A stretch of 64,000 nt of DNA from Bacteroidota bacterium (GCA_026391715.1 JAPLDO010000209.1:1-64000), one strand, 5' to 3'; numbered from the stretch's first letter, positions 1-64,000 are shown. A program made the numbers and translations. The notes: generated by a model not told the origin, from the sequence alone.

Positions 1-1
1 A

Positions 2-631
2 GCAGGGTTTCTAAGCGCTACAATCGCCTGGGGCAACCGGAAATCAATTGTTGCTCATGGCGGGCAGTTGATGAAGTTGATGAATAATTCGCCGTTTGAA
101 TTTCTTTGCCAAGCCAAACCTGCCGATTTCCGACCTTTCTTAAAGTTTGTCCACCGCACTTTCAATGGCGACGATTGCCTTTTTTTCATTACTTCCCTTC
201 AGAATATTTACAAGGAGTACGACGGCATGGAACCGCTTTTCGCAAGTATGAACGAACATGGAGTCGCTCATGCAATAAGCCGGTTTCGATCAGTTTTTCT
301 ATCAACGGAACACTTGCATCGCTCGGAAAAACATATCGCCAATCCTGAGGCAGGATCAGCAGCCAAACGAATTAACATGTTTCTTCGATGGATGGTCAGA
401 CGAGATAACTGTGGGGTTGACTTCGGCGTTTGGCAGTCAATTGATCCGGCAATGCTGATATGTCCACTCGACGTTCATGTTGGTCGCATTGCGCGTGAAC
501 TGGGGTTGATTCACCGCCGCCAGAACGATTGGAAAGCAGCCATGGAGTTGACAGAAGCTCTTAGGATGTACGATCCTTGCGACCCGGTAAAATATGATTT
601 TGCCCTGTTTGGTATGGGGGTTGAAAGATGA
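2..631 (+). CDS. TIGR02757/DUF2400 family protein (5' truncated by window edge)
   Basis: Frame is open from base 2 (AGFLSATIAWGNRKSIVAHGGQLMK...) and continues into the listed ORF; motif CPLDVHVGRIARELGL fits DUF2400. Confidence 0.85.
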   Translation, partial: AGFLSATIAWGNRKSIVAHGGQLMKLMNNSPFEFLCQAKPADFRPFLKFVHRTFNGDDCLFFITSLQNIYKEYDGMEPLFASMNEHGVAHAISRFRSVFLSTEHLHRSEKHIANPEAGSAAKRINMFLRWMVRRDNCGVDFGVWQSIDPAMLICPLDVHVGRIARELGLIHRRQNDWKAAMELTEALRMYDPCDPVKYDFALFGMGVER

Positions 632-1512
632 CAAACACGCGTCGCGCTCATCTCGCTCTATTTGTCACCACGCTGATTTTCGGCTTGCATTATTCAATTG
701 CCAAAAGTCTCATGTCGGGAGTTTTTTCGCCCGCCCAACTCATATTCATCCGACTGCTGGGCGGCGTGATTATTTTCTGGGTGTTACAACGGTTTTTTAT
801 TCAGGAAAAGGTTGAGAAACGCGACCTTGTAAAACTGGCAATATGCGGAATCATTGGTTTTGGTCTGAACCAGACATTCTTTTATGAAGGATTGAATCTG
901 ACCAGTCCGGTTGACGCCTCACTGATTCACGTGATGAACCCAATGCTTGTGCTCATTTTTGCGCACCTGATCATAAGGGAAAAGATTACCTGGACGAAAG
1001 CAGCCGGAATTGCCACAGGAGCCACAGGCGCTTTGATACTGATTTTGTATGGACGTACTCTGAGTTTTGAAAGCCATCATACCGCCGGAAATATTATGGT
1101 TTTCCTGAATATGGTTTTTTACGCGCTTTACATTATTTTAATTAAACCACTGACCACGAAATACCATACGTCAACTATCCTGAAGTGGGTTTCTTTCTTT
1201 GGCTTCATATTCATCCTGCCATTTACGATAAAACCAGCCCTTGATATCAACTTTCAGTCAATTACCCTGGCTGCTTATCTCGGACTTGCTTACATCATCT
1301 TATTAAACACCTTTATTGCCTATATGCTTATCAATTTTGCCCTAAAACACCTTACCGCCAGTACCGTAAGTTACTATAGTTACCTTCAACCGTTTATCGC
1401 TGCAACGCTTACCGTTTCCATTGGTCAGGATATTATTACCTTGCCGAAAATTATTGCAGGATTACTAATCTTCACCGGAGTTTATATCGTAAACAAATCG
1501 AACCCGGTGTAG
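628..1512 (+). CDS. EamA/DMT-family transporter
   Basis: 294 aa with about 10 hydrophobic segments; EamA-like repeats; overlaps upstream stop by 4 nt. Confidence 0.88.
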   Translation: MTNTRRAHLALFVTTLIFGLHYSIAKSLMSGVFSPAQLIFIRLLGGVIIFWVLQRFFIQEKVEKRDLVKLAICGIIGFGLNQTFFYEGLNLTSPVDASLIHVMNPMLVLIFAHLIIREKITWTKAAGIATGATGALILILYGRTLSFESHHTAGNIMVFLNMVFYALYIILIKPLTTKYHTSTILKWVSFFGFIFILPFTIKPALDINFQSITLAAYLGLAYIILLNTFIAYMLINFALKHLTASTVSYYSYLQPFIAATLTVSIGQDIITLPKIIAGLLIFTGVYIVNKSNPV

Positions 1513-1518
1513 GACTTT

Positions 1519-2583
1519 TTAAAAGAAATGCCTGAACGGTAGCAGCACGTATTCAAAAATCTTCTCAATCAGCGGACGGCGTTTAAATTCTTCGTAATCC
1601 AGTTCTATTGAATTTCTGATAGTGCCATCAATATGGTTACGCAGTTGCTCTAAAATATCCTTGTCCGATCCGATCAATGCAATTTCGTACTGATATCTGA
1701 AACTTCGGAAATCGAAATTTGCGCTGGAAACAGAAAATATTTCATCGTCAATCATCAGCATTTTGGCATGAAGGTTATGAGGGAGGTAAAAAAGTAGATT
1801 TATTCCGGCTTCGTGAAGTAAACCGAGGTATTTGTTGCGTAAGATATCCACCATTCTCACGTCGGAATGTTTGGGCATGATCACCTTTACATCAACGCCG
1901 CGTTTGCTGGCGTCCATCATCGCTTTACGAAGAACAAATCCCGGAAGGAAATAAGGCGTTTCAATTACCACTGACATCTTCGCCTGCCTGATCAATTGAG
2001 TATAACGCTTTCTGAGTCGCTGAAACTGGATTGAGGGAACATCGCGGATGATTTCAAAGTCGCCGGACCGGATTTTTTTGGTGAAGGTTACCTTGTTGGT
2101 AATTATAAAAGGGTTAAAAGCGTTGAAATTCTCAAGAAATACCTTCCTGAACGGAGTCGCCAGATCTCCTTCCATGCGCAGGCATAGTTCGCGCCAGTTC
2201 AGGTTGTAGCCAGTAATATTTGCCGATCCGATGTAACTTACAGCATCGTCAATTATCACTATTTTCCGATGGTCGCGACGATGCCCGCGGGTAAAAATAT
2301 CACTATTGATTTTTATCTTTTCAAAAAATTTGACCTCGCCCCCGTAGCCAATCAAATCAGTAAAAAAGGTTTCTGAAACCGGTCCCTTACCCCATGAATC
2401 AATCAGGATTTTAATTTGCACCCCTTGCTTCGCCTTCGCGGTTAAAGCATCGCGAAACCTGACGCCCATGTGATCGTTGGCGAATTTGTATGTTTCGAGG
2501 TAAATATAATCCGTCGCCAGGGCAATGTCGCTAAGCATTAAATTGTAATACTGTAAAGAATCGTCTATTACCTGATATTCCAT
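1519..2583 (-). CDS. Phospholipase D-like / cardiolipin synthase-like protein
   Basis: Two HKD motifs (HRKIVIIDDAVSYIGSANITG; HAKMLMIDDEIFSVSSANFDFRSF). Confidence 0.9.
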   Translation of the reverse strand: MEYQVIDDSLQYYNLMLSDIALATDYIYLETYKFANDHMGVRFRDALTAKAKQGVQIKILIDSWGKGPVSETFFTDLIGYGGEVKFFEKIKINSDIFTRGHRRDHRKIVIIDDAVSYIGSANITGYNLNWRELCLRMEGDLATPFRKVFLENFNAFNPFIITNKVTFTKKIRSGDFEIIRDVPSIQFQRLRKRYTQLIRQAKMSVVIETPYFLPGFVLRKAMMDASKRGVDVKVIMPKHSDVRMVDILRNKYLGLLHEAGINLLFYLPHNLHAKMLMIDDEIFSVSSANFDFRSFRYQYEIALIGSDKDILEQLRNHIDGTIRNSIELDYEEFKRRPLIEKIFEYVLLPFRHFF

Positions 2584-2688
2584 AGCTTTAAAAAAACCTT
2601 ATCAAATATAGTAAAAAGATCGGTATCGCCTTTATGATAACGCCATTGTGGGCGTTTTTTGTGTATGTTTGCTTAAAATAAATCCTGA

Positions 2689-3573
2689 ATGATAAAATCA
2701 ATGACCGGGTACGGCAAGTCAACAATAGGAATTACAAGCCGTAACCTTACAATCGAAATCAAAACGCTGAACAGCAAACAACTTGATTTAAACCTGAAAA
2801 TACCGGGATATCTTAAGGAAAAGGAATTTGAAATCAGGTCGCTGATTACCCAGAAACTGGAACGCGGAAAAATCGAATTTTATATCGCTACCGAGGTAAC
2901 CGGTGAATCGTCAAGTTTCGGTATAAATCATCTCCTTGCGAAAAAATATTATCAGGAAATCAAATCGCTTGCCGATGAACTTGGTATTGAAACAGCTCCT
3001 GATTTGCTTTCCATTCTGATTAAAATGCCGGATGTAATGGAAACCAGTCGCGATGAAATTTCTGAAAATGACTGGTCAGGTATCGCAGGTTGTATCAACG
3101 AGGCGATAATGCAGGCTGATAATTTCCGCACTGAAGAAGGAAAAATTCTTGAAGCCGATATGCTGATGAGAGTTCAGTCAATACTGCAACTTCTTGAATC
3201 TATTGACCCGCATGAAAAGCGACGTATCATCGCAGTCAGGGAGCGAATACTAAGGGATTTTTCAAAATTCTCAGAAGATTCAGCCAATCCGCCGGTAGAT
3301 CAGAACCGGTTTGAACAGGAATTGATTTATTATTTTGAAAAACTTGACGTCACCGAAGAAAAAGTCAGGCTATTAAAGCATTGTGACTATTTTATAGAAA
3401 CTCTCCATGAGGCGGGTTCTCAGGGGAAAAAACTGGGTTTTGTCACACAGGAATTGGGTCGCGAAATCAATACAATCGGCAGCAAAGCCAACGACGCCCA
3501 AATCCAGCGGATTGTGGTTCAGATGAAAGATGAGTTGGAGAAAATCAAGGAACAACTGGGGAATATTTTGTGA
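2689..3573 (+). CDS. yicC: YicC family protein (endoribonuclease)
   Basis: MIKSMTGYGKS N-terminus and GKKLGFVTQELGREINTIGSKANDAQIQ C-terminus are hallmark YicC sequences. Confidence 0.93.
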   Translation: MIKSMTGYGKSTIGITSRNLTIEIKTLNSKQLDLNLKIPGYLKEKEFEIRSLITQKLERGKIEFYIATEVTGESSSFGINHLLAKKYYQEIKSLADELGIETAPDLLSILIKMPDVMETSRDEISENDWSGIAGCINEAIMQADNFRTEEGKILEADMLMRVQSILQLLESIDPHEKRRIIAVRERILRDFSKFSEDSANPPVDQNRFEQELIYYFEKLDVTEEKVRLLKHCDYFIETLHEAGSQGKKLGFVTQELGREINTIGSKANDAQIQRIVVQMKDELEKIKEQLGNIL

Positions 3574-3638
3574 ACTGCGAATAGGCGAGCCAACCTGGTA
3601 GTAAAGTTGCGAAATAAGGTATTATGAAGAATAATTTC

Positions 3639-3808
3639 ACCCCGTCGGGGTTTAAACCGGTTCTTTCAATTCTTTATATAATCAGGTCACCACTTCGGGG
3701 TTTTGCAAAAACCTCGCCTATATAAAATGTTAAAGGTTACCAAATCCCGAAGGGATTTTACCTTTATAGAACTTGATATACCAGAACTGTTCGACCCCGA
3801 AGGGGTTG
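3639..3808. repeat. Cluster of CCCGAAGGG/CCCCGTCGGGG stem-loops
   Basis: accccgtcggggt (3639), aaatcccgaagggattt (about 3742) nested in aaaggt...acctt, cgaccccgaaggggttg (about 3792). Confidence 0.7.
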
Positions 3809-3854
3809 AAGATTATCGAAAGAAATGAAACTTTCGGACAATGGAATCAGAATT

Positions 3855-3888
3855 TTTTTTGCAGTTGGCTTTAGCCAACTGCAAAAAA
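3855..3888. repeat. Near-perfect hairpin TTTTTTGCAGTTGGCT-TT-AGCCAACTGCAAAAAA
   Basis: 16-bp stem with 2-nt loop; could be a terminator or REP-like element. Confidence 0.75.
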
Positions 3889-3954
3889 TAAGAGAAGCAA
3901 AACAGCCTTAATTTCCAAAAGTATGCAATCGGATACTGATAAAAAATTATTACA

Positions 3955-6270
3955 ATGCAAACTATTTTTCATCACGACAGCGCCATAAAACATGTTACCG
4001 GTGAATCGGTATTCATTGAAGATATCCTGGTTGACGACCAATTGTTGCATGGAAAGGTTGTTTACAGCCGTCACGCCCACGCTGCCATTACCGCAATTGA
4101 TGTTTCAAAAGCCAGAGCCGTTGCCGGGGTGAAATCTATTCTCACCGCCGCCGATATCCCCGGCGAAAACCAGATGGGACCAGTCTTTCAGGATGAAATC
4201 TGTCTCGCATCCTCCGAAGTTACCTTCATTGGGCAGGCAGTGGCGCTTATTGCCGCCGAAAGCGAGGAGGCGGCGCAGGAGGCAGAAAAACTCATTTCCA
4301 TTGAATACTCGCCGCTCCCGGCAATCCTTGATATTGAAACTTCGATGGCTCATGCCAACCTTATTGCGCCGGAACGAATGATTGCCCGCGGGGATGTGGA
4401 AAATGGTTTAAAAAACGCACCGCATGTAATCTGCGGAACGCTGAAAACCGGCGCACAGGAACACTGGTATCTCGAAACTCAGTCGGCGCTGGCGGTTCCG
4501 GGCGAGGGAAAGGAGATGAAGATTTATGCGTCGAGCCAAAACCCGGCAGAAACCCAGACTATTGTCGCCGAAGTTCTCGGACTTCAGAAGAATGAAGTGG
4601 AGGTCGAGGTCAGGCGAATTGGAGGAGGCTTTGGCGGCAAGGAGACGCAGGGAAATCATGTGGCTGCATGGGCGGCATTGCTCGCGGCCGCCACACGCTG
4701 TCCGGTAAGGATTCACCTCTTCCGCGACGACGATCAGATTATGACCGGCAAACGTCATCGCTTTCTTTCCGAATACGAAATCGGGTTTGATAACAACGGG
4801 TTGATACTTGCTTACAAGGTTGAACTCAATTCCGACGCCGGCGCAGCCAGCGATCTTTCGCGGGCTATCCTCGAGCGCGCAATGCTGCATGCCGACAACG
4901 CCTATTATCTCCCCGTCGTGAGTATTACCGGCAGAGCGTGGAAGACCAATCTGCCGCCAAATACCGCCTTTCGCGGATTCGGCGGTCCGCAGGGAATAGC
5001 TGTAATTGAAAATGCTATTGACAGAATTGCTCGTTTCCTTGGCAAGGATGCTGCCGAGATTCGTTATCTAAATTTCTATGGGTATGATGAGCGAAACCTT
5101 ACCCCTTATGGGCAGACAGTGGAGAACAACCGCATTTTCATGATCTTTGATCAACTTTACGCTTCATCGGAATACCAGCGCCGGCGCGAGGCGATTAACA
5201 AATTCAATGCGGAGAACGAATTTTTGAAAAAGGGCGTCGCCATGACTCCGGTAAAGTTCGGCATCTCCTTCACTTCATCCTTTCTCAACCAGGCAGGGGC
5301 TCTGGTAAATATTTATACCGACGGCACGGCGATAATCAATCACGGCGGAACAGAAATGGGACAGGGGTTGCATACCAAAATCCTGCAGATTGCTGCGGCA
5401 GAGCTTGGAATATCCACTGAATTTGTAAAGGTAAGCGCCACCAACACTTCAAATGTTCCCAACGCGTCGCCCACCGCCGCATCCTCAGCCAGCGACCTGA
5501 ATGGCATGGCTGTGAAGAACGCTATTGACATTCTGAAATCCAGACTTATTCCGCTTGCGGTTTCGGAATTGATGGCGCAACAGCCCGAAATACCTATTTC
5601 ACCGGAAAGTATTGTTTTCTCAGGTAATTTCGTTTTTTCTTCCACTGATACATCTGTAAAGATTTCTTTCGCAAAACTCTGTAAATTGGCGCATCTGAAT
5701 CAGGTCAGCCTCAGTTCCACAGGATTTTATAAAACTCCCGGCATCTTTTTCGACCGCGAAACGGGACAGGGAAATCCATTCTATTACTACTCATACGGCA
5801 TGGCTGTTTCGGAGGTAATGGTTGATGTTCTCACCGGGCGTCACACACTGCTGCGCGCCGACATCCTCCACGATACAGGCGATTCGCTTAATCCCGGAAT
5901 TGATATCGGACAGATTACAGGCGGCTATATTCAGGGCGTGGGATGGTGTACAACGGAGGAGATTAAGTGGGACAATGCCGGCAACCTCCTCACCCATTCG
6001 CCCGACACCTACAAAATCCCCACGATCAACGATATTCCCGTTGATTTCAATGTAAACCTCCTCCGTGATGTTCCCAACCCGGGAACTATTCGCAAAAGCA
6101 AAGCTGTGGGCGAGCCTCCATTCATGCTGGGACTGTCGGTATGGCTGGCAATAAAGGACGCTATTTCGGCTGTTGGAAACCATAAAACCGAACCGGAATT
6201 ATCACTGCCCGCCACCGGCGAAGCGATTGTGATGGCTGCGGAAAAAATTAAATCCTTCAAGAAATGTTAA
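3955..6270 (+). CDS. xdhB: Xanthine dehydrogenase-like molybdopterin-binding subunit
   Basis: 771 aa; GGGFGGKETQ, TAFRGFGGPQG, GQGLHTK and ASPTAASSASDLNG motifs of the Mo-binding subunit. Confidence 0.88.
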   Translation: MQTIFHHDSAIKHVTGESVFIEDILVDDQLLHGKVVYSRHAHAAITAIDVSKARAVAGVKSILTAADIPGENQMGPVFQDEICLASSEVTFIGQAVALIAAESEEAAQEAEKLISIEYSPLPAILDIETSMAHANLIAPERMIARGDVENGLKNAPHVICGTLKTGAQEHWYLETQSALAVPGEGKEMKIYASSQNPAETQTIVAEVLGLQKNEVEVEVRRIGGGFGGKETQGNHVAAWAALLAAATRCPVRIHLFRDDDQIMTGKRHRFLSEYEIGFDNNGLILAYKVELNSDAGAASDLSRAILERAMLHADNAYYLPVVSITGRAWKTNLPPNTAFRGFGGPQGIAVIENAIDRIARFLGKDAAEIRYLNFYGYDERNLTPYGQTVENNRIFMIFDQLYASSEYQRRREAINKFNAENEFLKKGVAMTPVKFGISFTSSFLNQAGALVNIYTDGTAIINHGGTEMGQGLHTKILQIAAAELGISTEFVKVSATNTSNVPNASPTAASSASDLNGMAVKNAIDILKSRLIPLAVSELMAQQPEIPISPESIVFSGNFVFSSTDTSVKISFAKLCKLAHLNQVSLSSTGFYKTPGIFFDRETGQGNPFYYYSYGMAVSEVMVDVLTGRHTLLRADILHDTGDSLNPGIDIGQITGGYIQGVGWCTTEEIKWDNAGNLLTHSPDTYKIPTINDIPVDFNVNLLRDVPNPGTIRKSKAVGEPPFMLGLSVWLAIKDAISAVGNHKTEPELSLPATGEAIVMAAEKIKSFKKC

Positions 6271-6644
6271 AATTAATCCTGATCGCGGGCGCCGGCGGTT
6301 TTCTCGGCACTGTTTCACGATTTTTCGCCTCAAGGTATCTACACTACCTGTTTTTAACCTCGTTCCCTATTGGCACATTCATAGTCAACATCATCGGCTG
6401 CCTCCTCATCGGCATTTTTTTCGGCATTTCAGAAAAAGGAAATGTGATGAGTTCGGAATGGAGAATGTTCCTCACCGTAGGATTTTGCGGCGGATTTACA
6501 ACCTTTTCGGCATTTGCTTTCGAAAATTTAGCTCTTCTTCGCGACGGCGACTTCTTTTATTTTGCACTCTATTCCGCGCTGAGCGTATTTCTCGGATTAA
6601 CAGCAACCTTCCTGGGGCAACAGTTTATCCTAAAAACTTTCTAA
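6264..6644 (+). CDS. crcB: Fluoride efflux channel CrcB/Fluc
   Basis: GGFLGTVSRFFASR, PIGTFIVNIIGCLLIGIF, GFCGGFTTFSAFAFE. Confidence 0.95.
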   Translation: MLKLILIAGAGGFLGTVSRFFASRYLHYLFLTSFPIGTFIVNIIGCLLIGIFFGISEKGNVMSSEWRMFLTVGFCGGFTTFSAFAFENLALLRDGDFFYFALYSALSVFLGLTATFLGQQFILKTF

Positions 6645-6874
6645 ACCATGGAAACCAACGCCGAAGCAAAATTAATTGAGATTGCTCTGGAAATTTAAAT
6701 TTATGTTTTTCTCCAAGAGTGTCCCCGCAATTCAAAACCGGGAATATCAAGACAAATAATAAAAAAGTGTTCCCAGATTAAACAGGAATTAAGATGACGT
6801 CATGAATAATGCAGAGTAGGTAAACATCCGGATAACCATATATAAAATAACGGGAAGAATTTACAGAAACCAGT

Positions 6875-7447
6875 ATGAAAAAAACTCTTCAGGAAAAAAT
6901 AACCTTTACAAAAGTTGATTACTCCGATAAGGATTTGTCGAACCATGAATTTGACGCATGCATATTTATTAACTGCATCTTCACTAAAAGTGACCTTTCC
7001 AACAGCGATTTTATGGATTGCAGTTTTAAAGAATGTAGTTTCAGCATGGTCAAACTGAACAATACCGGATTGAAGAATGTCAGTTTTATCGGCTGTAAAC
7101 TATTAGGCATTGATTTTACAAAATGTAAAGACTTTCTTCTTTCAATCTACTTTGAGAAATGTTCCCTGGATTATTCGGTTTTTCTCAGGAAAAAGATCAA
7201 AAATACTATCTTTAAAGATTGTACGATAAAAGAAGCTGATTTTACTGAAACTGACCTGACTGGTTCAGGTTTTCTAAATTGTGATTTGACCAGAACTATA
7301 TTCATGCATACGGTTCTGGAAAAAGTAGATTTTCGAACTGCAAATAATTATTCCTTTGACCTTGAATTAAATAGAGTTAAGAAGGCAAAATTCTCCTCAT
7401 CTGGTATCATCGGGTTATTGGATAAATATCAAATCGTTATCGAGTAG
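6875..7447 (+). CDS. Pentapeptide repeat protein
   Basis: Repeated A(D/N)LxF-like five-residue units (CIFINCIFTKSDLSNSDFMDCSFKECSF). Confidence 0.85.
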   Translation: MKKTLQEKITFTKVDYSDKDLSNHEFDACIFINCIFTKSDLSNSDFMDCSFKECSFSMVKLNNTGLKNVSFIGCKLLGIDFTKCKDFLLSIYFEKCSLDYSVFLRKKIKNTIFKDCTIKEADFTETDLTGSGFLNCDLTRTIFMHTVLEKVDFRTANNYSFDLELNRVKKAKFSSSGIIGLLDKYQIVIE

Positions 7448-7473
7448 GTCTCTAAATCCAAAATGAAATAAAT

Positions 7474-8058
7474 ATGCGCATAGATATCAATCAGAAGAAA
7501 ATTGCCATCGGGGATAAGTACCAGATATTCATTGATGGACAGCAGACATACAAGGCGTCGTCTGAACTTTTCAGACTGCTTCCGGTCATCAATTTGTTTA
7601 AGAACAATGATTCCAGAGCCAAACTCACAATCAATAAGCAATGGTTCTTCTGGAAACCGAAATATCGGATCAGGCTTCACGATTACAATAGTACAATAGA
7701 ATTTAAAGCAGATTCATTCTGGAAGATGCATTATCAATGTCATTTCAGTCCAGACATCTATCACATTTATGGACATCGGGGAAGAAAATATTCGGTTTAC
7801 AGGAATAATACTCAGGTAGCCTGGTGGGAGAAAGAAGCTGTTAGCTGGTTTGAAGGCGACAACTACTCCATTATTGCTGACAATGATTGTAACCTTGAAT
7901 TAATAATTGCCTTTTGCCTGATCATTGATAATCATAAAAGTAAAAGGCATGGGGACAATGCGGTTTCTTTTGACATTGGTAACATTGGCGGTCAGGTAAA
8001 GGAGTTTGAGCGAAATTGGCGACCGAAGAATCATCAACTATTCGAAGTGGGCTCATAA
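7474..8058 (+). CDS. Hypothetical protein, possible LURP-one/tubby C-terminal-like fold
   Basis: 194 aa intact ORF; the order of beta-rich segments suggests LURP-one, but this is weak. Confidence 0.45.
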   Translation: MRIDINQKKIAIGDKYQIFIDGQQTYKASSELFRLLPVINLFKNNDSRAKLTINKQWFFWKPKYRIRLHDYNSTIEFKADSFWKMHYQCHFSPDIYHIYGHRGRKYSVYRNNTQVAWWEKEAVSWFEGDNYSIIADNDCNLELIIAFCLIIDNHKSKRHGDNAVSFDIGNIGGQVKEFERNWRPKNHQLFEVGS

Positions 8059-8080
8059 TTAATTTCCTGCAACGGTTTTT

Positions 8081-8797
8081 CTATTGGTTATTTAAAAACT
8101 CTTTCTGGAAATCACACCAAATCTCATCCGGTAATTCTGCCAGCAACTGATCTCTCAATTCGCCCCCATCCTGCATTGCAACCGCAGAGGAGTCGGGCAT
8201 GTGTTTTGGCATCGCCACGGCGAGGAAATCTTTGAATCTTTCAACCTCCTTTTTTGACCAGATTGTTGCCGCATCCGACAGATAGTACGAATTAGTGTCT
8301 GACTTCCAATTATAAGGTTTTATTTTATAAATCCAACCGGTTTCATAAGGATCCTCATTCAGTATCCCTGGTGATTCGATCAGCAGGGAATTTGTTTCCA
8401 TGACCTGTCCCGAAATGGGCGAGAAAATTTTCAACATCTTCCCCTGATGGTCAATTTCAGTCATTAATTCCCCTTTGGCAATAGGCTCGCCTGGTTTTTT
8501 CAAGTAGTTTAACCTTACTTCGCCCGTAATATGGAGCAGCAGATCATCCATGCCAACATCGGCAATACCTGATTTTGAAAGGTGAGCCCAGGTATGACTG
8601 CGGCTGTATAACACGCCCTGCGGAATTTTTAAAATACTGCTCGTAAGGATGCCCATAACCTTTTGTATCTGTTTTTTAATCTTAACCTTCCTGTTCAAAA
8701 TGATTGAAAAAGGAATAAGAAGAGCAAGGAATGTGATGATAATCAGATATTCCATTCCCTTTGTCTCAAAAATGTTGTAATAAGTAAATCCGTCCAT
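8081..8797 (-). CDS. Membrane-anchored GcvH-like (lipoyl-attachment fold) protein
   Basis: N-terminal TM then GVLYSRSHTWAHLSKSGIADVGMDDLLLHITGEV and SPISGQVMETN, as in glycine cleavage H proteins. Confidence 0.8.
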   Translation of the reverse strand: MDGFTYYNIFETKGMEYLIIITFLALLIPFSIILNRKVKIKKQIQKVMGILTSSILKIPQGVLYSRSHTWAHLSKSGIADVGMDDLLLHITGEVRLNYLKKPGEPIAKGELMTEIDHQGKMLKIFSPISGQVMETNSLLIESPGILNEDPYETGWIYKIKPYNWKSDTNSYYLSDAATIWSKKEVERFKDFLAVAMPKHMPDSSAVAMQDGGELRDQLLAELPDEIWCDFQKEFLNNQ

Positions 8798-8843
8798 GGC
8801 TTTATAATTAATAATGATTAATAACTAATAAAGAATTGCTATT

Positions 8844-10073
8844 TTAATTTTTATTTTCCTTGGTCCAGGATGGCGAATCCCGCAAAACCGGCATACGGTT
8901 AATGACCCACCTGAAGATCCATATTTCAGTAAAAATTACCGTAAGCGTTACAACCAGTTCCATCCACGAAGGGACGTACCTTATCGCCGCATCCCATCTG
9001 AAGCCGATTACAGTAACATTCAGCCGGTTCAGAATGATTCCCAGCATGGTTATAATGGCGGCAATACGAATCAGAAGGATACTGTTTCGACGGTAACTAT
9101 AATAGAAGAGGGCCATCGGCAAAAAAACAAAGCCCAGCATTTCAAGCAAATACCAGTATCCCATCGGCGTGTTGAGTAAATCCCAGTGTCTGCCGTGAAT
9201 AAAGACAAGGACCTGAAGGAAAAAGTACGCAAACATCGTCCCGGCGCAGATTTTTGCCAGTCCACATATAATCCCACCCTGCGCCTTGTGATTTTTTTCG
9301 CTTATCTGCCAGAAGAAAACTTTATCGCTGATAGAACCTTCGAAGATAACCATCGAGAGTCCGGCAAAGATGCTTGATACAAAAAACATTATCGGAATAA
9401 ATTCGGAATACCAGAGCGGGTGAATCTTCTCTTTTGCCATAAGATATAGCGCGCCAAGCCCCGACTGATGAAGCGTTGATAAGGTGATCCCGAAAATAAC
9501 CGCGCCAACAGTCATTCCCGAAAGTATCTTATGAATGTGTCTGGTTCCGAGCCATTCAGCAATAGCCGGCGAAAATTCAATCAGTTGGGCGATCATGTAA
9601 AGCAAAAAATGCCAGGCAACGAGGAATAGTACAGAGTTAACGCCGAAATTGTTGCCGATAATGGGGTTAATTACATTCCAGGGGCGACCCAAATCAAGGA
9701 GAAGCGCTCCCGCATAAAACACATACGCAAGAAAACCATTTAGTACAGTTACCCGTACAATCGAATGGTATTTCTTCATGTTCAGGATATAGACCATAAA
9801 AGTGAGAACATAAGCGCCGCCGGCAAACGCTACTCCGGTAACAACATCGAAGCCGATCCATAGTCCCCAGGGAACCTCCTGGGTAAGATTTGTAATAGCG
9901 CCGATCCCTTTCCAGAAACGGATGACAATCAAAACCAACCCCAGCAAAATAATTGGGATGGAAATGATATTAAAAGGAGTAAGCCATTTGCCTTTTGGTT
10001 TAAGTTCGCTTATCAGGAATTTCCATAAAGATTTTCCATCATTGTCAATTGTAATGGGATGTTTTTCGCTCAT
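8844..10073 (-). CDS. HybB/NrfD-like integral membrane quinone oxidoreductase subunit
   Basis: About 10 TM segments; PWGLWIGFDVVTGVAFAGGAYVLTF is HybB-like. Confidence 0.88.
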   Translation of the reverse strand: MSEKHPITIDNDGKSLWKFLISELKPKGKWLTPFNIISIPIILLGLVLIVIRFWKGIGAITNLTQEVPWGLWIGFDVVTGVAFAGGAYVLTFMVYILNMKKYHSIVRVTVLNGFLAYVFYAGALLLDLGRPWNVINPIIGNNFGVNSVLFLVAWHFLLYMIAQLIEFSPAIAEWLGTRHIHKILSGMTVGAVIFGITLSTLHQSGLGALYLMAKEKIHPLWYSEFIPIMFFVSSIFAGLSMVIFEGSISDKVFFWQISEKNHKAQGGIICGLAKICAGTMFAYFFLQVLVFIHGRHWDLLNTPMGYWYLLEMLGFVFLPMALFYYSYRRNSILLIRIAAIITMLGIILNRLNVTVIGFRWDAAIRYVPSWMELVVTLTVIFTEIWIFRWVINRMPVLRDSPSWTKENKN

Positions 10074-10075
10074 GG

Positions 10076-10936
10076 TTATTCCTCCTCTGTTGTTGGCTTA
10101 TCTTTTTTTGTTGCCTGATGAATGCCCAGCAGGAGCGCCGGAAACAGCACAAATACAGAAGGCACGCTGTATAGAAATCCTTTGGTTAAAGCAGGATAGG
10201 AAGCTTTTTGAATGTCGGTTTTAATCCCAAGTTCCTTGAAACTTACAGGTGAAAGGTATAACCAGCAAGTACCGCCGGCTTCATGTTCGCCATAAAGAGA
10301 ATCTACATAAAGCGTAGGATTTTCCACAATCCTTTTACGCGCTTCCTTAATCAATTGACGGCGGGTACCATAAAACAGGGCGTCATTCGGACAATTAGCG
10401 GCACAGGCAGGCATTTCACCGGTTTTTAGCCGGTTGAAGCACATGTCGCACTTCTCGATCTTTGGGTTAGCGCTGTGAAATTCAAACTTTGGAATATCGA
10501 ACGGACAGGAAACCATGCAATAGCGGCATCCCATACATTTATCGCCACGCCAGATAACCGGACCGATTGTAGTTTTATGCATGGCTTGCGTGAGACAGGC
10601 TGCCACGCAGGCTGGTTCGTTGCAATGCATGCACTGCTTTTTAATGAATACTGTCCCTTTGGATGTTTTGTACTCATTAACAACAGTGCGTTTCACTTCA
10701 CTTGTATTGCGAACCATTGGTATCTTTTGACCCGGTTCCGGCAGTGGCAAACCATTGGCTTCGGCGCAGTCATATTCGCAACCCCGGCAGCCTTTGCAAC
10801 GCGCGGAATCGTAAAGTACTCCGCGAAATTCTATGTCGCTGTTTCCATTGGGGGCTGCTTTGAGTTCCCTGCCCACAGTCAGGGCGGCGCCGGTTATACC
10901 GAGTACCTTAAAAAACCCACGTCGGTTAATTCCCAT
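10076..10936 (-). CDS. HybA-like 4Fe-4S dicluster ferredoxin with Tat signal
   Basis: NRRGFFKVLG Tat motif; four Cys clusters (CKGCRGCEYDC, CMHCNEPACVAAC, CMGCRYCMVSCPF, CDMCFNR..CAANCP); C-terminal TM. Confidence 0.9.
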   Translation of the reverse strand: MGINRRGFFKVLGITGAALTVGRELKAAPNGNSDIEFRGVLYDSARCKGCRGCEYDCAEANGLPLPEPGQKIPMVRNTSEVKRTVVNEYKTSKGTVFIKKQCMHCNEPACVAACLTQAMHKTTIGPVIWRGDKCMGCRYCMVSCPFDIPKFEFHSANPKIEKCDMCFNRLKTGEMPACAANCPNDALFYGTRRQLIKEARKRIVENPTLYVDSLYGEHEAGGTCWLYLSPVSFKELGIKTDIQKASYPALTKGFLYSVPSVFVLFPALLLGIHQATKKDKPTTEEE

Positions 10937-10965
10937 AATATTTTGGTTTATATGGCGTTAATTTT

Positions 10966-12660
10966 TTATTTCGAAACATCCATAAATTTCATCTGAAAAT
11001 CTTCCCAAACCTGTGGACCGAAATCAGCCAGGACATTGTCTTTAAGAACGCCGCCATCCTGAAGCGCTACCGGTAAAAACCCCGGAGTATTTACCTGAAT
11101 GGAAAAAGCAAGGAAATCCTTCACACGGGTAAATTCACCTTTTAGCCAGCTCTTATATCTATCGGCCATGGATAAAAATTCTATCTCCCTCAACCAATTG
11201 GATGGTTCAATCTGATAAACCCATCCGTCGGAATATGGAGCGTGATTTAGCAAGGAGGAATTGAGCGTCAACCCATGGTTTTGAGCCTTAATAGTTCCTG
11301 AAACAGGCGCGTAAATATTCAGTTGTTTCCCTTTTTGGATAATGGAGCAAAGCTGTTCCCCTTTTCTTATCCTGTCGCCCTGTTTCTTCATTTCGATACG
11401 TGTGATAGAGCCGGTGATGTGTTGTAAAAAGTCATCAATACCGATTTTTACAGTTCCGTTCTGCTCCATGAATGCCCAGGTATGGGTTTTATCAAAATAA
11501 AGTCCGCCTGGAATGACTACATTATTTTCGTCAAAAATCTTGGATTGGCTGGAACTCATATTTCCGAAGGTTGCTGTTTTCATTTTGTATCTCCTGATCA
11601 TCAAATCAATAATGAAACTGATCACGATTATTACGACAAGAAGTATAAGAATCATACTTGCAATTGAGTTGGGTTCCTTTTGCGATTCAGCATAGATCGG
11701 CTGCCCCACCAATTTATCAAGTTGCGATTGTCTTTCGTTGCTCACGAGGTCGCTATAACCATTGTTCTTCAGAAATACCTGTCCCGAGGTTAAAACCCAT
11801 CGCAGGAATGCAATTTCAGATTCATTGACCGGTTGTGACCTGGTAACAGAATAAATGTTACTAATCAGCGCTTTAGGATATTTTCCTATCCATACGCCTC
11901 TTGAAAAATCTCCTACGTTAGCATAGATATCCTCCATATAATCAAGTTTTCCATTCCCATTCTTATCAATAGGAAGCAGTTGAATGTTCTCTGCCATATT
12001 TTCCGTGTTTGGCGAAAGAATATCTGTCAACCTGCAAAAACCGATGGCATTTGGGTCGCTTTGAAGAGCGGAAATCAGTTCATTCCTGTTTTCACTTTTC
12101 ATTCCTGTCATTGCAGACTTGTTTGCATCGAGAAAACTAGCTACCCCCAATCTTGTAAAATTATCATTAAGAATATAATAATTTACCGGAGCAGTCTGTC
12201 CGTTTTTCAAAAGTGTGCCCCAATTCATAGTTCCGGAAGTTTCCAAACTTTTTACCATAGCTTCACGGGAAATACCTTTCTGAAGAATTTCGGCAAGAAA
12301 AGGATTTTTCGAACTGATAACCGGCGCTATGATTTCCCTGCCGACAACAATCTGAAAAACAGTTTCCTGATTTGGCGCAGTGCGAAACTCATTTGAAATC
12401 AGATATATATTTTCGCCTGTGCCTGGCAACGAGGCAACTCTGGAATCCTCCGTTTTAACGACGTTAATTAATTGTCCAGCCGATGATCTGTCATATTCTT
12501 TTGCCAAAATAGTAGTCAGATCATATAATTCAGGGGAACAGTAAACGCTTATTGCGCCCGAAGAGGGTGGATTGTTTTTGGTGGGCGCTTCCTGACTGTT
12601 AAGAATACTGACACAGAAAAAGAGGAGTAACGCAACGAGGGAAATAATTTTAGTTTTCAT
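10966..12660 (-). CDS. PstS-like periplasmic binding domain fused via a TM to a GcvH-like domain
   Basis: Signal peptide, SBP-like N-terminal region, TM (ASMILILLVVIIVISFIIDLMI), then GGLYFDKTHTWAFMEQNGTVKIGIDDFLQHITG and YAPVSGTIKAQN. Confidence 0.8.
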   Translation of the reverse strand: MKTKIISLVALLLFFCVSILNSQEAPTKNNPPSSGAISVYCSPELYDLTTILAKEYDRSSAGQLINVVKTEDSRVASLPGTGENIYLISNEFRTAPNQETVFQIVVGREIIAPVISSKNPFLAEILQKGISREAMVKSLETSGTMNWGTLLKNGQTAPVNYYILNDNFTRLGVASFLDANKSAMTGMKSENRNELISALQSDPNAIGFCRLTDILSPNTENMAENIQLLPIDKNGNGKLDYMEDIYANVGDFSRGVWIGKYPKALISNIYSVTRSQPVNESEIAFLRWVLTSGQVFLKNNGYSDLVSNERQSQLDKLVGQPIYAESQKEPNSIASMILILLVVIIVISFIIDLMIRRYKMKTATFGNMSSSQSKIFDENNVVIPGGLYFDKTHTWAFMEQNGTVKIGIDDFLQHITGSITRIEMKKQGDRIRKGEQLCSIIQKGKQLNIYAPVSGTIKAQNHGLTLNSSLLNHAPYSDGWVYQIEPSNWLREIEFLSMADRYKSWLKGEFTRVKDFLAFSIQVNTPGFLPVALQDGGVLKDNVLADFGPQVWEDFQMKFMDVSK

Positions 12661-13031
12661 GGCTATGGATTTTTATGTTCATTTTATCCAAAAGGGTAAT
12701 CAATAACAATGCCAAAGACAAAAATATCAGTCTATCTATTTGTTTATCATCTGATTATAAATTGTGATAATGAAAATTAAGCATTATGAAGTGTTGAATA
12801 AATAATCACTACATTTTCAAAATCAAGGTAACATGCTGTTTATCTGTGTAATTAAGTACTCTGTATATATATTCAACACCTGTTGTATATTTCCACACTT
12901 ATAATAATCCCAAAGACGAAATGAACGCAGGTCGTGTGAAAGTAAAGGTTCATCGAAATTTTTTATCGCTTGGTTCTTCATGGTTTACATTTGCCGGTTA
13001 ATTCAGAAAAACATTTAAAAAAAAACTGATC

Positions 13032-15101
13032 ATGAAAAAACTTTATGCAATCGTTTGTTTATGCCTCCCGATAATGGGATTTTCGCAAACAAAGTTCAAT
13101 CCTCCCGCAACACAGAAACAACCCGTTGTTGACACTCTCCATGGCGCACTCCTTACTGATAACTACCGCTGGCTCGAAGACAAGACCGATCCGAAAGTGA
13201 TTGAGTGGACAAAAGCGCAGCACGAATATAGCGTTCAGTTTATGAAATCCACTCAAAAAGAGCATCCCGGTCTTCGCGAGGAGATTTCCGCATTTATTGA
13301 TATGGACTATGAAGGACCCATGTCCAAAGAAGGTAAACGGGTTTTCCAGACAATTAAAAAGAAGGGCGATAAGCAATCCTCCATTTACACAATCCTCAAC
13401 GGGAAGAAAGTTCTTATCTGGGATCCCGTGAAACTTGATACAACAGGTAAAACCTCCACCTCCGGAGCGCAATATACTTATGACGGTGAAATGGCAGCGG
13501 TGAGCGTTCAGAAAAGCGGGGCAGAGATCACCACTACATACATAATCAACACCCGCGACGGGAAAATCCTTTATCCGGTAATGGCAAACACCACAAATTT
13601 TCAGTGGACCAAAGACCAGAAACACGGATATTTTACCATTCGCAGCCAGGAAAATATAGATAAGCAACTCCCGCTGAAGAGCTACCTCTGGAAAGCGGGC
13701 GACCCGGCTGAAAAAGTGCAATTCATCGGCACAACAACTGATGCAAAAAACTCATTTTACATCTACGATAACCGTTACAGCGATGTTACTTTTTATGGCG
13801 AAGGTGATTTTAACGGTAACAAATGTTTCATGAAGAAGACGGGTTCAGATGACGAAGGACAACTGGTTTATGAAAGCAAAGAGGCGCAGGCATATCCTTA
13901 TGCGATTGGCGACAAACTATACATCCTCACTAACGACAAAGCCCCGAACTATCGGTTTATGGTTGCCGACAAGGCGAACCCCGCTTATGCAAGCTGGAAA
14001 GTATTGATCCCCGAAGGCGAAACCGTTTTGGAAAATGTAGAAGCTCTGAAAGACGGTCGCCTGATCGTTCAGGATAAGAAGGACATTCAGAGCAGGTTAA
14101 CGCTTTTTGACGAAAACGGAAAAAAGATCAAACCTCTCGAACTGCCGGAGATAGGTAACGTGAGCTACGTAAGTTACGACCGTGATGAAGATTCCGTTTA
14201 TATCTATATGAGCTCCTATACTTCACCTGGAAAAATGTTCGTGGCTTCGCCGTCCGATTTTAAATGGAGACTCTATTATTCCCGCAAAATGCCTATTGAT
14301 ATGACCAACATTACCGGGGAGGTAAAATTTTATACTTCCAAAGATGGTACGCGCATCCCCTGTAACTTCGTTTACCGCAAGGATATGAAGCCCAATGGCG
14401 CCAATCCTGTGCTGATTACCGGCTACGGTGGCTTCCGGTCGGGAATTGCCCCGGGTTACTATGGATATTATGCCGCATTTATTAACCGTGGCGGCATCGT
14501 AGTTGAACCAGGTATCCGCGGCGGCGATGAATACGGTGAAAAGTGGCACGAGGATGGAATGTTGATGAAGAAACAGAACTGCTTCGACGACTTCAACGCC
14601 TGCGCTGAATGGGTAATCAGCGAGAAATATACAAATCCGTCGAAAATCGCCGCCCGCGGCGGCAGCAACGGCGGGCTGCTGATGGGCGCCATTGCAACCC
14701 AGCGACCCGACCTATACAAAGCCATCCTTTGCGCCGTGCCGCTGATTGATATGATCCGCTTCCACAAGTTCCTTATTGCGCGTTACTGGATTCCGGAATA
14801 TGGCTCATCCGACAACGAAGCCGACTTCCGAAACCTGCTTCAGTATTCACCATATCAACATATACGTCAGGGATTGAATGTTCCTACCATGCTCATCCGC
14901 ACAGGCGCTAACGATAGTCGCGTTGATCCTCTTCATGCTAAGAAGTTTGCCGCCGCTCTTCAGAACAACCCCGGACAGATAAACCCGATACTTCTATTTA
15001 TTGATTACAACGTTGGACACGGCTCAGGCCAAGCCACTAAACAGCAGATTGAGAATACGCTGGTGGATTATGAGTTTTTGCTGAACCAGTTGGGAATGTG
15101 A
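13032..15101 (+). CDS. Prolyl oligopeptidase (S9 family serine peptidase), secreted
   Basis: Signal peptide; GGSNGGLLMGA nucleophile elbow; DNYRWLED N-terminus; DYNVGHGSG catalytic His. Confidence 0.93.
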   Translation: MKKLYAIVCLCLPIMGFSQTKFNPPATQKQPVVDTLHGALLTDNYRWLEDKTDPKVIEWTKAQHEYSVQFMKSTQKEHPGLREEISAFIDMDYEGPMSKEGKRVFQTIKKKGDKQSSIYTILNGKKVLIWDPVKLDTTGKTSTSGAQYTYDGEMAAVSVQKSGAEITTTYIINTRDGKILYPVMANTTNFQWTKDQKHGYFTIRSQENIDKQLPLKSYLWKAGDPAEKVQFIGTTTDAKNSFYIYDNRYSDVTFYGEGDFNGNKCFMKKTGSDDEGQLVYESKEAQAYPYAIGDKLYILTNDKAPNYRFMVADKANPAYASWKVLIPEGETVLENVEALKDGRLIVQDKKDIQSRLTLFDENGKKIKPLELPEIGNVSYVSYDRDEDSVYIYMSSYTSPGKMFVASPSDFKWRLYYSRKMPIDMTNITGEVKFYTSKDGTRIPCNFVYRKDMKPNGANPVLITGYGGFRSGIAPGYYGYYAAFINRGGIVVEPGIRGGDEYGEKWHEDGMLMKKQNCFDDFNACAEWVISEKYTNPSKIAARGGSNGGLLMGAIATQRPDLYKAILCAVPLIDMIRFHKFLIARYWIPEYGSSDNEADFRNLLQYSPYQHIRQGLNVPTMLIRTGANDSRVDPLHAKKFAAALQNNPGQINPILLFIDYNVGHGSGQATKQQIENTLVDYEFLLNQLGM

Positions 15102-15130
15102 GACGAGGGACGAGGGACGAGGGATGAGAG
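15102..15130. repeat. GACGAGG heptamer tandem repeat
   Basis: gacgagggacgagggacgagggatgaga directly after the upstream stop codon. Confidence 0.75.
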
Positions 15131-15528
15131 ATCCAAATCCTGTGAAGGATTGGAATGTGCGACTTGGAATTTGCGGTCAGAATGTCATAATTTAGCCCGT
15201 TTGCAGTGTATATTCCGCCAGAAACAGGCAATGTGAAAACAATCTTTTCTGTCTAAACTTCTCCGACCAAGGCATGAAATGATTGATAATTTTTTCACCG
15301 CGAGACGCAAAGTGGTGAAAAAATTCAGAATTAATTATGAATTATTGGCGTTTCCGAATTATTTATGGTGTTTTTCCTTTCGGATTAGTCCGAATTGTAA
15401 TAATCAGGAATATAACATATTGGAAATTTATTGCAAGGCGAATCAAATTTTTGCTCCGGAAAATGGCAAAAAAGTCATAGTTTTACACGCTCAAAATGAA
15501 ATCAATGTCAATTAAACTATTCGATAGA

Positions 15529-18500
15529 ATGAAAAAAATTTGCTTGCTGATCTTGATCCTCTGTTGTATTTCTGTCATTTCATTTGGACAGGTGGGAATA
15601 AAGAGTAATAACAACAAGCCTGACTCTTTGTCGGGATTGGATATGAAATCTACTAACAATGGGTTACTTCCTCCAAAAATGAATACCGCCAAGCGCGATG
15701 CAATTGTTTCACCGGCTACCGGTCTTTTAATCTTTAATACCGATTGCAATGATATTCAACTATTCAACGGCGCCGGTTGGGTTCCTGTTGGCAGCGCCGG
15801 CACTGTTGCAGCGCCAGGTTCAATCAGCGGAAACGTAAGACCATGCATGAATGCTTATGGGGAAACTTATTCAATTGCAGCATTATCGGGAGCCACCGGT
15901 TATACATGGAAAGTTCCTCCCGGAGCTACTATTACCGACGGGCAGGGTACAAACTCGATAACTGTTAATTTTGGTACTTCGAATGGCGCTGTTTTCGTTT
16001 CTGCTCATGGCAAGTGTTGGAGAAGTTTAGGGTCGTACCTTGGCATAAATCTTTTGCCTCTGCCTGCAAATCCTGTTGCCGGCATCCATGCGCCATTGCA
16101 AAATCAGATAATCTGGAACTGGAATACAGTTCGGGGCGCTACAGGTTATAAGTTCAATATAGTTAAAGATTATAGCACAGCAACCGATTTGGGTACCGCG
16201 GTTGCCAAAACAGAACCCGGGCTAACCTGTAATACATCATATACAAGGTACGTTTGGGCATATTTTGCCTGCGGAAATTCTGCGGCAACCATAATAAACC
16301 AGTCAACGTTACCTCCTGCATTACCTACAGTTACTACCATAGCCGTTAGCAATCTCACATCAACAACTGCAACGATTCAGGGAAATGTTACTTCGGATGG
16401 CGGAGCGTTATTGACGGTAAGGGGAGTTTGCTGGAGTTTACACGACAACCCAACAACTGCCGGCAGCAAAACAGTGCATGGCTCAGCAACAGGTATTTTT
16501 TCACGTAATCTGAAAAATCTCACTCCAAACACTATTTATTATGTGAGAACTTATGCAACAAACAGCGCGGGAACCGCCTATGGTAATGAGATGATTTTTA
16601 CAACCGCCTGCGCTTCATATACAACAGTAAGCTCTTCAATAACTGCATCGGCAAACCCTGTATGTTCAGGTACTTCCGCTACTTTCATCGCTATTCCTGT
16701 CAATGGCGGAACAAATCCTTCGTATCAATGGAAAGTTAATGGAACGAATATTAGCGGCGCAACAAATGCTGCATATACTTACGTTCCGGCTACCAATAAT
16801 GTAGTTACATGTTTATTGACTTCAAACGCTCAATGTGTCAATGGAAATCCTGCAACATCCAACCCATTGACAATGAAAGTATATTCATTAAATCCGATCG
16901 GTATTTCGGTAGTTGCGTCTGCTAATTCGGTTTGTGCAGGCTCTCACGTTACTTATACTGCGACGCCTGTAAATGGAGGTTCATCGCCCGCATATTTATG
17001 GAAAGTAAATGGAAGGAATGTTAGTGGGGCAACAAACGCCAACTATACTTACATTCCGGCAAACAACGATGTAGTTACCTGTTTATTAAATTCAAACGCT
17101 GAATGTGTAAATGGAAATCCTGCAACATCAAACGCAGTGACAATGATAGTGAATTCGATTCTGCCTGTCGGCGATTCCATTGTTTCCTCAGCAAATCCTT
17201 TTGCTCCGGGTTCGCCAGTTACTTTTACTGCAACTTCTGTAAACGGAGGAAGCGCGCCTGTTTATCAGTGGCTGATTAATGGAGTTAACGTTGGAGCAAA
17301 CATCAGCTCTTATTCATATATACCATGGAATGGCGATAATGTGATTTGTATTGTTACATCCAGTCGGGCGTGTGTAACCAGCAATCCCGCTTTATCAAAT
17401 AGCATGATTATGGTTGCAAATCCAAATTATCCAACCGTAACAACTTCGGCGCTTACAAACATTACTCAAACCTCGGCTACAAGCGGAGGAGGCGTCATAT
17501 CCGACGGAGGATCTCCAGTCGTTTACCGTGATATATGCCTCGGCACAAGCCCGAACCCAACAGTCGCCAATAATTATACAACCAACGGAACCGGCGCCGG
17601 ACAATTTGTCAGCAACCTTACAGGACTTACAACAAACACCTTGTATTATGTAAGAGCTTATGCAGTAAATTCCATTGGAACTGCTTATGGATATGAATTT
17701 ACCTTTGTTACATTACCAACTATTACAACAACCGCAGTGGCAAATATTACTCAAACTACGGCAATGAGCGGTGGAAATGTAACGCCGGGCGGGGGCGCAA
17801 ACGTTACATTAAGAGGTGTTTGCTGGAGTGTAACATCGAAACCTACAATTATGGACAGCCATAGCGCCGATGGAACCGGAACAGGTGTTTTTACAAGCAA
17901 TATGACAGGGTTAACCGGCAATACACTTTTCTATGTGAGGGCTTATGCAACAAACGGTTCGGGAACTGTGTATGGCGACGAGCAAACCTTTACTACCTCG
18001 CCGGTTTTGCCGACTGTTACAACTGACCCGGCAATTTATATTACTCTGAATACAGCCGAAAGCGGAGGAAAGATAACCTCTGACGGCGGCGCCAATATAT
18101 CAGCTCGCGGAGTATGCTGGAGTACAACCGCTAACCCGACAATAGCAAACAGTAAAACCATCAATGGAGCCGGAACAGGTATGTTTGTGAATAACCTCGA
18201 CAGCCTCACTCCAAATACCCAATATTACTTAAGGTCTTATGCAACAAACAGCGTTGGGACTGTATATGGCAATGAAATATATTTTACAACCCTGCTGCAT
18301 CCAATTCTGCCTTCAGTTACAACAAAGCCAATTACAAACCTTACTGCAACCATAGCCAACAGCGGAGGAGTTGTAGTGTCTGATGGAGGAGCAATGATTA
18401 CAATCTCCGGCGTTTGCTGGGGAACCAGCCCAAATCCGACACTTGCAAATAGTTATACGACAGATGGCAGCAGAGCCGGTGAGTTTTTAAGTACGCTTAC

Positions 18501-19041
18501 AAACTTAAACCCAACCACACATTTTTATTTCCGCGCTTATGCTGTGAACAGTGTGGGAACAGCTTATGGAAATGAGATGGAAATCAACAAATATCTGATT
18601 GGACAGAGTTTTGGAGGCGGATTAATATTTTTTATTGATGGCACTGGGCAGCATGGGCTTATTTCCGCAACTACCGACCAAAGTAACAGCGCGCAATGGG
18701 GCTGTAACGGAATCGCCCTGGGAAGCGAACCTACGGCTATTGGCGTTGGACAATTCAATACATCAACTATTGTTAACAGATGCATTGCGGCTGATATCGC
18801 CGCCCGGCTATGCAACGATCTTGTGTTGAACGGATACGATGACTGGTTTTTACCCTCTAAGGATGAACTGAACCAAATTTACCTCCAAAAAACAGTAATT
18901 GGCAGTTTTTCCGGCAACAATTACTGGAGTTCTTCTGAGTACGACGCCAACTACGCCTGGTACCAGTCATTTTATGATGGCTACCAATATTACTATGATA
19001 AGTTCATCACTACTTATGTTCGCGCTGTCCGGTCATTTTAA
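15529..19041 (+). CDS. Large secreted Ig/Fn3-repeat protein with C-terminal DUF1566 domain
   Basis: Signal peptide MKKICLLILILCCISVISFGQ; multiple repeats (GVCWS...NP.....T..GTG.F...L..L..NT.YYVRAYA.NS.GT.YG.E..FTT); DUF1566 C-terminus DDWFLPSKDELNQIY...NYWSSSEY...VRAVRSF. Confidence 0.85.
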   Translation: MKKICLLILILCCISVISFGQVGIKSNNNKPDSLSGLDMKSTNNGLLPPKMNTAKRDAIVSPATGLLIFNTDCNDIQLFNGAGWVPVGSAGTVAAPGSISGNVRPCMNAYGETYSIAALSGATGYTWKVPPGATITDGQGTNSITVNFGTSNGAVFVSAHGKCWRSLGSYLGINLLPLPANPVAGIHAPLQNQIIWNWNTVRGATGYKFNIVKDYSTATDLGTAVAKTEPGLTCNTSYTRYVWAYFACGNSAATIINQSTLPPALPTVTTIAVSNLTSTTATIQGNVTSDGGALLTVRGVCWSLHDNPTTAGSKTVHGSATGIFSRNLKNLTPNTIYYVRTYATNSAGTAYGNEMIFTTACASYTTVSSSITASANPVCSGTSATFIAIPVNGGTNPSYQWKVNGTNISGATNAAYTYVPATNNVVTCLLTSNAQCVNGNPATSNPLTMKVYSLNPIGISVVASANSVCAGSHVTYTATPVNGGSSPAYLWKVNGRNVSGATNANYTYIPANNDVVTCLLNSNAECVNGNPATSNAVTMIVNSILPVGDSIVSSANPFAPGSPVTFTATSVNGGSAPVYQWLINGVNVGANISSYSYIPWNGDNVICIVTSSRACVTSNPALSNSMIMVANPNYPTVTTSALTNITQTSATSGGGVISDGGSPVVYRDICLGTSPNPTVANNYTTNGTGAGQFVSNLTGLTTNTLYYVRAYAVNSIGTAYGYEFTFVTLPTITTTAVANITQTTAMSGGNVTPGGGANVTLRGVCWSVTSKPTIMDSHSADGTGTGVFTSNMTGLTGNTLFYVRAYATNGSGTVYGDEQTFTTSPVLPTVTTDPAIYITLNTAESGGKITSDGGANISARGVCWSTTANPTIANSKTINGAGTGMFVNNLDSLTPNTQYYLRSYATNSVGTVYGNEIYFTTLLHPILPSVTTKPITNLTATIANSGGVVVSDGGAMITISGVCWGTSPNPTLANSYTTDGSRAGEFLSTLTNLNPTTHFYFRAYAVNSVGTAYGNEMEINKYLIGQSFGGGLIFFIDGTGQHGLISATTDQSNSAQWGCNGIALGSEPTAIGVGQFNTSTIVNRCIAADIAARLCNDLVLNGYDDWFLPSKDELNQIYLQKTVIGSFSGNNYWSSSEYDANYAWYQSFYDGYQYYYDKFITTYVRAVRSF

Positions 19042-19192
19042 AGCTATATAGACTGCAAAGAGGTTAAATTATAACATTCCGATTACAAATACCAAGTCTC
19101 AAATACCAAATCCTTGCTTACAAGGCTTTTTACAACCATGACTTTCTCTCGTTTTTCCCCTGAGATCTGGAACATGGAATTTGATACTTGAA

Positions 19193-19340
19193 TCCACTCC
19201 GAAAAGTAGTTAGAAAAATAATAATTTGGCTAATGCCCGGAATGTCAGCAACTTGAATTGCCACTACCTTAAGGTAGTGGCAATTGATAACCAGATAGTT
19301 ACTGGACTTTAGTCCAAATTGCTTCCTTTTCGGAGCAGGC
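19193..19340. repeat. Possible degenerate MITE-like element with palindromes
   Basis: tccactccgaaaagtagtta at 19193 and inverted core cttttcggag at 19326-19335; encloses a 30-bp perfect palindrome at 19256-19285. Confidence 0.5.
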
Positions 19341-19456
19341 TCATTCCTGGAATTTTTAAAACGCGGTTTTATCCAGTTTTGAGTAAAATTTATTTCCTGA
19401 GTGTTTGTCTTATAATGTCATTTTCAAACCAGCGATTTTTCCAATGGCGCTATTTT

Positions 19457-20422
19457 TTAGCTAACAACCCTCAGAAAAGTTCCAAGCGGCAATTTCCTCT
19501 TTGCCCTGTCTTCGAAATAAAATTCTCCAATCTCCAGTCCGGGAATATCGCCGAAACGGCTTTTCACCAGGCTTTCGGCAACCAATGCTGAAAAACCCAT
19601 GGAATAAAGGCTTAGAACTAAAAAACCATGTTCTGGTTCCAGCAATTGTCGGCATAGCGCTATAAGCTCGTCAATCGAATCCTCTAAAATCCATTTTTCC
19701 CCATCAGGACCTCGTCCATAAGCGGGCGGATCGAGAATAATCCCGTCGTAATGGTTTCCTCGCTTTACTTCCCGCCGCGCGAAATTCATAGCATCTTCAA
19801 CAACCCAACGGATATTGTCCAATCCACTAACGGTCATAATCTCTTTTGCCCAGGTGATTACCGGCTTCACCGAATCAACATGCACCACATCAGCCCCGGC
19901 GGCGCGGGCAGCAAGGGAGGAGCCGCCGGTGTAGGCGAAAAGGTTGAGGACTTTTGCCGGAGAGTTGGTGAGTTGATAAGCTGGTAAGCTGGTAAGCTGG
20001 GAAGTTGGCGATTTTGAACTTTGAACTTTGAACTTTGAACTTTGAACTATAACGTCGTAAATATAATTCCAGTTATTCGCCTGTTCCGGAAATACGCCAA
20101 TGTGACCGAAAGCTGTGAGTCCGAGGCGGAAGGCGAGATTCATGTCTTTGTAGCGATAGCTGATAGTCCATTGATCTGGCATTTGGGTTTTACGGTTCCA
20201 GGTACCGCGTTCTACATCGTCGCCGGGTGACTTTTTCCCTTTAACTCTAACGTAGCGGGCATGTGACATTCGTTCCCATTCGCTATCAGCCAGCACTTTC
20301 TGCCAAACTGCCTGTGGTTCGGGGCGGACCAGGATGTATTTCCCGAAACGCTCCAGCTTTTCGCGGCTTCCTGTGTCTATTAGTTCGTAATCAGACCAGT
20401 GTTTGAAGGTGAGGAGTTCCAT
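19457..20422 (-). CDS. Class I SAM-dependent methyltransferase, RlmI/RlmK-like
   Basis: VLNLFAYTGGSSLAARAAGADVVHVDSVKPVITWAKEI and ILDPPAYGRGPDGEKW; carries a repeat-encoded insertion. Confidence 0.85.
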   Translation of the reverse strand: MELLTFKHWSDYELIDTGSREKLERFGKYILVRPEPQAVWQKVLADSEWERMSHARYVRVKGKKSPGDDVERGTWNRKTQMPDQWTISYRYKDMNLAFRLGLTAFGHIGVFPEQANNWNYIYDVIVQSSKFKVQSSKSPTSQLTSLPAYQLTNSPAKVLNLFAYTGGSSLAARAAGADVVHVDSVKPVITWAKEIMTVSGLDNIRWVVEDAMNFARREVKRGNHYDGIILDPPAYGRGPDGEKWILEDSIDELIALCRQLLEPEHGFLVLSLYSMGFSALVAESLVKSRFGDIPGLEIGEFYFEDRAKRKLPLGTFLRVVS

Positions 20423-20532
20423 ATTTATCTTTATTGAGTATCCGATTGTTTACCTAAATTGACAAAACTAATTTTTCTTTACTACTTTTGGCTGATTCCA
20501 TGTTTATCAACTATAAATATTTCGTCTCTGAC

Positions 20533-20636
20533 GGATCTTTTAAATCACTGACAGGTCTTTTAGACGCTGTCAGGTTTAGAAGTGAGACCTGTCAGGATTA
20601 GAAGTGAAACCTGTTAGTATCTTAAAGACCTGACAT
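20533..20636. repeat. ACCTGTCAGG-type direct and inverted repeats
   Basis: ctgacaggtctttt...ctgtcaggtttagaagtgagacctgtcaggattagaagtgaaacctgt...agacctgac. Confidence 0.65.
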
Positions 20637-20824
20637 ACATGTAATTTTTTTGTGAATATACGCTTTTATATTCAAAAATTAACCCATTTAAAAGGTTACG
20701 ACGCCTGAAGTTCATTGATTGAAAATATCTTGCCTGTCGTTATAAAGATAATTATAAAGGAACTATGTTTGTACCTTATTGGAATTTGAGATATGGAATT
20801 TGAGACTTGAAATTTAAGACTTGT

Positions 20825-21027
20825 GTCCACTCCGAAAAGTCTATGAGAAAGGTTTGCAGTCAATTTACCCACCCCCAACCCCTCCCTTGAAAAGGGAGGG
20901 GAGAAGCACTGCTAAGCACAACAGCAAGATATACAGTTTATTGCCTAAGCAGAGGTACTCCCCTCCCTACGGGTAGGGAGGGGCGGGGGGTGGGTAGATT
21001 CACCTTAAACTACTTTTTGGAGTGGAC
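20825..21027. mobile_element. MITE-like element, about 203 bp, with terminal and nested inverted repeats
   Basis: gtccactccgaaaagt (20825-20840) pairs with actttttggagtggac (21012-21027), 15/16; inner arms acccacccccaacccctccc (20867) and gggaggggcggggggtgggt (20976). Confidence 0.7.
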
Positions 21028-21167
21028 TCAGACTTTGAATTTGCGTTAAAATTTTATAATTTAGCCTTTTGAAGTATTTATGCTGAGTTTGTCTTCAAAT
21101 TTCACTTGGTTTAAAACAATCTGAAACAGAATTAAAATTTACGAAACCAACCACCAAAAATTAATTC

Positions 21168-23870
21168 ATGAAACGGATCATAAATAAAGGAAAGCCAATC
21201 ACTGCGATTGCTGCTTTAATCATTGTTTCGCTGGTCATCGCCGGCATCGTGACGATAACCGGAGAAACTCGGAAGACCACTGGAAAAAGGGAAAAATATG
21301 AAGGTTATCTGTTATCGCTTCAAAAAAATGCGCCTGCGGTTAAACAACAACAAAATGAAAATGATAAACCGGCAGATCAGCCCGACATCGCCGCTTTTCA
21401 TGAATTTCTGATGACTTTTGATCCCGCCACCGGAGCGGTTCCCCGCGAAAGACTGGTAACGGCTTACGAACAAACCCGGTCAATGACGCCATCGGAAAAA
21501 AGCCCCGCGATTTTATGGCAGGGTTATGCATGCAACATGGGCGGTCGCACCCGTGCAATCATGTATGATCCCAATGATTCGTTGCATAAAAAAGTTTGGG
21601 CGGGCGGAGTTACCGGAGGATTGTGGTACAACAACAATATCGCAAGCGCCGGCAGTTTGTGGATACCTGTAGGCGATTTCTGGAGTACTATGGCAATCAG
21701 ATGTCTGGCTTATGATCCACAGAATCCTCAGACATTTTATGTTGGAACAGGCGAAGTTGAAACCGCCATGCAAACCTACCGTGAAAGTTCCGGTCTCGGT
21801 TTCGGCATCGGCAGAAGCGATGACGGCGGAGCTACCTGGTACCATATTCCGGGAACAGAACTCTTTGCTTATGTAACTGATATTGTGGTGAGAGTTGAAA
21901 ACGCTGTAAGCGTTTTATATGTTGGCGTAGCATCGGGATTGTACAAAGGAAGCCAGCATCAAAGTTTGCCATCCGATGGATTATTCCGTTCGGCGGATGA
22001 CGGCGCAACCTGGCAGCAGGTTTTGCCGCTGATTACAGGCTCTACCGTTCCTTATTGTGTTTCCGACATTGCCCTTGGAGCCGATAACCGGCTCTATGTT
22101 GGGACTCGTCCAAATCTCGACGGCGAGGGCGCAGCAGTGTTGTTATATTCCGACAATGGGTTGCAATGGACAGTTAATGAGCAGTTTCAGGCAGAGATTA
22201 AGGCGAGTCCGGGAAACAATATTCCGGGACGCGTTGTACTCGGAAATTCACCGGCAAATTCCAATATCGTCTATGCTTTGATCGCCAGCGGATTTGTCAG
22301 CAACGCAAATGGGTTCATATATTTCTACTGCGATCATATCCTCCGGTCGGCAGATAAAGGCATAACATGGGTTAAGAAACCCCTTCCAACGAACCTGACA
22401 TCGGGAACAAATTTTGCAACCATTGCATGGCATGCACTCGATATTGCCGTAGATCCAAACAATGCCGACTGGCTTTATATCGGCGGTCTGGATGTTCACA
22501 AATCTTTCAACGGCGGGTCATCCTGGCTTCGCGTCAGCGACTGGTCAAAGATGTACAGCGGCGGCGGTCAGGATTACATTCATGCCGATCAACATGCCAT
22601 TGTATATAAACCGGGATCTTCCGATGAAATCCTGTTCGGAAGCGACGGCGGCGTTTTTTACACCAACGAAGGTTCGTCAACAGTTCCTTATTTCTCCGAA
22701 CGCAACAAAGACTATGGAACGCTTCAGGCATACACCTGCGCGCTTAATCCGATAGCCGGGTTTAACCAGTTCTATGGCGGTTTGCAGGATAACGGCTCTC
22801 TTCTGTACCTTGGACTTGGCGATCCGCTTACCATTAACGATATGGTGACAGGCGGAGATGGCGCCTATTGTTTCTTTAATGAACTCAATCCTGCAATATC
22901 AATATCTTCCTATTATTACAATCAGTACACGGTTTTCTATGACTTGAATTATCAGAACTCGCTTGGCTCCTGGTCAAGCGGAACATTTGTCTCTCCTGCC
23001 GACCTCGATTATAAACTTGAAATGCTATATTGTAATGCTGTTGATTATCTGGGTAACTGGCAGGATCAAATTCTCAGGCTTAGCGATCTGACTAATAATT
23101 CCTCGGGAACCTTTATAACCCTGCATACGGGAACTCAGGTATTTTTCACTGCGGTGAAGTATTCGCCCTGGTCGCCAAACGGGTCGTCAACACTTTTTGT
23201 AGGATCTGAATCTGGAAGGTTATTCAAAGTATTGGAAGCGCAAACCGATAATCCTGTGACGACCGATATTGGCAGCGCCGCGTTTCCCACGGCGAGTATC
23301 TCTTCCATTGCTATTGGCAAATCGGAAGATACACTGATGGTGACTTTTTCAAATTATGGTGTTGCCTCTGTTTGGCAAACTTACAATGGCGGGCAAACAT
23401 GGCGCGATGTTGAAGGAAATCTGCCGGATATGCCTGTCAGATGGGCATTATATCATCCTAAGAATAATCGTCAGGCATTGATTGCCACCGAAACCGGGGT
23501 TTGGGAATGTTTCAACCTTGCGGAAAATCCGGTTGAATGGCAGCCCGTCAATGCCGGGATGGCTAATGTTCGCGTTGACATGCTTCAACTTAGAAAAGCT
23601 GATAATACAGTGCTTGCGGCTACACATGGCAGGGGTTTCTTTACAATGATCTGGGATGTTACAACAGGAGTCAAATCTCCGGAAGTACTCACAGTTACTG
23701 CATTTCCTAATCCATCAACCGGACAATTCCGAATTTCTTCATTACTAAGCAAGCCAGGTTCCGTGGAAATAAACATCAGAGATTTTTCTGGAAAAACAGT
23801 TTATGAAGAAAAATGTTTTTCCGAAAAAGCGTTAAACCGGCAGATCAACGTGGCAGGTCAACCCCAATAA
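21168..23870 (+). CDS. Secreted BNR/sortilin-like beta-propeller protein with truncated T9SS sorting domain
   Basis: Repeated SxDGGxTW motifs; C-terminal VTAFPNPSTGQFRISS...SGKTVYEEKC then premature stop. Confidence 0.8.
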   Translation: MKRIINKGKPITAIAALIIVSLVIAGIVTITGETRKTTGKREKYEGYLLSLQKNAPAVKQQQNENDKPADQPDIAAFHEFLMTFDPATGAVPRERLVTAYEQTRSMTPSEKSPAILWQGYACNMGGRTRAIMYDPNDSLHKKVWAGGVTGGLWYNNNIASAGSLWIPVGDFWSTMAIRCLAYDPQNPQTFYVGTGEVETAMQTYRESSGLGFGIGRSDDGGATWYHIPGTELFAYVTDIVVRVENAVSVLYVGVASGLYKGSQHQSLPSDGLFRSADDGATWQQVLPLITGSTVPYCVSDIALGADNRLYVGTRPNLDGEGAAVLLYSDNGLQWTVNEQFQAEIKASPGNNIPGRVVLGNSPANSNIVYALIASGFVSNANGFIYFYCDHILRSADKGITWVKKPLPTNLTSGTNFATIAWHALDIAVDPNNADWLYIGGLDVHKSFNGGSSWLRVSDWSKMYSGGGQDYIHADQHAIVYKPGSSDEILFGSDGGVFYTNEGSSTVPYFSERNKDYGTLQAYTCALNPIAGFNQFYGGLQDNGSLLYLGLGDPLTINDMVTGGDGAYCFFNELNPAISISSYYYNQYTVFYDLNYQNSLGSWSSGTFVSPADLDYKLEMLYCNAVDYLGNWQDQILRLSDLTNNSSGTFITLHTGTQVFFTAVKYSPWSPNGSSTLFVGSESGRLFKVLEAQTDNPVTTDIGSAAFPTASISSIAIGKSEDTLMVTFSNYGVASVWQTYNGGQTWRDVEGNLPDMPVRWALYHPKNNRQALIATETGVWECFNLAENPVEWQPVNAGMANVRVDMLQLRKADNTVLAATHGRGFFTMIWDVTTGVKSPEVLTVTAFPNPSTGQFRISSLLSKPGSVEINIRDFSGKTVYEEKCFSEKALNRQINVAGQPQ

Positions 23871-23934
23871 CCTCGGCTGAATTGCCGTGGCTTGAAGTCA
23901 GAATAGATTAAACCGAAAAGCAGGAAGATGAACG

Positions 23935-24999
23935 ATGCCATCCAACGCCCACAATTACACTGAACTTTACGCGCTTCAGGACAAAGTTTTAAGCGCACTG
24001 GCGGGTAATTTTGGTCCATTTTATCTTACCGGTGGAGCAGCTCTGGCAAGGTTTTATTTAAATCACCGGTACAGCCCTGATCTTGATTTGTTTGCCAACC
24101 GGAATAATGGGTTTGCAACCGCTTCAGAGAAGATTCTGACTATCCTTAAAACACAATTTCACCTCTCCGATAATAAAACAGTTCGGCACCCTGATTTTAT
24201 TCGCCTATGGATATCAGAGAACGAGGAGATGAAGATCGAGATGATTAATAATATTGCAGAACTTCGGGAAATCCCGGTTATGGCAGGCGCGATTCCGGTT
24301 GATACCGTCGAAAATATTCTCGCCAATAAAATAAATACGCTGGTGGAGCGAGATAATCCGAAAGATTTATTCGACGTCGCGTGCATCGCCTCAGATTTTT
24401 CTTTCAACTGGCGGGATATTTTTTCACACGCACGGGATAAAGCCATTCTTTCCCATATTTATGTGCTTATGAAGCTCCGGCGGATTACGAAAACCTTTGC
24501 TTACAACTGGGGCGGAGCTGAACCTTTAAATGTGTTTGAATTAATGGGCATTATTCCACCTTTGAATTTCGACTGGAAGGTTGTATCCCTTACCGTTAGT
24601 AACCAAGTGAATTTATCGCCAAAAGTTCATCCGCTTACCCTCGATGAGATTGACAAAGAACTCAACCGGATTGCCGAAATGCTTTCCAGACTGGTGCGAC
24701 GAAACGATGCCATTGAGATAATTGATCTGGAAAAAATTCCGTCAACATTTACTTTCAACTGGGGAGGCGCTTCGATAAATATCGTCAGAAAGCCGATTAT
24801 TTCTGAATTAGATGTTTTAAACAGGCTAACTACATTTCCTACCGGGGATCTCGAAGGCAGGGAATGGCTGAATAAGCCTTTGAACCTGATAGAATTCAAA
24901 AGTATAATCAGCCGGATTGCCAATGATTTTTCAAAAGCAGGCGACAATTCGCATGGCGCCGGTAAAACGCCGCTGAAGGAGGCAAGACCGGCACATTGA
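23935..24999 (+). CDS. AbiEii/AbiGii-like nucleotidyltransferase (DUF1814-type)
   Basis: FYLTGGAALARFYLNHRYSPDLDLF and LANKINTLVERDNPKDLFDVACI motifs. Confidence 0.8.
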   Translation: MPSNAHNYTELYALQDKVLSALAGNFGPFYLTGGAALARFYLNHRYSPDLDLFANRNNGFATASEKILTILKTQFHLSDNKTVRHPDFIRLWISENEEMKIEMINNIAELREIPVMAGAIPVDTVENILANKINTLVERDNPKDLFDVACIASDFSFNWRDIFSHARDKAILSHIYVLMKLRRITKTFAYNWGGAEPLNVFELMGIIPPLNFDWKVVSLTVSNQVNLSPKVHPLTLDEIDKELNRIAEMLSRLVRRNDAIEIIDLEKIPSTFTFNWGGASINIVRKPIISELDVLNRLTTFPTGDLEGREWLNKPLNLIEFKSIISRIANDFSKAGDNSHGAGKTPLKEARPAH

Positions 25000-25026
25000 C
25001 TTCTTGTGTTTCCCTGACTTCAATCG

Positions 25027-25341
25027 TCAGTGGCAAAACAACGCGTAAGTTTCATTGCATCCATTTGAATAACCATCCGCTCCTCCTGCAACAGATGCAA
25101 GTTCTGTTTCGGTGAGTTCATCTTCCTGTGCACCATCCGTCGTTCGTGGAAGAACAAGATAAACCGTTTCGGAATCTTCCTGTAGAACCCTGATGTTTAT
25201 TGAATCAGGCAGTTTTAACCGGGACTCCTGTTCTATGGTTTCTTTTGGATTTTCCAGCAATCGTTTGCGGAATGTCTCATCTTTCATTGCTTTTTCGATG
25301 AGATATTGTTCGATTTGTTTTCTCTGATTTGAAGTTTCCAT
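25027..25341 (-). CDS. NHLP-leader RiPP (lanthipeptide-type) precursor
   Basis: Nitrile hydratase alpha-like leader (EKAMKDETFRKRLLENPKETIEQE...LPDSINIRVLQEDSETVYLVLP), ASVAGG cleavage motif, core ADGYSNGCNETYALFCH. Confidence 0.88.
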   Translation of the reverse strand: METSNQRKQIEQYLIEKAMKDETFRKRLLENPKETIEQESRLKLPDSINIRVLQEDSETVYLVLPRTTDGAQEDELTETELASVAGGADGYSNGCNETYALFCH

Positions 25342-25423
25342 GTGTATTTGTTAAATGACTAATTTGTTATTATCTGTTTTACGATCAGAATGTTATAATT
25401 TAACCTGTATGCAGTATAAGTCA

Positions 25424-25915
25424 TCAGATATGGTCTTCAACGGCTACATGCAGTTCTGCTGTTTCATCCGTTGCGGGTACAATCTGAACAATTCCGCTGG
25501 CGGGGTTTGGATAGATGAAAATCCTGTTGCGGGTCTTTTCATTGACAGCTATTGGTCCGCTTTCGAATTTGAAAGAGGCGATCCTTGTTTTATTGCTGGC
25601 GCTGCCGCTATACTGGTTTGTGTACCAGAATGTCTCATCGTCGGCGGGATCAATCGAAACAGATGAGTAGTCGCCCCAGCGATTGCTTACCGACTGCGAC
25701 ATGGTTCCCGCGAGGATGGTATCCTCCGCAATGTCGAGAATAGAGGCGCCTGCAAGGTAGGCTGAGTCCGACTGCCCGCAGTAACGTATGCCTGGATACT
25801 CGCCATTGCTTGAGATTGAATATCCCAACCCGATTGTATTGTGTCCATTGAGCAGGATAGAACCCATCCAGCGACTGTTTGTATCCGGGGCGTAAGCGCT
25901 TTGTTGGCGGATCAT
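25424..25915 (-). pseudogene. C-terminal remnant of a T9SS-sorted secreted protein
   Basis: Lacks signal peptide; RIFIYPNPASGIVQIVPATDET sorting-domain start but truncated before completion. Confidence 0.55.
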
Positions 25916-25922
25916 GACATAG

Positions 25923-26891
25923 CTATTTGAGTTCGAGGTCGCTGGTAAGTACTCCTTTCAGCTTGTTGTCGCCGCCAAACAAAGGAATCGCATAAGTTAC
26001 CATCACAACGCTTCCTCCGCCATCATCATAATATGGCGCGCTCCAGAAAGGCGCTTTGGTTGTCGCGGGTACGGCATACCATTCGCTTGCCGTATAGTCA
26101 TACGATTCAGAAATTTCGATCTGTTTGATTTCATTGCCCGAACGATAGAAATATGGCGCTGCTTTCTGAATCTTACCGTCAACTTCTGTGGGTGCAAAGG
26201 CGAATGTTGTTCCATAAAACGATGGATATTTCTTCAGGAAATCGGTGAGAGCTTGTCTCATTTCTAAAGGTTTTAATGGTTTCGATGCAAGTTCTTCCGA
26301 CAACTTACCGAGAGCAGTTTCCACAAGCGATTTTTGTTCTGCGGAAGGCATTTTCAAGATAGATTCATGGTAATGAATCACCCTCCAGCCTTCAGGTTTG
26401 CGTTGCCAAATCCAGGTTTCGCACAAATAACCTTCAAATACCTGGTCTGTGGCGGTAATGTAGTTGTTTTTTAAAAACCCGATCCAGATTGCAAAATCCT
26501 GCGAGGGAAGTTTAACTTCTGAAAAAATGACCTTGATCTGCTGACTTTTTATTCCGCTGTAAACCTTTTTAAACGCTGATTTAAGGTTTGATGCTGAATA
26601 ATGCATACCCTCAGACATATAGATCGAACCGCTGTCGGCGCTCAGTAATTTAAAAGTAGAATCTACATTTAACTGTCCGGCATAGTTGATTATCCCTGAC
26701 ATCAGTTTGTTAATAGTATCGGTAATAGCGGTTTTTTCTTCATTTCCGCTTACGGGCGTTTTACACGAATTGAATAAAACTGCTCCCATAATGAGAGTTA
26801 ATGTTGCCCAGGTAATAAGTTTTTTAAAATGATTTGAAGTTTCCATAATGTGATTTTTGATTAGTTTATATTCCGTTTTTTGTTCATACAT
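25923..26891 (-). CDS. Lipoprotein with NTF2/SnoaL-like domain followed by a partial Cache-like region
   Basis: Lipobox LFNSC; DUF4440-like middle (VFEGYLCETWIWQRKPEGWRVIHYHES); C-terminus WYAVPATTKAPFWSAPYYDDGGGSVVMVTYAIPLF resembles dCache. Confidence 0.6.
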   Translation of the reverse strand: MYEQKTEYKLIKNHIMETSNHFKKLITWATLTLIMGAVLFNSCKTPVSGNEEKTAITDTINKLMSGIINYAGQLNVDSTFKLLSADSGSIYMSEGMHYSASNLKSAFKKVYSGIKSQQIKVIFSEVKLPSQDFAIWIGFLKNNYITATDQVFEGYLCETWIWQRKPEGWRVIHYHESILKMPSAEQKSLVETALGKLSEELASKPLKPLEMRQALTDFLKKYPSFYGTTFAFAPTEVDGKIQKAAPYFYRSGNEIKQIEISESYDYTASEWYAVPATTKAPFWSAPYYDDGGGSVVMVTYAIPLFGGDNKLKGVLTSDLELK

Positions 26892-26905
26892 ATTTTTGTC
26901 TTTTT

Positions 26906-26992
26906 ACCGCGGAGACACGGATTACACGGAGTTGAAGAAATTAAAAAATCTCCGTGTTTCTCCATGATCTCCATGTCTACGCGGTCCATTTT
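26906..26992. repeat. Imperfect inverted repeat (ACCGCGGAGACACGGA ... CTACGCGGT)
   Basis: Arms accgcggagacacgga...cacgga / tccgtgtttctcc...gtctacgcggt. Confidence 0.55.
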
Positions 26993-27003
26993 TTTCATAT
27001 TTA

Positions 27004-30000
27004 TCATGGATTATTCATATAAGCTTTCAACCGCGCCAGATACTGCTGCCTTGCTACATCAGTATCGAAGTAATCAAACTGACCGAGCGATTCCTGTAGC
27101 GCGAAATAGTCTTTCAGCAGGGCATAGTAGGAACTATTACGCGACATGCTGCTGGTGATGTACTGCTGTTGAGCATCCAGCACATCGAGAATGTTTTTTT
27201 TCCCAAGCAGGTATTGATTTGTCACCAGCTCAAGATTCCTTAGTGCGGCGGTTTCGGCAAGCAGCCATTGTTTATGACTGAGATAATCCGACATCAGGGT
27301 GGTGAGGTTACTGCGAATTGCCGATTCGAGCTGGTCAAGCTGCGACTGTTTTTCACTTTTGCGCTGCGCAAGGGTGAGGCGGGCTTTTTGCATAGTTGCA
27401 TTATTCTTAAGCCCGGTAAACAGGGGAATCTCCACTTTTGCCTGAATATTCCAGGTATCTTCAGGCGGAGGATAAGGCCATCCGTCCGGAGTTGTCTGGT
27501 ATAGCCGATTGGTGTAGCCGCCCGACAAGGTTGTATTCGGTATAAACCTGGAGATGTTTGCCGACCTCGAAAATTGCTCCTGGGCGGTAATGATAAAATC
27601 ATACTGGCGGATCACCGGTGATTTCATAATTCCTTCCTTTACCAGAAAACGGCTCAGTTTTTCAAGTCGGATGGGATCTTCGAGGATTTGGAAAAATCCT
27701 GAATCGGAAATCAGCATGCCGGATGTTTCAAGTTCCACATCAGCCAGATCATAAGAAACCAGAAATCTTACATGAATTAACTCGAGCAGTTTGTAAACAG
27801 CCTGGGTCATATTGGAGTAGGAGTTGATAACATCTTTTTTTGATTTGGCAACTTCGATCTGCCAGCGATATACCTCGTTTTCACCCACCGAACCCGATTC
27901 TTTTTTCATCACCGACACATCCAGGTTCGACCTGCTAATCATCAGGTTGTTAAGCAACAGCAGGAAATTATGGCGGCTTTCGAGGATGTTCAGGTAGGCT
28001 TTGGCAACCTGGTTGCCAATATTCAGTTTTTGGGTATTCATCTCTTCCTCCAGAGCCTGCTGGTTCGATGCTGTTACTTTGAGGTTTGCCCAGTCAGGCT
28101 CAGAGTAAACCGACTGTGAAATGTTTCCGCTTGCCGAAACCACTTGTGGCGACTGATAATTTTTGTTGTCATTCAAAGCGCCCAGCGCATAAACGCCGAG
28201 GTTCGGAAGCAGACTGGAGCGGGCGATATCAATGTTCTTTGCGCCGGCTTTCACTTCGAAGCTTTTCGCCACAAGAGCCCGGTTACTATCCAGAGCCAGC
28301 ATCATCACCTCTTTCAGATGGATAAACTGAACCGAAGTATCCTTTTTAAGCAGGTCAACAATGGTTGCCTCTGTAAGAATATCCCATGACAGTAATTTAA
28401 GTCCGAGTTTGTAAAATGTGCCAAGATTCAGAAAAAGTCCCTTGCCGGTAAGCAGTTCCACCGGAAGTGAAGATGCGTTTACTCCGAGAAGAATCTGCTG
28501 GATATCGAGAGCGATTCGTTTTGAAAGACGGTCAATGAGGCGCGGATAAAGCGAAGCCAGCGCGCCCGCCTCCACATCCACCTGGTCGAATCCGAAAGTT
28601 GGCAGCTTCCTGGCATTAAGCGAATCAATGAGGGCGCTGAATTGAACTTCGCTCATCTTATAGAGAGCTTCGAGGTAAACCGCGTTCGTTTCTTTCGGTA
28701 GGGCTTTGATGATTTCCGCCGCCGAAGTATCGCCTCGAATCAGGTTCATTCTTACTCCGTTTATGGTATCGAAATTGGTGAATGGTCGGCGTCCGGGGTT
28801 CAGAATGTCGAGATAATCCGCGCTTACCACAATAGAAAGATTATCGAAATTCGCAATCTTTTTCATCTCTGCGAATTCATTTTCTATGGAAGGCTTCAAC
28901 TGAATATAGGTCAGGTTGTTTATGCCGCTGGAGCCATGAGTAAATGGAATGTCTTGCAGAACGCGGTTCAGGACCGGGGCGGCGATAACGGGTTTGGTAA
29001 TGTTTTTGCGGTGACAGAGGTCATGGGTGGCGAGCACGCCCAGAGACACGATTATATCCACATTTTTATCGGCGAGAAGTTTGTCGTTTATAGCTTTTAC
29101 GCTTTCAAGCGACCATTGCCCTGTGAATGCCGGAGGTTCAGCAAAAACTACCTCTACCTGACCTGCCATAAGGCTTTTAATCTCCTTCTCCATGGTTGAC
29201 CTGTAAAGGGTATTTACCCTTGCCTCACCATCGAATACCATGGCAATTCGAACTTTCTGCATGTTGAATTCAAGAGGTTCCTGCGCAAGGGAGTGAGAAG
29301 CGCCGGCAAAGGAGAAAAACGTCATCAGCAAAAGCAATGCGATTGCCGGTACTGAGGCATGTTTACGGCGTTTGCGTTCATCTCGTTTTTCCATCATCCG
29401 GGCAACTTTTTCATATATAATCGGAACAACCACCAATGTCAGAAACATGGAACTCGTTAAACCCCCAATCAAAGCCCAGGCAAGTCCGTTTTTCCATTCG
29501 GCGCCCGCGCCCGCAGCCATTGCGATAGGCATCATTCCAAAGACCATAGCGAAGGTAGTCATAAAGATCGGGCGGATACGCATTTTCCCGGCATCCATCA
29601 GAGCGTCGTAAATCGTCTCTCCTTCAGCCCTGCGCTCGTTGGCGCGATCCACTATCAGAATGGCGTTCTTGGCGACAAGTCCTATCATCATAATGATACC
29701 AAGGATGGAAAAAACATTGATTGTGTTTCCCGTTAGCGCCAGCGCGAGTATTGCCCCGATGAGCGCCACCGGGATTGAGAACAGCACAACAAAGGGATAG
29801 ATGAATGAATCGTACAGGATCACCATGATAAAGTAAACGAAGATAACGGCGGCGATGAGCGCGACGAAAAGACTGAGGAAGGAGGTAAGCATCTCTTCCT
29901 GGTCTCCGCCGAAACCGATGGTTGTTCCTCCCGCTTTGGCGGCGCCCAGCCGGGCGGTAAATGCCTGAACAATTGAGCCGGCAGGAGAGCCGTCGGTATA

Positions 30001-32442
30001 AGCGCTCACCGTAGTAAGAGCGTTGCGGTTTTTGCGTTCCAGTTTGGTTGGTCCCGAAGATTGGTATATGGTTGCAAACTGTTGCAGTTCAATAATCTTG
30101 TTCTTATTGCTGATGAAGGAAAGATGCGTGATGTCGTCGGGATTTGTGCGGTCGAATTTATCGAGCGACACACGGATGTCAAACTGATTCGATCCGTCGC
30201 GATATTTCGAGTCGTTATTTCCGGTAAGAGCTACCTGAAGAGCCGAACCCACATCGCTGACGCTCAATCCCAGAGCCGCCATCTTCTGACGGTCAATATC
30301 AACGCGTGTTTCGGGATTTCCCCTGGTGGCGGAGAACTTCAGATATGTTACGCCGGGAGTAAGAATGAGCGTTTTCGCCACAAGCCCTGCCGACTTCATT
30401 ATCGAATCGTAGTTGATTCCGGTGATCTCCACCTGCACGGGAGCGGAGCTTGCCCCGCCGGCAAAACTGATCTGGTTTACATACACCTTCACTCCCGGTA
30501 TTTTTACCGTAAGTTCTTTTACCTTCGAGCCCAGCGCCGCAGTAGATAACTTACGCTGATTCTTATCACAAAGCGAAACCACTATCTCGGTCTGGTTATC
30601 GGCGCTTATGCCATCGCTCCCTTTGCCAACATTGGTAAGGATACTCGTAACTTCCGGCAGGGTTGAGATCAGTTTCTCAATTTTCCGCGTCTGGCGGTTG
30701 TTGTTCTCCAGAGTTGTCCCCGGAGCGTATTCGAGCGACGCCGAAAACTGGCTGCGGTCGGTCTGTTTCATAAATTCAAAACCTGTAATTCCTGCCACCG
30801 GAATCAACAACGTTATAATCAATCCAGAGGAAACCACGAATAACACTTTATAAGGATTTCTCAGGCTCCATCCAAGGATCAGCGCGTACTTATCTGTCAA
30901 CCATTTGAAAGCCTTTTCAAAGATTTTCCCAAAGCGGTTCAGTAGGCTTTCGGAATCAATGGATTCGAGTTTTGCAAAGCGGGATGCGAGAATAGGAGTT
31001 ACGGTAAATGAGACCAGCAGACTCGTGAGAGTGGAGACCAGGATGATTATTGAAAAGCCGCGGATGATATCGCCGATCAGCCCGGTGGTAAGCGCGAGGG
31101 GAACGAACACTACAATATCAACAAAGGTGATGGATATAGCTGCAAACCCAATCTCGTTGCGACCTCTGATGGAAGCGGTGAGTTTGTCTTCCCCTTTTTC
31201 AAGGTGATGGTAGATGTTTTCAAGAACAACAATGCTGTCGTCAACCAGAATGCCGATCACCAGCGATAATGCGAGCAAAGTAAAGAGGTTAAGCGACATT
31301 CCTGCCACCCACATTACCACGAAGGCGGTGGTGAGCGAGCAGGGAATGGACACCATAACGATTAGCGAAGTGCGAACCGAATGAAGGAAAAGAAACATCA
31401 CGGCTGCCACAAGCAAAATTGCCAGCATAAGGTCTTCCATAACAGCATTGGCGGCGTCCATCGTAAAGATGCTCTGGTCGTCGGCAATGTCGAAATGAAG
31501 GTTCAGCCCTTTGTAATCCGCTTCCAGCGCTTTCAACTCTATTTTTACCAGCTCACAAACTTTCACCATGTTAGCGTCGTTCTGTTTCTGGATTTCCAAA
31601 CCGAGCGCATTGATTCCGTTAAACCGACTGATGAGGGTAGGATCAACCGTTGCATCATGGATTTCAGCGATATCGCGAAGGCGAATTTCGCCACCCTCTT
31701 TGGAATATCCTACAACCAGATTATTCATCTCTTCGAGGGAAGTGAATTTCCCGGCTACGCGCACCACGAACTGGTGAAGCGGATCCTTTAGTTTTCCTGT
31801 GGGAAAATCGAGGTTAGCAGCGTTGATTGAATTTGCCACCTGGCTTATCGAAAGTCCGTAGGATCGAACCTTCTGGGCGTCAATGTTGACCTTGATCTCG
31901 CGTTTCAGCCCTCCGTTGATGGAGATGTTTCCTACGCCCTGTACCCTCGACAATCTGGGTTTGATCTGGTCGTCAACCAGCGTGTAAAATTTTGCAGCCG
32001 GGAGGTTTGAAGTAAGCGAAAGCCTTAAAACCGGTATCTGACTAACCGAATAAGTAAGCAACGACGGGGTTTTCACCTCTTTGGGCAGGGTGGAAATTAT
32101 CTCGTTCACCTTCCGCTGAACATCCTGAACGGCAACGTTGATGGTGGCGTTGCGGTAAAATTCAATGGCGATGATGGAAAGTCCTTCGTAAGAAGTTGAG
32201 CTGATATTTTTCACCTTCTCGATCCCCGAAAGCGCGTCTTCGATAAGGCGGGTAACATTGTTTTCAACCTCGCCGGGAGATGCGCCGGGATATTCGGTTT
32301 TTACCGTTACATAAGGTTGATCGATCTTTGGCAGCAGTTCATACCCTAACTGGTAATACCCGAAAACCGCCATCATTCCGAGAGCAAGAAAGATTACGAT
32401 AATGAAAGAGGGGCGTTTTATAGCTAATTCGGTTATAGACAT
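27004..32442 (-). CDS. RND (HAE1-like) efflux permease fused to substrate-binding-like domain and TolC-like outer-membrane factor
   Basis: One 1812-aa ORF: AcrB-like first ~1040 aa; then signal-like RKRRKHASVPAIALLLLMTFFSFAGASHSLAQEP; SBP-like domain; TolC-like C-terminus with TLSGGYTNRLYQ and LDVLDAQQQYITSSMSRN. Confidence 0.88.
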   Translation of the reverse strand: MSITELAIKRPSFIIVIFLALGMMAVFGYYQLGYELLPKIDQPYVTVKTEYPGASPGEVENNVTRLIEDALSGIEKVKNISSTSYEGLSIIAIEFYRNATINVAVQDVQRKVNEIISTLPKEVKTPSLLTYSVSQIPVLRLSLTSNLPAAKFYTLVDDQIKPRLSRVQGVGNISINGGLKREIKVNIDAQKVRSYGLSISQVANSINAANLDFPTGKLKDPLHQFVVRVAGKFTSLEEMNNLVVGYSKEGGEIRLRDIAEIHDATVDPTLISRFNGINALGLEIQKQNDANMVKVCELVKIELKALEADYKGLNLHFDIADDQSIFTMDAANAVMEDLMLAILLVAAVMFLFLHSVRTSLIVMVSIPCSLTTAFVVMWVAGMSLNLFTLLALSLVIGILVDDSIVVLENIYHHLEKGEDKLTASIRGRNEIGFAAISITFVDIVVFVPLALTTGLIGDIIRGFSIIILVSTLTSLLVSFTVTPILASRFAKLESIDSESLLNRFGKIFEKAFKWLTDKYALILGWSLRNPYKVLFVVSSGLIITLLIPVAGITGFEFMKQTDRSQFSASLEYAPGTTLENNNRQTRKIEKLISTLPEVTSILTNVGKGSDGISADNQTEIVVSLCDKNQRKLSTAALGSKVKELTVKIPGVKVYVNQISFAGGASSAPVQVEITGINYDSIMKSAGLVAKTLILTPGVTYLKFSATRGNPETRVDIDRQKMAALGLSVSDVGSALQVALTGNNDSKYRDGSNQFDIRVSLDKFDRTNPDDITHLSFISNKNKIIELQQFATIYQSSGPTKLERKNRNALTTVSAYTDGSPAGSIVQAFTARLGAAKAGGTTIGFGGDQEEMLTSFLSLFVALIAAVIFVYFIMVILYDSFIYPFVVLFSIPVALIGAILALALTGNTINVFSILGIIMMIGLVAKNAILIVDRANERRAEGETIYDALMDAGKMRIRPIFMTTFAMVFGMMPIAMAAGAGAEWKNGLAWALIGGLTSSMFLTLVVVPIIYEKVARMMEKRDERKRRKHASVPAIALLLLMTFFSFAGASHSLAQEPLEFNMQKVRIAMVFDGEARVNTLYRSTMEKEIKSLMAGQVEVVFAEPPAFTGQWSLESVKAINDKLLADKNVDIIVSLGVLATHDLCHRKNITKPVIAAPVLNRVLQDIPFTHGSSGINNLTYIQLKPSIENEFAEMKKIANFDNLSIVVSADYLDILNPGRRPFTNFDTINGVRMNLIRGDTSAAEIIKALPKETNAVYLEALYKMSEVQFSALIDSLNARKLPTFGFDQVDVEAGALASLYPRLIDRLSKRIALDIQQILLGVNASSLPVELLTGKGLFLNLGTFYKLGLKLLSWDILTEATIVDLLKKDTSVQFIHLKEVMMLALDSNRALVAKSFEVKAGAKNIDIARSSLLPNLGVYALGALNDNKNYQSPQVVSASGNISQSVYSEPDWANLKVTASNQQALEEEMNTQKLNIGNQVAKAYLNILESRHNFLLLLNNLMISRSNLDVSVMKKESGSVGENEVYRWQIEVAKSKKDVINSYSNMTQAVYKLLELIHVRFLVSYDLADVELETSGMLISDSGFFQILEDPIRLEKLSRFLVKEGIMKSPVIRQYDFIITAQEQFSRSANISRFIPNTTLSGGYTNRLYQTTPDGWPYPPPEDTWNIQAKVEIPLFTGLKNNATMQKARLTLAQRKSEKQSQLDQLESAIRSNLTTLMSDYLSHKQWLLAETAALRNLELVTNQYLLGKKNILDVLDAQQQYITSSMSRNSSYYALLKDYFALQESLGQFDYFDTDVARQQYLARLKAYMNNP

Positions 32443-32457
32443 GGCAGCAGTTTTGCG

Positions 32458-33507
32458 TTATTTGACAATGATAACCTTAATGTTGTCCGACAGATTATTC
32501 TGACCGCTCGTTACAACCATCTCACCCTCTTCGAGTCCATTCAATACTTCGAGCAATTGTCCCGACTCACGCCCGATGGTGATGTTCCTGAGAGATGCAA
32601 TGTTTCCTTTGACCACAAAGACCTGGGCATTTTTTACGCTCCCGATCAGGGCGTCGCGCGAGATGGCAATGGCGTCGCGGGAGGTTATGGAGATGAAATT
32701 GATCCGCCCGAACATACCGCCTTTCAAGGGAAATGAGGGGTTGTTTGGAAGATGTATCTCCACAGGATAGGTATGGGCTTCATCGGCTTTGGAAGCAATG
32801 TTATCAACATGTCCCAAAAAATCGCGACCAGGATAAACATCTGTAGTTATCTCAACGCTGTCGCCGGGATGGAGTACGAAAGCATCTTTTTCAGAAATAT
32901 TCACCTTCACCTTCAGTGTGGAAATGTCAACGATATTTCCGATAGATGAATTTTGCTGGATGTAAGAGCCTTCATTGACCTTTTTACTGTTGATAACGCC
33001 GCTTATGGGCGCTTTTACTTTTGTGTCGTCAAGAGCTTTCTTTGCCCTTGTCAGATCATTTTCGGCAGCCTGCATGTCGAGCCGGGAGATATCGAGCTGG
33101 GAAGCTGAGATTGAATTTTGTTCATACAGGGTTTTATTTCGTTCGAAATCGCGTTTTGCCTTGAAGTAATTGATCTCCTGGCGGGCGAGGTCGGATTTTA
33201 TCAGGAGGTCGTCAATTTCAACAAGAACAGCTCCTTTCTTAACCTGCTCGCCGATCTTAAAGTTCACTTTGTTTATCAGCCCGTGCGCCTCGGTAATGAT
33301 TTCCACATCATTTTCAGGATCAATCAGCCCAACCAGACTCACCAGGTTGGTCAGAGATTGTTTTTTAACCGTGTCTATTGTAACGGGAACATCGCTAAGG
33401 ACCTCCTGCCTGCCGGAATTTTCTTTTTTATTGCCGAAGAAAAACAATAGCGCGATGATCAGAACGACGATAATCGTTGCAACGATGGTAAAAGTGAGTT
33501 TTTTCAT
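32458..33507 (-). CDS. Efflux RND periplasmic adaptor (HlyD/MFP family)
   Basis: LINKVNFKIGEQVKKGAVLVEIDD; KVKAPISGVINSKKVNEGSYI. Confidence 0.93.
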   Translation of the reverse strand: MKKLTFTIVATIIVVLIIALLFFFGNKKENSGRQEVLSDVPVTIDTVKKQSLTNLVSLVGLIDPENDVEIITEAHGLINKVNFKIGEQVKKGAVLVEIDDLLIKSDLARQEINYFKAKRDFERNKTLYEQNSISASQLDISRLDMQAAENDLTRAKKALDDTKVKAPISGVINSKKVNEGSYIQQNSSIGNIVDISTLKVKVNISEKDAFVLHPGDSVEITTDVYPGRDFLGHVDNIASKADEAHTYPVEIHLPNNPSFPLKGGMFGRINFISITSRDAIAISRDALIGSVKNAQVFVVKGNIASLRNITIGRESGQLLEVLNGLEEGEMVVTSGQNNLSDNIKVIIVK

Positions 33508-33556
33508 GGGTTAATAATTTGTTTTATGACTATCCGCTTGTGTACCTAATTATTAT

Positions 33557-33661
33557 TTAGCTACTCTGCGGTTCTTTGCGTCTTCTTTGCGGTACTCTGC
33601 GGTAAAAAAAACTTAACCGCAGAGAACCGCTGAGTTTTTACGCAGAGAGCCGCAGAGCTAA
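33557..33661. repeat. Long imperfect inverted repeat built of CTCTGCGGTTCTTTGCG-type units
   Basis: tagctactctgcggttctttgcg... and its near complement ...cgcagagagccgcagagcta. Confidence 0.65.
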
Positions 33662-33671
33662 TTGATGTTCT

Positions 33672-33711
33672 TTTTGGCATAAATTACAAAATGCAAAATG
33701 CAAAATGCAAA
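33672..33711. repeat. AAAATGC heptamer repeat
   Basis: aaaatgcaaaatgcaaaatgcaaac. Confidence 0.6.
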
Positions 33712-33910
33712 CAACAAATAAAAAACAAACATAAATCACTAAATTTCAAACAGGAAGAATGGACTTTATCTGTCTTCTTTTTGATTTTTGAATTTTTTAA
33801 ATTTTCGAATTTATTTGTGTTTTGGTTATTGTTCTTTGTCTTTTCTGGTTTATCCAGGTTAGGTATGTAAACGGATAGTCATTATTTGTTTTTTAATGGT
33901 CTTATGAATT

Positions 33911-35020
33911 TCATAATCCGACAACAAAATTCTTAATGTCATTGATATATTGCTGCGTGTTGCTAAACATAGGGGTATGCCAGCAATCGGGATACAGTTT
34001 GAACTGAAAGGTTTTTCCAAGTGAAACCAGCCTGCCGGTAAAAGGATAAGCGGCATCTGCGGGAACAACGCAATCATTCTCCCCCCAGATAATTAATCCC
34101 GGTTTGCTGATATTGATGTATGAGGCGTTGCTGTTTATAAAATAGACCTGGTTGTAAAATATTTCAAGGGCAACCGGTGAACCTGCGTTGTTAATTTTCC
34201 TGATCTGGTCGGCGCTGTCAGGAAATATGCTTTTTTCCAATTGAGAACAGCGGCTGAGAACCACAGGATCCAATGGTTTTTCCCCTGGTTTCATCAGGGA
34301 GAGGGCTAACATTTGCAACCTTAAAAAGGTTGGCATGTCATAAGCCACCGGGTCTAATGTCACCGAATTGAGGTAGGCAAGGGTGTCGACGTACTGAACT
34401 TTTCCTTCGGCGATCAGCTCATTGCATCTGCGACTGGAGTAACTAAGCATAGCGTTTGCAAGTTCAAAGCCATTTACCATGCCTTCTGCCGTCACCCAGC
34501 CATTATACTTGTCCTGGTATGCTGGATTTGAAATAAATTTCGTAAGCACGGCGCCACCCCAGCTATGTCCGACAACAATGATTTTTTTACCGGGAAACCG
34601 TATCTTCAACTGGTCGGTCACCATGGCGCAATCTTCAGCGTACTGGTCAACATTGACCGTTGACCAGTCTATGGGATCAGGATTGATGGAATATCCGGCA
34701 TACCGCTGGTCCCAACTGACCAATAAAAAGTTATCCGTCAGATTTGCCGGGGAATTTCCTGAGTATATCCCGGCTACCTCTATCGAAGATGATCCCGGGC
34801 CTCCGTGAATAAACAGCACGATGGAGGCGTCCCCTTTGTTGCCGGTCATCAGGACGGGCATTTGAGAGCCTTTGTTGGTCACCCAGAACAATTCCTGGTA
34901 GGGTTGAGAGGGCTGGGGTTCATCCTTTTTGCAGCCGTTGGCAAGAAGTATGAAAAGACCTATTGCTGCGATAAACGGGTAAATCAGTTTTTTGGTTAAA
35001 CTATTCATGATTGTCTTCAT
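33911..35020 (-). CDS. Alpha/beta hydrolase lipoprotein
   Basis: Lipobox LANGC; FIHGGPGSSS, VVGHSWGGAV, IIWGENDCVVP. Confidence 0.88.
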   Translation of the reverse strand: MKTIMNSLTKKLIYPFIAAIGLFILLANGCKKDEPQPSQPYQELFWVTNKGSQMPVLMTGNKGDASIVLFIHGGPGSSSIEVAGIYSGNSPANLTDNFLLVSWDQRYAGYSINPDPIDWSTVNVDQYAEDCAMVTDQLKIRFPGKKIIVVGHSWGGAVLTKFISNPAYQDKYNGWVTAEGMVNGFELANAMLSYSSRRCNELIAEGKVQYVDTLAYLNSVTLDPVAYDMPTFLRLQMLALSLMKPGEKPLDPVVLSRCSQLEKSIFPDSADQIRKINNAGSPVALEIFYNQVYFINSNASYINISKPGLIIWGENDCVVPADAAYPFTGRLVSLGKTFQFKLYPDCWHTPMFSNTQQYINDIKNFVVGL

Positions 35021-35025
35021 AATAT

Positions 35026-35296
35026 TTATTTTTTCAAAAATTCATCAAACCATGGTTTTGCATGAATGAGGGAGTAAACGTAGGCGGCGCTGTGATCAGG
35101 AAGGTCATCATATCCATCTTCCAATATTAAAGATATGATTGAGCTTCTGCAGGTCATAAGTTTCGATATACTGCCAGGTCACTCCCGGCTGAACGGGAGC
35201 GGGTTCCTCCTTTTTACAGCCAGAAAGCAGCAAAAGAAAACCGGCAAAAAATGCAACCGCCAAGAAATTGGACGAAAAGTTCTTGTCTGTTTTCAT
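35026..35296 (-). pseudogene. Degraded secreted hydrolase: lipoprotein signal plus frameshifted C-terminal remnant
   Basis: MKTDKNFSSNFLAVAFFAGFLLLLSGCKKEEP... stops; another frame reads GYDDLPDHSAAYVYSLIHAKPWFDEFLKK*, like an esterase C-terminus. Confidence 0.5.
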
Positions 35297-35368
35297 CTTT
35301 TTTGTTTTAGCCTGGTTTATTCCTAATATTATCAGCGCTTGTTTGGTTCTGGCTTGTCCGGGTCGGGG

Positions 35369-38017
35369 TCACTTAATAATGACCACCCTGCAGGTTTGCA
35401 GTTCCCTGGCGCCTTTGAATACCAGCAGATAGCACCCGGGCTTGAGTGAGGATACATCCATGCTGGCGCTGAACTTAACGCCGGTGGTGTAAATCGGGAT
35501 AGAAGCCACTTCCGATCCCATGACCGATACCAGGCTGAGGGCGCTGCGGTCGGGCGGTAAGGCAGGGATATCCACCCACAGCCTGCCTGAAACCGGGTTA
35601 GGCCAGGCATGCAAAGCGGTACGCCCCGAATGGCTCTCTTCCACACCCTGGGTTTTATTCAGGTCAAACTCAAAAACCCCTCTTCCAAAGGTCGCCACCC
35701 TCAGCAGGCGGGCGCCGGAATGGTTGAAGTAGCTAAAATCGAGTACGGGAATGAAAGGCAGTCCATTGCCAAACCCGGTCCAGTTTCCGCCGCTATTGGT
35801 AGTCCTGTAAACTCCGAAATCATTCCCGATATAGATGACTCCGGCATTTGCGGTATCTATGAACATGTCGTTGATAGAAACTTTGGGAAGGTCGGAGGTC
35901 AGGTCGGTCCAGGTGGTCCCGAAGTCGGTGGTCTTAAGGAGCAATGCGCCTGAATAACTGTTCTTCATCAGATAAAAGGTGTTGCCGTTGTAGGGGTCGG
36001 CATGCAGACGCATGAAATAGCCGCCCGAAAGGGAACCCAGATTAGCGGTGACGTCATCCCAGGTATATCCTCCGTCGGAAGACCTTACCAGGCTTGTAGC
36101 GCCGTACCTTGAGGCGACCATGATGTTATCTGGATCCACCGGCGACTGAGCTGCTGAATAGATCGGGGCGCTTACGATCCCAGTTGAAGTTGTATAGGTC
36201 CAGGTATTGCCCTTATCAACAGACTTGCGAAGCCTCTGTTTTGTGCAACCATAGATGATGTCGGGATTTACAGGGTGCTGCCAGTAAGGAGCAATGAAAG
36301 CCGCTGAATCGGAGGTGACAGGGGGTGGCACGATCTCTTTCCATGTCTGTCCGCCGTCACTGCTCCTGAAGAATTGACCGATAATAGCTGCAAAGAAAAT
36401 GACATCAGAGTTTGAATAATCCATGAAACATTCTGTTCCGTCGCACAATACGTTGAGTGAGTATGGCGTCAAACCCCTGTTGTTGGTAGAGGAAAAACCA
36501 TTATCCTGAGAGTCGGCATAAATGACGTCGGGATTGGTATTATGCGAAGCAACACGATACAACTGGATGGAATTGATCCCGGTGTTGGCAGTATGAAAGG
36601 TATGTCCTCCGTCAGCCGACCGAAAAACGCCACCGTCGCAGCCGACATACATCACCGATGGATCGGAAGGTGCGAACCGGATAATGTGATGGTCAACATG
36701 GGTATAGGAGTCGTACGGACTGCTCCCGCCCCACGGGGCATTCGGGTCCCTGATAAATGAAAAAGTGGATCCGTCAACAGATCTGCTTAACTCCATATTG
36801 CCGATGAAAACGTTATTCGGGTCAAGGGGATTAACGGCGATACACAGGTCGTACCAGCCCTGGTCAGCGGCGCCGGCAATATTCAAGCCTTCGGAAATCT
36901 GGAACCATGAGACGCCACCGTTGATAGATTTGTAAGCGCAGGTAGTCATCCCCCCTGAAACCGGTATGTTATTATAAATCAACACGTATAAATAATCAGG
37001 ATTGGATTTTGATATATCAAACTGGATCCTGCCGATATTTTCCATTGCCGGTAAGCCGGTGTTGCTCTGATGAAATGTCAATCCTGCATCGGTTGATACG
37101 AGAAATCCTCCCTCGCTCTGGCGGTCGCCTGAAGTAGCATAGACCAGGTTGGGATCGGCAGGGTGAAACGCCAGATCATATACTCCTTTTATTTCCAAAA
37201 TCTTCACCCAGGTCATGCCGGCGTCAGCGCTTCGCCATATTCCGTAATTGGGCGTGGCGCCTTGCATGTTTTCAGTATTGGCAACCATGATCAGGTTGGG
37301 GTTGTGAGGAGAAACCTTCACGGAAGAGATATGGGTTACAGAGCCAAAGGCGGCGCCAATTTTTGTCCAGCTTTCACCCGCGTTAATTGATTTATACAAA
37401 CCGTCGCCGGAATAAAACCGCTCCGTTTCATGCCATATAAACTCTCCGGTTCCCGCATAGACGATATCCGGGTTGAACGGGTCAATCGCAATGGCGCCGA
37501 AAGTGAGCATGTTGAGCCCATTGCTTATGTCAGTCCAGCTTTGTCCGCCGTTGGCGCTCTTCCAGATACCGCCGCCTCCTGCGCCTGCATATACTATATC
37601 AGGATTTTGAGGATGTATGGCAAGTCCTCTTACCCTTCCGCTCACCACACCCCACTGACGAACCATCATGTCGTTGGAAAAATCAATGCCCACCGGACCG
37701 ATATTGGTCCATCTGTTGCCTGATGTGTCCGGGGATAGCGCCATTTTCAACATCTCATTCTGTTTCTGCATCTCAATGAAATCTCTGGGAAAGATCCCCT
37801 GTTCATTCATCCTGGGCATGTAAAACCATTCCAGCCTCCTGAAAGCATTCCTGTTCTTTATTTCGGCGGGCACATTATCCCAGGGCGAAACCACAGGAGA
37901 ATCCGAAGGAACTTTGTTCGTCCCGAAGTCATAAAATTCCGGTCTGCCGACTTGTGAAAACGCTCCCTGGATGAACAGCAGAAGGAAGAAAGTGAGTGTA
38001 AACATTTTCTTTTTCAT
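35369..38017 (-). CDS. Secreted BNR/sortilin-like beta-propeller protein with intact T9SS type A sorting domain
   Basis: Many SxDGGxTW repeats; C-terminus LHAWPNPVSGRLWVDIP...SSLKPGCYLLVFKGARELQTCRVVIIK. Confidence 0.85.
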   Translation of the reverse strand: MKKKMFTLTFFLLLFIQGAFSQVGRPEFYDFGTNKVPSDSPVVSPWDNVPAEIKNRNAFRRLEWFYMPRMNEQGIFPRDFIEMQKQNEMLKMALSPDTSGNRWTNIGPVGIDFSNDMMVRQWGVVSGRVRGLAIHPQNPDIVYAGAGGGGIWKSANGGQSWTDISNGLNMLTFGAIAIDPFNPDIVYAGTGEFIWHETERFYSGDGLYKSINAGESWTKIGAAFGSVTHISSVKVSPHNPNLIMVANTENMQGATPNYGIWRSADAGMTWVKILEIKGVYDLAFHPADPNLVYATSGDRQSEGGFLVSTDAGLTFHQSNTGLPAMENIGRIQFDISKSNPDYLYVLIYNNIPVSGGMTTCAYKSINGGVSWFQISEGLNIAGAADQGWYDLCIAVNPLDPNNVFIGNMELSRSVDGSTFSFIRDPNAPWGGSSPYDSYTHVDHHIIRFAPSDPSVMYVGCDGGVFRSADGGHTFHTANTGINSIQLYRVASHNTNPDVIYADSQDNGFSSTNNRGLTPYSLNVLCDGTECFMDYSNSDVIFFAAIIGQFFRSSDGGQTWKEIVPPPVTSDSAAFIAPYWQHPVNPDIIYGCTKQRLRKSVDKGNTWTYTTSTGIVSAPIYSAAQSPVDPDNIMVASRYGATSLVRSSDGGYTWDDVTANLGSLSGGYFMRLHADPYNGNTFYLMKNSYSGALLLKTTDFGTTWTDLTSDLPKVSINDMFIDTANAGVIYIGNDFGVYRTTNSGGNWTGFGNGLPFIPVLDFSYFNHSGARLLRVATFGRGVFEFDLNKTQGVEESHSGRTALHAWPNPVSGRLWVDIPALPPDRSALSLVSVMGSEVASIPIYTTGVKFSASMDVSSLKPGCYLLVFKGARELQTCRVVIIK

Positions 38018-38076
38018 GGCGTAAGTTTTCAGTCGTTAATAATCATTTTTATTATTTGAAATCTATGCAATCTCAT

Positions 38077-39387
38077 TTACATATTTTCCATTGATAATCC
38101 TACATATTCGATACTGAAATCCTTAAACTGCTTAGACAGCGAATCTGCTTTTTGTTTAAGTTCGTCAATGTTTATATTTTCCGATTTGCGCTTTACTTCG
38201 GCAATTACCAGTCTTTTCTCAATTTCGTTAATGGCTACAATATCTATTTCATTTTGGTTGCCTTTTTCCCAGTATGTGCCGATGGAAGAAAAATTACCTT
38301 CGATAGTCATCTTATTCATAAAATACTTTTCCAATATTCTTCCGCTATAGGTTTGGTAGTCTCTGCGCACTATTTCCTTTACATAGTTAAAATTGCCAAT
38401 CTCAATAGCTCCACGATATTTATAAATAAAACGAAACCAAAAGTTTAGAAAATTATCATTGATCTGATATTTTATTGAACGGCTATTCGGTTTCGATAAT
38501 ATGGGTTTTACCCTGCTGATGATACCAAAATCTACCTCAAGTCTATCCAGAAAACCGCCAATTTGCAGTTCTAAAATTGACTCCATTTCAACCCTTGATG
38601 TTTTCGATGAGGCAATTAATGAAAGGATGGAAAAATAGTTGCCATAATCTTTTCCGAACTCATCAATCAACACATTTTTACCTTCGTCGAGAAAAAGGGA
38701 ATTATCAGAAAACACTTCATCAAAAATTGTGTCGGGCGTAAAAGCATTTGCTGTTACAAGCAGTTCCACATATTTTGCCACCCCGCCCGTAATCATGTAA
38801 AAAGCCAATAAGTCTTCAGAAGTATGGGCTGGACAATTGTCGGCAAGTATTTCCCTGATGGTTTCAACATTGAATTCTTTGAGATGTATTCGTTGCGTTG
38901 CCCTTCCAAAAAGAGGCTCTTTCGATTGCTCAAAAATTCGTTTCATCATCGAGTATATCGAACCACAAAGTATGAGATTGATTTTGCTGAAATTCTTTTT
39001 GCTGTCCCAAATATGCTGCATTTCGCTGAAAATGGCAGGATTTACTGAATAAAACTCTTGAAATTCATCTATGATCAGTGTGAAATGAACTGTTTTGGAC
39101 AATTCCATCAGGTAGCCAAACACAGCATTAAAAGTTTTGAAAGTCCCAAACAGCTCTACATTCAGTTTTAACTTCAATTCCTCAGCAAATTCGGCACAAA
39201 GGAGCGTTTCATTTTTCTTTGCCACAAAAAAATAAACACACGGATACGATTCCATGGCTTTGATCAACAGACTTGTTTTGCCAATTCTCCTACGACCTGT
39301 TATAAAAGTCATTTGAGCTGTATGCAAGGATTTCTGCTCTATACTTTGCAGTAATGTTATTTCCGTATCCCGGTCGTAAAATTTCAT
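38077..39387 (-). CDS. AAA ATPase with C-terminal nuclease-like domain (DUF234-like)
   Basis: FITGRRRIGKTSLLIKA Walker A; LIIDEFQEF Walker B; C-terminal NEIDIVAINEIEKRLVIAEVK. Confidence 0.9.
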   Translation of the reverse strand: MKFYDRDTEITLLQSIEQKSLHTAQMTFITGRRRIGKTSLLIKAMESYPCVYFFVAKKNETLLCAEFAEELKLKLNVELFGTFKTFNAVFGYLMELSKTVHFTLIIDEFQEFYSVNPAIFSEMQHIWDSKKNFSKINLILCGSIYSMMKRIFEQSKEPLFGRATQRIHLKEFNVETIREILADNCPAHTSEDLLAFYMITGGVAKYVELLVTANAFTPDTIFDEVFSDNSLFLDEGKNVLIDEFGKDYGNYFSILSLIASSKTSRVEMESILELQIGGFLDRLEVDFGIISRVKPILSKPNSRSIKYQINDNFLNFWFRFIYKYRGAIEIGNFNYVKEIVRRDYQTYSGRILEKYFMNKMTIEGNFSSIGTYWEKGNQNEIDIVAINEIEKRLVIAEVKRKSENINIDELKQKADSLSKQFKDFSIEYVGLSMENM

Positions 39388-39531
39388 GCCTCCATTGTTT
39401 AAAATTATTTTAGCAAATTACAATTTACCGCAATGCAGGTTACCGTAACGGGAATTGCGATAATGCAAAGATAAGAACAACGAGAGTTTTTATACCGGAC
39501 TCATTGATTTGATTTTCTTCGTTTCCCTCAG

Positions 39532-41052
39532 TTAAAATGCCCGGACAGCGCGGATATAATAACCCAGGGCGATCTTAGTGGTGTAAGACGTTTGTCCGTT
39601 TTGCAAGTATTGAATATATGCCGAGGAAGAACTGTTTTCAGTAGAACTCCAATACCAGTTTGGGGAAAACACACCAATTGAAGCTTGTCGCAAGTACATC
39701 AGGTTCAGCTCATCTTTCGATGGTAAAAACCAGTCGCTATAGCCTCCGCCGTTATAGGCTCTTGCCAGGTATGCAGCATGTTGTGTATCACTGTCTTGCA
39801 TGGAGATGATTCTGTCGGTGTTTGTTGAGCCTGTCCCGATTCCCGATCCTGTACCGCCAGGCACCGAATCGGATTGAAAGTACGCTATTGCCCAGGGGAG
39901 GGTTCCGGTACCCTGGTCTTCAATAGCGGCTATCAAACCATGATGCCCTGAGGCATCAACATATAAGATTTTTCCTCCCCCGTAAGCCAAACCGACGTAA
40001 AATGGTGTAGGCGTTACTGAATTTGAGGCAGCGCTTGCCAATCCTGTGCCCTTTGCATTGGTAGCTGTAACGGTAAATGTATAAGTTGTTCCATAAGTCA
40101 GCCCAGTAACGGTTATGGCTCCGCTTCCTGCCTGGTTCAGGGTTCCGGTAATACCGCCAGGCGATGAAGTTGCCGTATATGAGAGTATTGGGAAACCCCC
40201 ATTGGAAGCGGGCGCGGTAAAAGATACCGTTGCCTGCGCTACTCCCGCTTCAACTGATGCCGTGCCTATTGTTGGCGCGCCGGCTTCGCCTATGAAGAAA
40301 GAACGCACCGCGCGAACACGGCCAAAGTCGTAGCCCTTAACCATGCTGGTTGGCGAGCCATTGCCGAAGAAGTCCTGGACATACGCATTTAAAGTTTCTC
40401 CGGTGGAACTCCAATAATACCCGTAGCTAAAAACACCGATTTGAGATTTTTCAATATACATTTGGAACAACTCCTGATACGACGGTAAATACCAGTCATT
40501 ATAAGTATCTCCATCCACTGTCACTGTGTAGGCATCGCAAATTTTGGCCGCAATGCCTTCATCGCTGCATCCGGTCACGATATTGGTTGTATTGGTCTGC
40601 CCCGTGCCAATGGCTTCAGATGTCGGAATAAAGGTGCCGTAACAACCCCATGCGGCTCCTCCACTTTGATCACTTTCAGCGGCAATAAGTCCACGGAGAC
40701 CTGTTTCGTTAATATAGAAAATGATTCCGCCACCGTAATGCTTTCCGATTAAAGGCGGGGTAGTGGCAGCGCCGCCAGTCATATTCGTCCAGGTAGTTCC
40801 GTTATAAACCTGCAATTCACCGGTTGGCCCGCAATTGCTGCAAAAGATGATCGACCCGGCCACGGGGGATGAAAAGTTTTGCTGTTGTGCATAAGTCATT
40901 CTCGGAGGCAAAAATCCCCGGGTGGTTGAACCCACATCGAGCATGGCGCAGCTTGCAGGCGCTGATCCGTTGTCGTTGATGCCCACGCTTTGGGCAAATG
41001 ATAAGCCAGCCCCCAGGGCTAAAAGAATCAGCAAAATCAGTTTTTTGTTCAT
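39532..41052 (-). CDS. Secreted protein with two DUF1566 domains and an Fn3 domain
   Basis: Signal peptide; GGGIIFYINETGLRGLIAAESDQS...YYWSSTGE...VRAVRSF; Fn3; second DUF1566 ending WYWSSTEN...IRAVRAF. Confidence 0.85.
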   Translation of the reverse strand: MNKKLILLILLALGAGLSFAQSVGINDNGSAPASCAMLDVGSTTRGFLPPRMTYAQQQNFSSPVAGSIIFCSNCGPTGELQVYNGTTWTNMTGGAATTPPLIGKHYGGGIIFYINETGLRGLIAAESDQSGGAAWGCYGTFIPTSEAIGTGQTNTTNIVTGCSDEGIAAKICDAYTVTVDGDTYNDWYLPSYQELFQMYIEKSQIGVFSYGYYWSSTGETLNAYVQDFFGNGSPTSMVKGYDFGRVRAVRSFFIGEAGAPTIGTASVEAGVAQATVSFTAPASNGGFPILSYTATSSPGGITGTLNQAGSGAITVTGLTYGTTYTFTVTATNAKGTGLASAASNSVTPTPFYVGLAYGGGKILYVDASGHHGLIAAIEDQGTGTLPWAIAYFQSDSVPGGTGSGIGTGSTNTDRIISMQDSDTQHAAYLARAYNGGGYSDWFLPSKDELNLMYLRQASIGVFSPNWYWSSTENSSSSAYIQYLQNGQTSYTTKIALGYYIRAVRAF

Positions 41053-41064
41053 CGCTTTGGTTAT

Positions 41065-41166
41065 TTAATTTAGGTATTTTGATTGCTGTTCAGGATGGCG
41101 GACGCCTGTGCCGGAGAGCTCAGCGACAGCATAACGATGGTAAATATTATGCGTATTTTTCTTCAT
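41065..41166 (-). other. Conserved 33-codon sORF or frameshifted signal-peptide relic (copy 1)
   Basis: MKKNTHNIYHRYAVAELSGTGVRHPEQQSKYLN*; same length and position as copy 2 at 42250-42351. Confidence 0.45.
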
Positions 41167-41199
41167 ACCGATTGATCTAATGTTCCCTGTTACACTCAG

Positions 41200-42237
41200 T
41201 TAAAATGACCGAATTGCACGAACCTTGGAAAATACTTCCTTTTTGTAATATACCTTGCTGCCAAAGCCGAAGTTTTGGTGCCACACATAACCAGCAGGCG
41301 AGTAAGAAGCCTCGGAGGAACTCATATAGTTGTAGGCTACAAAACCTCCAATTAGCTCTTGATTCTGGTATAGTTTGTTCAACTCATCTTTACTTGGCAG
41401 ATACCAATCATTGTAACCGCCACCATTATAACTTCTGCAATACCATGCAGCGTAATAGGCGCCCTGGGGGTTCTGGGAGATTGTATGGTCGGTGTTTGCT
41501 GAGCCTGTCCCGAAGTCAGTGGATGTCCCAAGTGGTACACCAACCTGCCAGTAATCAGGATTTGTCCAAAAGGTACCGTAACTTTGGTCTGCGGTAGCTG
41601 CTATTAAACCATGCATCCCTGTAGCATCAATATAAAAGATTATCCCACCGCCGTAACTTGCGCCGATTCCAGGCGTTACTGAATTAGAAACCACGCTTGG
41701 CAAACCCATTCCATTTGCATTGGTAGCTGAAACGGTAAAAGTATAGGCTATACCATTGGTCAACCCTGTTACGGTTATTGTCCCGCTTCCTGCCTGATTC
41801 AAAGTTTCGGTAAAATTGCCGGGCGATGAAGTAGCCGTGTAGGAGAGTATGGGTGAACCCCCATCGGAAGCGGGCTGGGTAAAAGTCACCGATGCCTGAA
41901 AGCCTCCAAATGTTGCTGTGCCTATTGTTGGCGCACCGGGTAAACCCAATGCCGTGCCACCGACCACGTTTGTCCAGGCGGCGCCGTTATAAACCTGCAT
42001 TTCACCGGATGGTCCGCAATTGCTGCACCAGATGGTCAACCCGGGAGCAGGGGATGAGATTGAGTTCCGTTGTGCAGAAGTCATTCTCGGAGGCAAAAAT
42101 GCCCGGGTGGTTGAACTCACATCGAGTATGGCGCTGCTGGCGGGCGCTGAGCCATCGTTGTTGACGCCCACGTTTTGGGCAAATGATGCGGTAGCCCAAA
42201 GGGCAATGAGAATCAGCAAAATCAGTTTTTTGTTCAT
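41200..42237 (-). CDS. Secreted Fn3 + DUF1566 protein
   Basis: Paralogue of 39532-41052; DWYLPSKDELNKLY...NYMSSSEA...VRAIRSF. Confidence 0.85.
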   Translation of the reverse strand: MNKKLILLILIALWATASFAQNVGVNNDGSAPASSAILDVSSTTRAFLPPRMTSAQRNSISSPAPGLTIWCSNCGPSGEMQVYNGAAWTNVVGGTALGLPGAPTIGTATFGGFQASVTFTQPASDGGSPILSYTATSSPGNFTETLNQAGSGTITVTGLTNGIAYTFTVSATNANGMGLPSVVSNSVTPGIGASYGGGIIFYIDATGMHGLIAATADQSYGTFWTNPDYWQVGVPLGTSTDFGTGSANTDHTISQNPQGAYYAAWYCRSYNGGGYNDWYLPSKDELNKLYQNQELIGGFVAYNYMSSSEASYSPAGYVWHQNFGFGSKVYYKKEVFSKVRAIRSF

Positions 42238-42249
42238 CGCTTTGGTTAT

Positions 42250-42351
42250 TTAGTTTATGTATTTTTTTTGCTGTGCCGGATAACGGGCGCCTGTGCCGGA
42301 GAGCTCAGCGACAGCATCACGATGGTAAATATTATAAGTATTGTTCTTCAT
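42250..42351 (-). other. Conserved 33-codon sORF or frameshifted signal-peptide relic (copy 2)
   Basis: MKNNTYNIYHRDAVAELSGTGARYPAQQKKYIN*. Confidence 0.45.
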
Positions 42352-42385
42352 AATAAATTGATTTAATTTTCCCCGTTACACTCAG

Positions 42386-43462
42386 TTAAAACGCCCGGAT
42401 AGCGCGAACACGGTTTGGTTGATACTTTAGAGAACATCCCCGTAGGCCATCGCCGAAGTTTTGGCTCCACACGTTATTCGGAGGTGCGCCATAAGGCTCG
42501 GAGGAACTCCAATAGTTGTCGTTTGTAAAACCGCCAATTGCAGCACGATTCAGGTAAAGTATGTTCAATTCATCTTTGCTTGGCAAATACCAGTCGTTGT
42601 AGCCTCCGCCGGTATAGGCTCTTGCCAGGGCTGCAGCGTAACCGGTAGCGCCGGCGCCATGCTGCGAGATGATGTGGTCGGTGTTTGCTGAGCCTGCCCC
42701 GAAGACAGTGGATGTCCCAAGTGGTACCGTAATTGATTCATAATCATATAATGCCCATCGGATTCCACCCTGGTCTGAAGTAGCGGCTATTAAACCATGT
42801 TCTCCTGAAATATCAAGATAAAAGACTTTCCCACCGCCATAACTTCCGCCGATTCCCGGCGTTACTGAATTAGAAACAGCGCTTGACAAACCTGTGCCAT
42901 TTTCATTGGTTGCTGTAATGGTAAAAGTATAAGCTGTACCATTGGTCAACCCTGTTACGGTTACTGTTCCGCTTCCTGCCTGATTCAAAGTTCCGGTAAA
43001 ATTGCCAGGCGATGATTTAGCCGTGTAGGAGAGTATAGGCGAACCCCCATCGGAAGCAGGCTGGGTAAAAGTTACCAGGGCCTCCAGATATCCCACTGTT
43101 GCGGCGCCTATTGTTGGCGCACCTGGTAAACCCAATGGTGTGCCACCGAGCAGGTTTGTCCAGAAAAATCCGTTATAAATCTGCAATTCACCGGAATAAA
43201 CATTCAATTCAACGGATGACGCGCAATTGGTACACCAGATGATCAACCCGGCCGCAGGGGATGAGATTGAATTCCGTTGTGCAGAAGTCATTCTCGGAGG
43301 CAAAAAGCCTTTGTTGGTTGAGCTTACATCGAGCATGGCTTTGGCGTTTGGGCTTGAGCCATCGTTGTTGATGCCCACACCTCCGGTTTGGGAAAACATA
43401 CTGCCTGCAAAAAAAAGCATCAGAACTGCTGGATAAATAACTTTCATGGTGTTTGTTTTCAT
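42386..43462 (-). CDS. Secreted Fn3 + DUF1566 protein
   Basis: Paralogue; DWYLPSKDELNILY...NYWSSSEP...VRAIRAF. Confidence 0.85.
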   Translation of the reverse strand: MKTNTMKVIYPAVLMLFFAGSMFSQTGGVGINNDGSSPNAKAMLDVSSTNKGFLPPRMTSAQRNSISSPAAGLIIWCTNCASSVELNVYSGELQIYNGFFWTNLLGGTPLGLPGAPTIGAATVGYLEALVTFTQPASDGGSPILSYTAKSSPGNFTGTLNQAGSGTVTVTGLTNGTAYTFTITATNENGTGLSSAVSNSVTPGIGGSYGGGKVFYLDISGEHGLIAATSDQGGIRWALYDYESITVPLGTSTVFGAGSANTDHIISQHGAGATGYAAALARAYTGGGYNDWYLPSKDELNILYLNRAAIGGFTNDNYWSSSEPYGAPPNNVWSQNFGDGLRGCSLKYQPNRVRAIRAF

Positions 43463-43498
43463 TTTTCAAATTGTTGGGGATTCACTTTGCCTTTGGCA

Positions 43499-44227
43499 TC
43501 ATTCCATTTTACTCCAGGTTCCGCTGAAAGATTGTGACCGCGGAGGACATTTGTCTTTAAGATATGTGCAGGTCAAATCGGTTCCGTTCAGGGAATAGGC
43601 AAAGTAGCCGTTGCCATCGCAATCGGGATCGTTGTGGATGACAATGGTGTTTTCGGTCGCGGCAAAACTTACAGTTGAATTGGTATGCCCGGGAATCGGG
43701 TCAATCATTTCCCACTTAAGCGCTCTGTCTGCTGAAAGGATTAGTTTTACGCGGTAGGAGTTTCCCTGCTCCACAACGGTTTTCTGCCACGAGCCGATGA
43801 TCTTCGCCAAATCTGCCGGATTTTTTTGATTCCAGATGCCCACAAGCGCCGATGCGCGGGCAGGATAGCTGTCGCTTACCATTGCCAGAGTAAGGGTTCC
43901 CCCGGACAAAGTCCATGTATAAATACCTTCAACGGGCAAGTCAGGATCCTCATAAAAGCGAATCTGATCGCCGTTGACCTGAATTTTTGAGTAGCTGTTT
44001 GTGTGGGTTGAGAGCGTGTCTAATATGATCCACTCGAAGGTTCCCGCTGCATTCAGGTTTATCTGTGCGCGGTAGGTTTCGGTTCCGGTGTAGGTCCGGG
44101 TCCAGCTTCCAAAAGGATTCGGGGTGGGATCGGGATCATTGGTTTTCTTGTTGCAGGAAACCAGGCTGATTGCGCATACCATGAGCAAAGCAGCATAAAA
44201 TGAAATTATGTGTTTCATAACGGCCAT
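43499..44227 (-). CDS. Hypothetical lipoprotein, two tandem beta-rich repeats
   Basis: Lipobox LVSC; two similar halves (GSWTRTYTGTETYRAQINLNAAGTFEW / GSWQKTVVEQGNSYRVKLILSADRALKW). Confidence 0.65.
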   Translation of the reverse strand: MAVMKHIISFYAALLMVCAISLVSCNKKTNDPDPTPNPFGSWTRTYTGTETYRAQINLNAAGTFEWIILDTLSTHTNSYSKIQVNGDQIRFYEDPDLPVEGIYTWTLSGGTLTLAMVSDSYPARASALVGIWNQKNPADLAKIIGSWQKTVVEQGNSYRVKLILSADRALKWEMIDPIPGHTNSTVSFAATENTIVIHNDPDCDGNGYFAYSLNGTDLTCTYLKDKCPPRSQSFSGTWSKME

Positions 44228-45486
44228 CTGTATTCAAATTGATCCTCGTCTGCCCAATATGTGGCAAACTTGTCCCAGTAATATACATTCTCAGGATGCA
44301 TCACTTTCCAAAAAACATAATCTGCCTTTGCCTGGTCTCCGTTTACATTCAACCGGCGTTCTATTCCCATTTTATCATAAAAATCACAAACCTGGGGAAT
44401 CATGGCGATAATTTTATTCATATCCGTATTTCCAACCTGCAGTTCTGCCATGCCCATAATAAATGTGGCGTCGTAAGCCGATAATGCAGTTACATCTGGC
44501 ACGATACCGGTTTGCAGTGCAATTTTTTCAGAAAGCCGCATAGTGAAATCCGGCGTGGTCCATGCATTGCCGATTCCCATGATGGGCGACATGAACCCTG
44601 TTTTAAGCGCAAATGCAGCGAGCGTGACATTGGAAGTCAGAGTGTCTAAACTGGCATTTCCGTCGCAACCATACCATTTTACCGATCCCAGTTCCCCGTA
44701 CTGGATCGCAGCCGTGAAAATTCCGGCTATCTCGCTGAAGGTCAGAGCCAGCACAGCAACCTTTGTTGCGCCATAAGCTGCAACCGCTTGATTCACCTGC
44801 GACTGGATTGTGCTTGCGAGGCTTGTAAACGATGTTTCTGAAGTGGCGTAGATTGATCCCGGATAAACGAATCCTCCCTCCGCAACAAACCTGGTTTTAA
44901 ACGCTTCTGCCAGTGAATTGCCCCAGATGTCATTTCTTACGATAGGGATCACTGCAGTAATTCCTTCTGCTTTTGCGGCGCTGACAAGAGCCATAGCCTG
45001 ATTGTTGTCGTCGGGGCAAAGCCTGAACACATTGCTTCCCGCATAATTCAGCCCGATTGCAGAACTGCTTGTATTAATGAGGGCGCACTGATTCTTTTTT
45101 ACAAATGGCATTACGGCTTTAAGTTCCGAGCTGGAATAGGGACCGCTTAAAAACATCCTGACGCCTTTGTTGTACATGATTTCCATCTGGTTTTTTGCCT
45201 CAGAGGTGTCCATTTTAGTATCGGCATAGGAACAGGTGAAGGTGACATTCCGTCCGGCAATCGCCGCGTAGGCGTTCAGGTCTTCGAGCGCAAATTGTAT
45301 GGCGGCTTTCGTGGCAAGCCCGTTTTGAGGGTTGTTGACCGTAAGATCCAGCAACGCGCCAAAATTGATTGTCTGTCCTCCGGCAGGAAGCGGATCTTCG
45401 CTTTTCTTGCAACCATTGGCAAGAATTAATACAAAACCCATTGAGATGATGAATGGGTACATCCAGTTTTTGATTTGCTTTTTCAT
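44215..45486 (-). CDS. ABC transporter substrate-binding lipoprotein (Peripla_BP_6/LivJ-like)
   Basis: Start taken at MKKQIKNWMYPF (45486); lipobox LANGC; GALLDLT...FALEDLNAYAAIAGR. Confidence 0.85.
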   Translation of the reverse strand: MKKQIKNWMYPFIISMGFVLILANGCKKSEDPLPAGGQTINFGALLDLTVNNPQNGLATKAAIQFALEDLNAYAAIAGRNVTFTCSYADTKMDTSEAKNQMEIMYNKGVRMFLSGPYSSSELKAVMPFVKKNQCALINTSSSAIGLNYAGSNVFRLCPDDNNQAMALVSAAKAEGITAVIPIVRNDIWGNSLAEAFKTRFVAEGGFVYPGSIYATSETSFTSLASTIQSQVNQAVAAYGATKVAVLALTFSEIAGIFTAAIQYGELGSVKWYGCDGNASLDTLTSNVTLAAFALKTGFMSPIMGIGNAWTTPDFTMRLSEKIALQTGIVPDVTALSAYDATFIMGMAELQVGNTDMNKIIAMIPQVCDFYDKMGIERRLNVNGDQAKADYVFWKVMHPENVYYWDKFATYWADEDQFEYRWPL

Positions 45487-45535
45487 GTTGTTTGTTTTAG
45501 TTATTGTAAATATTCCCATATTAGGTTTTGCGCCA

Positions 45536-48500
45536 TCATTCAAAGATCAACACCGACGAAAATTTCTCAGGGTAGGCTAGCCTCAGAAATTCATATCCGA
45601 TTCCCGACAATCCCTGAAAAAAACCGGGATTAAAAATATCTTCCGTAGCGTCGGCAAAAAGGTCAAACCGGTTATTTTTCAAAAATTTTTCAATTACATA
45701 ACCCGCTTGTTCATATACAATCTTCAGCAGCGCGGCGTCATTTCTTTTTAGCGCGGCATAAAAAAGAACTTCTATTCTTCCCGTATTCCCGCAGCACAAA
45801 TGATCGCGGGTTTGAATCAAATCGCGCCGGGTTGTTTCAATCGAAGATGCAATGTTGGATTCAATTTCGGCATTATTGTATAAATACCGGGCAGCCAGTC
45901 TTGCAAGCCCGATTCCCGGAGCCCCGTGGCACCAGCTTGTCATATACTTCGGCTTTCCCGGATTTGGCATAAGCGGAAATTCGCGCAAATCAAGCCAATT
46001 CTGATGATCAACTGAAAAAAGGCTGTTTTCAAAATGGATTAATTTTACTGCTGTTTCATAGTATTTACTATCTCCGGTCACTTCAAACAACTTCAGCAGG
46101 GAAAAGGCAATTCCGGCAACGCCATGTGAAAATCCGGTAAGAATCTTTCCATGTAATGTCTCCCATTCCACTTTGCCATCCGGGGTTTCAATCAGGGAAT
46201 TCAGAATACGGTCGCCGCAAACTATAGCTTTATCGAGTATTTGCGGAAGCGATGTAACACGGTAAAGATGCAGGAACGCCAGCAGACAACCGGCATTTCC
46301 TGAGATAATATCATGAACCATGCTGCGACGAATCATACCATCGTCAATTTTCCCGCTGAGCTTTACAGCGTCATCAATGTAAGATTTATCGTTCAGGATT
46401 TCAGCAATTTTCAACAAAGAATAGATGATAGATGAGTTTCCCGAAGCTATTCCGAGAGAGCTCATACGCATCAGAATGTCGTAATTATCAAACTGGTCAA
46501 TGCCTCGCCTTAACGACTTTATAGTTGCTTCGTTCAGTCTTTTTATTTCCGGATCATCGGAAACAGAAGAAAGCGCCGATAAAAACAGCGCCACGCCCGC
46601 AAATCCGTCGTAGAGGAAGAGGGTCATTGGCTGCAATCGGAATTTATCAGCGCCGGGTACAATTCCTGTGGTGATCCACGAACAACTGCCGTCGCGCGAG
46701 TAGATTGCCTCTCTGGAAAGAATTCGCGCAATTTCGAGCGCCGCCTTCAGCAATGTCTCTTTTGTTGCCGGAGCGTGAATATCGGTCGGTAATTGCGATT
46801 TTGAAGAGTGGGTGGTAATATTCCCATGTTCGGTTTCCCGGAAGAAGAGAGAAGCCTTGATAAATTTCACCTGTTTGGCGAGATCTTGTTCATCCAGTTC
46901 CGATAATTGGTTAATCACCTGATCGTAAATCGGGGAGCGCATGTAATTTTTCATCAGGCTCCCCAAATTGTCTTTGAGGTCAACGCTACCGGAGTCTGCC
47001 CAGAAAATTGGAAAATCCATCCCCTCCATCTGTCTGCGTTCTGATTTGCAGATTGCCCAGAAAGGATTCGGAGGGGTTGTTTGAAGAAATGCCCTGCTGA
47101 TGGATTCCATTCGTAGGCTGCGGTCAATGCCTTCGCGCATATACAGTGGATCCATCGTTTTTTTCATAATCAGCGCGTAAATTCGGGTGGAACGAAAGAT
47201 GAAGCGCAACTCTTTTCCGGCAAAAAGATGAACCGGGATTTGGGTGCGGTTTTCAAGCGCCAGCCGGTAGAGAGATGTAAAACCAAAAATAATATCGTCT
47301 GTATATGGCGACGGGAAGCGTTGTTTTCCTTCAAAAACCGGAAGATTTGATTGCTCCTGAAACCGAAGGTTTTCAGTTTCGGTAGTCATCCGGTCGCTAT
47401 TAATCTCTTTCCACACAACCCTTTTGACAGGTGATTCCCTATTCCCATATCCCCCAATACCGCTGATATCGAATACAAATCCATCCTTGCCTGTAATCCA
47501 TGAAGGAAGAATTCCGGTGCGGAAAACCGATGTTCCAAATTGTTCATTGGCAAGGTACATTGCGCTGTCCGCGAACTCATCCATGAAAGATTTTCCTTCA
47601 TGGTGCATTACCGTTTCGATATCAATGATTACAGGGTGCGCCCCCGAAGCGATAACATTTTCCTGGTGACAGTCGTTGCCGTTAAGGATATAGATGACGC
47701 CGATCAGAGCGCCGATTCGCTTGTAATAATCTGAAACTTCCTCTTCCGAATTACATTCGCCCGATTCTATAAAACCCACCCAACCATAATCGCCTTTCTG
47801 TAAAACATCAAGCGTTTTCAATCCCGGATTCAACCCCTTTTCATTGAACCAGGTCAGAAACGAAGTGTATGCCAGTTCGAGTTCCAGGTTTTTGGGCTTA
47901 TAAACCAGTTTCAATCCCGATTCAAATTTCAGGGAAATAACACTTTTACCATTGTTGTGCGAATCGGAAATACCAGATTTGTACCCAATCAGGCGGCCTG
48001 GTGAAATACCATAAGAAAAATGATCCGAAATGGAATCGTAATCGTTGCCGAGCCGTGTGATGAAGGCGCCGGAGTTATTGACCCAATTGGCGATGATGAT
48101 AGTGATAGAACGCGCCAGCGCGCTGTACTCTTCAAAGAAAGAAACCCACCCGCTTTCAATAATTTTATTCACAAAATCGTGATAAAGACGGGTATCGCTT
48201 ACTTCATCAGACCCCGCTTGCATAAAAAGCCGTTCAAAAGCCGACTGTCGGGTAGTTCTGTAAATATGGAATTCCAGTTGAAAAGTCTGTGAAGCATGAA
48301 AATTCAGAGCGAGCGCCAGTTGTCTGTTGATCATCCTTCGGGCTTCGTCGGTAAAAAACTTTTCTTTCAGAGAATTTATATCATTGCTCAACTTATTGTT
48401 TGCGAAAGCCACCAGAGGTGTAATCAGGTGCAGGAAAGGCGTTGTTTTTTCAAGTTCATGGCTGAACAGCCTTTCAATTTCAGATGAAATACCGGCAGGC

Positions 48501-48646
48501 TTGAATGAACTCAAATATTCAACAATCTCTTTGAAAAACGGAATCCAGTCAGGCAGATTCGCTTCACCGTTAATAGTTACATCGCCAAGTAAAAGCTGCA
48601 CATCGCTTTCGGCAATGTTGTCGTTTTTCAGTCGCGATAAAAACAA
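45536..48646 (-). CDS. lanM: Type II lanthipeptide synthetase LanM (5' end uncertain)
   Basis: DUF4135-like dehydratase (LKFESGLKLVYKPKNLELE, GNDCHQENVIASGAHPVIIDIETVMHHE) and LanC-like cyclase (SWCHGAPGIGLARL, HLCCGNTG). Homology continues upstream of the TTG at 48646. Confidence 0.95.
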   Translation of the reverse strand: MFLSRLKNDNIAESDVQLLLGDVTINGEANLPDWIPFFKEIVEYLSSFKPAGISSEIERLFSHELEKTTPFLHLITPLVAFANNKLSNDINSLKEKFFTDEARRMINRQLALALNFHASQTFQLEFHIYRTTRQSAFERLFMQAGSDEVSDTRLYHDFVNKIIESGWVSFFEEYSALARSITIIIANWVNNSGAFITRLGNDYDSISDHFSYGISPGRLIGYKSGISDSHNNGKSVISLKFESGLKLVYKPKNLELELAYTSFLTWFNEKGLNPGLKTLDVLQKGDYGWVGFIESGECNSEEEVSDYYKRIGALIGVIYILNGNDCHQENVIASGAHPVIIDIETVMHHEGKSFMDEFADSAMYLANEQFGTSVFRTGILPSWITGKDGFVFDISGIGGYGNRESPVKRVVWKEINSDRMTTETENLRFQEQSNLPVFEGKQRFPSPYTDDIIFGFTSLYRLALENRTQIPVHLFAGKELRFIFRSTRIYALIMKKTMDPLYMREGIDRSLRMESISRAFLQTTPPNPFWAICKSERRQMEGMDFPIFWADSGSVDLKDNLGSLMKNYMRSPIYDQVINQLSELDEQDLAKQVKFIKASLFFRETEHGNITTHSSKSQLPTDIHAPATKETLLKAALEIARILSREAIYSRDGSCSWITTGIVPGADKFRLQPMTLFLYDGFAGVALFLSALSSVSDDPEIKRLNEATIKSLRRGIDQFDNYDILMRMSSLGIASGNSSIIYSLLKIAEILNDKSYIDDAVKLSGKIDDGMIRRSMVHDIISGNAGCLLAFLHLYRVTSLPQILDKAIVCGDRILNSLIETPDGKVEWETLHGKILTGFSHGVAGIAFSLLKLFEVTGDSKYYETAVKLIHFENSLFSVDHQNWLDLREFPLMPNPGKPKYMTSWCHGAPGIGLARLAARYLYNNAEIESNIASSIETTRRDLIQTRDHLCCGNTGRIEVLFYAALKRNDAALLKIVYEQAGYVIEKFLKNNRFDLFADATEDIFNPGFFQGLSGIGYEFLRLAYPEKFSSVLIFE

Positions 48647-48777
48647 GTCAGGGTAATCGGGAGCAACGGCGTTTCGCCATTCTGAGAGACGTTGGTTAAA
48701 TTGCAGTTCGCCGGTTCTAATGAAGGAAAATCTATTCGGTTCTTCGATTCTTTCGCGCAGCGTAGCCGCTCTTTCTG

Positions 48778-48966
48778 CTATCGTGAAATAGTATAAACCT
48801 CGTCGGATTTCTCTTCCAGAATATGGATATTAAGTCCTGATGGCAGCTTTATTCCCGTTTCCAGTTCTAAAGTCTCCTTTGGTTTTTCAATGAGTTGGTT
48901 CCTGAAAGTCTCGTCTTTCATTGCTTTTTCAACAATGCGGCGCTCTAATTGTTTCCTGTCTTCCAT
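48778..48966 (-). CDS. NHLP-type RiPP leader peptide without core
   Basis: MEDRKQLERRIVEKAMKDETFRNQLIEKPKETLELETGIKLPSGLNIHILEEKSDEVYTISR*; aligns to 25027-25341 leader but has no GG site or core. Confidence 0.8.
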   Translation of the reverse strand: MEDRKQLERRIVEKAMKDETFRNQLIEKPKETLELETGIKLPSGLNIHILEEKSDEVYTISR

Positions 48967-49050
48967 AATTTGGTTTTGTTAAATTAAGTGAATTGGTTTA
49001 AAAGCTAATGAAGATTGAATTTAGTATTAAGATGATTTTTCTAAGGTTTA

Positions 49051-50085
49051 TCACGTCCGTATCATAGTTCCAAAATAGCCTTTGCATTCAACAGGCGAAT
49101 TTGGTTTATAAACCAGTTTGAGATGGTTTAGTCCACAAATATAACTAATTGGATACAGAAAGTTCACGGTTCTTTTTCCGCAAAAGCGAATTAACGCCTC
49201 CTTTTTGGCGCTTGTCAGTAATTTGTCAGATTCCAGAAAATCCAGCGTATCATACCACCGGGAATTAAACTGTGGCTGGAGCAAATTTTGAAAGTACATC
49301 TCAACTCCAAGATCAGGAAGAATTTCTTTCCCAATATTAATATTGTAAACGGAGTAATCGAAGTTAGGGGAATACCGTTCAATCATCTGCATTACTTTCG
49401 CGATCTCCCCTGTCCATTGGATTTCTTTAAGGAATTGTTCAAGCTGGCGCGGCAATATATTTACAAGTATCAGCCTGATCGCCTCTGTTTGCCTCGGGAT
49501 CATAAAACCTATCTGGTACAAACCGGCGTTTTCAGGGAGAGCCTCGATACATAATCTGAGATTTTCGGCAAGCGGCGTCGGAAAAGGGATGCCGAACAGT
49601 ATGTTGTATATTTCATCCAGAACCTGAACCCTTGATTTCCACTGCGATCTCCTGTCTTCTTCTTTGTTTTCGAGAATTCTGAAAAAAATGTTCGGGGTTA
49701 AATTGTAAGATAATCCCTGGCGATCGAACTCAAGCCAGAATACTTCGAGCGCATCATGCAGGATATTCCCGTGGTTTGACCATGCCGCGAAGAGAGAGGA
49801 AATCTTTTGCCACAAAGGACGGTGAAGCAGCGCTTCCGACAAACCGGCAATCGGACTTTTACCGGCGAGTATCTTTGCTCCTTCGCTCTCTTTTCTGATC
49901 TGCAGAAAGAAATCGCAAACAGCTTCCGGTTTGCCAAGTCGCGATTCAAACCCAAAATCCTGCGCAATATCGAATGGAAAAAGAGAACAAAATTCTTCCA
50001 ACGCCACGATATTTTCCGGACACATTAGCCCTGGCTGCAATGCCGGCGAAATGACAGTTAAATGATCGCTGAAAGAATGTTTCAT
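49051..50085 (-). CDS. Conserved hypothetical protein, probably RiPP-cluster associated
   Basis: Position next to leader and LanM on the same strand; C-terminus LNHLKLVYKPNSPVECKGYFG. Function not recognised. Confidence 0.5.
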   Translation of the reverse strand: MKHSFSDHLTVISPALQPGLMCPENIVALEEFCSLFPFDIAQDFGFESRLGKPEAVCDFFLQIRKESEGAKILAGKSPIAGLSEALLHRPLWQKISSLFAAWSNHGNILHDALEVFWLEFDRQGLSYNLTPNIFFRILENKEEDRRSQWKSRVQVLDEIYNILFGIPFPTPLAENLRLCIEALPENAGLYQIGFMIPRQTEAIRLILVNILPRQLEQFLKEIQWTGEIAKVMQMIERYSPNFDYSVYNINIGKEILPDLGVEMYFQNLLQPQFNSRWYDTLDFLESDKLLTSAKKEALIRFCGKRTVNFLYPISYICGLNHLKLVYKPNSPVECKGYFGTMIRT

Positions 50086-50254
50086 CAGTCAAGGGTACTT
50101 TACATCTCGGTTTATTGCTGTTGATTATGACGCAGATTGATGAAAAAGTTTGTGGAATTTTGATATTTATTATCCGCGCCGTAAGCATCGCGCCGAAAGT
50201 TACCGCTAATCAGATCGCCAAATTACCATATATCTCTGATGTTACAAAATATTT

Positions 50255-50262
50255 TAACTTTG
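50255..50262 (+). promoter_or_regulatory. Candidate Bacteroidota -7 promoter element TAACTTTG
   Basis: Matches TAnnTTTG 21 nt upstream of the ACP start; no clear -33 TTTG. Confidence 0.4.
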
Positions 50263-50282
50263 CAGGTTTAAAGCCCCTGTAA

Positions 50283-50519
50283 ATGAATATAGAAGAGTTT
50301 ATCAAAAATATTGAAGCTGAATTTGATGATCTTAAACCCGGCATATTAAAGCCTGAAAGTGTTTTCAGAGAATCGTTTGAATGGAATTCGATCAATGCGC
50401 TGATTCTGATCGCTATGGTAAAAACCGAATATGATGTTACTTTATCTGCCGACGACCTGATAAAATCAAAATCCGTCAAAGATATTTACTCATTGATCGA
50501 AAATCGCGTGAGCATTTAA
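50283..50519 (+). CDS. Acyl carrier protein
   Basis: 78 aa ACP-like helical protein with candidate phosphopantetheine Ser in FEWNSINALILIAMV. Confidence 0.8.
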   Translation: MNIEEFIKNIEAEFDDLKPGILKPESVFRESFEWNSINALILIAMVKTEYDVTLSADDLIKSKSVKDIYSLIENRVSI

Positions 50520-51575
50520 ATGGCTACATTTTTCCTCGGCGGGATAAAAATAACCGGCATTTCTGCTGCCGTTCCTGAAAAAAAAGAATTTACTTCCGAT
50601 TATCAGTGGATTTCAGTGAAAGAACGGGAATCCATTATTAAGAATATCGGCGTGGAATCGCGGCGCGTAGCTGAAAAGGGCGTTACTACTTCCGACCTTT
50701 GTGTTATTGCCGCTGAAAAGCTTCTTAACGACCTGAACTGGAACAGAAACGAAGTGGAAGTTCTGATTTTTGTTTCCCAGTCGCGCGATTACCTTGTTCC
50801 TACTACTGCCTGCATTGTTCAGGATCGCCTTGGATTGCCACATTCCTGCATGGCTCTCGATATTGCCCTGGGATGTTCCGGTTATGTTTACGGACTGTCG
50901 GTTATTGCCAGCCTGATGCAGTCGGGCGCGATAAAAAAGGGGTTGCTTTTGGTGGGCGATATTTCAACTTTGACTACCAATTACCGCGATAAAAGTACCT
51001 ATCCTCTTTTCGGAGATGTAGGAACGGCTACTGCTTTGGAATATAATCGGGAGGCGACGGCGATGCGCTTTAACCTGCAAACTGATGGCAGCGGATATAA
51101 ATCGCTGATCATTCAGGATGGAGGAGCGCGTAACGTAATGTCGCGAAAGTCGTTCAACGTAAAGAAGATTAGCCCTGGCATCTATCGGTCACGGTTGCAT
51201 CTCGAATTGGATGGAATTGAGGTATTCAATTTTACCCTGCGTGAAGTAGCGCCGAATATCAAAGCTTTGTTAAAAGAAACAGGAAAATCGCTTGGCGAGA
51301 TTGATTACGTGGTTTTTCACCAGGCAAACCGGCTGATAAATGAAACGCTGCGCAAAATGCTCCGGCTCGACCCGGCGAAGGTTCCCTATTCCATCAAAGA
51401 ATTTGGAAATACAAGCGGCGCCTCAGTTCCTTTGACTATGGTTGTTTCCCTGAATGAGACGCTGCAAAACGGCAATACCCGGTTGCTTCTTTCGGCTTTT
51501 GGCGTAGGACTATCGTGGGGATCAGCCATTCTTGAAACCAACAATCTATGTATGCCGGCGCTTATCGAAGTATAA
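50520..51575 (+). CDS. 3-oxoacyl-ACP synthase III-like ketosynthase
   Basis: ALDIALGCSGYVYGL active Cys; VVFHQANRLINETL His; FGNTSGASVPLTM Asn. Confidence 0.9.
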   Translation: MATFFLGGIKITGISAAVPEKKEFTSDYQWISVKERESIIKNIGVESRRVAEKGVTTSDLCVIAAEKLLNDLNWNRNEVEVLIFVSQSRDYLVPTTACIVQDRLGLPHSCMALDIALGCSGYVYGLSVIASLMQSGAIKKGLLLVGDISTLTTNYRDKSTYPLFGDVGTATALEYNREATAMRFNLQTDGSGYKSLIIQDGGARNVMSRKSFNVKKISPGIYRSRLHLELDGIEVFNFTLREVAPNIKALLKETGKSLGEIDYVVFHQANRLINETLRKMLRLDPAKVPYSIKEFGNTSGASVPLTMVVSLNETLQNGNTRLLLSAFGVGLSWGSAILETNNLCMPALIEV

Positions 51576-51704
51576 TTGTGGCAAAAGCCTTAGAATTTCG
51601 CCTTTATCGTTTCTACTGACTTAAGTTTTGAGGTAATCAGATTGTTAGCTGCAAGTGATAGGAACAGAATCCAGTCGTATTAGAAAATATTCAGGAAACT
51701 TTAA

Positions 51705-52508
51705 ATGAATAAAAAACAAACCGATCGACTGAGTAAGCAACATGAAAAAAGCCAGGGACCTAAGGGTATTTTCGGTGAAAGCGCTCAAATCCATGACACT
51801 TCTGTAAATGATTTTTCGAAAATGGCTTTTGAAACTTTGAAAAAAGAATTTCCAGATTTCGAGTTTCGATTAAGAAACCATATCAAAAAAAAAGAGATTA
51901 ATAACAAATTGAACAAAGTTGATTCTCGATTAGGCGTAACAATTTTTGTTGATAAATCAGCCATTAAACCTGATGGAGGAATTATTGAAGTAAAAGACAA
52001 TGATAATAAATGGAGAATAGTTTTAGTATGTGAAGCAAAACATCAAGGGAAAGACATAGAGAATATAAGCGAGGGCATTCTGGTTGGCAAAAACAAAGAC
52101 CAAGATATTATGGTAGCTGGAAATGCCATTGAACGCTCCCACAAAAACATCAATGAAATCAGAAATATTATGATTGATGAAAAGCATTTTCCTTATATTC
52201 TATTCTTGCAAGGCTCCAATTTTCTAACTGAACCAACAACTGTCATCCGTCCAGACGGGAGGGAAATAGTATTGAGGCACAACATTGGCTCATTAAACCG
52301 AATAGATAGATTAACTTCAGCCAATTATAGCTTACCAATAAATCAAAACAGTTGTGAAAATATTTTTATCACCATTCACGGGCAGACAGTTATGCTTCAG
52401 GCTGTTTCAATTTATGCTAAAGCAACACAATGGACTGTTGATGAAATGCTGCAGATTATGATGGAAATCGCAAATACCTCATTGCGAATTATCGGAATTC
52501 AGAAATAA
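51705..52508 (+). CDS. EcoRI-like type II restriction endonuclease
   Basis: Strong recalled match to EcoRI: SIKPDGGIVEVKD/AIKPDGGIIEVKD, VCEAKHQGKDIENI, GNAIERSHKNINEI, FLQGSNFLTE, LNRIDRLTSANY. Confidence 0.95.
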   Translation: MNKKQTDRLSKQHEKSQGPKGIFGESAQIHDTSVNDFSKMAFETLKKEFPDFEFRLRNHIKKKEINNKLNKVDSRLGVTIFVDKSAIKPDGGIIEVKDNDNKWRIVLVCEAKHQGKDIENISEGILVGKNKDQDIMVAGNAIERSHKNINEIRNIMIDEKHFPYILFLQGSNFLTEPTTVIRPDGREIVLRHNIGSLNRIDRLTSANYSLPINQNSCENIFITIHGQTVMLQAVSIYAKATQWTVDEMLQIMMEIANTSLRIIGIQK

Positions 52509-52567
52509 GAGCTGTTGATCACTTTTTCTACATTATATTTTTTTATTTAGGAAATATTTTCTATGTT

Positions 52568-52615
52568 TGGACAAAATATGACCATATAATAAAATGTCCA
52601 GAATAAAATTGTCCA
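52568..52615 (+). promoter_or_regulatory. Candidate controller-protein operator
   Basis: TGGACA (52568-52573) with inverted TGTCCA at 52595-52600 and 52610-52615, overlapping the start of the HTH gene. Confidence 0.4.
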
Positions 52616-52956
52616 CTTTCGGAGAAAGGATTAGACAACTACGTAAAGAGCAAGACTTGCCTCAAAGAAAAGTTGCAGCCTTATTGGATATCGATACTTC
52701 ATTACTTGCTAAATTTGAACGTAATGAGCGACATCCATCCAAGGAGTTAATAACTAAAATTGCCGACCTTTTTAAAGTTGATTCCAATGAATTGATTAAT
52801 GAAGTGTTGACCGATAAAATTGCTTATCAAATTTTGGCAGAAGAAGCTGACAGCAAAATATTACGAGTTGCAGAAGCCAAAGTTGAATATCTAAAAAAGC
52901 AAGAAAAAAGTAGAATTATTAATCAAACTAACATCAATAAAACAAATGGCAAATAA
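52594..52956 (+). CDS. XRE-family HTH protein, probable R-M controller
   Basis: RIRQLRKEQDLPQRKVAALLDIDTSLLAKFERNERHPS; located between R and M genes. Confidence 0.88.
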   Translation: MSRIKLSTFGERIRQLRKEQDLPQRKVAALLDIDTSLLAKFERNERHPSKELITKIADLFKVDSNELINEVLTDKIAYQILAEEADSKILRVAEAKVEYLKKQEKSRIINQTNINKTNGK

Positions 52957-53896
52957 ATCACATTTCAATTCAGGACATATTGCTATGAACAAACTCAAAA
53001 AAAATGGAGTTGCTCACAGCAGTCACATTGAAGCGGCAATGCCTTCAAAAACCTATCACGGTATTTTCACAGAAGATGCTGTTCAGTTTCTCAAGAAGCT
53101 TCCAAACAATTCGATTCAGTTGATTTTGATAGACCCGCCTTACAACCTCGATTTGGCGACTTGGGACACATTCAGTAATTATCTTGAATGGGCAAGGCAA
53201 TGGTTAGACGAAATTTATCGTGTGATATCTGACACTGGCAATTGTATAATCTTTGGCGGCTTTCAGTATCAAGACTTAAAGAAAGGCGACTTGTTGGAAA
53301 TAATGCACTACACACGACATCACACACCCTTGCGCTTTACCAACCTTGTGATTTGGTATTACAAAAATGGAATGAGCGCTCACCGATTTTTTGCTAATAG
53401 ACACGAAGAAGCAATTTGGCTTTCAAAAACAAATAAATATTTCTTTGACTTAGATTCTGTGAGAGCGCCGTATGACGAAGAAACAAAGGAAATTTATAAA
53501 AGAGATAAAAGGTTAATTGCAGAAAATATTGATAAAGGAAAAAACCCAACTAATGTTTGGGAAATAGGACGATTAAACGGTAATTCAGTTGAACGAGTTG
53601 GACATCCTACCCAAAAACCACTTGAACTAATCCGAAGATTTGTAAAAGGACTTTCATATCCAGGTTCGTTAGTTCTTGACTTCTTTGCAGGCTCTGGCAC
53701 AACAGGTCGAGTTTGTATTGAAGAAAGCAGAAACTCAATTCTTGTTGACAACGACCCAAAAATGGTTGAATACTTTAATCGTCACCTAAATAATATGAAC
53801 GGTAGTTTTTTTTCAGCCGAACATTGTATTAGGAAAAATCCCGATTTGACTGATTTTTTGAACCTTGTAAGGAATGAATATGAGATAGAGGTTTAA
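52946..53896 (+). CDS. RsrI-like beta-class adenine-N6 DNA methyltransferase
   Basis: IDPPYNLDLATWD motif IV, LDFFAGSGTTGRV motif I; N-terminus MANKSHFNSGHIAMN resembles M.RsrI. Confidence 0.93.
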   Translation: MANKSHFNSGHIAMNKLKKNGVAHSSHIEAAMPSKTYHGIFTEDAVQFLKKLPNNSIQLILIDPPYNLDLATWDTFSNYLEWARQWLDEIYRVISDTGNCIIFGGFQYQDLKKGDLLEIMHYTRHHTPLRFTNLVIWYYKNGMSAHRFFANRHEEAIWLSKTNKYFFDLDSVRAPYDEETKEIYKRDKRLIAENIDKGKNPTNVWEIGRLNGNSVERVGHPTQKPLELIRRFVKGLSYPGSLVLDFFAGSGTTGRVCIEESRNSILVDNDPKMVEYFNRHLNNMNGSFFSAEHCIRKNPDLTDFLNLVRNEYEIEV

Positions 53897-54139
53897 ATAT
53901 CTCTGCATCTATAAAAATGTAGTATTGAAAATGACAAAACCTTAAAAAGACGGAAAGAGATGAAAAGCAATAAAAAAAGGAAAATTAATGGAAACAACAC
54001 CAGCAGCTAACGAGCTTCCACCCGCAACAAAACCAGCATGGGTAACGCTTTGAGAAGGTTTACCTTTGCTGCGGTTGCAAGCAAAGCGTTCAAATATTTT
54101 TTACTACATCACTTTTTCACCATTTAATCATTTTATCCG

Positions 54140-54547
54140 ATGCCTACCAAAATCCGTAATCTATTCTACATCTACCTCGCCTTCTTGCTGTTGATAGCCA
54201 TTCTGCCCATAAACGGAATCTCCTCGCCAATTAACGATACCTACATTATTCAACTTCGGTTGGATTATTTCCTGCATGGGATGGTTTTTATCCCCTGGAT
54301 GGGATTGTCTGGTTGGGCGTTCATGGAAAAAGCATCTGGAACCCGAACCATTCTCTTTTTGTCGACGCTGTTTATCGGAATTCTCTATGCCTGCTGCTGC
54401 GAACTTATTCAAATGCCCCTGACCTATCGGACGTTCAATATCAATGATCTACTGGCAAATGTAAGTGGCGTGGCGTTGGGAGCTCCGGGGTTTTGGTTGG
54501 GAGGAGGACGAGGGACGAGGGACGAAGGAAGATTAAGGCTGAAATGA
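54140..54547 (+). CDS. VanZ-like membrane protein
   Basis: 135 aa, TM segments and MPLTYRTFNINDLLANVSGVALG; C-terminus encoded by GACGAGG repeat. Confidence 0.75.
   Translation: MPTKIRNLFYIYLAFLLLIAILPINGISSPINDTYIIQLRLDYFLHGMVFIPWMGLSGWAFMEKASGTRTILFLSTLFIGILYACCCELIQMPLTYRTFNINDLLANVSGVALGAPGFWLGGGRGTRDEGRLRLK
54501..54528. repeat. GACGAGG heptamer repeat
   Basis: gaggaggacgagggacgagggacgaagg. Confidence 0.7.
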
Positions 54548-54633
54548 ACTAATTTTTTCTGTTTTGCCATATTGCCATTTTACAATTTCTTCATTTCACC
54601 ATTTCACCATATCTTTGGAAAAAAAACGACAAA

Positions 54634-55125
54634 GTGAATTTAATCGCAAGGAAAAGAAAGAGACATAGAAGAAGGAAACCAAGCGCCGGAAAGAAATTTG
54701 TTATTGAAAGCTTTGTTACTTCATGGGTATTTAAAATTGCAGGGGTGATTGTTCTCCTTGCTGGTATATACTATGCAATGAATTCATTGGATATACTTAG
54801 TGGGTTCACAGATTTGGTTGGAAAATTGTTTCAGCCCAGTGATCCATCAGTAATTGAAGACAGTAAAACCCTTGATATTAATATCATATATTTTTTTTTA
54901 CCAGGAGCTTTGTTTCTAATTATCGCAGGATTCATTGCTAAAAGATTTAGTTTTATTTCGGGTATTTTGACGTTTCTTGCAGCAATATCTTATCTGGGCG
55001 CAGAAACCTATATTATGATAATTAATCCGGGAGGGAGTCACTTTAATCCCTTAACTATTACGGGCGACATCTTTTTAGCTCTCGCTGCCATCGGTCTATT
55101 TATCAATGATCTTATTGACCACTGA
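54634..55125 (+). CDS. Hypothetical membrane protein
   Basis: 163 aa, four hydrophobic segments, basic N-terminus. Confidence 0.6.
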   Translation: MNLIARKRKRHRRRKPSAGKKFVIESFVTSWVFKIAGVIVLLAGIYYAMNSLDILSGFTDLVGKLFQPSDPSVIEDSKTLDINIIYFFLPGALFLIIAGFIAKRFSFISGILTFLAAISYLGAETYIMIINPGGSHFNPLTITGDIFLALAAIGLFINDLIDH

Positions 55126-56809
55126 TAATGTGTTCCAGGTGGCAATTTTACTTTCGCTAATAATTTTATTTACCATTGGCATTGCCTGGTCGTCGCGGAA
55201 ATTTAACAAACCCACAGTTAACCTTACTAATTTTTGTTTTGCTATAGCCATTTTTGGACTTCACTGGCTCCGGAAACTGGCTGTAAATTCCCGGACAGAA
55301 TACATGTTACTTTTCTTTATTTACGGTATTTTCTTTTACGTTCTTTTTTACGCTGTAATAGTTTATACCTCCTCAGCCAAAGAGAAAGCCTTGTCAAAGT
55401 GGATGCAACTAACAATGGCGTTAACCAATCTATTGTTTTATTCGGGAACCACTGCTTTCGTAATCATTAAATATTACTCTTATGGTTATTTATGGATTTT
55501 TGCGCTGGCGCTGCTGATCTTAAACCTGCTTGGTTTGCTTTTGAGCGGAAAGTATTTTCAGTCAGCGTGGAAACTTCCCCATCATATCGTAACCATAGTA
55601 CTTGCAGCCCTGATCCTGCCGCTGCTTTTAAACCAAAGCGCTATCCTGCTTTTTATGGCAGGGTTTTCTGTTCTTTTTCTCCTGTACGCAAAATATTCTA
55701 AAAATCAAACTTCCATTGTTATTTCGATGTTCGCTATGGTTATAATGACGCTCGATTTCTTCTTTCACTGGATTTTCAAATATGTGCCGTCGCTTCTGTT
55801 CAGCGCCGATTTACCGGAAAACACGCTTGTGGTACATGGTATTATCAGCGGTGTGACAGTGGTTTTGGCATTGACGATGAACAATTGGTTACTGAAACAT
55901 ATTGAAGTTACGCTATCTAAAAAAATGTTCAGCAAAACAATGTATATCCGACTGATGAGGGGGTTGATCCTCGTTACACTTTTTCTTTCATCCGGATGGA
56001 TCCTAACCACATTGCTTTGTTACATCTCCGGATCAAAGGAGGTTATGGCGTCGGCATGGTTCATTGCGGGGAGTCTGTTTTTCATCCTGCTTATCTTGCT
56101 TCAGTCAAACAAACCCAACTCCTTTTACCAACCCATCCTGTTCATTGCCCTCGCCTCCACTCTCTTTTATCCGCTGCTCGTTTACCTCCCAATGATGGAA
56201 ACGCTGAACAACCTTATGTTGACCGGCATTCTGCCTGTTTCGCAAGTTTTGCTTCACTATCTGGCGCTTGGCTTGGGAATATTCATTGTCGCTGTTTCGC
56301 TTGTCCGCATTTACAAGCTATATCCCACAAAAAAACTTCTGCGAAGAGGATTACAACTATTTGTGATAATATTCCTGATTTTTATCATTTGCACCGAATA
56401 CGACAACCTTTCAATCTTGCTGAAAACCAGTCAATTTAAAAATTTAACAATTAACGCTTCCCCCTTAACGCTTAAACACTTATCACATAATACTTCTTTA
56501 TCTCCGGGGAAAGGCATCCTCGAATACAACCGGCACCTTCCGTATTCAATTATTCTTCTTGCCACATCCCTGGTTCTTATCGTTTGGTCGCTTTTCAAAC
56601 ACCAACGATTCCTCCGTAATATATCTATCCTTTTGTTTTCATTTTCCATCGTAAAAGTATTTCTTTACGACTTCTCCCTTCTTGGCGATGCTGCCCGCAC
56701 AGCGCTTTTCTTTGTAATCGGGCTTTTGCTTATTGGTTTTTCGGTTGTTTATCCGAGGATGAAAAAGGCGACAAGTATTCCGCGGAAAAAACGTGAAATC
56801 GTGAATTAA
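55106..56809 (+). CDS. Polytopic membrane protein, DUF2339-like C-terminus
   Basis: 567 aa, many TMs; KVFLYDFSLLGDAARTALFFVIGLLLIGFSVVY. Confidence 0.7.
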   Translation: MILLTTDNVFQVAILLSLIILFTIGIAWSSRKFNKPTVNLTNFCFAIAIFGLHWLRKLAVNSRTEYMLLFFIYGIFFYVLFYAVIVYTSSAKEKALSKWMQLTMALTNLLFYSGTTAFVIIKYYSYGYLWIFALALLILNLLGLLLSGKYFQSAWKLPHHIVTIVLAALILPLLLNQSAILLFMAGFSVLFLLYAKYSKNQTSIVISMFAMVIMTLDFFFHWIFKYVPSLLFSADLPENTLVVHGIISGVTVVLALTMNNWLLKHIEVTLSKKMFSKTMYIRLMRGLILVTLFLSSGWILTTLLCYISGSKEVMASAWFIAGSLFFILLILLQSNKPNSFYQPILFIALASTLFYPLLVYLPMMETLNNLMLTGILPVSQVLLHYLALGLGIFIVAVSLVRIYKLYPTKKLLRRGLQLFVIIFLIFIICTEYDNLSILLKTSQFKNLTINASPLTLKHLSHNTSLSPGKGILEYNRHLPYSIILLATSLVLIVWSLFKHQRFLRNISILLFSFSIVKVFLYDFSLLGDAARTALFFVIGLLLIGFSVVYPRMKKATSIPRKKREIVN

Positions 56810-56810
56810 G

Positions 56811-56855
56811 AGGGACGAGGGACGAGGGACGAAGGACGAGGGACGAGGGACGATG
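56811..56855. repeat. GACGAGG heptamer repeat (about 6 units)
   Basis: agggacgagggacgagggacgaaggacgagggacgagggacgatgg. Confidence 0.8.
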
Positions 56856-56879
56856 GATTTTGAATAACTTTGTGAGATT

Positions 56880-59126
56880 ATGCAGCAGTTCATTGTTCTG
56901 ATAATTCTTTGGATTTCCTTATCCGTAGCGAAAAACGCCCTCTGTCAAACCCTTTCTGAATCAGATTTATCACGCTTCGAAAACAATCCGCATAGCCTTC
57001 AATGGACTTATACCGGAGGGCTTAACGCCTGCCAGTTTTGTTCCATTGACCTTAACCTCGATGGCATAGCTGATCTGTTGATCTTTGACCGACATGGAAA
57101 CCGGAAACTTACATTTATCAGCTCCGAATTTACTGGTACATCAGGCTATTCCTTTGCGCCTGAATATTCTCTCAAAATGCCAGACTTGCATGACTGGGTA
57201 ATTACGGCAGATTATAACTGTGACGGTAAAATGGACATTTTCACTTATAACGCCGGCGGCGTCCGGGTTTTTAAAAATGTTTCCGATACCTCGCTGAAAT
57301 TTGAAATTGTCACCGACCTGCTCGAATCTTGGTACTATAACGGATATGTCGGAATCCTTGTAACCAGTGTTGATTATCCTGCTATCGCGGATATTGATGG
57401 CGATGGCGACCTTGACCTGCTGACTTTTTTTGGTCTGGGTTCCTACGTGGAATACCATAAAAACCTTTCCATGGAAAAATATGGCAATTGCGATAGCCTT
57501 GATTATAAACTTAGCGACCATTGCTGGGGCAGGTTCAGTGAAAGTGAATCGGGAAACAGGATTGTTCTGAATGCGGTTTGTCCAACTCAGGACGAGCCAT
57601 TTCTTCGTGAGAATAATCCAAGGCATACCGGATCAACCTTGCTGGCAACCGACCTCAACAACGACGGTCTTAAGGATTTGATTCTTGGCGATTATGATTA
57701 CCCCGGACTGATTGCATTGTACAATGGAGGAACTGTGGATTCAGCGTTAATGGTTTCCCAGGATACCGCTTTTCCGGCAGGCGCAAAACCTGTGAAACTT
57801 TTCTCATTTCCATCGGTTTCACTGATTGATATTGATCGCGACGGATTACAAGACATTGTTGTTTCCCCTTTTGATCCGGGGCTTTACACGTCAGACAACT
57901 ATAATTGCGTTTGGTTTTATAGAAATACCGGCACAGCAAACCAACCGGTTTTTGAATTTTCGTCAGACCGGTTATTCAGAGATCAAACGCTCGACTTTGG
58001 CACAGCCGCTCATCCGGTATTATTTGATTTTGACAATGACGGACTTCAGGATCTTTTTGTCGGGAATGACGGTTATTACGACTCATCCTGGTATCATAAC
58101 GGTTTGCTAAAATCGCAATATACCGGAAGGATTTCCTGGTTTAAAAACACGGGTACACAATCAAAACCAGTGTTTTCCAATGTCACCGATGATTTTGCCA
58201 ACATTTCAAAACTGGGTTTGCGAGGGATTTATCCAACATTCGCTGATGTAAACAACGATGGAATCACCGACCTCGTTATCGGTTGCAGCGACGGAACTTT
58301 GATTTTTTTCGCTCAGAAACCATCCTCCGGAAATATTCCTCAGTTTGATCCTCCGGTGATGAACTGGCAAAACATTGATGTTGGCGATTATAGCGCTCCG
58401 CAATTTTTCGATATTGACAGAGATCAAATTTCTGAGCTTATCGTCGGCGAAAGAAACGGAAATCTGAATTACTATAAAAATCAAGGTTCCGGTTCGTCAG
58501 TTAAATTTGATTTTGTTACCGACAGCCTCGGAAAAATAAACGTAACCAATTACAACCTTTCCTACTTCGGATTCAGCGTTCCCTGTTTTCATCAGGATAA
58601 TGATGGTTCCACATTTCTTCTGGTTGGTTCGGATGAAGGAAGAACTCATCTGTTCCGTAACATTGACAACAATTTAACCGGGAAGTTTGAAGCTATAGAC
58701 TCTCTTTATCGCTGGCTCGCGGCAAACCCTGCCGATACGCTATTCGGGTGGCAAACTTCGCCTGCCATCGGACATTTAACCGACAATACAGAATTTGATA
58801 TGATTACGGGCAATTTTTCAGGAGGGTTGAATTATATATCAAAAAGATCGCCGGCTGCAATCATTCCCGGATGGAAGGAATTACCGGCGCAAATAAATCC
58901 ATCGTTTACTCTTTATCCAAATCCGGCAAATCGGAATACAAGTATCGTTTACTCTGGAAATTCCACTGTAACCTTGTCCGGATACGTATGTAATATTTTC
59001 GGACAACTGATTCTTGAATTTCCCATCACAGGAAAATCCGAAATTTCCACTTCTGATTTCCCCGAAGGAGTTTATATAATTCGTTGCGCCGGAAAAACTA
59101 CCAGGATGGTAGTTGTGCATCAATAG
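56880..59126 (+). CDS. FG-GAP/VCBS-repeat secreted protein with T9SS type A sorting domain
   Basis: DIDGDGDLDLLTF, DLNNDGLKDLILGDYD, DFDNDGLQDLFVGND; C-term FTLYPNPANRNTSIVYSG...SEISTSDFPEGVYIIRCAGKTTRMVV. Confidence 0.9.
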   Translation: MQQFIVLIILWISLSVAKNALCQTLSESDLSRFENNPHSLQWTYTGGLNACQFCSIDLNLDGIADLLIFDRHGNRKLTFISSEFTGTSGYSFAPEYSLKMPDLHDWVITADYNCDGKMDIFTYNAGGVRVFKNVSDTSLKFEIVTDLLESWYYNGYVGILVTSVDYPAIADIDGDGDLDLLTFFGLGSYVEYHKNLSMEKYGNCDSLDYKLSDHCWGRFSESESGNRIVLNAVCPTQDEPFLRENNPRHTGSTLLATDLNNDGLKDLILGDYDYPGLIALYNGGTVDSALMVSQDTAFPAGAKPVKLFSFPSVSLIDIDRDGLQDIVVSPFDPGLYTSDNYNCVWFYRNTGTANQPVFEFSSDRLFRDQTLDFGTAAHPVLFDFDNDGLQDLFVGNDGYYDSSWYHNGLLKSQYTGRISWFKNTGTQSKPVFSNVTDDFANISKLGLRGIYPTFADVNNDGITDLVIGCSDGTLIFFAQKPSSGNIPQFDPPVMNWQNIDVGDYSAPQFFDIDRDQISELIVGERNGNLNYYKNQGSGSSVKFDFVTDSLGKINVTNYNLSYFGFSVPCFHQDNDGSTFLLVGSDEGRTHLFRNIDNNLTGKFEAIDSLYRWLAANPADTLFGWQTSPAIGHLTDNTEFDMITGNFSGGLNYISKRSPAAIIPGWKELPAQINPSFTLYPNPANRNTSIVYSGNSTVTLSGYVCNIFGQLILEFPITGKSEISTSDFPEGVYIIRCAGKTTRMVVVHQ

Positions 59127-59140
59127 TCCCTCGTCCCTCG

Positions 59141-59593
59141 TTAAACTCCCAGCAAACTTTTCACAATCACCGAAATCATCTTATTATCGGCTTTACCGGC
59201 AAGTTCCTTTGAAGCAACAGCCATCACTTTGCCCATGTCTTTAATGGAATTGGCGCCGGTTTGGGCAATTATTGTTTTGATTTGAGATTTTACTTCGTCT
59301 TCCGAAAGTTGCTGCGGCAAATAGGTTTCAATAATCGCGGCGTCAAAACGCTCCTTTTCGGATAGATCAAACCTGTTGGCATTTTCATAAATATCGGCTG
59401 ATTCCTTGCGTTGTTTGATAAGTTTCTGGAGGATTTTCAGTTCTTCAACTTCACCAACTTCACCAACAAATCCTTCTTTTGTTTTTTCGATGAGTAATGC
59501 CGCTTTCACAGCCCTGAGCGCTTCGAGTTTTTTCGCATCGCGGGCAAGCATTGCAGTTTTTATATCTGCGTTGATTTTGGTTTCCAGATTCAT
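59141..59593 (-). CDS. yqeY: GatB/YqeY domain-containing protein
   Basis: MNLETKINADIKTAMLARDAKKLEALRAVKAALL and YLPQQLSEDEV. Confidence 0.93.
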   Translation of the reverse strand: MNLETKINADIKTAMLARDAKKLEALRAVKAALLIEKTKEGFVGEVGEVEELKILQKLIKQRKESADIYENANRFDLSEKERFDAAIIETYLPQQLSEDEVKSQIKTIIAQTGANSIKDMGKVMAVASKELAGKADNKMISVIVKSLLGV

Positions 59594-61258
59594 TTAATCC
59601 GTTGTTGGGTTTAAATAAGCATTATCGTTTTTATTTTCCACCGGTTTTTCAGGATCTTTGGTTAAGGATATCGCTGAGATGTGAGAGTCGGATGAAGGAG
59701 TAACATTGAGCAGTTCAATTTTACGGCGTTGGTATGCCGGAATGTTTTCAAGTTCCTGCAGGTTTTGCTCGATAGGGATATGGGTTTTTAATTTTTCGCT
59801 CAACTGCCTCAGCCTGCCCACCCTTTCACCCGATTTTTTCAGCAGAAAATCACTGGCGTCAGAATCCGTGTTGGGACTTGAATGAAAAGTTGGTTTGGGT
59901 TCGGGTTTGATATGACTATCAATAATTTCATCCTTATCGCTGGGTAAAAAAGTGTGTACGAGGGTATCGGGGCGATCGTTTACGATTTGCGGCGAGGGTT
60001 GATCAACAATAAATTCATACGTGCGCGTTGGGTCAGAATTGTCAGTTTCCGATTCGAGTTGAAAAGCTACCTGACTTGGCTCACTGACTGACACTTCAGG
60101 CGCGACCGGTTGATCGGCGGGAGCAGTTTGTGTTCGCTGAGCCGAAGTTTCAGTGTCGAGGTGTAAAATACGTCTTTCAGTTTTCGGTTTTTGGGTATCG
60201 TCATAAAGCGGAATAACGGTAACATCGGCAGGTCTGGTGGGATCTTTTTGTTTGTGATCTTCGTCAAATCCAGTAGCGATAATTGTTACGCTGATCTGAT
60301 CTTCGAGAGCATCTTCATAACCATTGCCCCAGATGATATCTCCGGTTGATTGTGTTTTTTCCTGAATGTAGTCAGTGATTTCTGTAACTTCATCCATAGT
60401 AATCTCCTGCTTGCCTGATGAAATATAGAGAAGGATATTGCTGGCGCCATTGATGTCGTTATTATCGAGCAGCGGTGAGTTGAGGGCTTCTACAACGGCT
60501 AATCGCGCCCTTTCTTTTCCGCTGGCAACACCGGTTCCCATAATTGCAACGCCACTGGTTTTCATAACGGTTTTGACGTCCTCGAAGTCAACATTGATAT
60601 ATCCTACCACAGTTATAATCTCAGCGATACCTTTGGCGGCTGTAGTGAGAACATTATCGGCGCGGTTAAATGCCTCCGACAGTGGAAGATCTCCGCACAA
60701 CAACCGCAGTTTGTCGTTGCTAATAATAAGCAGCGCGTCAACATGTTGTTTGAGCTGCCTGATTCCTTCCTCAGCCGACAACCGACGTTTGCGACCTTCG
60801 AAGGCGAAAGGAATGGTGACGATACCTACGGTGAGGATATCGAGATCTTTGGATATTTGGGCAATCACTGGCGCAGCGCCTGTTCCAGTGCCGCCTCCAA
60901 GACCTGCTGTTATGAAAAGCATTTTGGTTCCTTTTTCCAGAACCCGCTTTAAATCTTCGGCGTTTTCGAGCGCGGCATTGCGGCCTACTGTTGGGGACGC
61001 GCCTGCGCCAAGGCCATCGGTGAGGGTTGCTCCAAGCTGAATCTTAGTGGGTACCGGACTTGATTCCATTGACTGGGCGTCGGTATTGCAGATAATAAAA
61101 TCCACACCGGTTATTCCCTGTCTGAACATGTGGTTAACGGCATTACTGCCGCCTCCGCCAACACCGATCACTTTAATGATAGATGATTGATTCTTAGGTG
61201 AATCGAATTTTAAAATCTCAGGCATGATTGTATTTTTTTTACGGTTTAAAATTATCAA
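59594..61258 (-). CDS. ftsZ: Cell division protein FtsZ
   Basis: GVGGGGSNAVNHM, GLGGGTGTGAAPVIAQ; start likely MPEILKFDSPKNQ (about 61225). Confidence 0.98.
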   Translation of the reverse strand: MIILNRKKNTIMPEILKFDSPKNQSSIIKVIGVGGGGSNAVNHMFRQGITGVDFIICNTDAQSMESSPVPTKIQLGATLTDGLGAGASPTVGRNAALENAEDLKRVLEKGTKMLFITAGLGGGTGTGAAPVIAQISKDLDILTVGIVTIPFAFEGRKRRLSAEEGIRQLKQHVDALLIISNDKLRLLCGDLPLSEAFNRADNVLTTAAKGIAEIITVVGYINVDFEDVKTVMKTSGVAIMGTGVASGKERARLAVVEALNSPLLDNNDINGASNILLYISSGKQEITMDEVTEITDYIQEKTQSTGDIIWGNGYEDALEDQISVTIIATGFDEDHKQKDPTRPADVTVIPLYDDTQKPKTERRILHLDTETSAQRTQTAPADQPVAPEVSVSEPSQVAFQLESETDNSDPTRTYEFIVDQPSPQIVNDRPDTLVHTFLPSDKDEIIDSHIKPEPKPTFHSSPNTDSDASDFLLKKSGERVGRLRQLSEKLKTHIPIEQNLQELENIPAYQRRKIELLNVTPSSDSHISAISLTKDPEKPVENKNDNAYLNPTTD

Positions 61259-61322
61259 TTATTTACGTCGGTATTCATTTGTTAAAAATTTAGTTATTAA
61301 CGTTTTATTGTTAATAACTCAT

Positions 61323-62624
61323 TTATTGGATATCCTCTTCAAAAATATTTTTGATTTTGTTAAGGAAACTGTTTAATAACTTTCTGGAAGGAGGAGCCGG
61401 TGGGGCGATCGTTTCCGTAGGCAGTTTTGAAGTCTCTTCTATTGCAGGTTTCTGGTTTCGGGCTTCCCTCTGGTAGCGATCAATGCCTTCGATAACCAGA
61501 CCGATTCCGGTTGCATACATCGGACTTCCCATTTCGGGCGGGACTTCGGATGAAAGATGCTCGTTAGGATAGCCGATCCGGGTTTCCATGCCGGTCATGA
61601 ATTCGGTCAACAGCGCGATATGCTTCAACTGAGCGCCGCCGCCGGTGAGAACAATTCCCTCGATAAGTTTTTTCTCATACCCTGAGTTTTTGATTTCGTA
61701 ATAGATATGCTCTATGATCTCTTCCATTCGCGCCTGAATAATGGCTGCCAGGTTTTTCATGCTGATTTCCCTTGGCGCTTTTCCGCGGGAGCTGGGAATT
61801 GAAATTATCTCTTCTTCTCTATTTTCACGCGCCATTGCCGAGCCGAATTTCAGTTTTAATTGCTCCGCGTGTTTTTTAATGATTGAACAGCCTTCCCTGA
61901 TATCTTCGGTGATAACTTCTCCGCCAAGTGGAATTACCGCTGTGTGCCGGATAATCCCGCCATGGAAAATGGCTATATCGGTGGTGCCGCCGCCGATATC
62001 TGCCAAAACTACGCCTGCTTCCTTCTCATCTTCGCATAAAACGGCTTCGGCAGATGCCAGCGGTTCGAGAATAAGCTCAACAACTTCAAGACCGGCATTC
62101 CTGACACAGCGGTAGATGTTTTTTGCAGCCGCAGTTTGTCCGATAATGATATGAAAATTTGCCTCAAGGTTTCTGCCGATGCTTCCTTTTGGAATCGTTA
62201 TTCCATGTTCGCCGTCAATGCTGTACTCCTGCGGAATAACATCGAGAATCTCTTCTCCGGGATTAGTGTTGAGGTTATACATACTGTTGCACAACTTATC
62301 AATGTCTTCCTGGTTGATTTCCTTTTCAGGGTCTTCCCTGATTATGCTGCCTCGCTGCTGCATACTCTTGATGTGCTGCCCGGCAATTCCAACATTTACA
62401 AACTGGATATTCACACCCGATTTAGCCGACGCCTCGGCAACAGCGTCTTTAATAGACTGCACAGTGTTGTCGAGGTTTGCCACTACGCCCCTTTTCACTC
62501 CTATGCTGGGCGCTTTTCCATAGCCGAGAATTTCAATTTTCCCTAATTCGTTCCTACGGCCTACGATGACCGCGATTTTTGTAGTTCCGATATCGAGACC
62601 CACAATGATACCTAAGTTTTTCAT
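61323..62624 (-). CDS. ftsA: Cell division protein FtsA
   Basis: MKNLGIIVGLDIGTTKIAVIVG; ADIGGGTTDIAIF; start set at 62624. Confidence 0.96.
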   Translation of the reverse strand: MKNLGIIVGLDIGTTKIAVIVGRRNELGKIEILGYGKAPSIGVKRGVVANLDNTVQSIKDAVAEASAKSGVNIQFVNVGIAGQHIKSMQQRGSIIREDPEKEINQEDIDKLCNSMYNLNTNPGEEILDVIPQEYSIDGEHGITIPKGSIGRNLEANFHIIIGQTAAAKNIYRCVRNAGLEVVELILEPLASAEAVLCEDEKEAGVVLADIGGGTTDIAIFHGGIIRHTAVIPLGGEVITEDIREGCSIIKKHAEQLKLKFGSAMARENREEEIISIPSSRGKAPREISMKNLAAIIQARMEEIIEHIYYEIKNSGYEKKLIEGIVLTGGGAQLKHIALLTEFMTGMETRIGYPNEHLSSEVPPEMGSPMYATGIGLVIEGIDRYQREARNQKPAIEETSKLPTETIAPPAPPSRKLLNSFLNKIKNIFEEDIQ

Positions 62625-62631
62625 TGCTTTA

Positions 62632-63432
62632 TTATTTTGTACATAAAACCTGATTCTGATACTTAATGTTGATAATATTGTATTTATTCCAACCAATTTT
62701 ATTTAACCCGAATTTGTAAAATGCCAGTAACTTCCTGAATTTCGCATCCAGATCGTCGGCAGTACCCAATATGATAATATGATTTCCAACACGCGGAATT
62801 AGTTCAAACTCACCCGCCTCATTTACATATATCTGATCAATCTGCGCCTTGAGAAATTTATCATGAGTAATATACATCGTTAATTTATAAAGAGTTGTTA
62901 GCAATGAATCATAATAAATTGAATCTGCAAGCGCAAGCATATTCACCCTGTATTTCGGAGATTTTATATAGGAATCATTGATATAACCATTAGCCACAAG
63001 CACCCTCGCTGAAAAATCGGTATTAACCGGCAACAAAATGCCTGACTCATCAAGGTAAAAATTCTCGAAATTCCGGTTGATAATACGCAGCATTGGCTCC
63101 CGCTGACGTATGGCGATGAAAATTGTGCCTGCATTATTCTCATAAACATGAACATTGGCTACGTAAGGTTGTTTGCCAATGGCATTCTCAACCGCGCCAA
63201 GATTCACCATGCCCAGTGGTTTCCCTTTTAAAAGTCCGACAGTCTTTAAAATGATGGAATCAACATTTTTTTTGGTAATAAGAGTATCGGCTGCGCCATA
63301 ATTAATACTGATTTTAATATTTTTACATGGTCGTGCATATTGTGAAACTTCCACAAAACCCACCAGCGTGCCTGCGCCGGCAACGAGTAGTATCCAGACA
63401 ACAATTCGTAGTATTTTCAGAAACTTCTTCAT
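62632..63432 (-). CDS. ftsQ: Cell division protein FtsQ
   Basis: N-terminal TM, POTRA-like region, position between murC and ftsA. Confidence 0.85.
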   Translation of the reverse strand: MKKFLKILRIVVWILLVAGAGTLVGFVEVSQYARPCKNIKISINYGAADTLITKKNVDSIILKTVGLLKGKPLGMVNLGAVENAIGKQPYVANVHVYENNAGTIFIAIRQREPMLRIINRNFENFYLDESGILLPVNTDFSARVLVANGYINDSYIKSPKYRVNMLALADSIYYDSLLTTLYKLTMYITHDKFLKAQIDQIYVNEAGEFELIPRVGNHIIILGTADDLDAKFRKLLAFYKFGLNKIGWNKYNIINIKYQNQVLCTK

Positions 63433-64000
63433 TTTTTATTTGAATTGCTTAACATGACGCTGATTGGCTCCACAAACTGGTCAATGTCGCCTGCTCCGAG
63501 AGTAAGTAAAATCTCTGGGTTGCAGTTTTTTATTTCTTCCAGGAGGTCTTCCTTCCGAACGATTTTTTTCTTTGTCAACCGTACTTTATCAAGAATAAGT
63601 TTTGCAGTTACTCCTTCAATGGGCTTTTCCCGTGCAGGATAAATTTCCAGCAGTAGCAACTCGTCGAGTAATTCGAGGCTCCTGGCAAATTCATCTGCCA
63701 GATCGCGGGTGCGTGAGTAGAGATGCGGTTGAAAAATTCCGGTAATCTTCTTATCAGGATAGAGCTCCCTCGCAGCGCCGATGCTCGCCCGCAACTCCTC
63801 CGGATGATGCGCATAATCGTCAATGTAAACCAGGTTGGGCTGCCTAACTCGAAATTCAAACCGGCGAATGACGCCTTGATAGGAACTCATGGCTGTTCGT
63901 AGGCAGTCGTGCCCGATTCCAATAGTGATTCCTGTGGCGAGAGCTGCAACAGCGTTTTCGAGGTTGAACATACCCGGTACGCTAAGTATCATATTGGCGA
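63429..64000 (-). CDS. murC: UDP-N-acetylmuramate--L-alanine ligase MurC (C-terminal part; truncated by window)
   Basis: FNLENAVAALA, YIDDYAHHPEELRASI, FQPHLYSRTRDL, LLTLGAGDIDQ. Confidence 0.95.
   Translation of the reverse strand, partial: ANMILSVPGMFNLENAVAALATGITIGIGHDCLRTAMSSYQGVIRRFEFRVRQPNLVYIDDYAHHPEELRASIGAARELYPDKKITGIFQPHLYSRTRDLADEFARSLELLDELLLLEIYPAREKPIEGVTAKLILDKVRLTKKKIVRKEDLLEEIKNCNPEILLTLGAGDIDQFVEPISVMLSNSNKK

What the first reader, a model, noticed from the sequence alone, without database searches (positions are those of the whole stretch)
8081..12660. Operon of HybA-like ferredoxin, HybB-like quinone protein and two membrane-anchored GcvH-like proteins without a catalytic subunit
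Seen: four minus-strand genes with gaps of 2-46 bp: PBP-TM-GcvH fusion, Tat-exported 4x[4Fe-4S] protein, NrfD/HybB, TM-GcvH. No hydrogenase, molybdoenzyme or cytochrome is adjacent. Established: HybAB/NrfD pairs link periplasmic redox enzymes to quinone; lipoate-binding GcvH-like proteins serve the sHdr sulfur pathway. Inference: the GcvH-like proteins may be carriers or scaffolds for an unknown extracytoplasmic redox reaction.
Basis: partly seen in the sequence, partly recalled or inferred. Interest (0 to 1): 0.72.

Follow-up and report, generated by a model that had tools for sequence, protein, structure and literature searches.

The report
Quinone-linked redox signalling operon with H-protein-like parts
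Four neighbouring genes in a Bacteroidota genome turn out to be half of a conserved, apparently undescribed signalling operon that couples a membrane electron-transfer pair, a heme-type sensor kinase, a sigma-54 activator and a little-understood protease, using H-protein-like domains that have lost their lipoyl attachment site.

Summary
In detail: four minus-strand genes with gaps of 29, 2 and 46 bp encode a PstS-like/TM/GcvH fusion, a Tat-exported 4x[4Fe-4S] HybA/HmcB-like protein, a HybB/HmcC-like quinone subunit and a TM-GcvH. The interpretation changes. (1) The GcvH domains are predicted cytoplasmic (positive-inside in 76/81 proteins; receiver domains sit between TM and GcvH in relatives) and lack the lipoyl lysine (82/84), so they are not lipoyl carriers in the periplasm. 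(2) In relatives the operon continues with a sensor kinase carrying CxxCH + CxxxxCH motifs (36/36), an NtrC-type sigma-54 activator and an archaemetzincin with an intact motif (37/37). In this genome that half lies on another contig. (3) A -24/-12 sigma-54 element is conserved upstream (19/21 orthologs) and is the only strict match in the window. (4) Five genomes carry PBP-GcvH/kinase/NtrC/archaemetzincin contiguously, same promoter, with no HmcC detected: HmcB-HmcC-GcvH2 is a cassette on a signalling core. (5) A sister system fuses GcvH to receiver domains and adds a 13-heme cytochrome. Best reading: a redox-responsive two-component system with an optional quinone-linked Fe-S module and lipoate-free H-protein-fold adaptors. 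Heme binding, electron direction, ligand and targets are untested.

The parts
12700..12715 (-). sigma-54 type -24/-12 element TTGGCATTGTTATTGA, about 54 nt upstream of the first start codon
   Evidence: Strict pattern TGGCA[CT]N5TTG found upstream in 19 of 21 orthologs (shuffle mean 0.02) and only once in the 64-kb window, both strands
10966..12660 (-). 564-aa fusion: signal peptide, PstS-like periplasmic-binding-protein domain with degenerate phosphate loops (aa ~35-315), TM (aa ~333-355), cytoplasmic GcvH-like domain without lipoyl Lys (aa 387-507) and conserved C-terminal tail (QDGG..L..W.DFQ..F)
11140..11502 (-). GcvH-like domain of the fusion; lipoyl-Lys column is Gly, Lys at +1
10076..10936 (-). 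HybA/HmcB-like Tat-exported 4x[4Fe-4S] protein with C-terminal TM anchor
8844..10073 (-). HybB/HmcC-like NrfD-family quinone subunit; HybB residues R89, Y99, E148, H184 conserved
   Evidence: residue roles PMC8076601
8081..8797 (-). TM-GcvH protein (GcvH2), cytoplasmic GcvH-like domain without lipoyl Lys, same C-terminal tail

Best explanation
The four genes are the membrane/redox half of a seven-gene redox-responsive two-component system. Shown by sequence: a signalling core (PstS-like/TM/GcvH fusion, sensor kinase with CxxCH + CxxxxCH motifs in its N-terminal sensor region, NtrC-type sigma-54 response regulator, archaemetzincin) plus a three-gene cassette (HmcB-HmcC-TM-GcvH2) inserted in the core operon and absent from several genomes. 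In this genome the kinase/regulator/protease half has moved to another contig. Inferred: HmcB-HmcC equilibrates electrons between the menaquinone pool and a periplasmic c-type heme; the kinase senses that redox state (and possibly a ligand or partner of the PstS-like domain) through its own hemes; the lipoate-free GcvH-like domains on the cytoplasmic face act as adaptors between membrane complex and kinase/regulator (in the sister system they are fused to receiver domains and so are the kinase's likely targets); the regulator activates sigma-54 promoters, including the operon's own; the archaemetzincin is an output.
For: Operon continuation kinase-NtrC-archaemetzincin in 31 System I loci and on contig C154 of the own genome. 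Co-occurrence in 61 relatives: 31 genomes with the kinase (E<1e-200), all 31 with archaemetzincin; only 2 of the other 30 have one; strong M54 hits follow the module across a 396-genome phylum sample. Motif CxxCH + CxxxxCH in 36/36 operon kinases; own genome has cytochrome-c assembly and RpoN. Conserved sigma-54 element. Core without HmcB/HmcC/GcvH2 in G006, G011, G032, G035, G041. TM-GcvH2 found only in genomes with HmcC (22 of 24). REC-GcvH fusions with DDE, D-x-x-MP and KPF motifs in most members. GcvH domains cytoplasmic, lipoyl Lys lost. HybB proton/quinone residues kept.
Against: No biochemical data. Heme attachment is motif-based; the AlphaFold model of the kinase sensor is low confidence and Foldseek matched only the kinase core. 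Direction of electron flow and ligand of the PstS-like domain unknown (phosphate loops lost). In about 20 distant System I loci HmcB lacks a Tat signal, which a single periplasmic-relay model does not explain. The operon's regulator is assumed, not shown, to bind its own promoter.
Confidence: 0.5

Rival explanations
1. HmcB-HmcC is an ordinary orphan quinol:cytochrome c electron-transfer enzyme (as described for CISM pairs without a molybdenum subunit), and the two-component system merely regulates its expression; GcvH-like proteins are structural subunits or activity regulators.
For: Sister operons add a 13-heme cytochrome next to HmcC and often 16-19-heme cytochromes downstream; Kadnikov et al. 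describe Mros1571/1572 (NrfD/NrfC-like) this way (PMC3534657); HybB catalytic residues conserved.
Against: The kinase, regulator, protease and PBP-GcvH persist with the same promoter in five genomes without detectable HmcC, so regulating HmcBC cannot be the core's only job; no cytochrome partner is conserved in System I.
Confidence: 0.35
2. One reading: GcvH-like proteins are lipoyl (dithiol) carriers or scaffolds for an extracytoplasmic redox reaction.
For: GcvH fold and clear homology; a Lys at +1 of the lipoyl site in 51/84.
Against: Lipoyl Lys column is K in 2/84; predicted cytoplasmic topology; receiver fusions; sHdr GcvH model far below cut-off.
Confidence: 0.04
3. A split remnant of a known enzyme (hydrogenase-2, Hmc) whose catalytic subunit lies elsewhere in the genome.
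For: HybA/HybB homology; the genome does encode a [NiFe]-hydrogenase-family protein and Mo-oxidoreductases.
Against: No catalytic subunit in any of more than 30 related System I loci; the Phs-like Mo enzyme on C154 carries its own Fe-S and apparent membrane subunits; conserved neighbours are signalling genes.
Confidence: 0.05

Closest known systems
HybA-HybB of hydrogenase-2 and HmcB-HmcC of the Hmc complex (CISM/NrfD family)
   Same: Tat-exported 4x[4Fe-4S] protein with C-terminal anchor plus NrfD-family quinone subunit; HybB R89, Y99, E148, H184 conserved
   Different: No hydrogenase or HmcA partner; below NCBIfam equivalog cut-offs; embedded in a two-component operon; distant members lack the Tat signal
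GcvH (glycine cleavage H-protein)
   Same: Fold (TM about 0.76-0.80 on target) and sequence domain PF01597
   Different: Lipoyl Lys lost, TM-anchored or fused to PstS-like or receiver domains, extra C-terminal tail, no GcvT/P next to it
LbpA / GcvH-like proteins of the sHdr pathway
   Same: GcvH relatives outside glycine cleavage
   Different: NF045810 score 42 of 150 needed; no hdr genes in the window; no lipoyl Lys
PBP-kinase-regulator systems such as ArrT-ArrS-ArrR
   Same: Periplasmic-binding-protein-like protein encoded with a sensor kinase and regulator (ArrTSR described in PMC5492636)
   Different: Here the PBP-like domain is fused through a TM to a cytoplasmic GcvH-like domain, and the kinase has putative c-heme motifs
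ZraS-ZraR / AtoS-AtoC type sigma-54 two-component systems
   Same: Kinase core and NtrC-type regulator
   Different: Sensor region with CxxCH + CxxxxCH, no Pfam family; below equivalog cut-offs
Archaemetzincin (peptidase M54)
   Same: HExxHxxGxxHCx4CxMx17CxxC intact in 37/37; NF033823 above cut-off
   Different: Genetic linkage to a redox two-component operon, which I did not find described in the papers held

Membership tests
HybA/HybB-HmcB/HmcC electron-transfer pair | Tat signal, four [4Fe-4S] Cys sets, C-terminal TM (B subunit) | tested here: met
   RRGFFK, 17 Cys, C-terminal TM in the window protein
HybA/HybB-HmcB/HmcC electron-transfer pair | Functional HybB residues R89, Y99, E148, H184 | tested here: met
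   invariant in alignment of E. coli HybB with the window protein and four relatives
HybA/HybB-HmcB/HmcC electron-transfer pair | NCBIfam equivalog score cut-offs (HmcB, HmcC, HybA, HybB) | tested here: not met
   303.5/420, 391.7/550, 215.7/263, 245.8/450
HybA/HybB-HmcB/HmcC electron-transfer pair | Adjacent hydrogenase or HmcA-type cytochrome | tested here: not met
   none in the window, none conserved in System I relatives; a 13-heme cytochrome only in the sister system
GcvH (lipoyl carrier) | Lipoyl-accepting Lys | tested here: not met
   K in 2/84; own canonical GcvH keeps it
GcvH (lipoyl carrier) | H-protein fold | tested here: met
sHdr GcvH-like proteins | NF045810 score and hdr-gene context | tested here: not met
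   42 of 150 bits; no hdr genes adjacent
PstS phosphate-binding protein | Type II PBP fold | tested here: met
PstS phosphate-binding protein | Phosphate-contacting loops and Pst transporter genes | tested here: not met
   SGAFAL, GGAGKG and RSDACG loops of the own PstS are all replaced; transporter genes only at the real pstS (C254)
NtrC-type two-component system | HisKA/HATPase kinase with REC/sigma-54 AAA/HTH regulator and RpoN in the genome | tested here: met
c-type heme sensor kinase | CxxCH-type motifs in the sensor region and cytochrome c assembly genes | tested here: met
c-type heme sensor kinase | Covalent heme and redox response | not testable with these tools
   needs purified protein
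Archaemetzincin | Extended zinc motif and NF033823 cut-off | tested here: met

The most novel reading that the evidence does not exclude
A previously undescribed class of membrane redox signalling system in which a lipoate-free H-protein fold has been recruited as a signalling adaptor or response-regulator output on the cytoplasmic face of a quinone-linked Fe-S module and a diheme sensor kinase, with an archaemetzincin as dedicated effector.
Probability: 0.35. Interest if true: 0.8.

Novelty: new variant of a known kind. Interest (0 to 1): 0.62.

Why it matters
If right, it gives orphan HybAB/NrfCD pairs in Bacteroidota a regulatory setting, shows an H-protein fold reused outside lipoyl chemistry as a signalling part, offers a genetically linked physiological context for bacterial archaemetzincins, about whose biological importance very little is known (PMC3427221 abstract), and predicts a redox-to-sigma-54 pathway that can be tested in one operon.

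Tried and rejected
Strict canonical sigma-54 scoring (first with a spacing slip, corrected) missed the window; the alignment of upstream regions then showed the conserved TTGA variant. A tblastn search of plasmid records for the receiver-GcvH fusion gave ordinary response regulators at the top; plasmid matches to HmcC shown were HybB-like at about 30% identity. Kinase sensor fold: inconclusive. Literature searches for a description of the system gave none; one search failed on syntax. Idea that HmcB and HmcC were only missed by ORF calling in some loci: rejected, gaps of only 16-256 bp remain between the PBP-GcvH gene and the kinase.

Full report
OBSERVATION. The four minus-strand genes are real, at the coordinates given, with gaps of 29, 2 and 46 bp. 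Pfam and NCBIfam give GcvH, 4Fe-4S, NrfD and GcvH, with HmcB/HmcC and HybA/HybB as best named relatives, all below the equivalog cut-offs. The Fe-S protein has a Tat motif, 17 Cys and a C-terminal TM. The HmcC-like protein keeps R89, Y99, E148 and H184 of E. coli HybB, residues whose replacement lowers hydrogen oxidation (Lubek et al., cited in PMC8076601). A quinone-linked subunit is therefore likely, though not shown.

TOPOLOGY AND LIPOATE. In 76 of 81 GcvH-like proteins with a preceding TM, Lys/Arg are more numerous on the GcvH side of the TM, so the GcvH domain is predicted cytoplasmic and the PstS-like domain periplasmic. The lipoyl Lys column is Lys in only 2 of 84 module proteins, while the organism's own canonical GcvH keeps it. 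The fold is still that of the H-protein (AlphaFold model; Foldseek).

THE PBP DOMAIN. It is PstS-like and related to the organism's own PstS (C254, in a pst operon), but the phosphate-contacting loops are replaced in every ortholog aligned. An EF-hand-like stretch (DKNGNGxLDxxE) is shared in large part with the own PstS. Its ligand is unknown.

THE OPERON IS LONGER. Around 27 homologous loci from named MAGs and 20 loci from distant Bacteroidota, clustering of neighbours showed that HmcB-HmcC-GcvH2 is followed by a sensor kinase, an NtrC-type regulator and an archaemetzincin. By motif-based gene typing 31 System I loci show kinase, regulator and archaemetzincin downstream of HmcC on the same strand. 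The kinases carry CxxCH plus CxxxxCH in 36 of 36 cases; the archaemetzincin motif is intact in 37 of 37 and the family cut-off is passed. In the window's own genome the same three genes lie together on contig C154, so the operon is split here. A Mariniphaga genome shows a similar split (L088; kinase, regulator and protease on another contig).

CO-OCCURRENCE. Of 61 related genomes, 31 have the kinase at E<1e-200 and all 31 have an M54 protein; 2 of the other 30 do. In a 396-genome sample of the phylum the strongest M54 hits fall mainly in genomes carrying the module, with more divergent, mostly longer proteins elsewhere.

PROMOTER. Aligned upstream regions of 21 orthologs share TTGGCA[CT]N5TTG[A/C]; the strict pattern is present in 19 of 21 (shuffle mean 0.02, maximum 1) and occurs once in the 64-kb window, at 12714 on the minus strand. 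RpoN is encoded. Some distant operons have matches directly upstream of the kinase gene.

DISSOCIATION. In genomes G006, G011, G032, G035 and G041 (and L066, L068-L070, L084 from MAGs, some of which may be the same genomes) PBP-GcvH is followed directly by kinase, regulator and archaemetzincin, behind the same promoter element in those five genomes, and no HmcC is found in those five genomes. TM-GcvH2 is strong (E<1e-70) in 22 genomes, all with HmcC; 24 genomes have HmcC, the other two being fragmentary or cut by contig ends. So the first GcvH fusion goes with the signalling core, and GcvH2 goes with HmcBC.

SISTER SYSTEM. In other Bacteroidota (L108, L125-L129, L131, L133, L134) the order is HmcB, HmcC, 13-heme cytochrome, kinase with the same motif, REC-GcvH, TM-REC-GcvH. 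L131 carries both systems side by side. A receiver domain fused to GcvH, and lying between TM and GcvH, places GcvH in the cytoplasm and in the signalling path.

MECHANISM. Shown: gene content, order, motifs, promoter, co-occurrence and dissociation. Inferred: heme-based redox sensing by the kinase, electron exchange of HmcBC with the quinone pool, adaptor role of the GcvH-like domains, autoregulation through sigma-54, archaemetzincin as output. The main rival is that HmcBC is the regulated enzyme rather than a sensor input; the dissociation data weaken but do not exclude it.

NOVELTY. Each part belongs to a known family; the combination, the receiver-GcvH fusions and the archaemetzincin linkage were not found in the papers searched. 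The library holds only open-licence papers and searches outside Bacteroidota were not possible, so a prior description cannot be excluded. Hence 'new variant of a known kind'.

Noticed in passing
L091-L110, L131, L138-L140: In about 20 distant System I loci HmcB has no Tat signal, and the second GcvH protein is mostly soluble with an N-terminal four-Cys motif CxWxxxGxxxYKLCDxxFxCxxC (18 of 20 examined). Tat-bearing HmcB goes with a TM-anchored GcvH2 instead.
   Followed up: partly
L108, L125-L127, L133, L138: Large multiheme cytochromes (11-19 CxxCH) and a c554-like four-heme protein cluster next to the sister system, suggesting a link to long-range electron transfer.
   Followed up: no
own genome C154:23252-26972 (L151:7253-10973): A Tat-type PhsA/PsrA-like Mo oxidoreductase with Fe-S and apparent membrane subunits lies about 9 kb from the relocated archaemetzincin/regulator/kinase half.
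   Followed up: partly
L141:9053-10015, L142:8232-9209: A different GcvH fusion in the same family: a Cys-containing N-terminal domain plus a GcvH domain that keeps the lipoyl-site Lys.
   Followed up: no
L166, L167, L169: Two tandem copies of the kinase gene in the same operon (G034, G058, G003).
   Followed up: no
window 3955-6270: Lone xanthine dehydrogenase molybdenum subunit XdhB immediately followed by crcB; the gene upstream is YicC-like, so no small XDH subunit is adjacent.
   Followed up: no
mostly 'same class' genomes: Divergent, mostly longer (about 280-350 aa frames) M54-like proteins occur without the operon.
   Followed up: no
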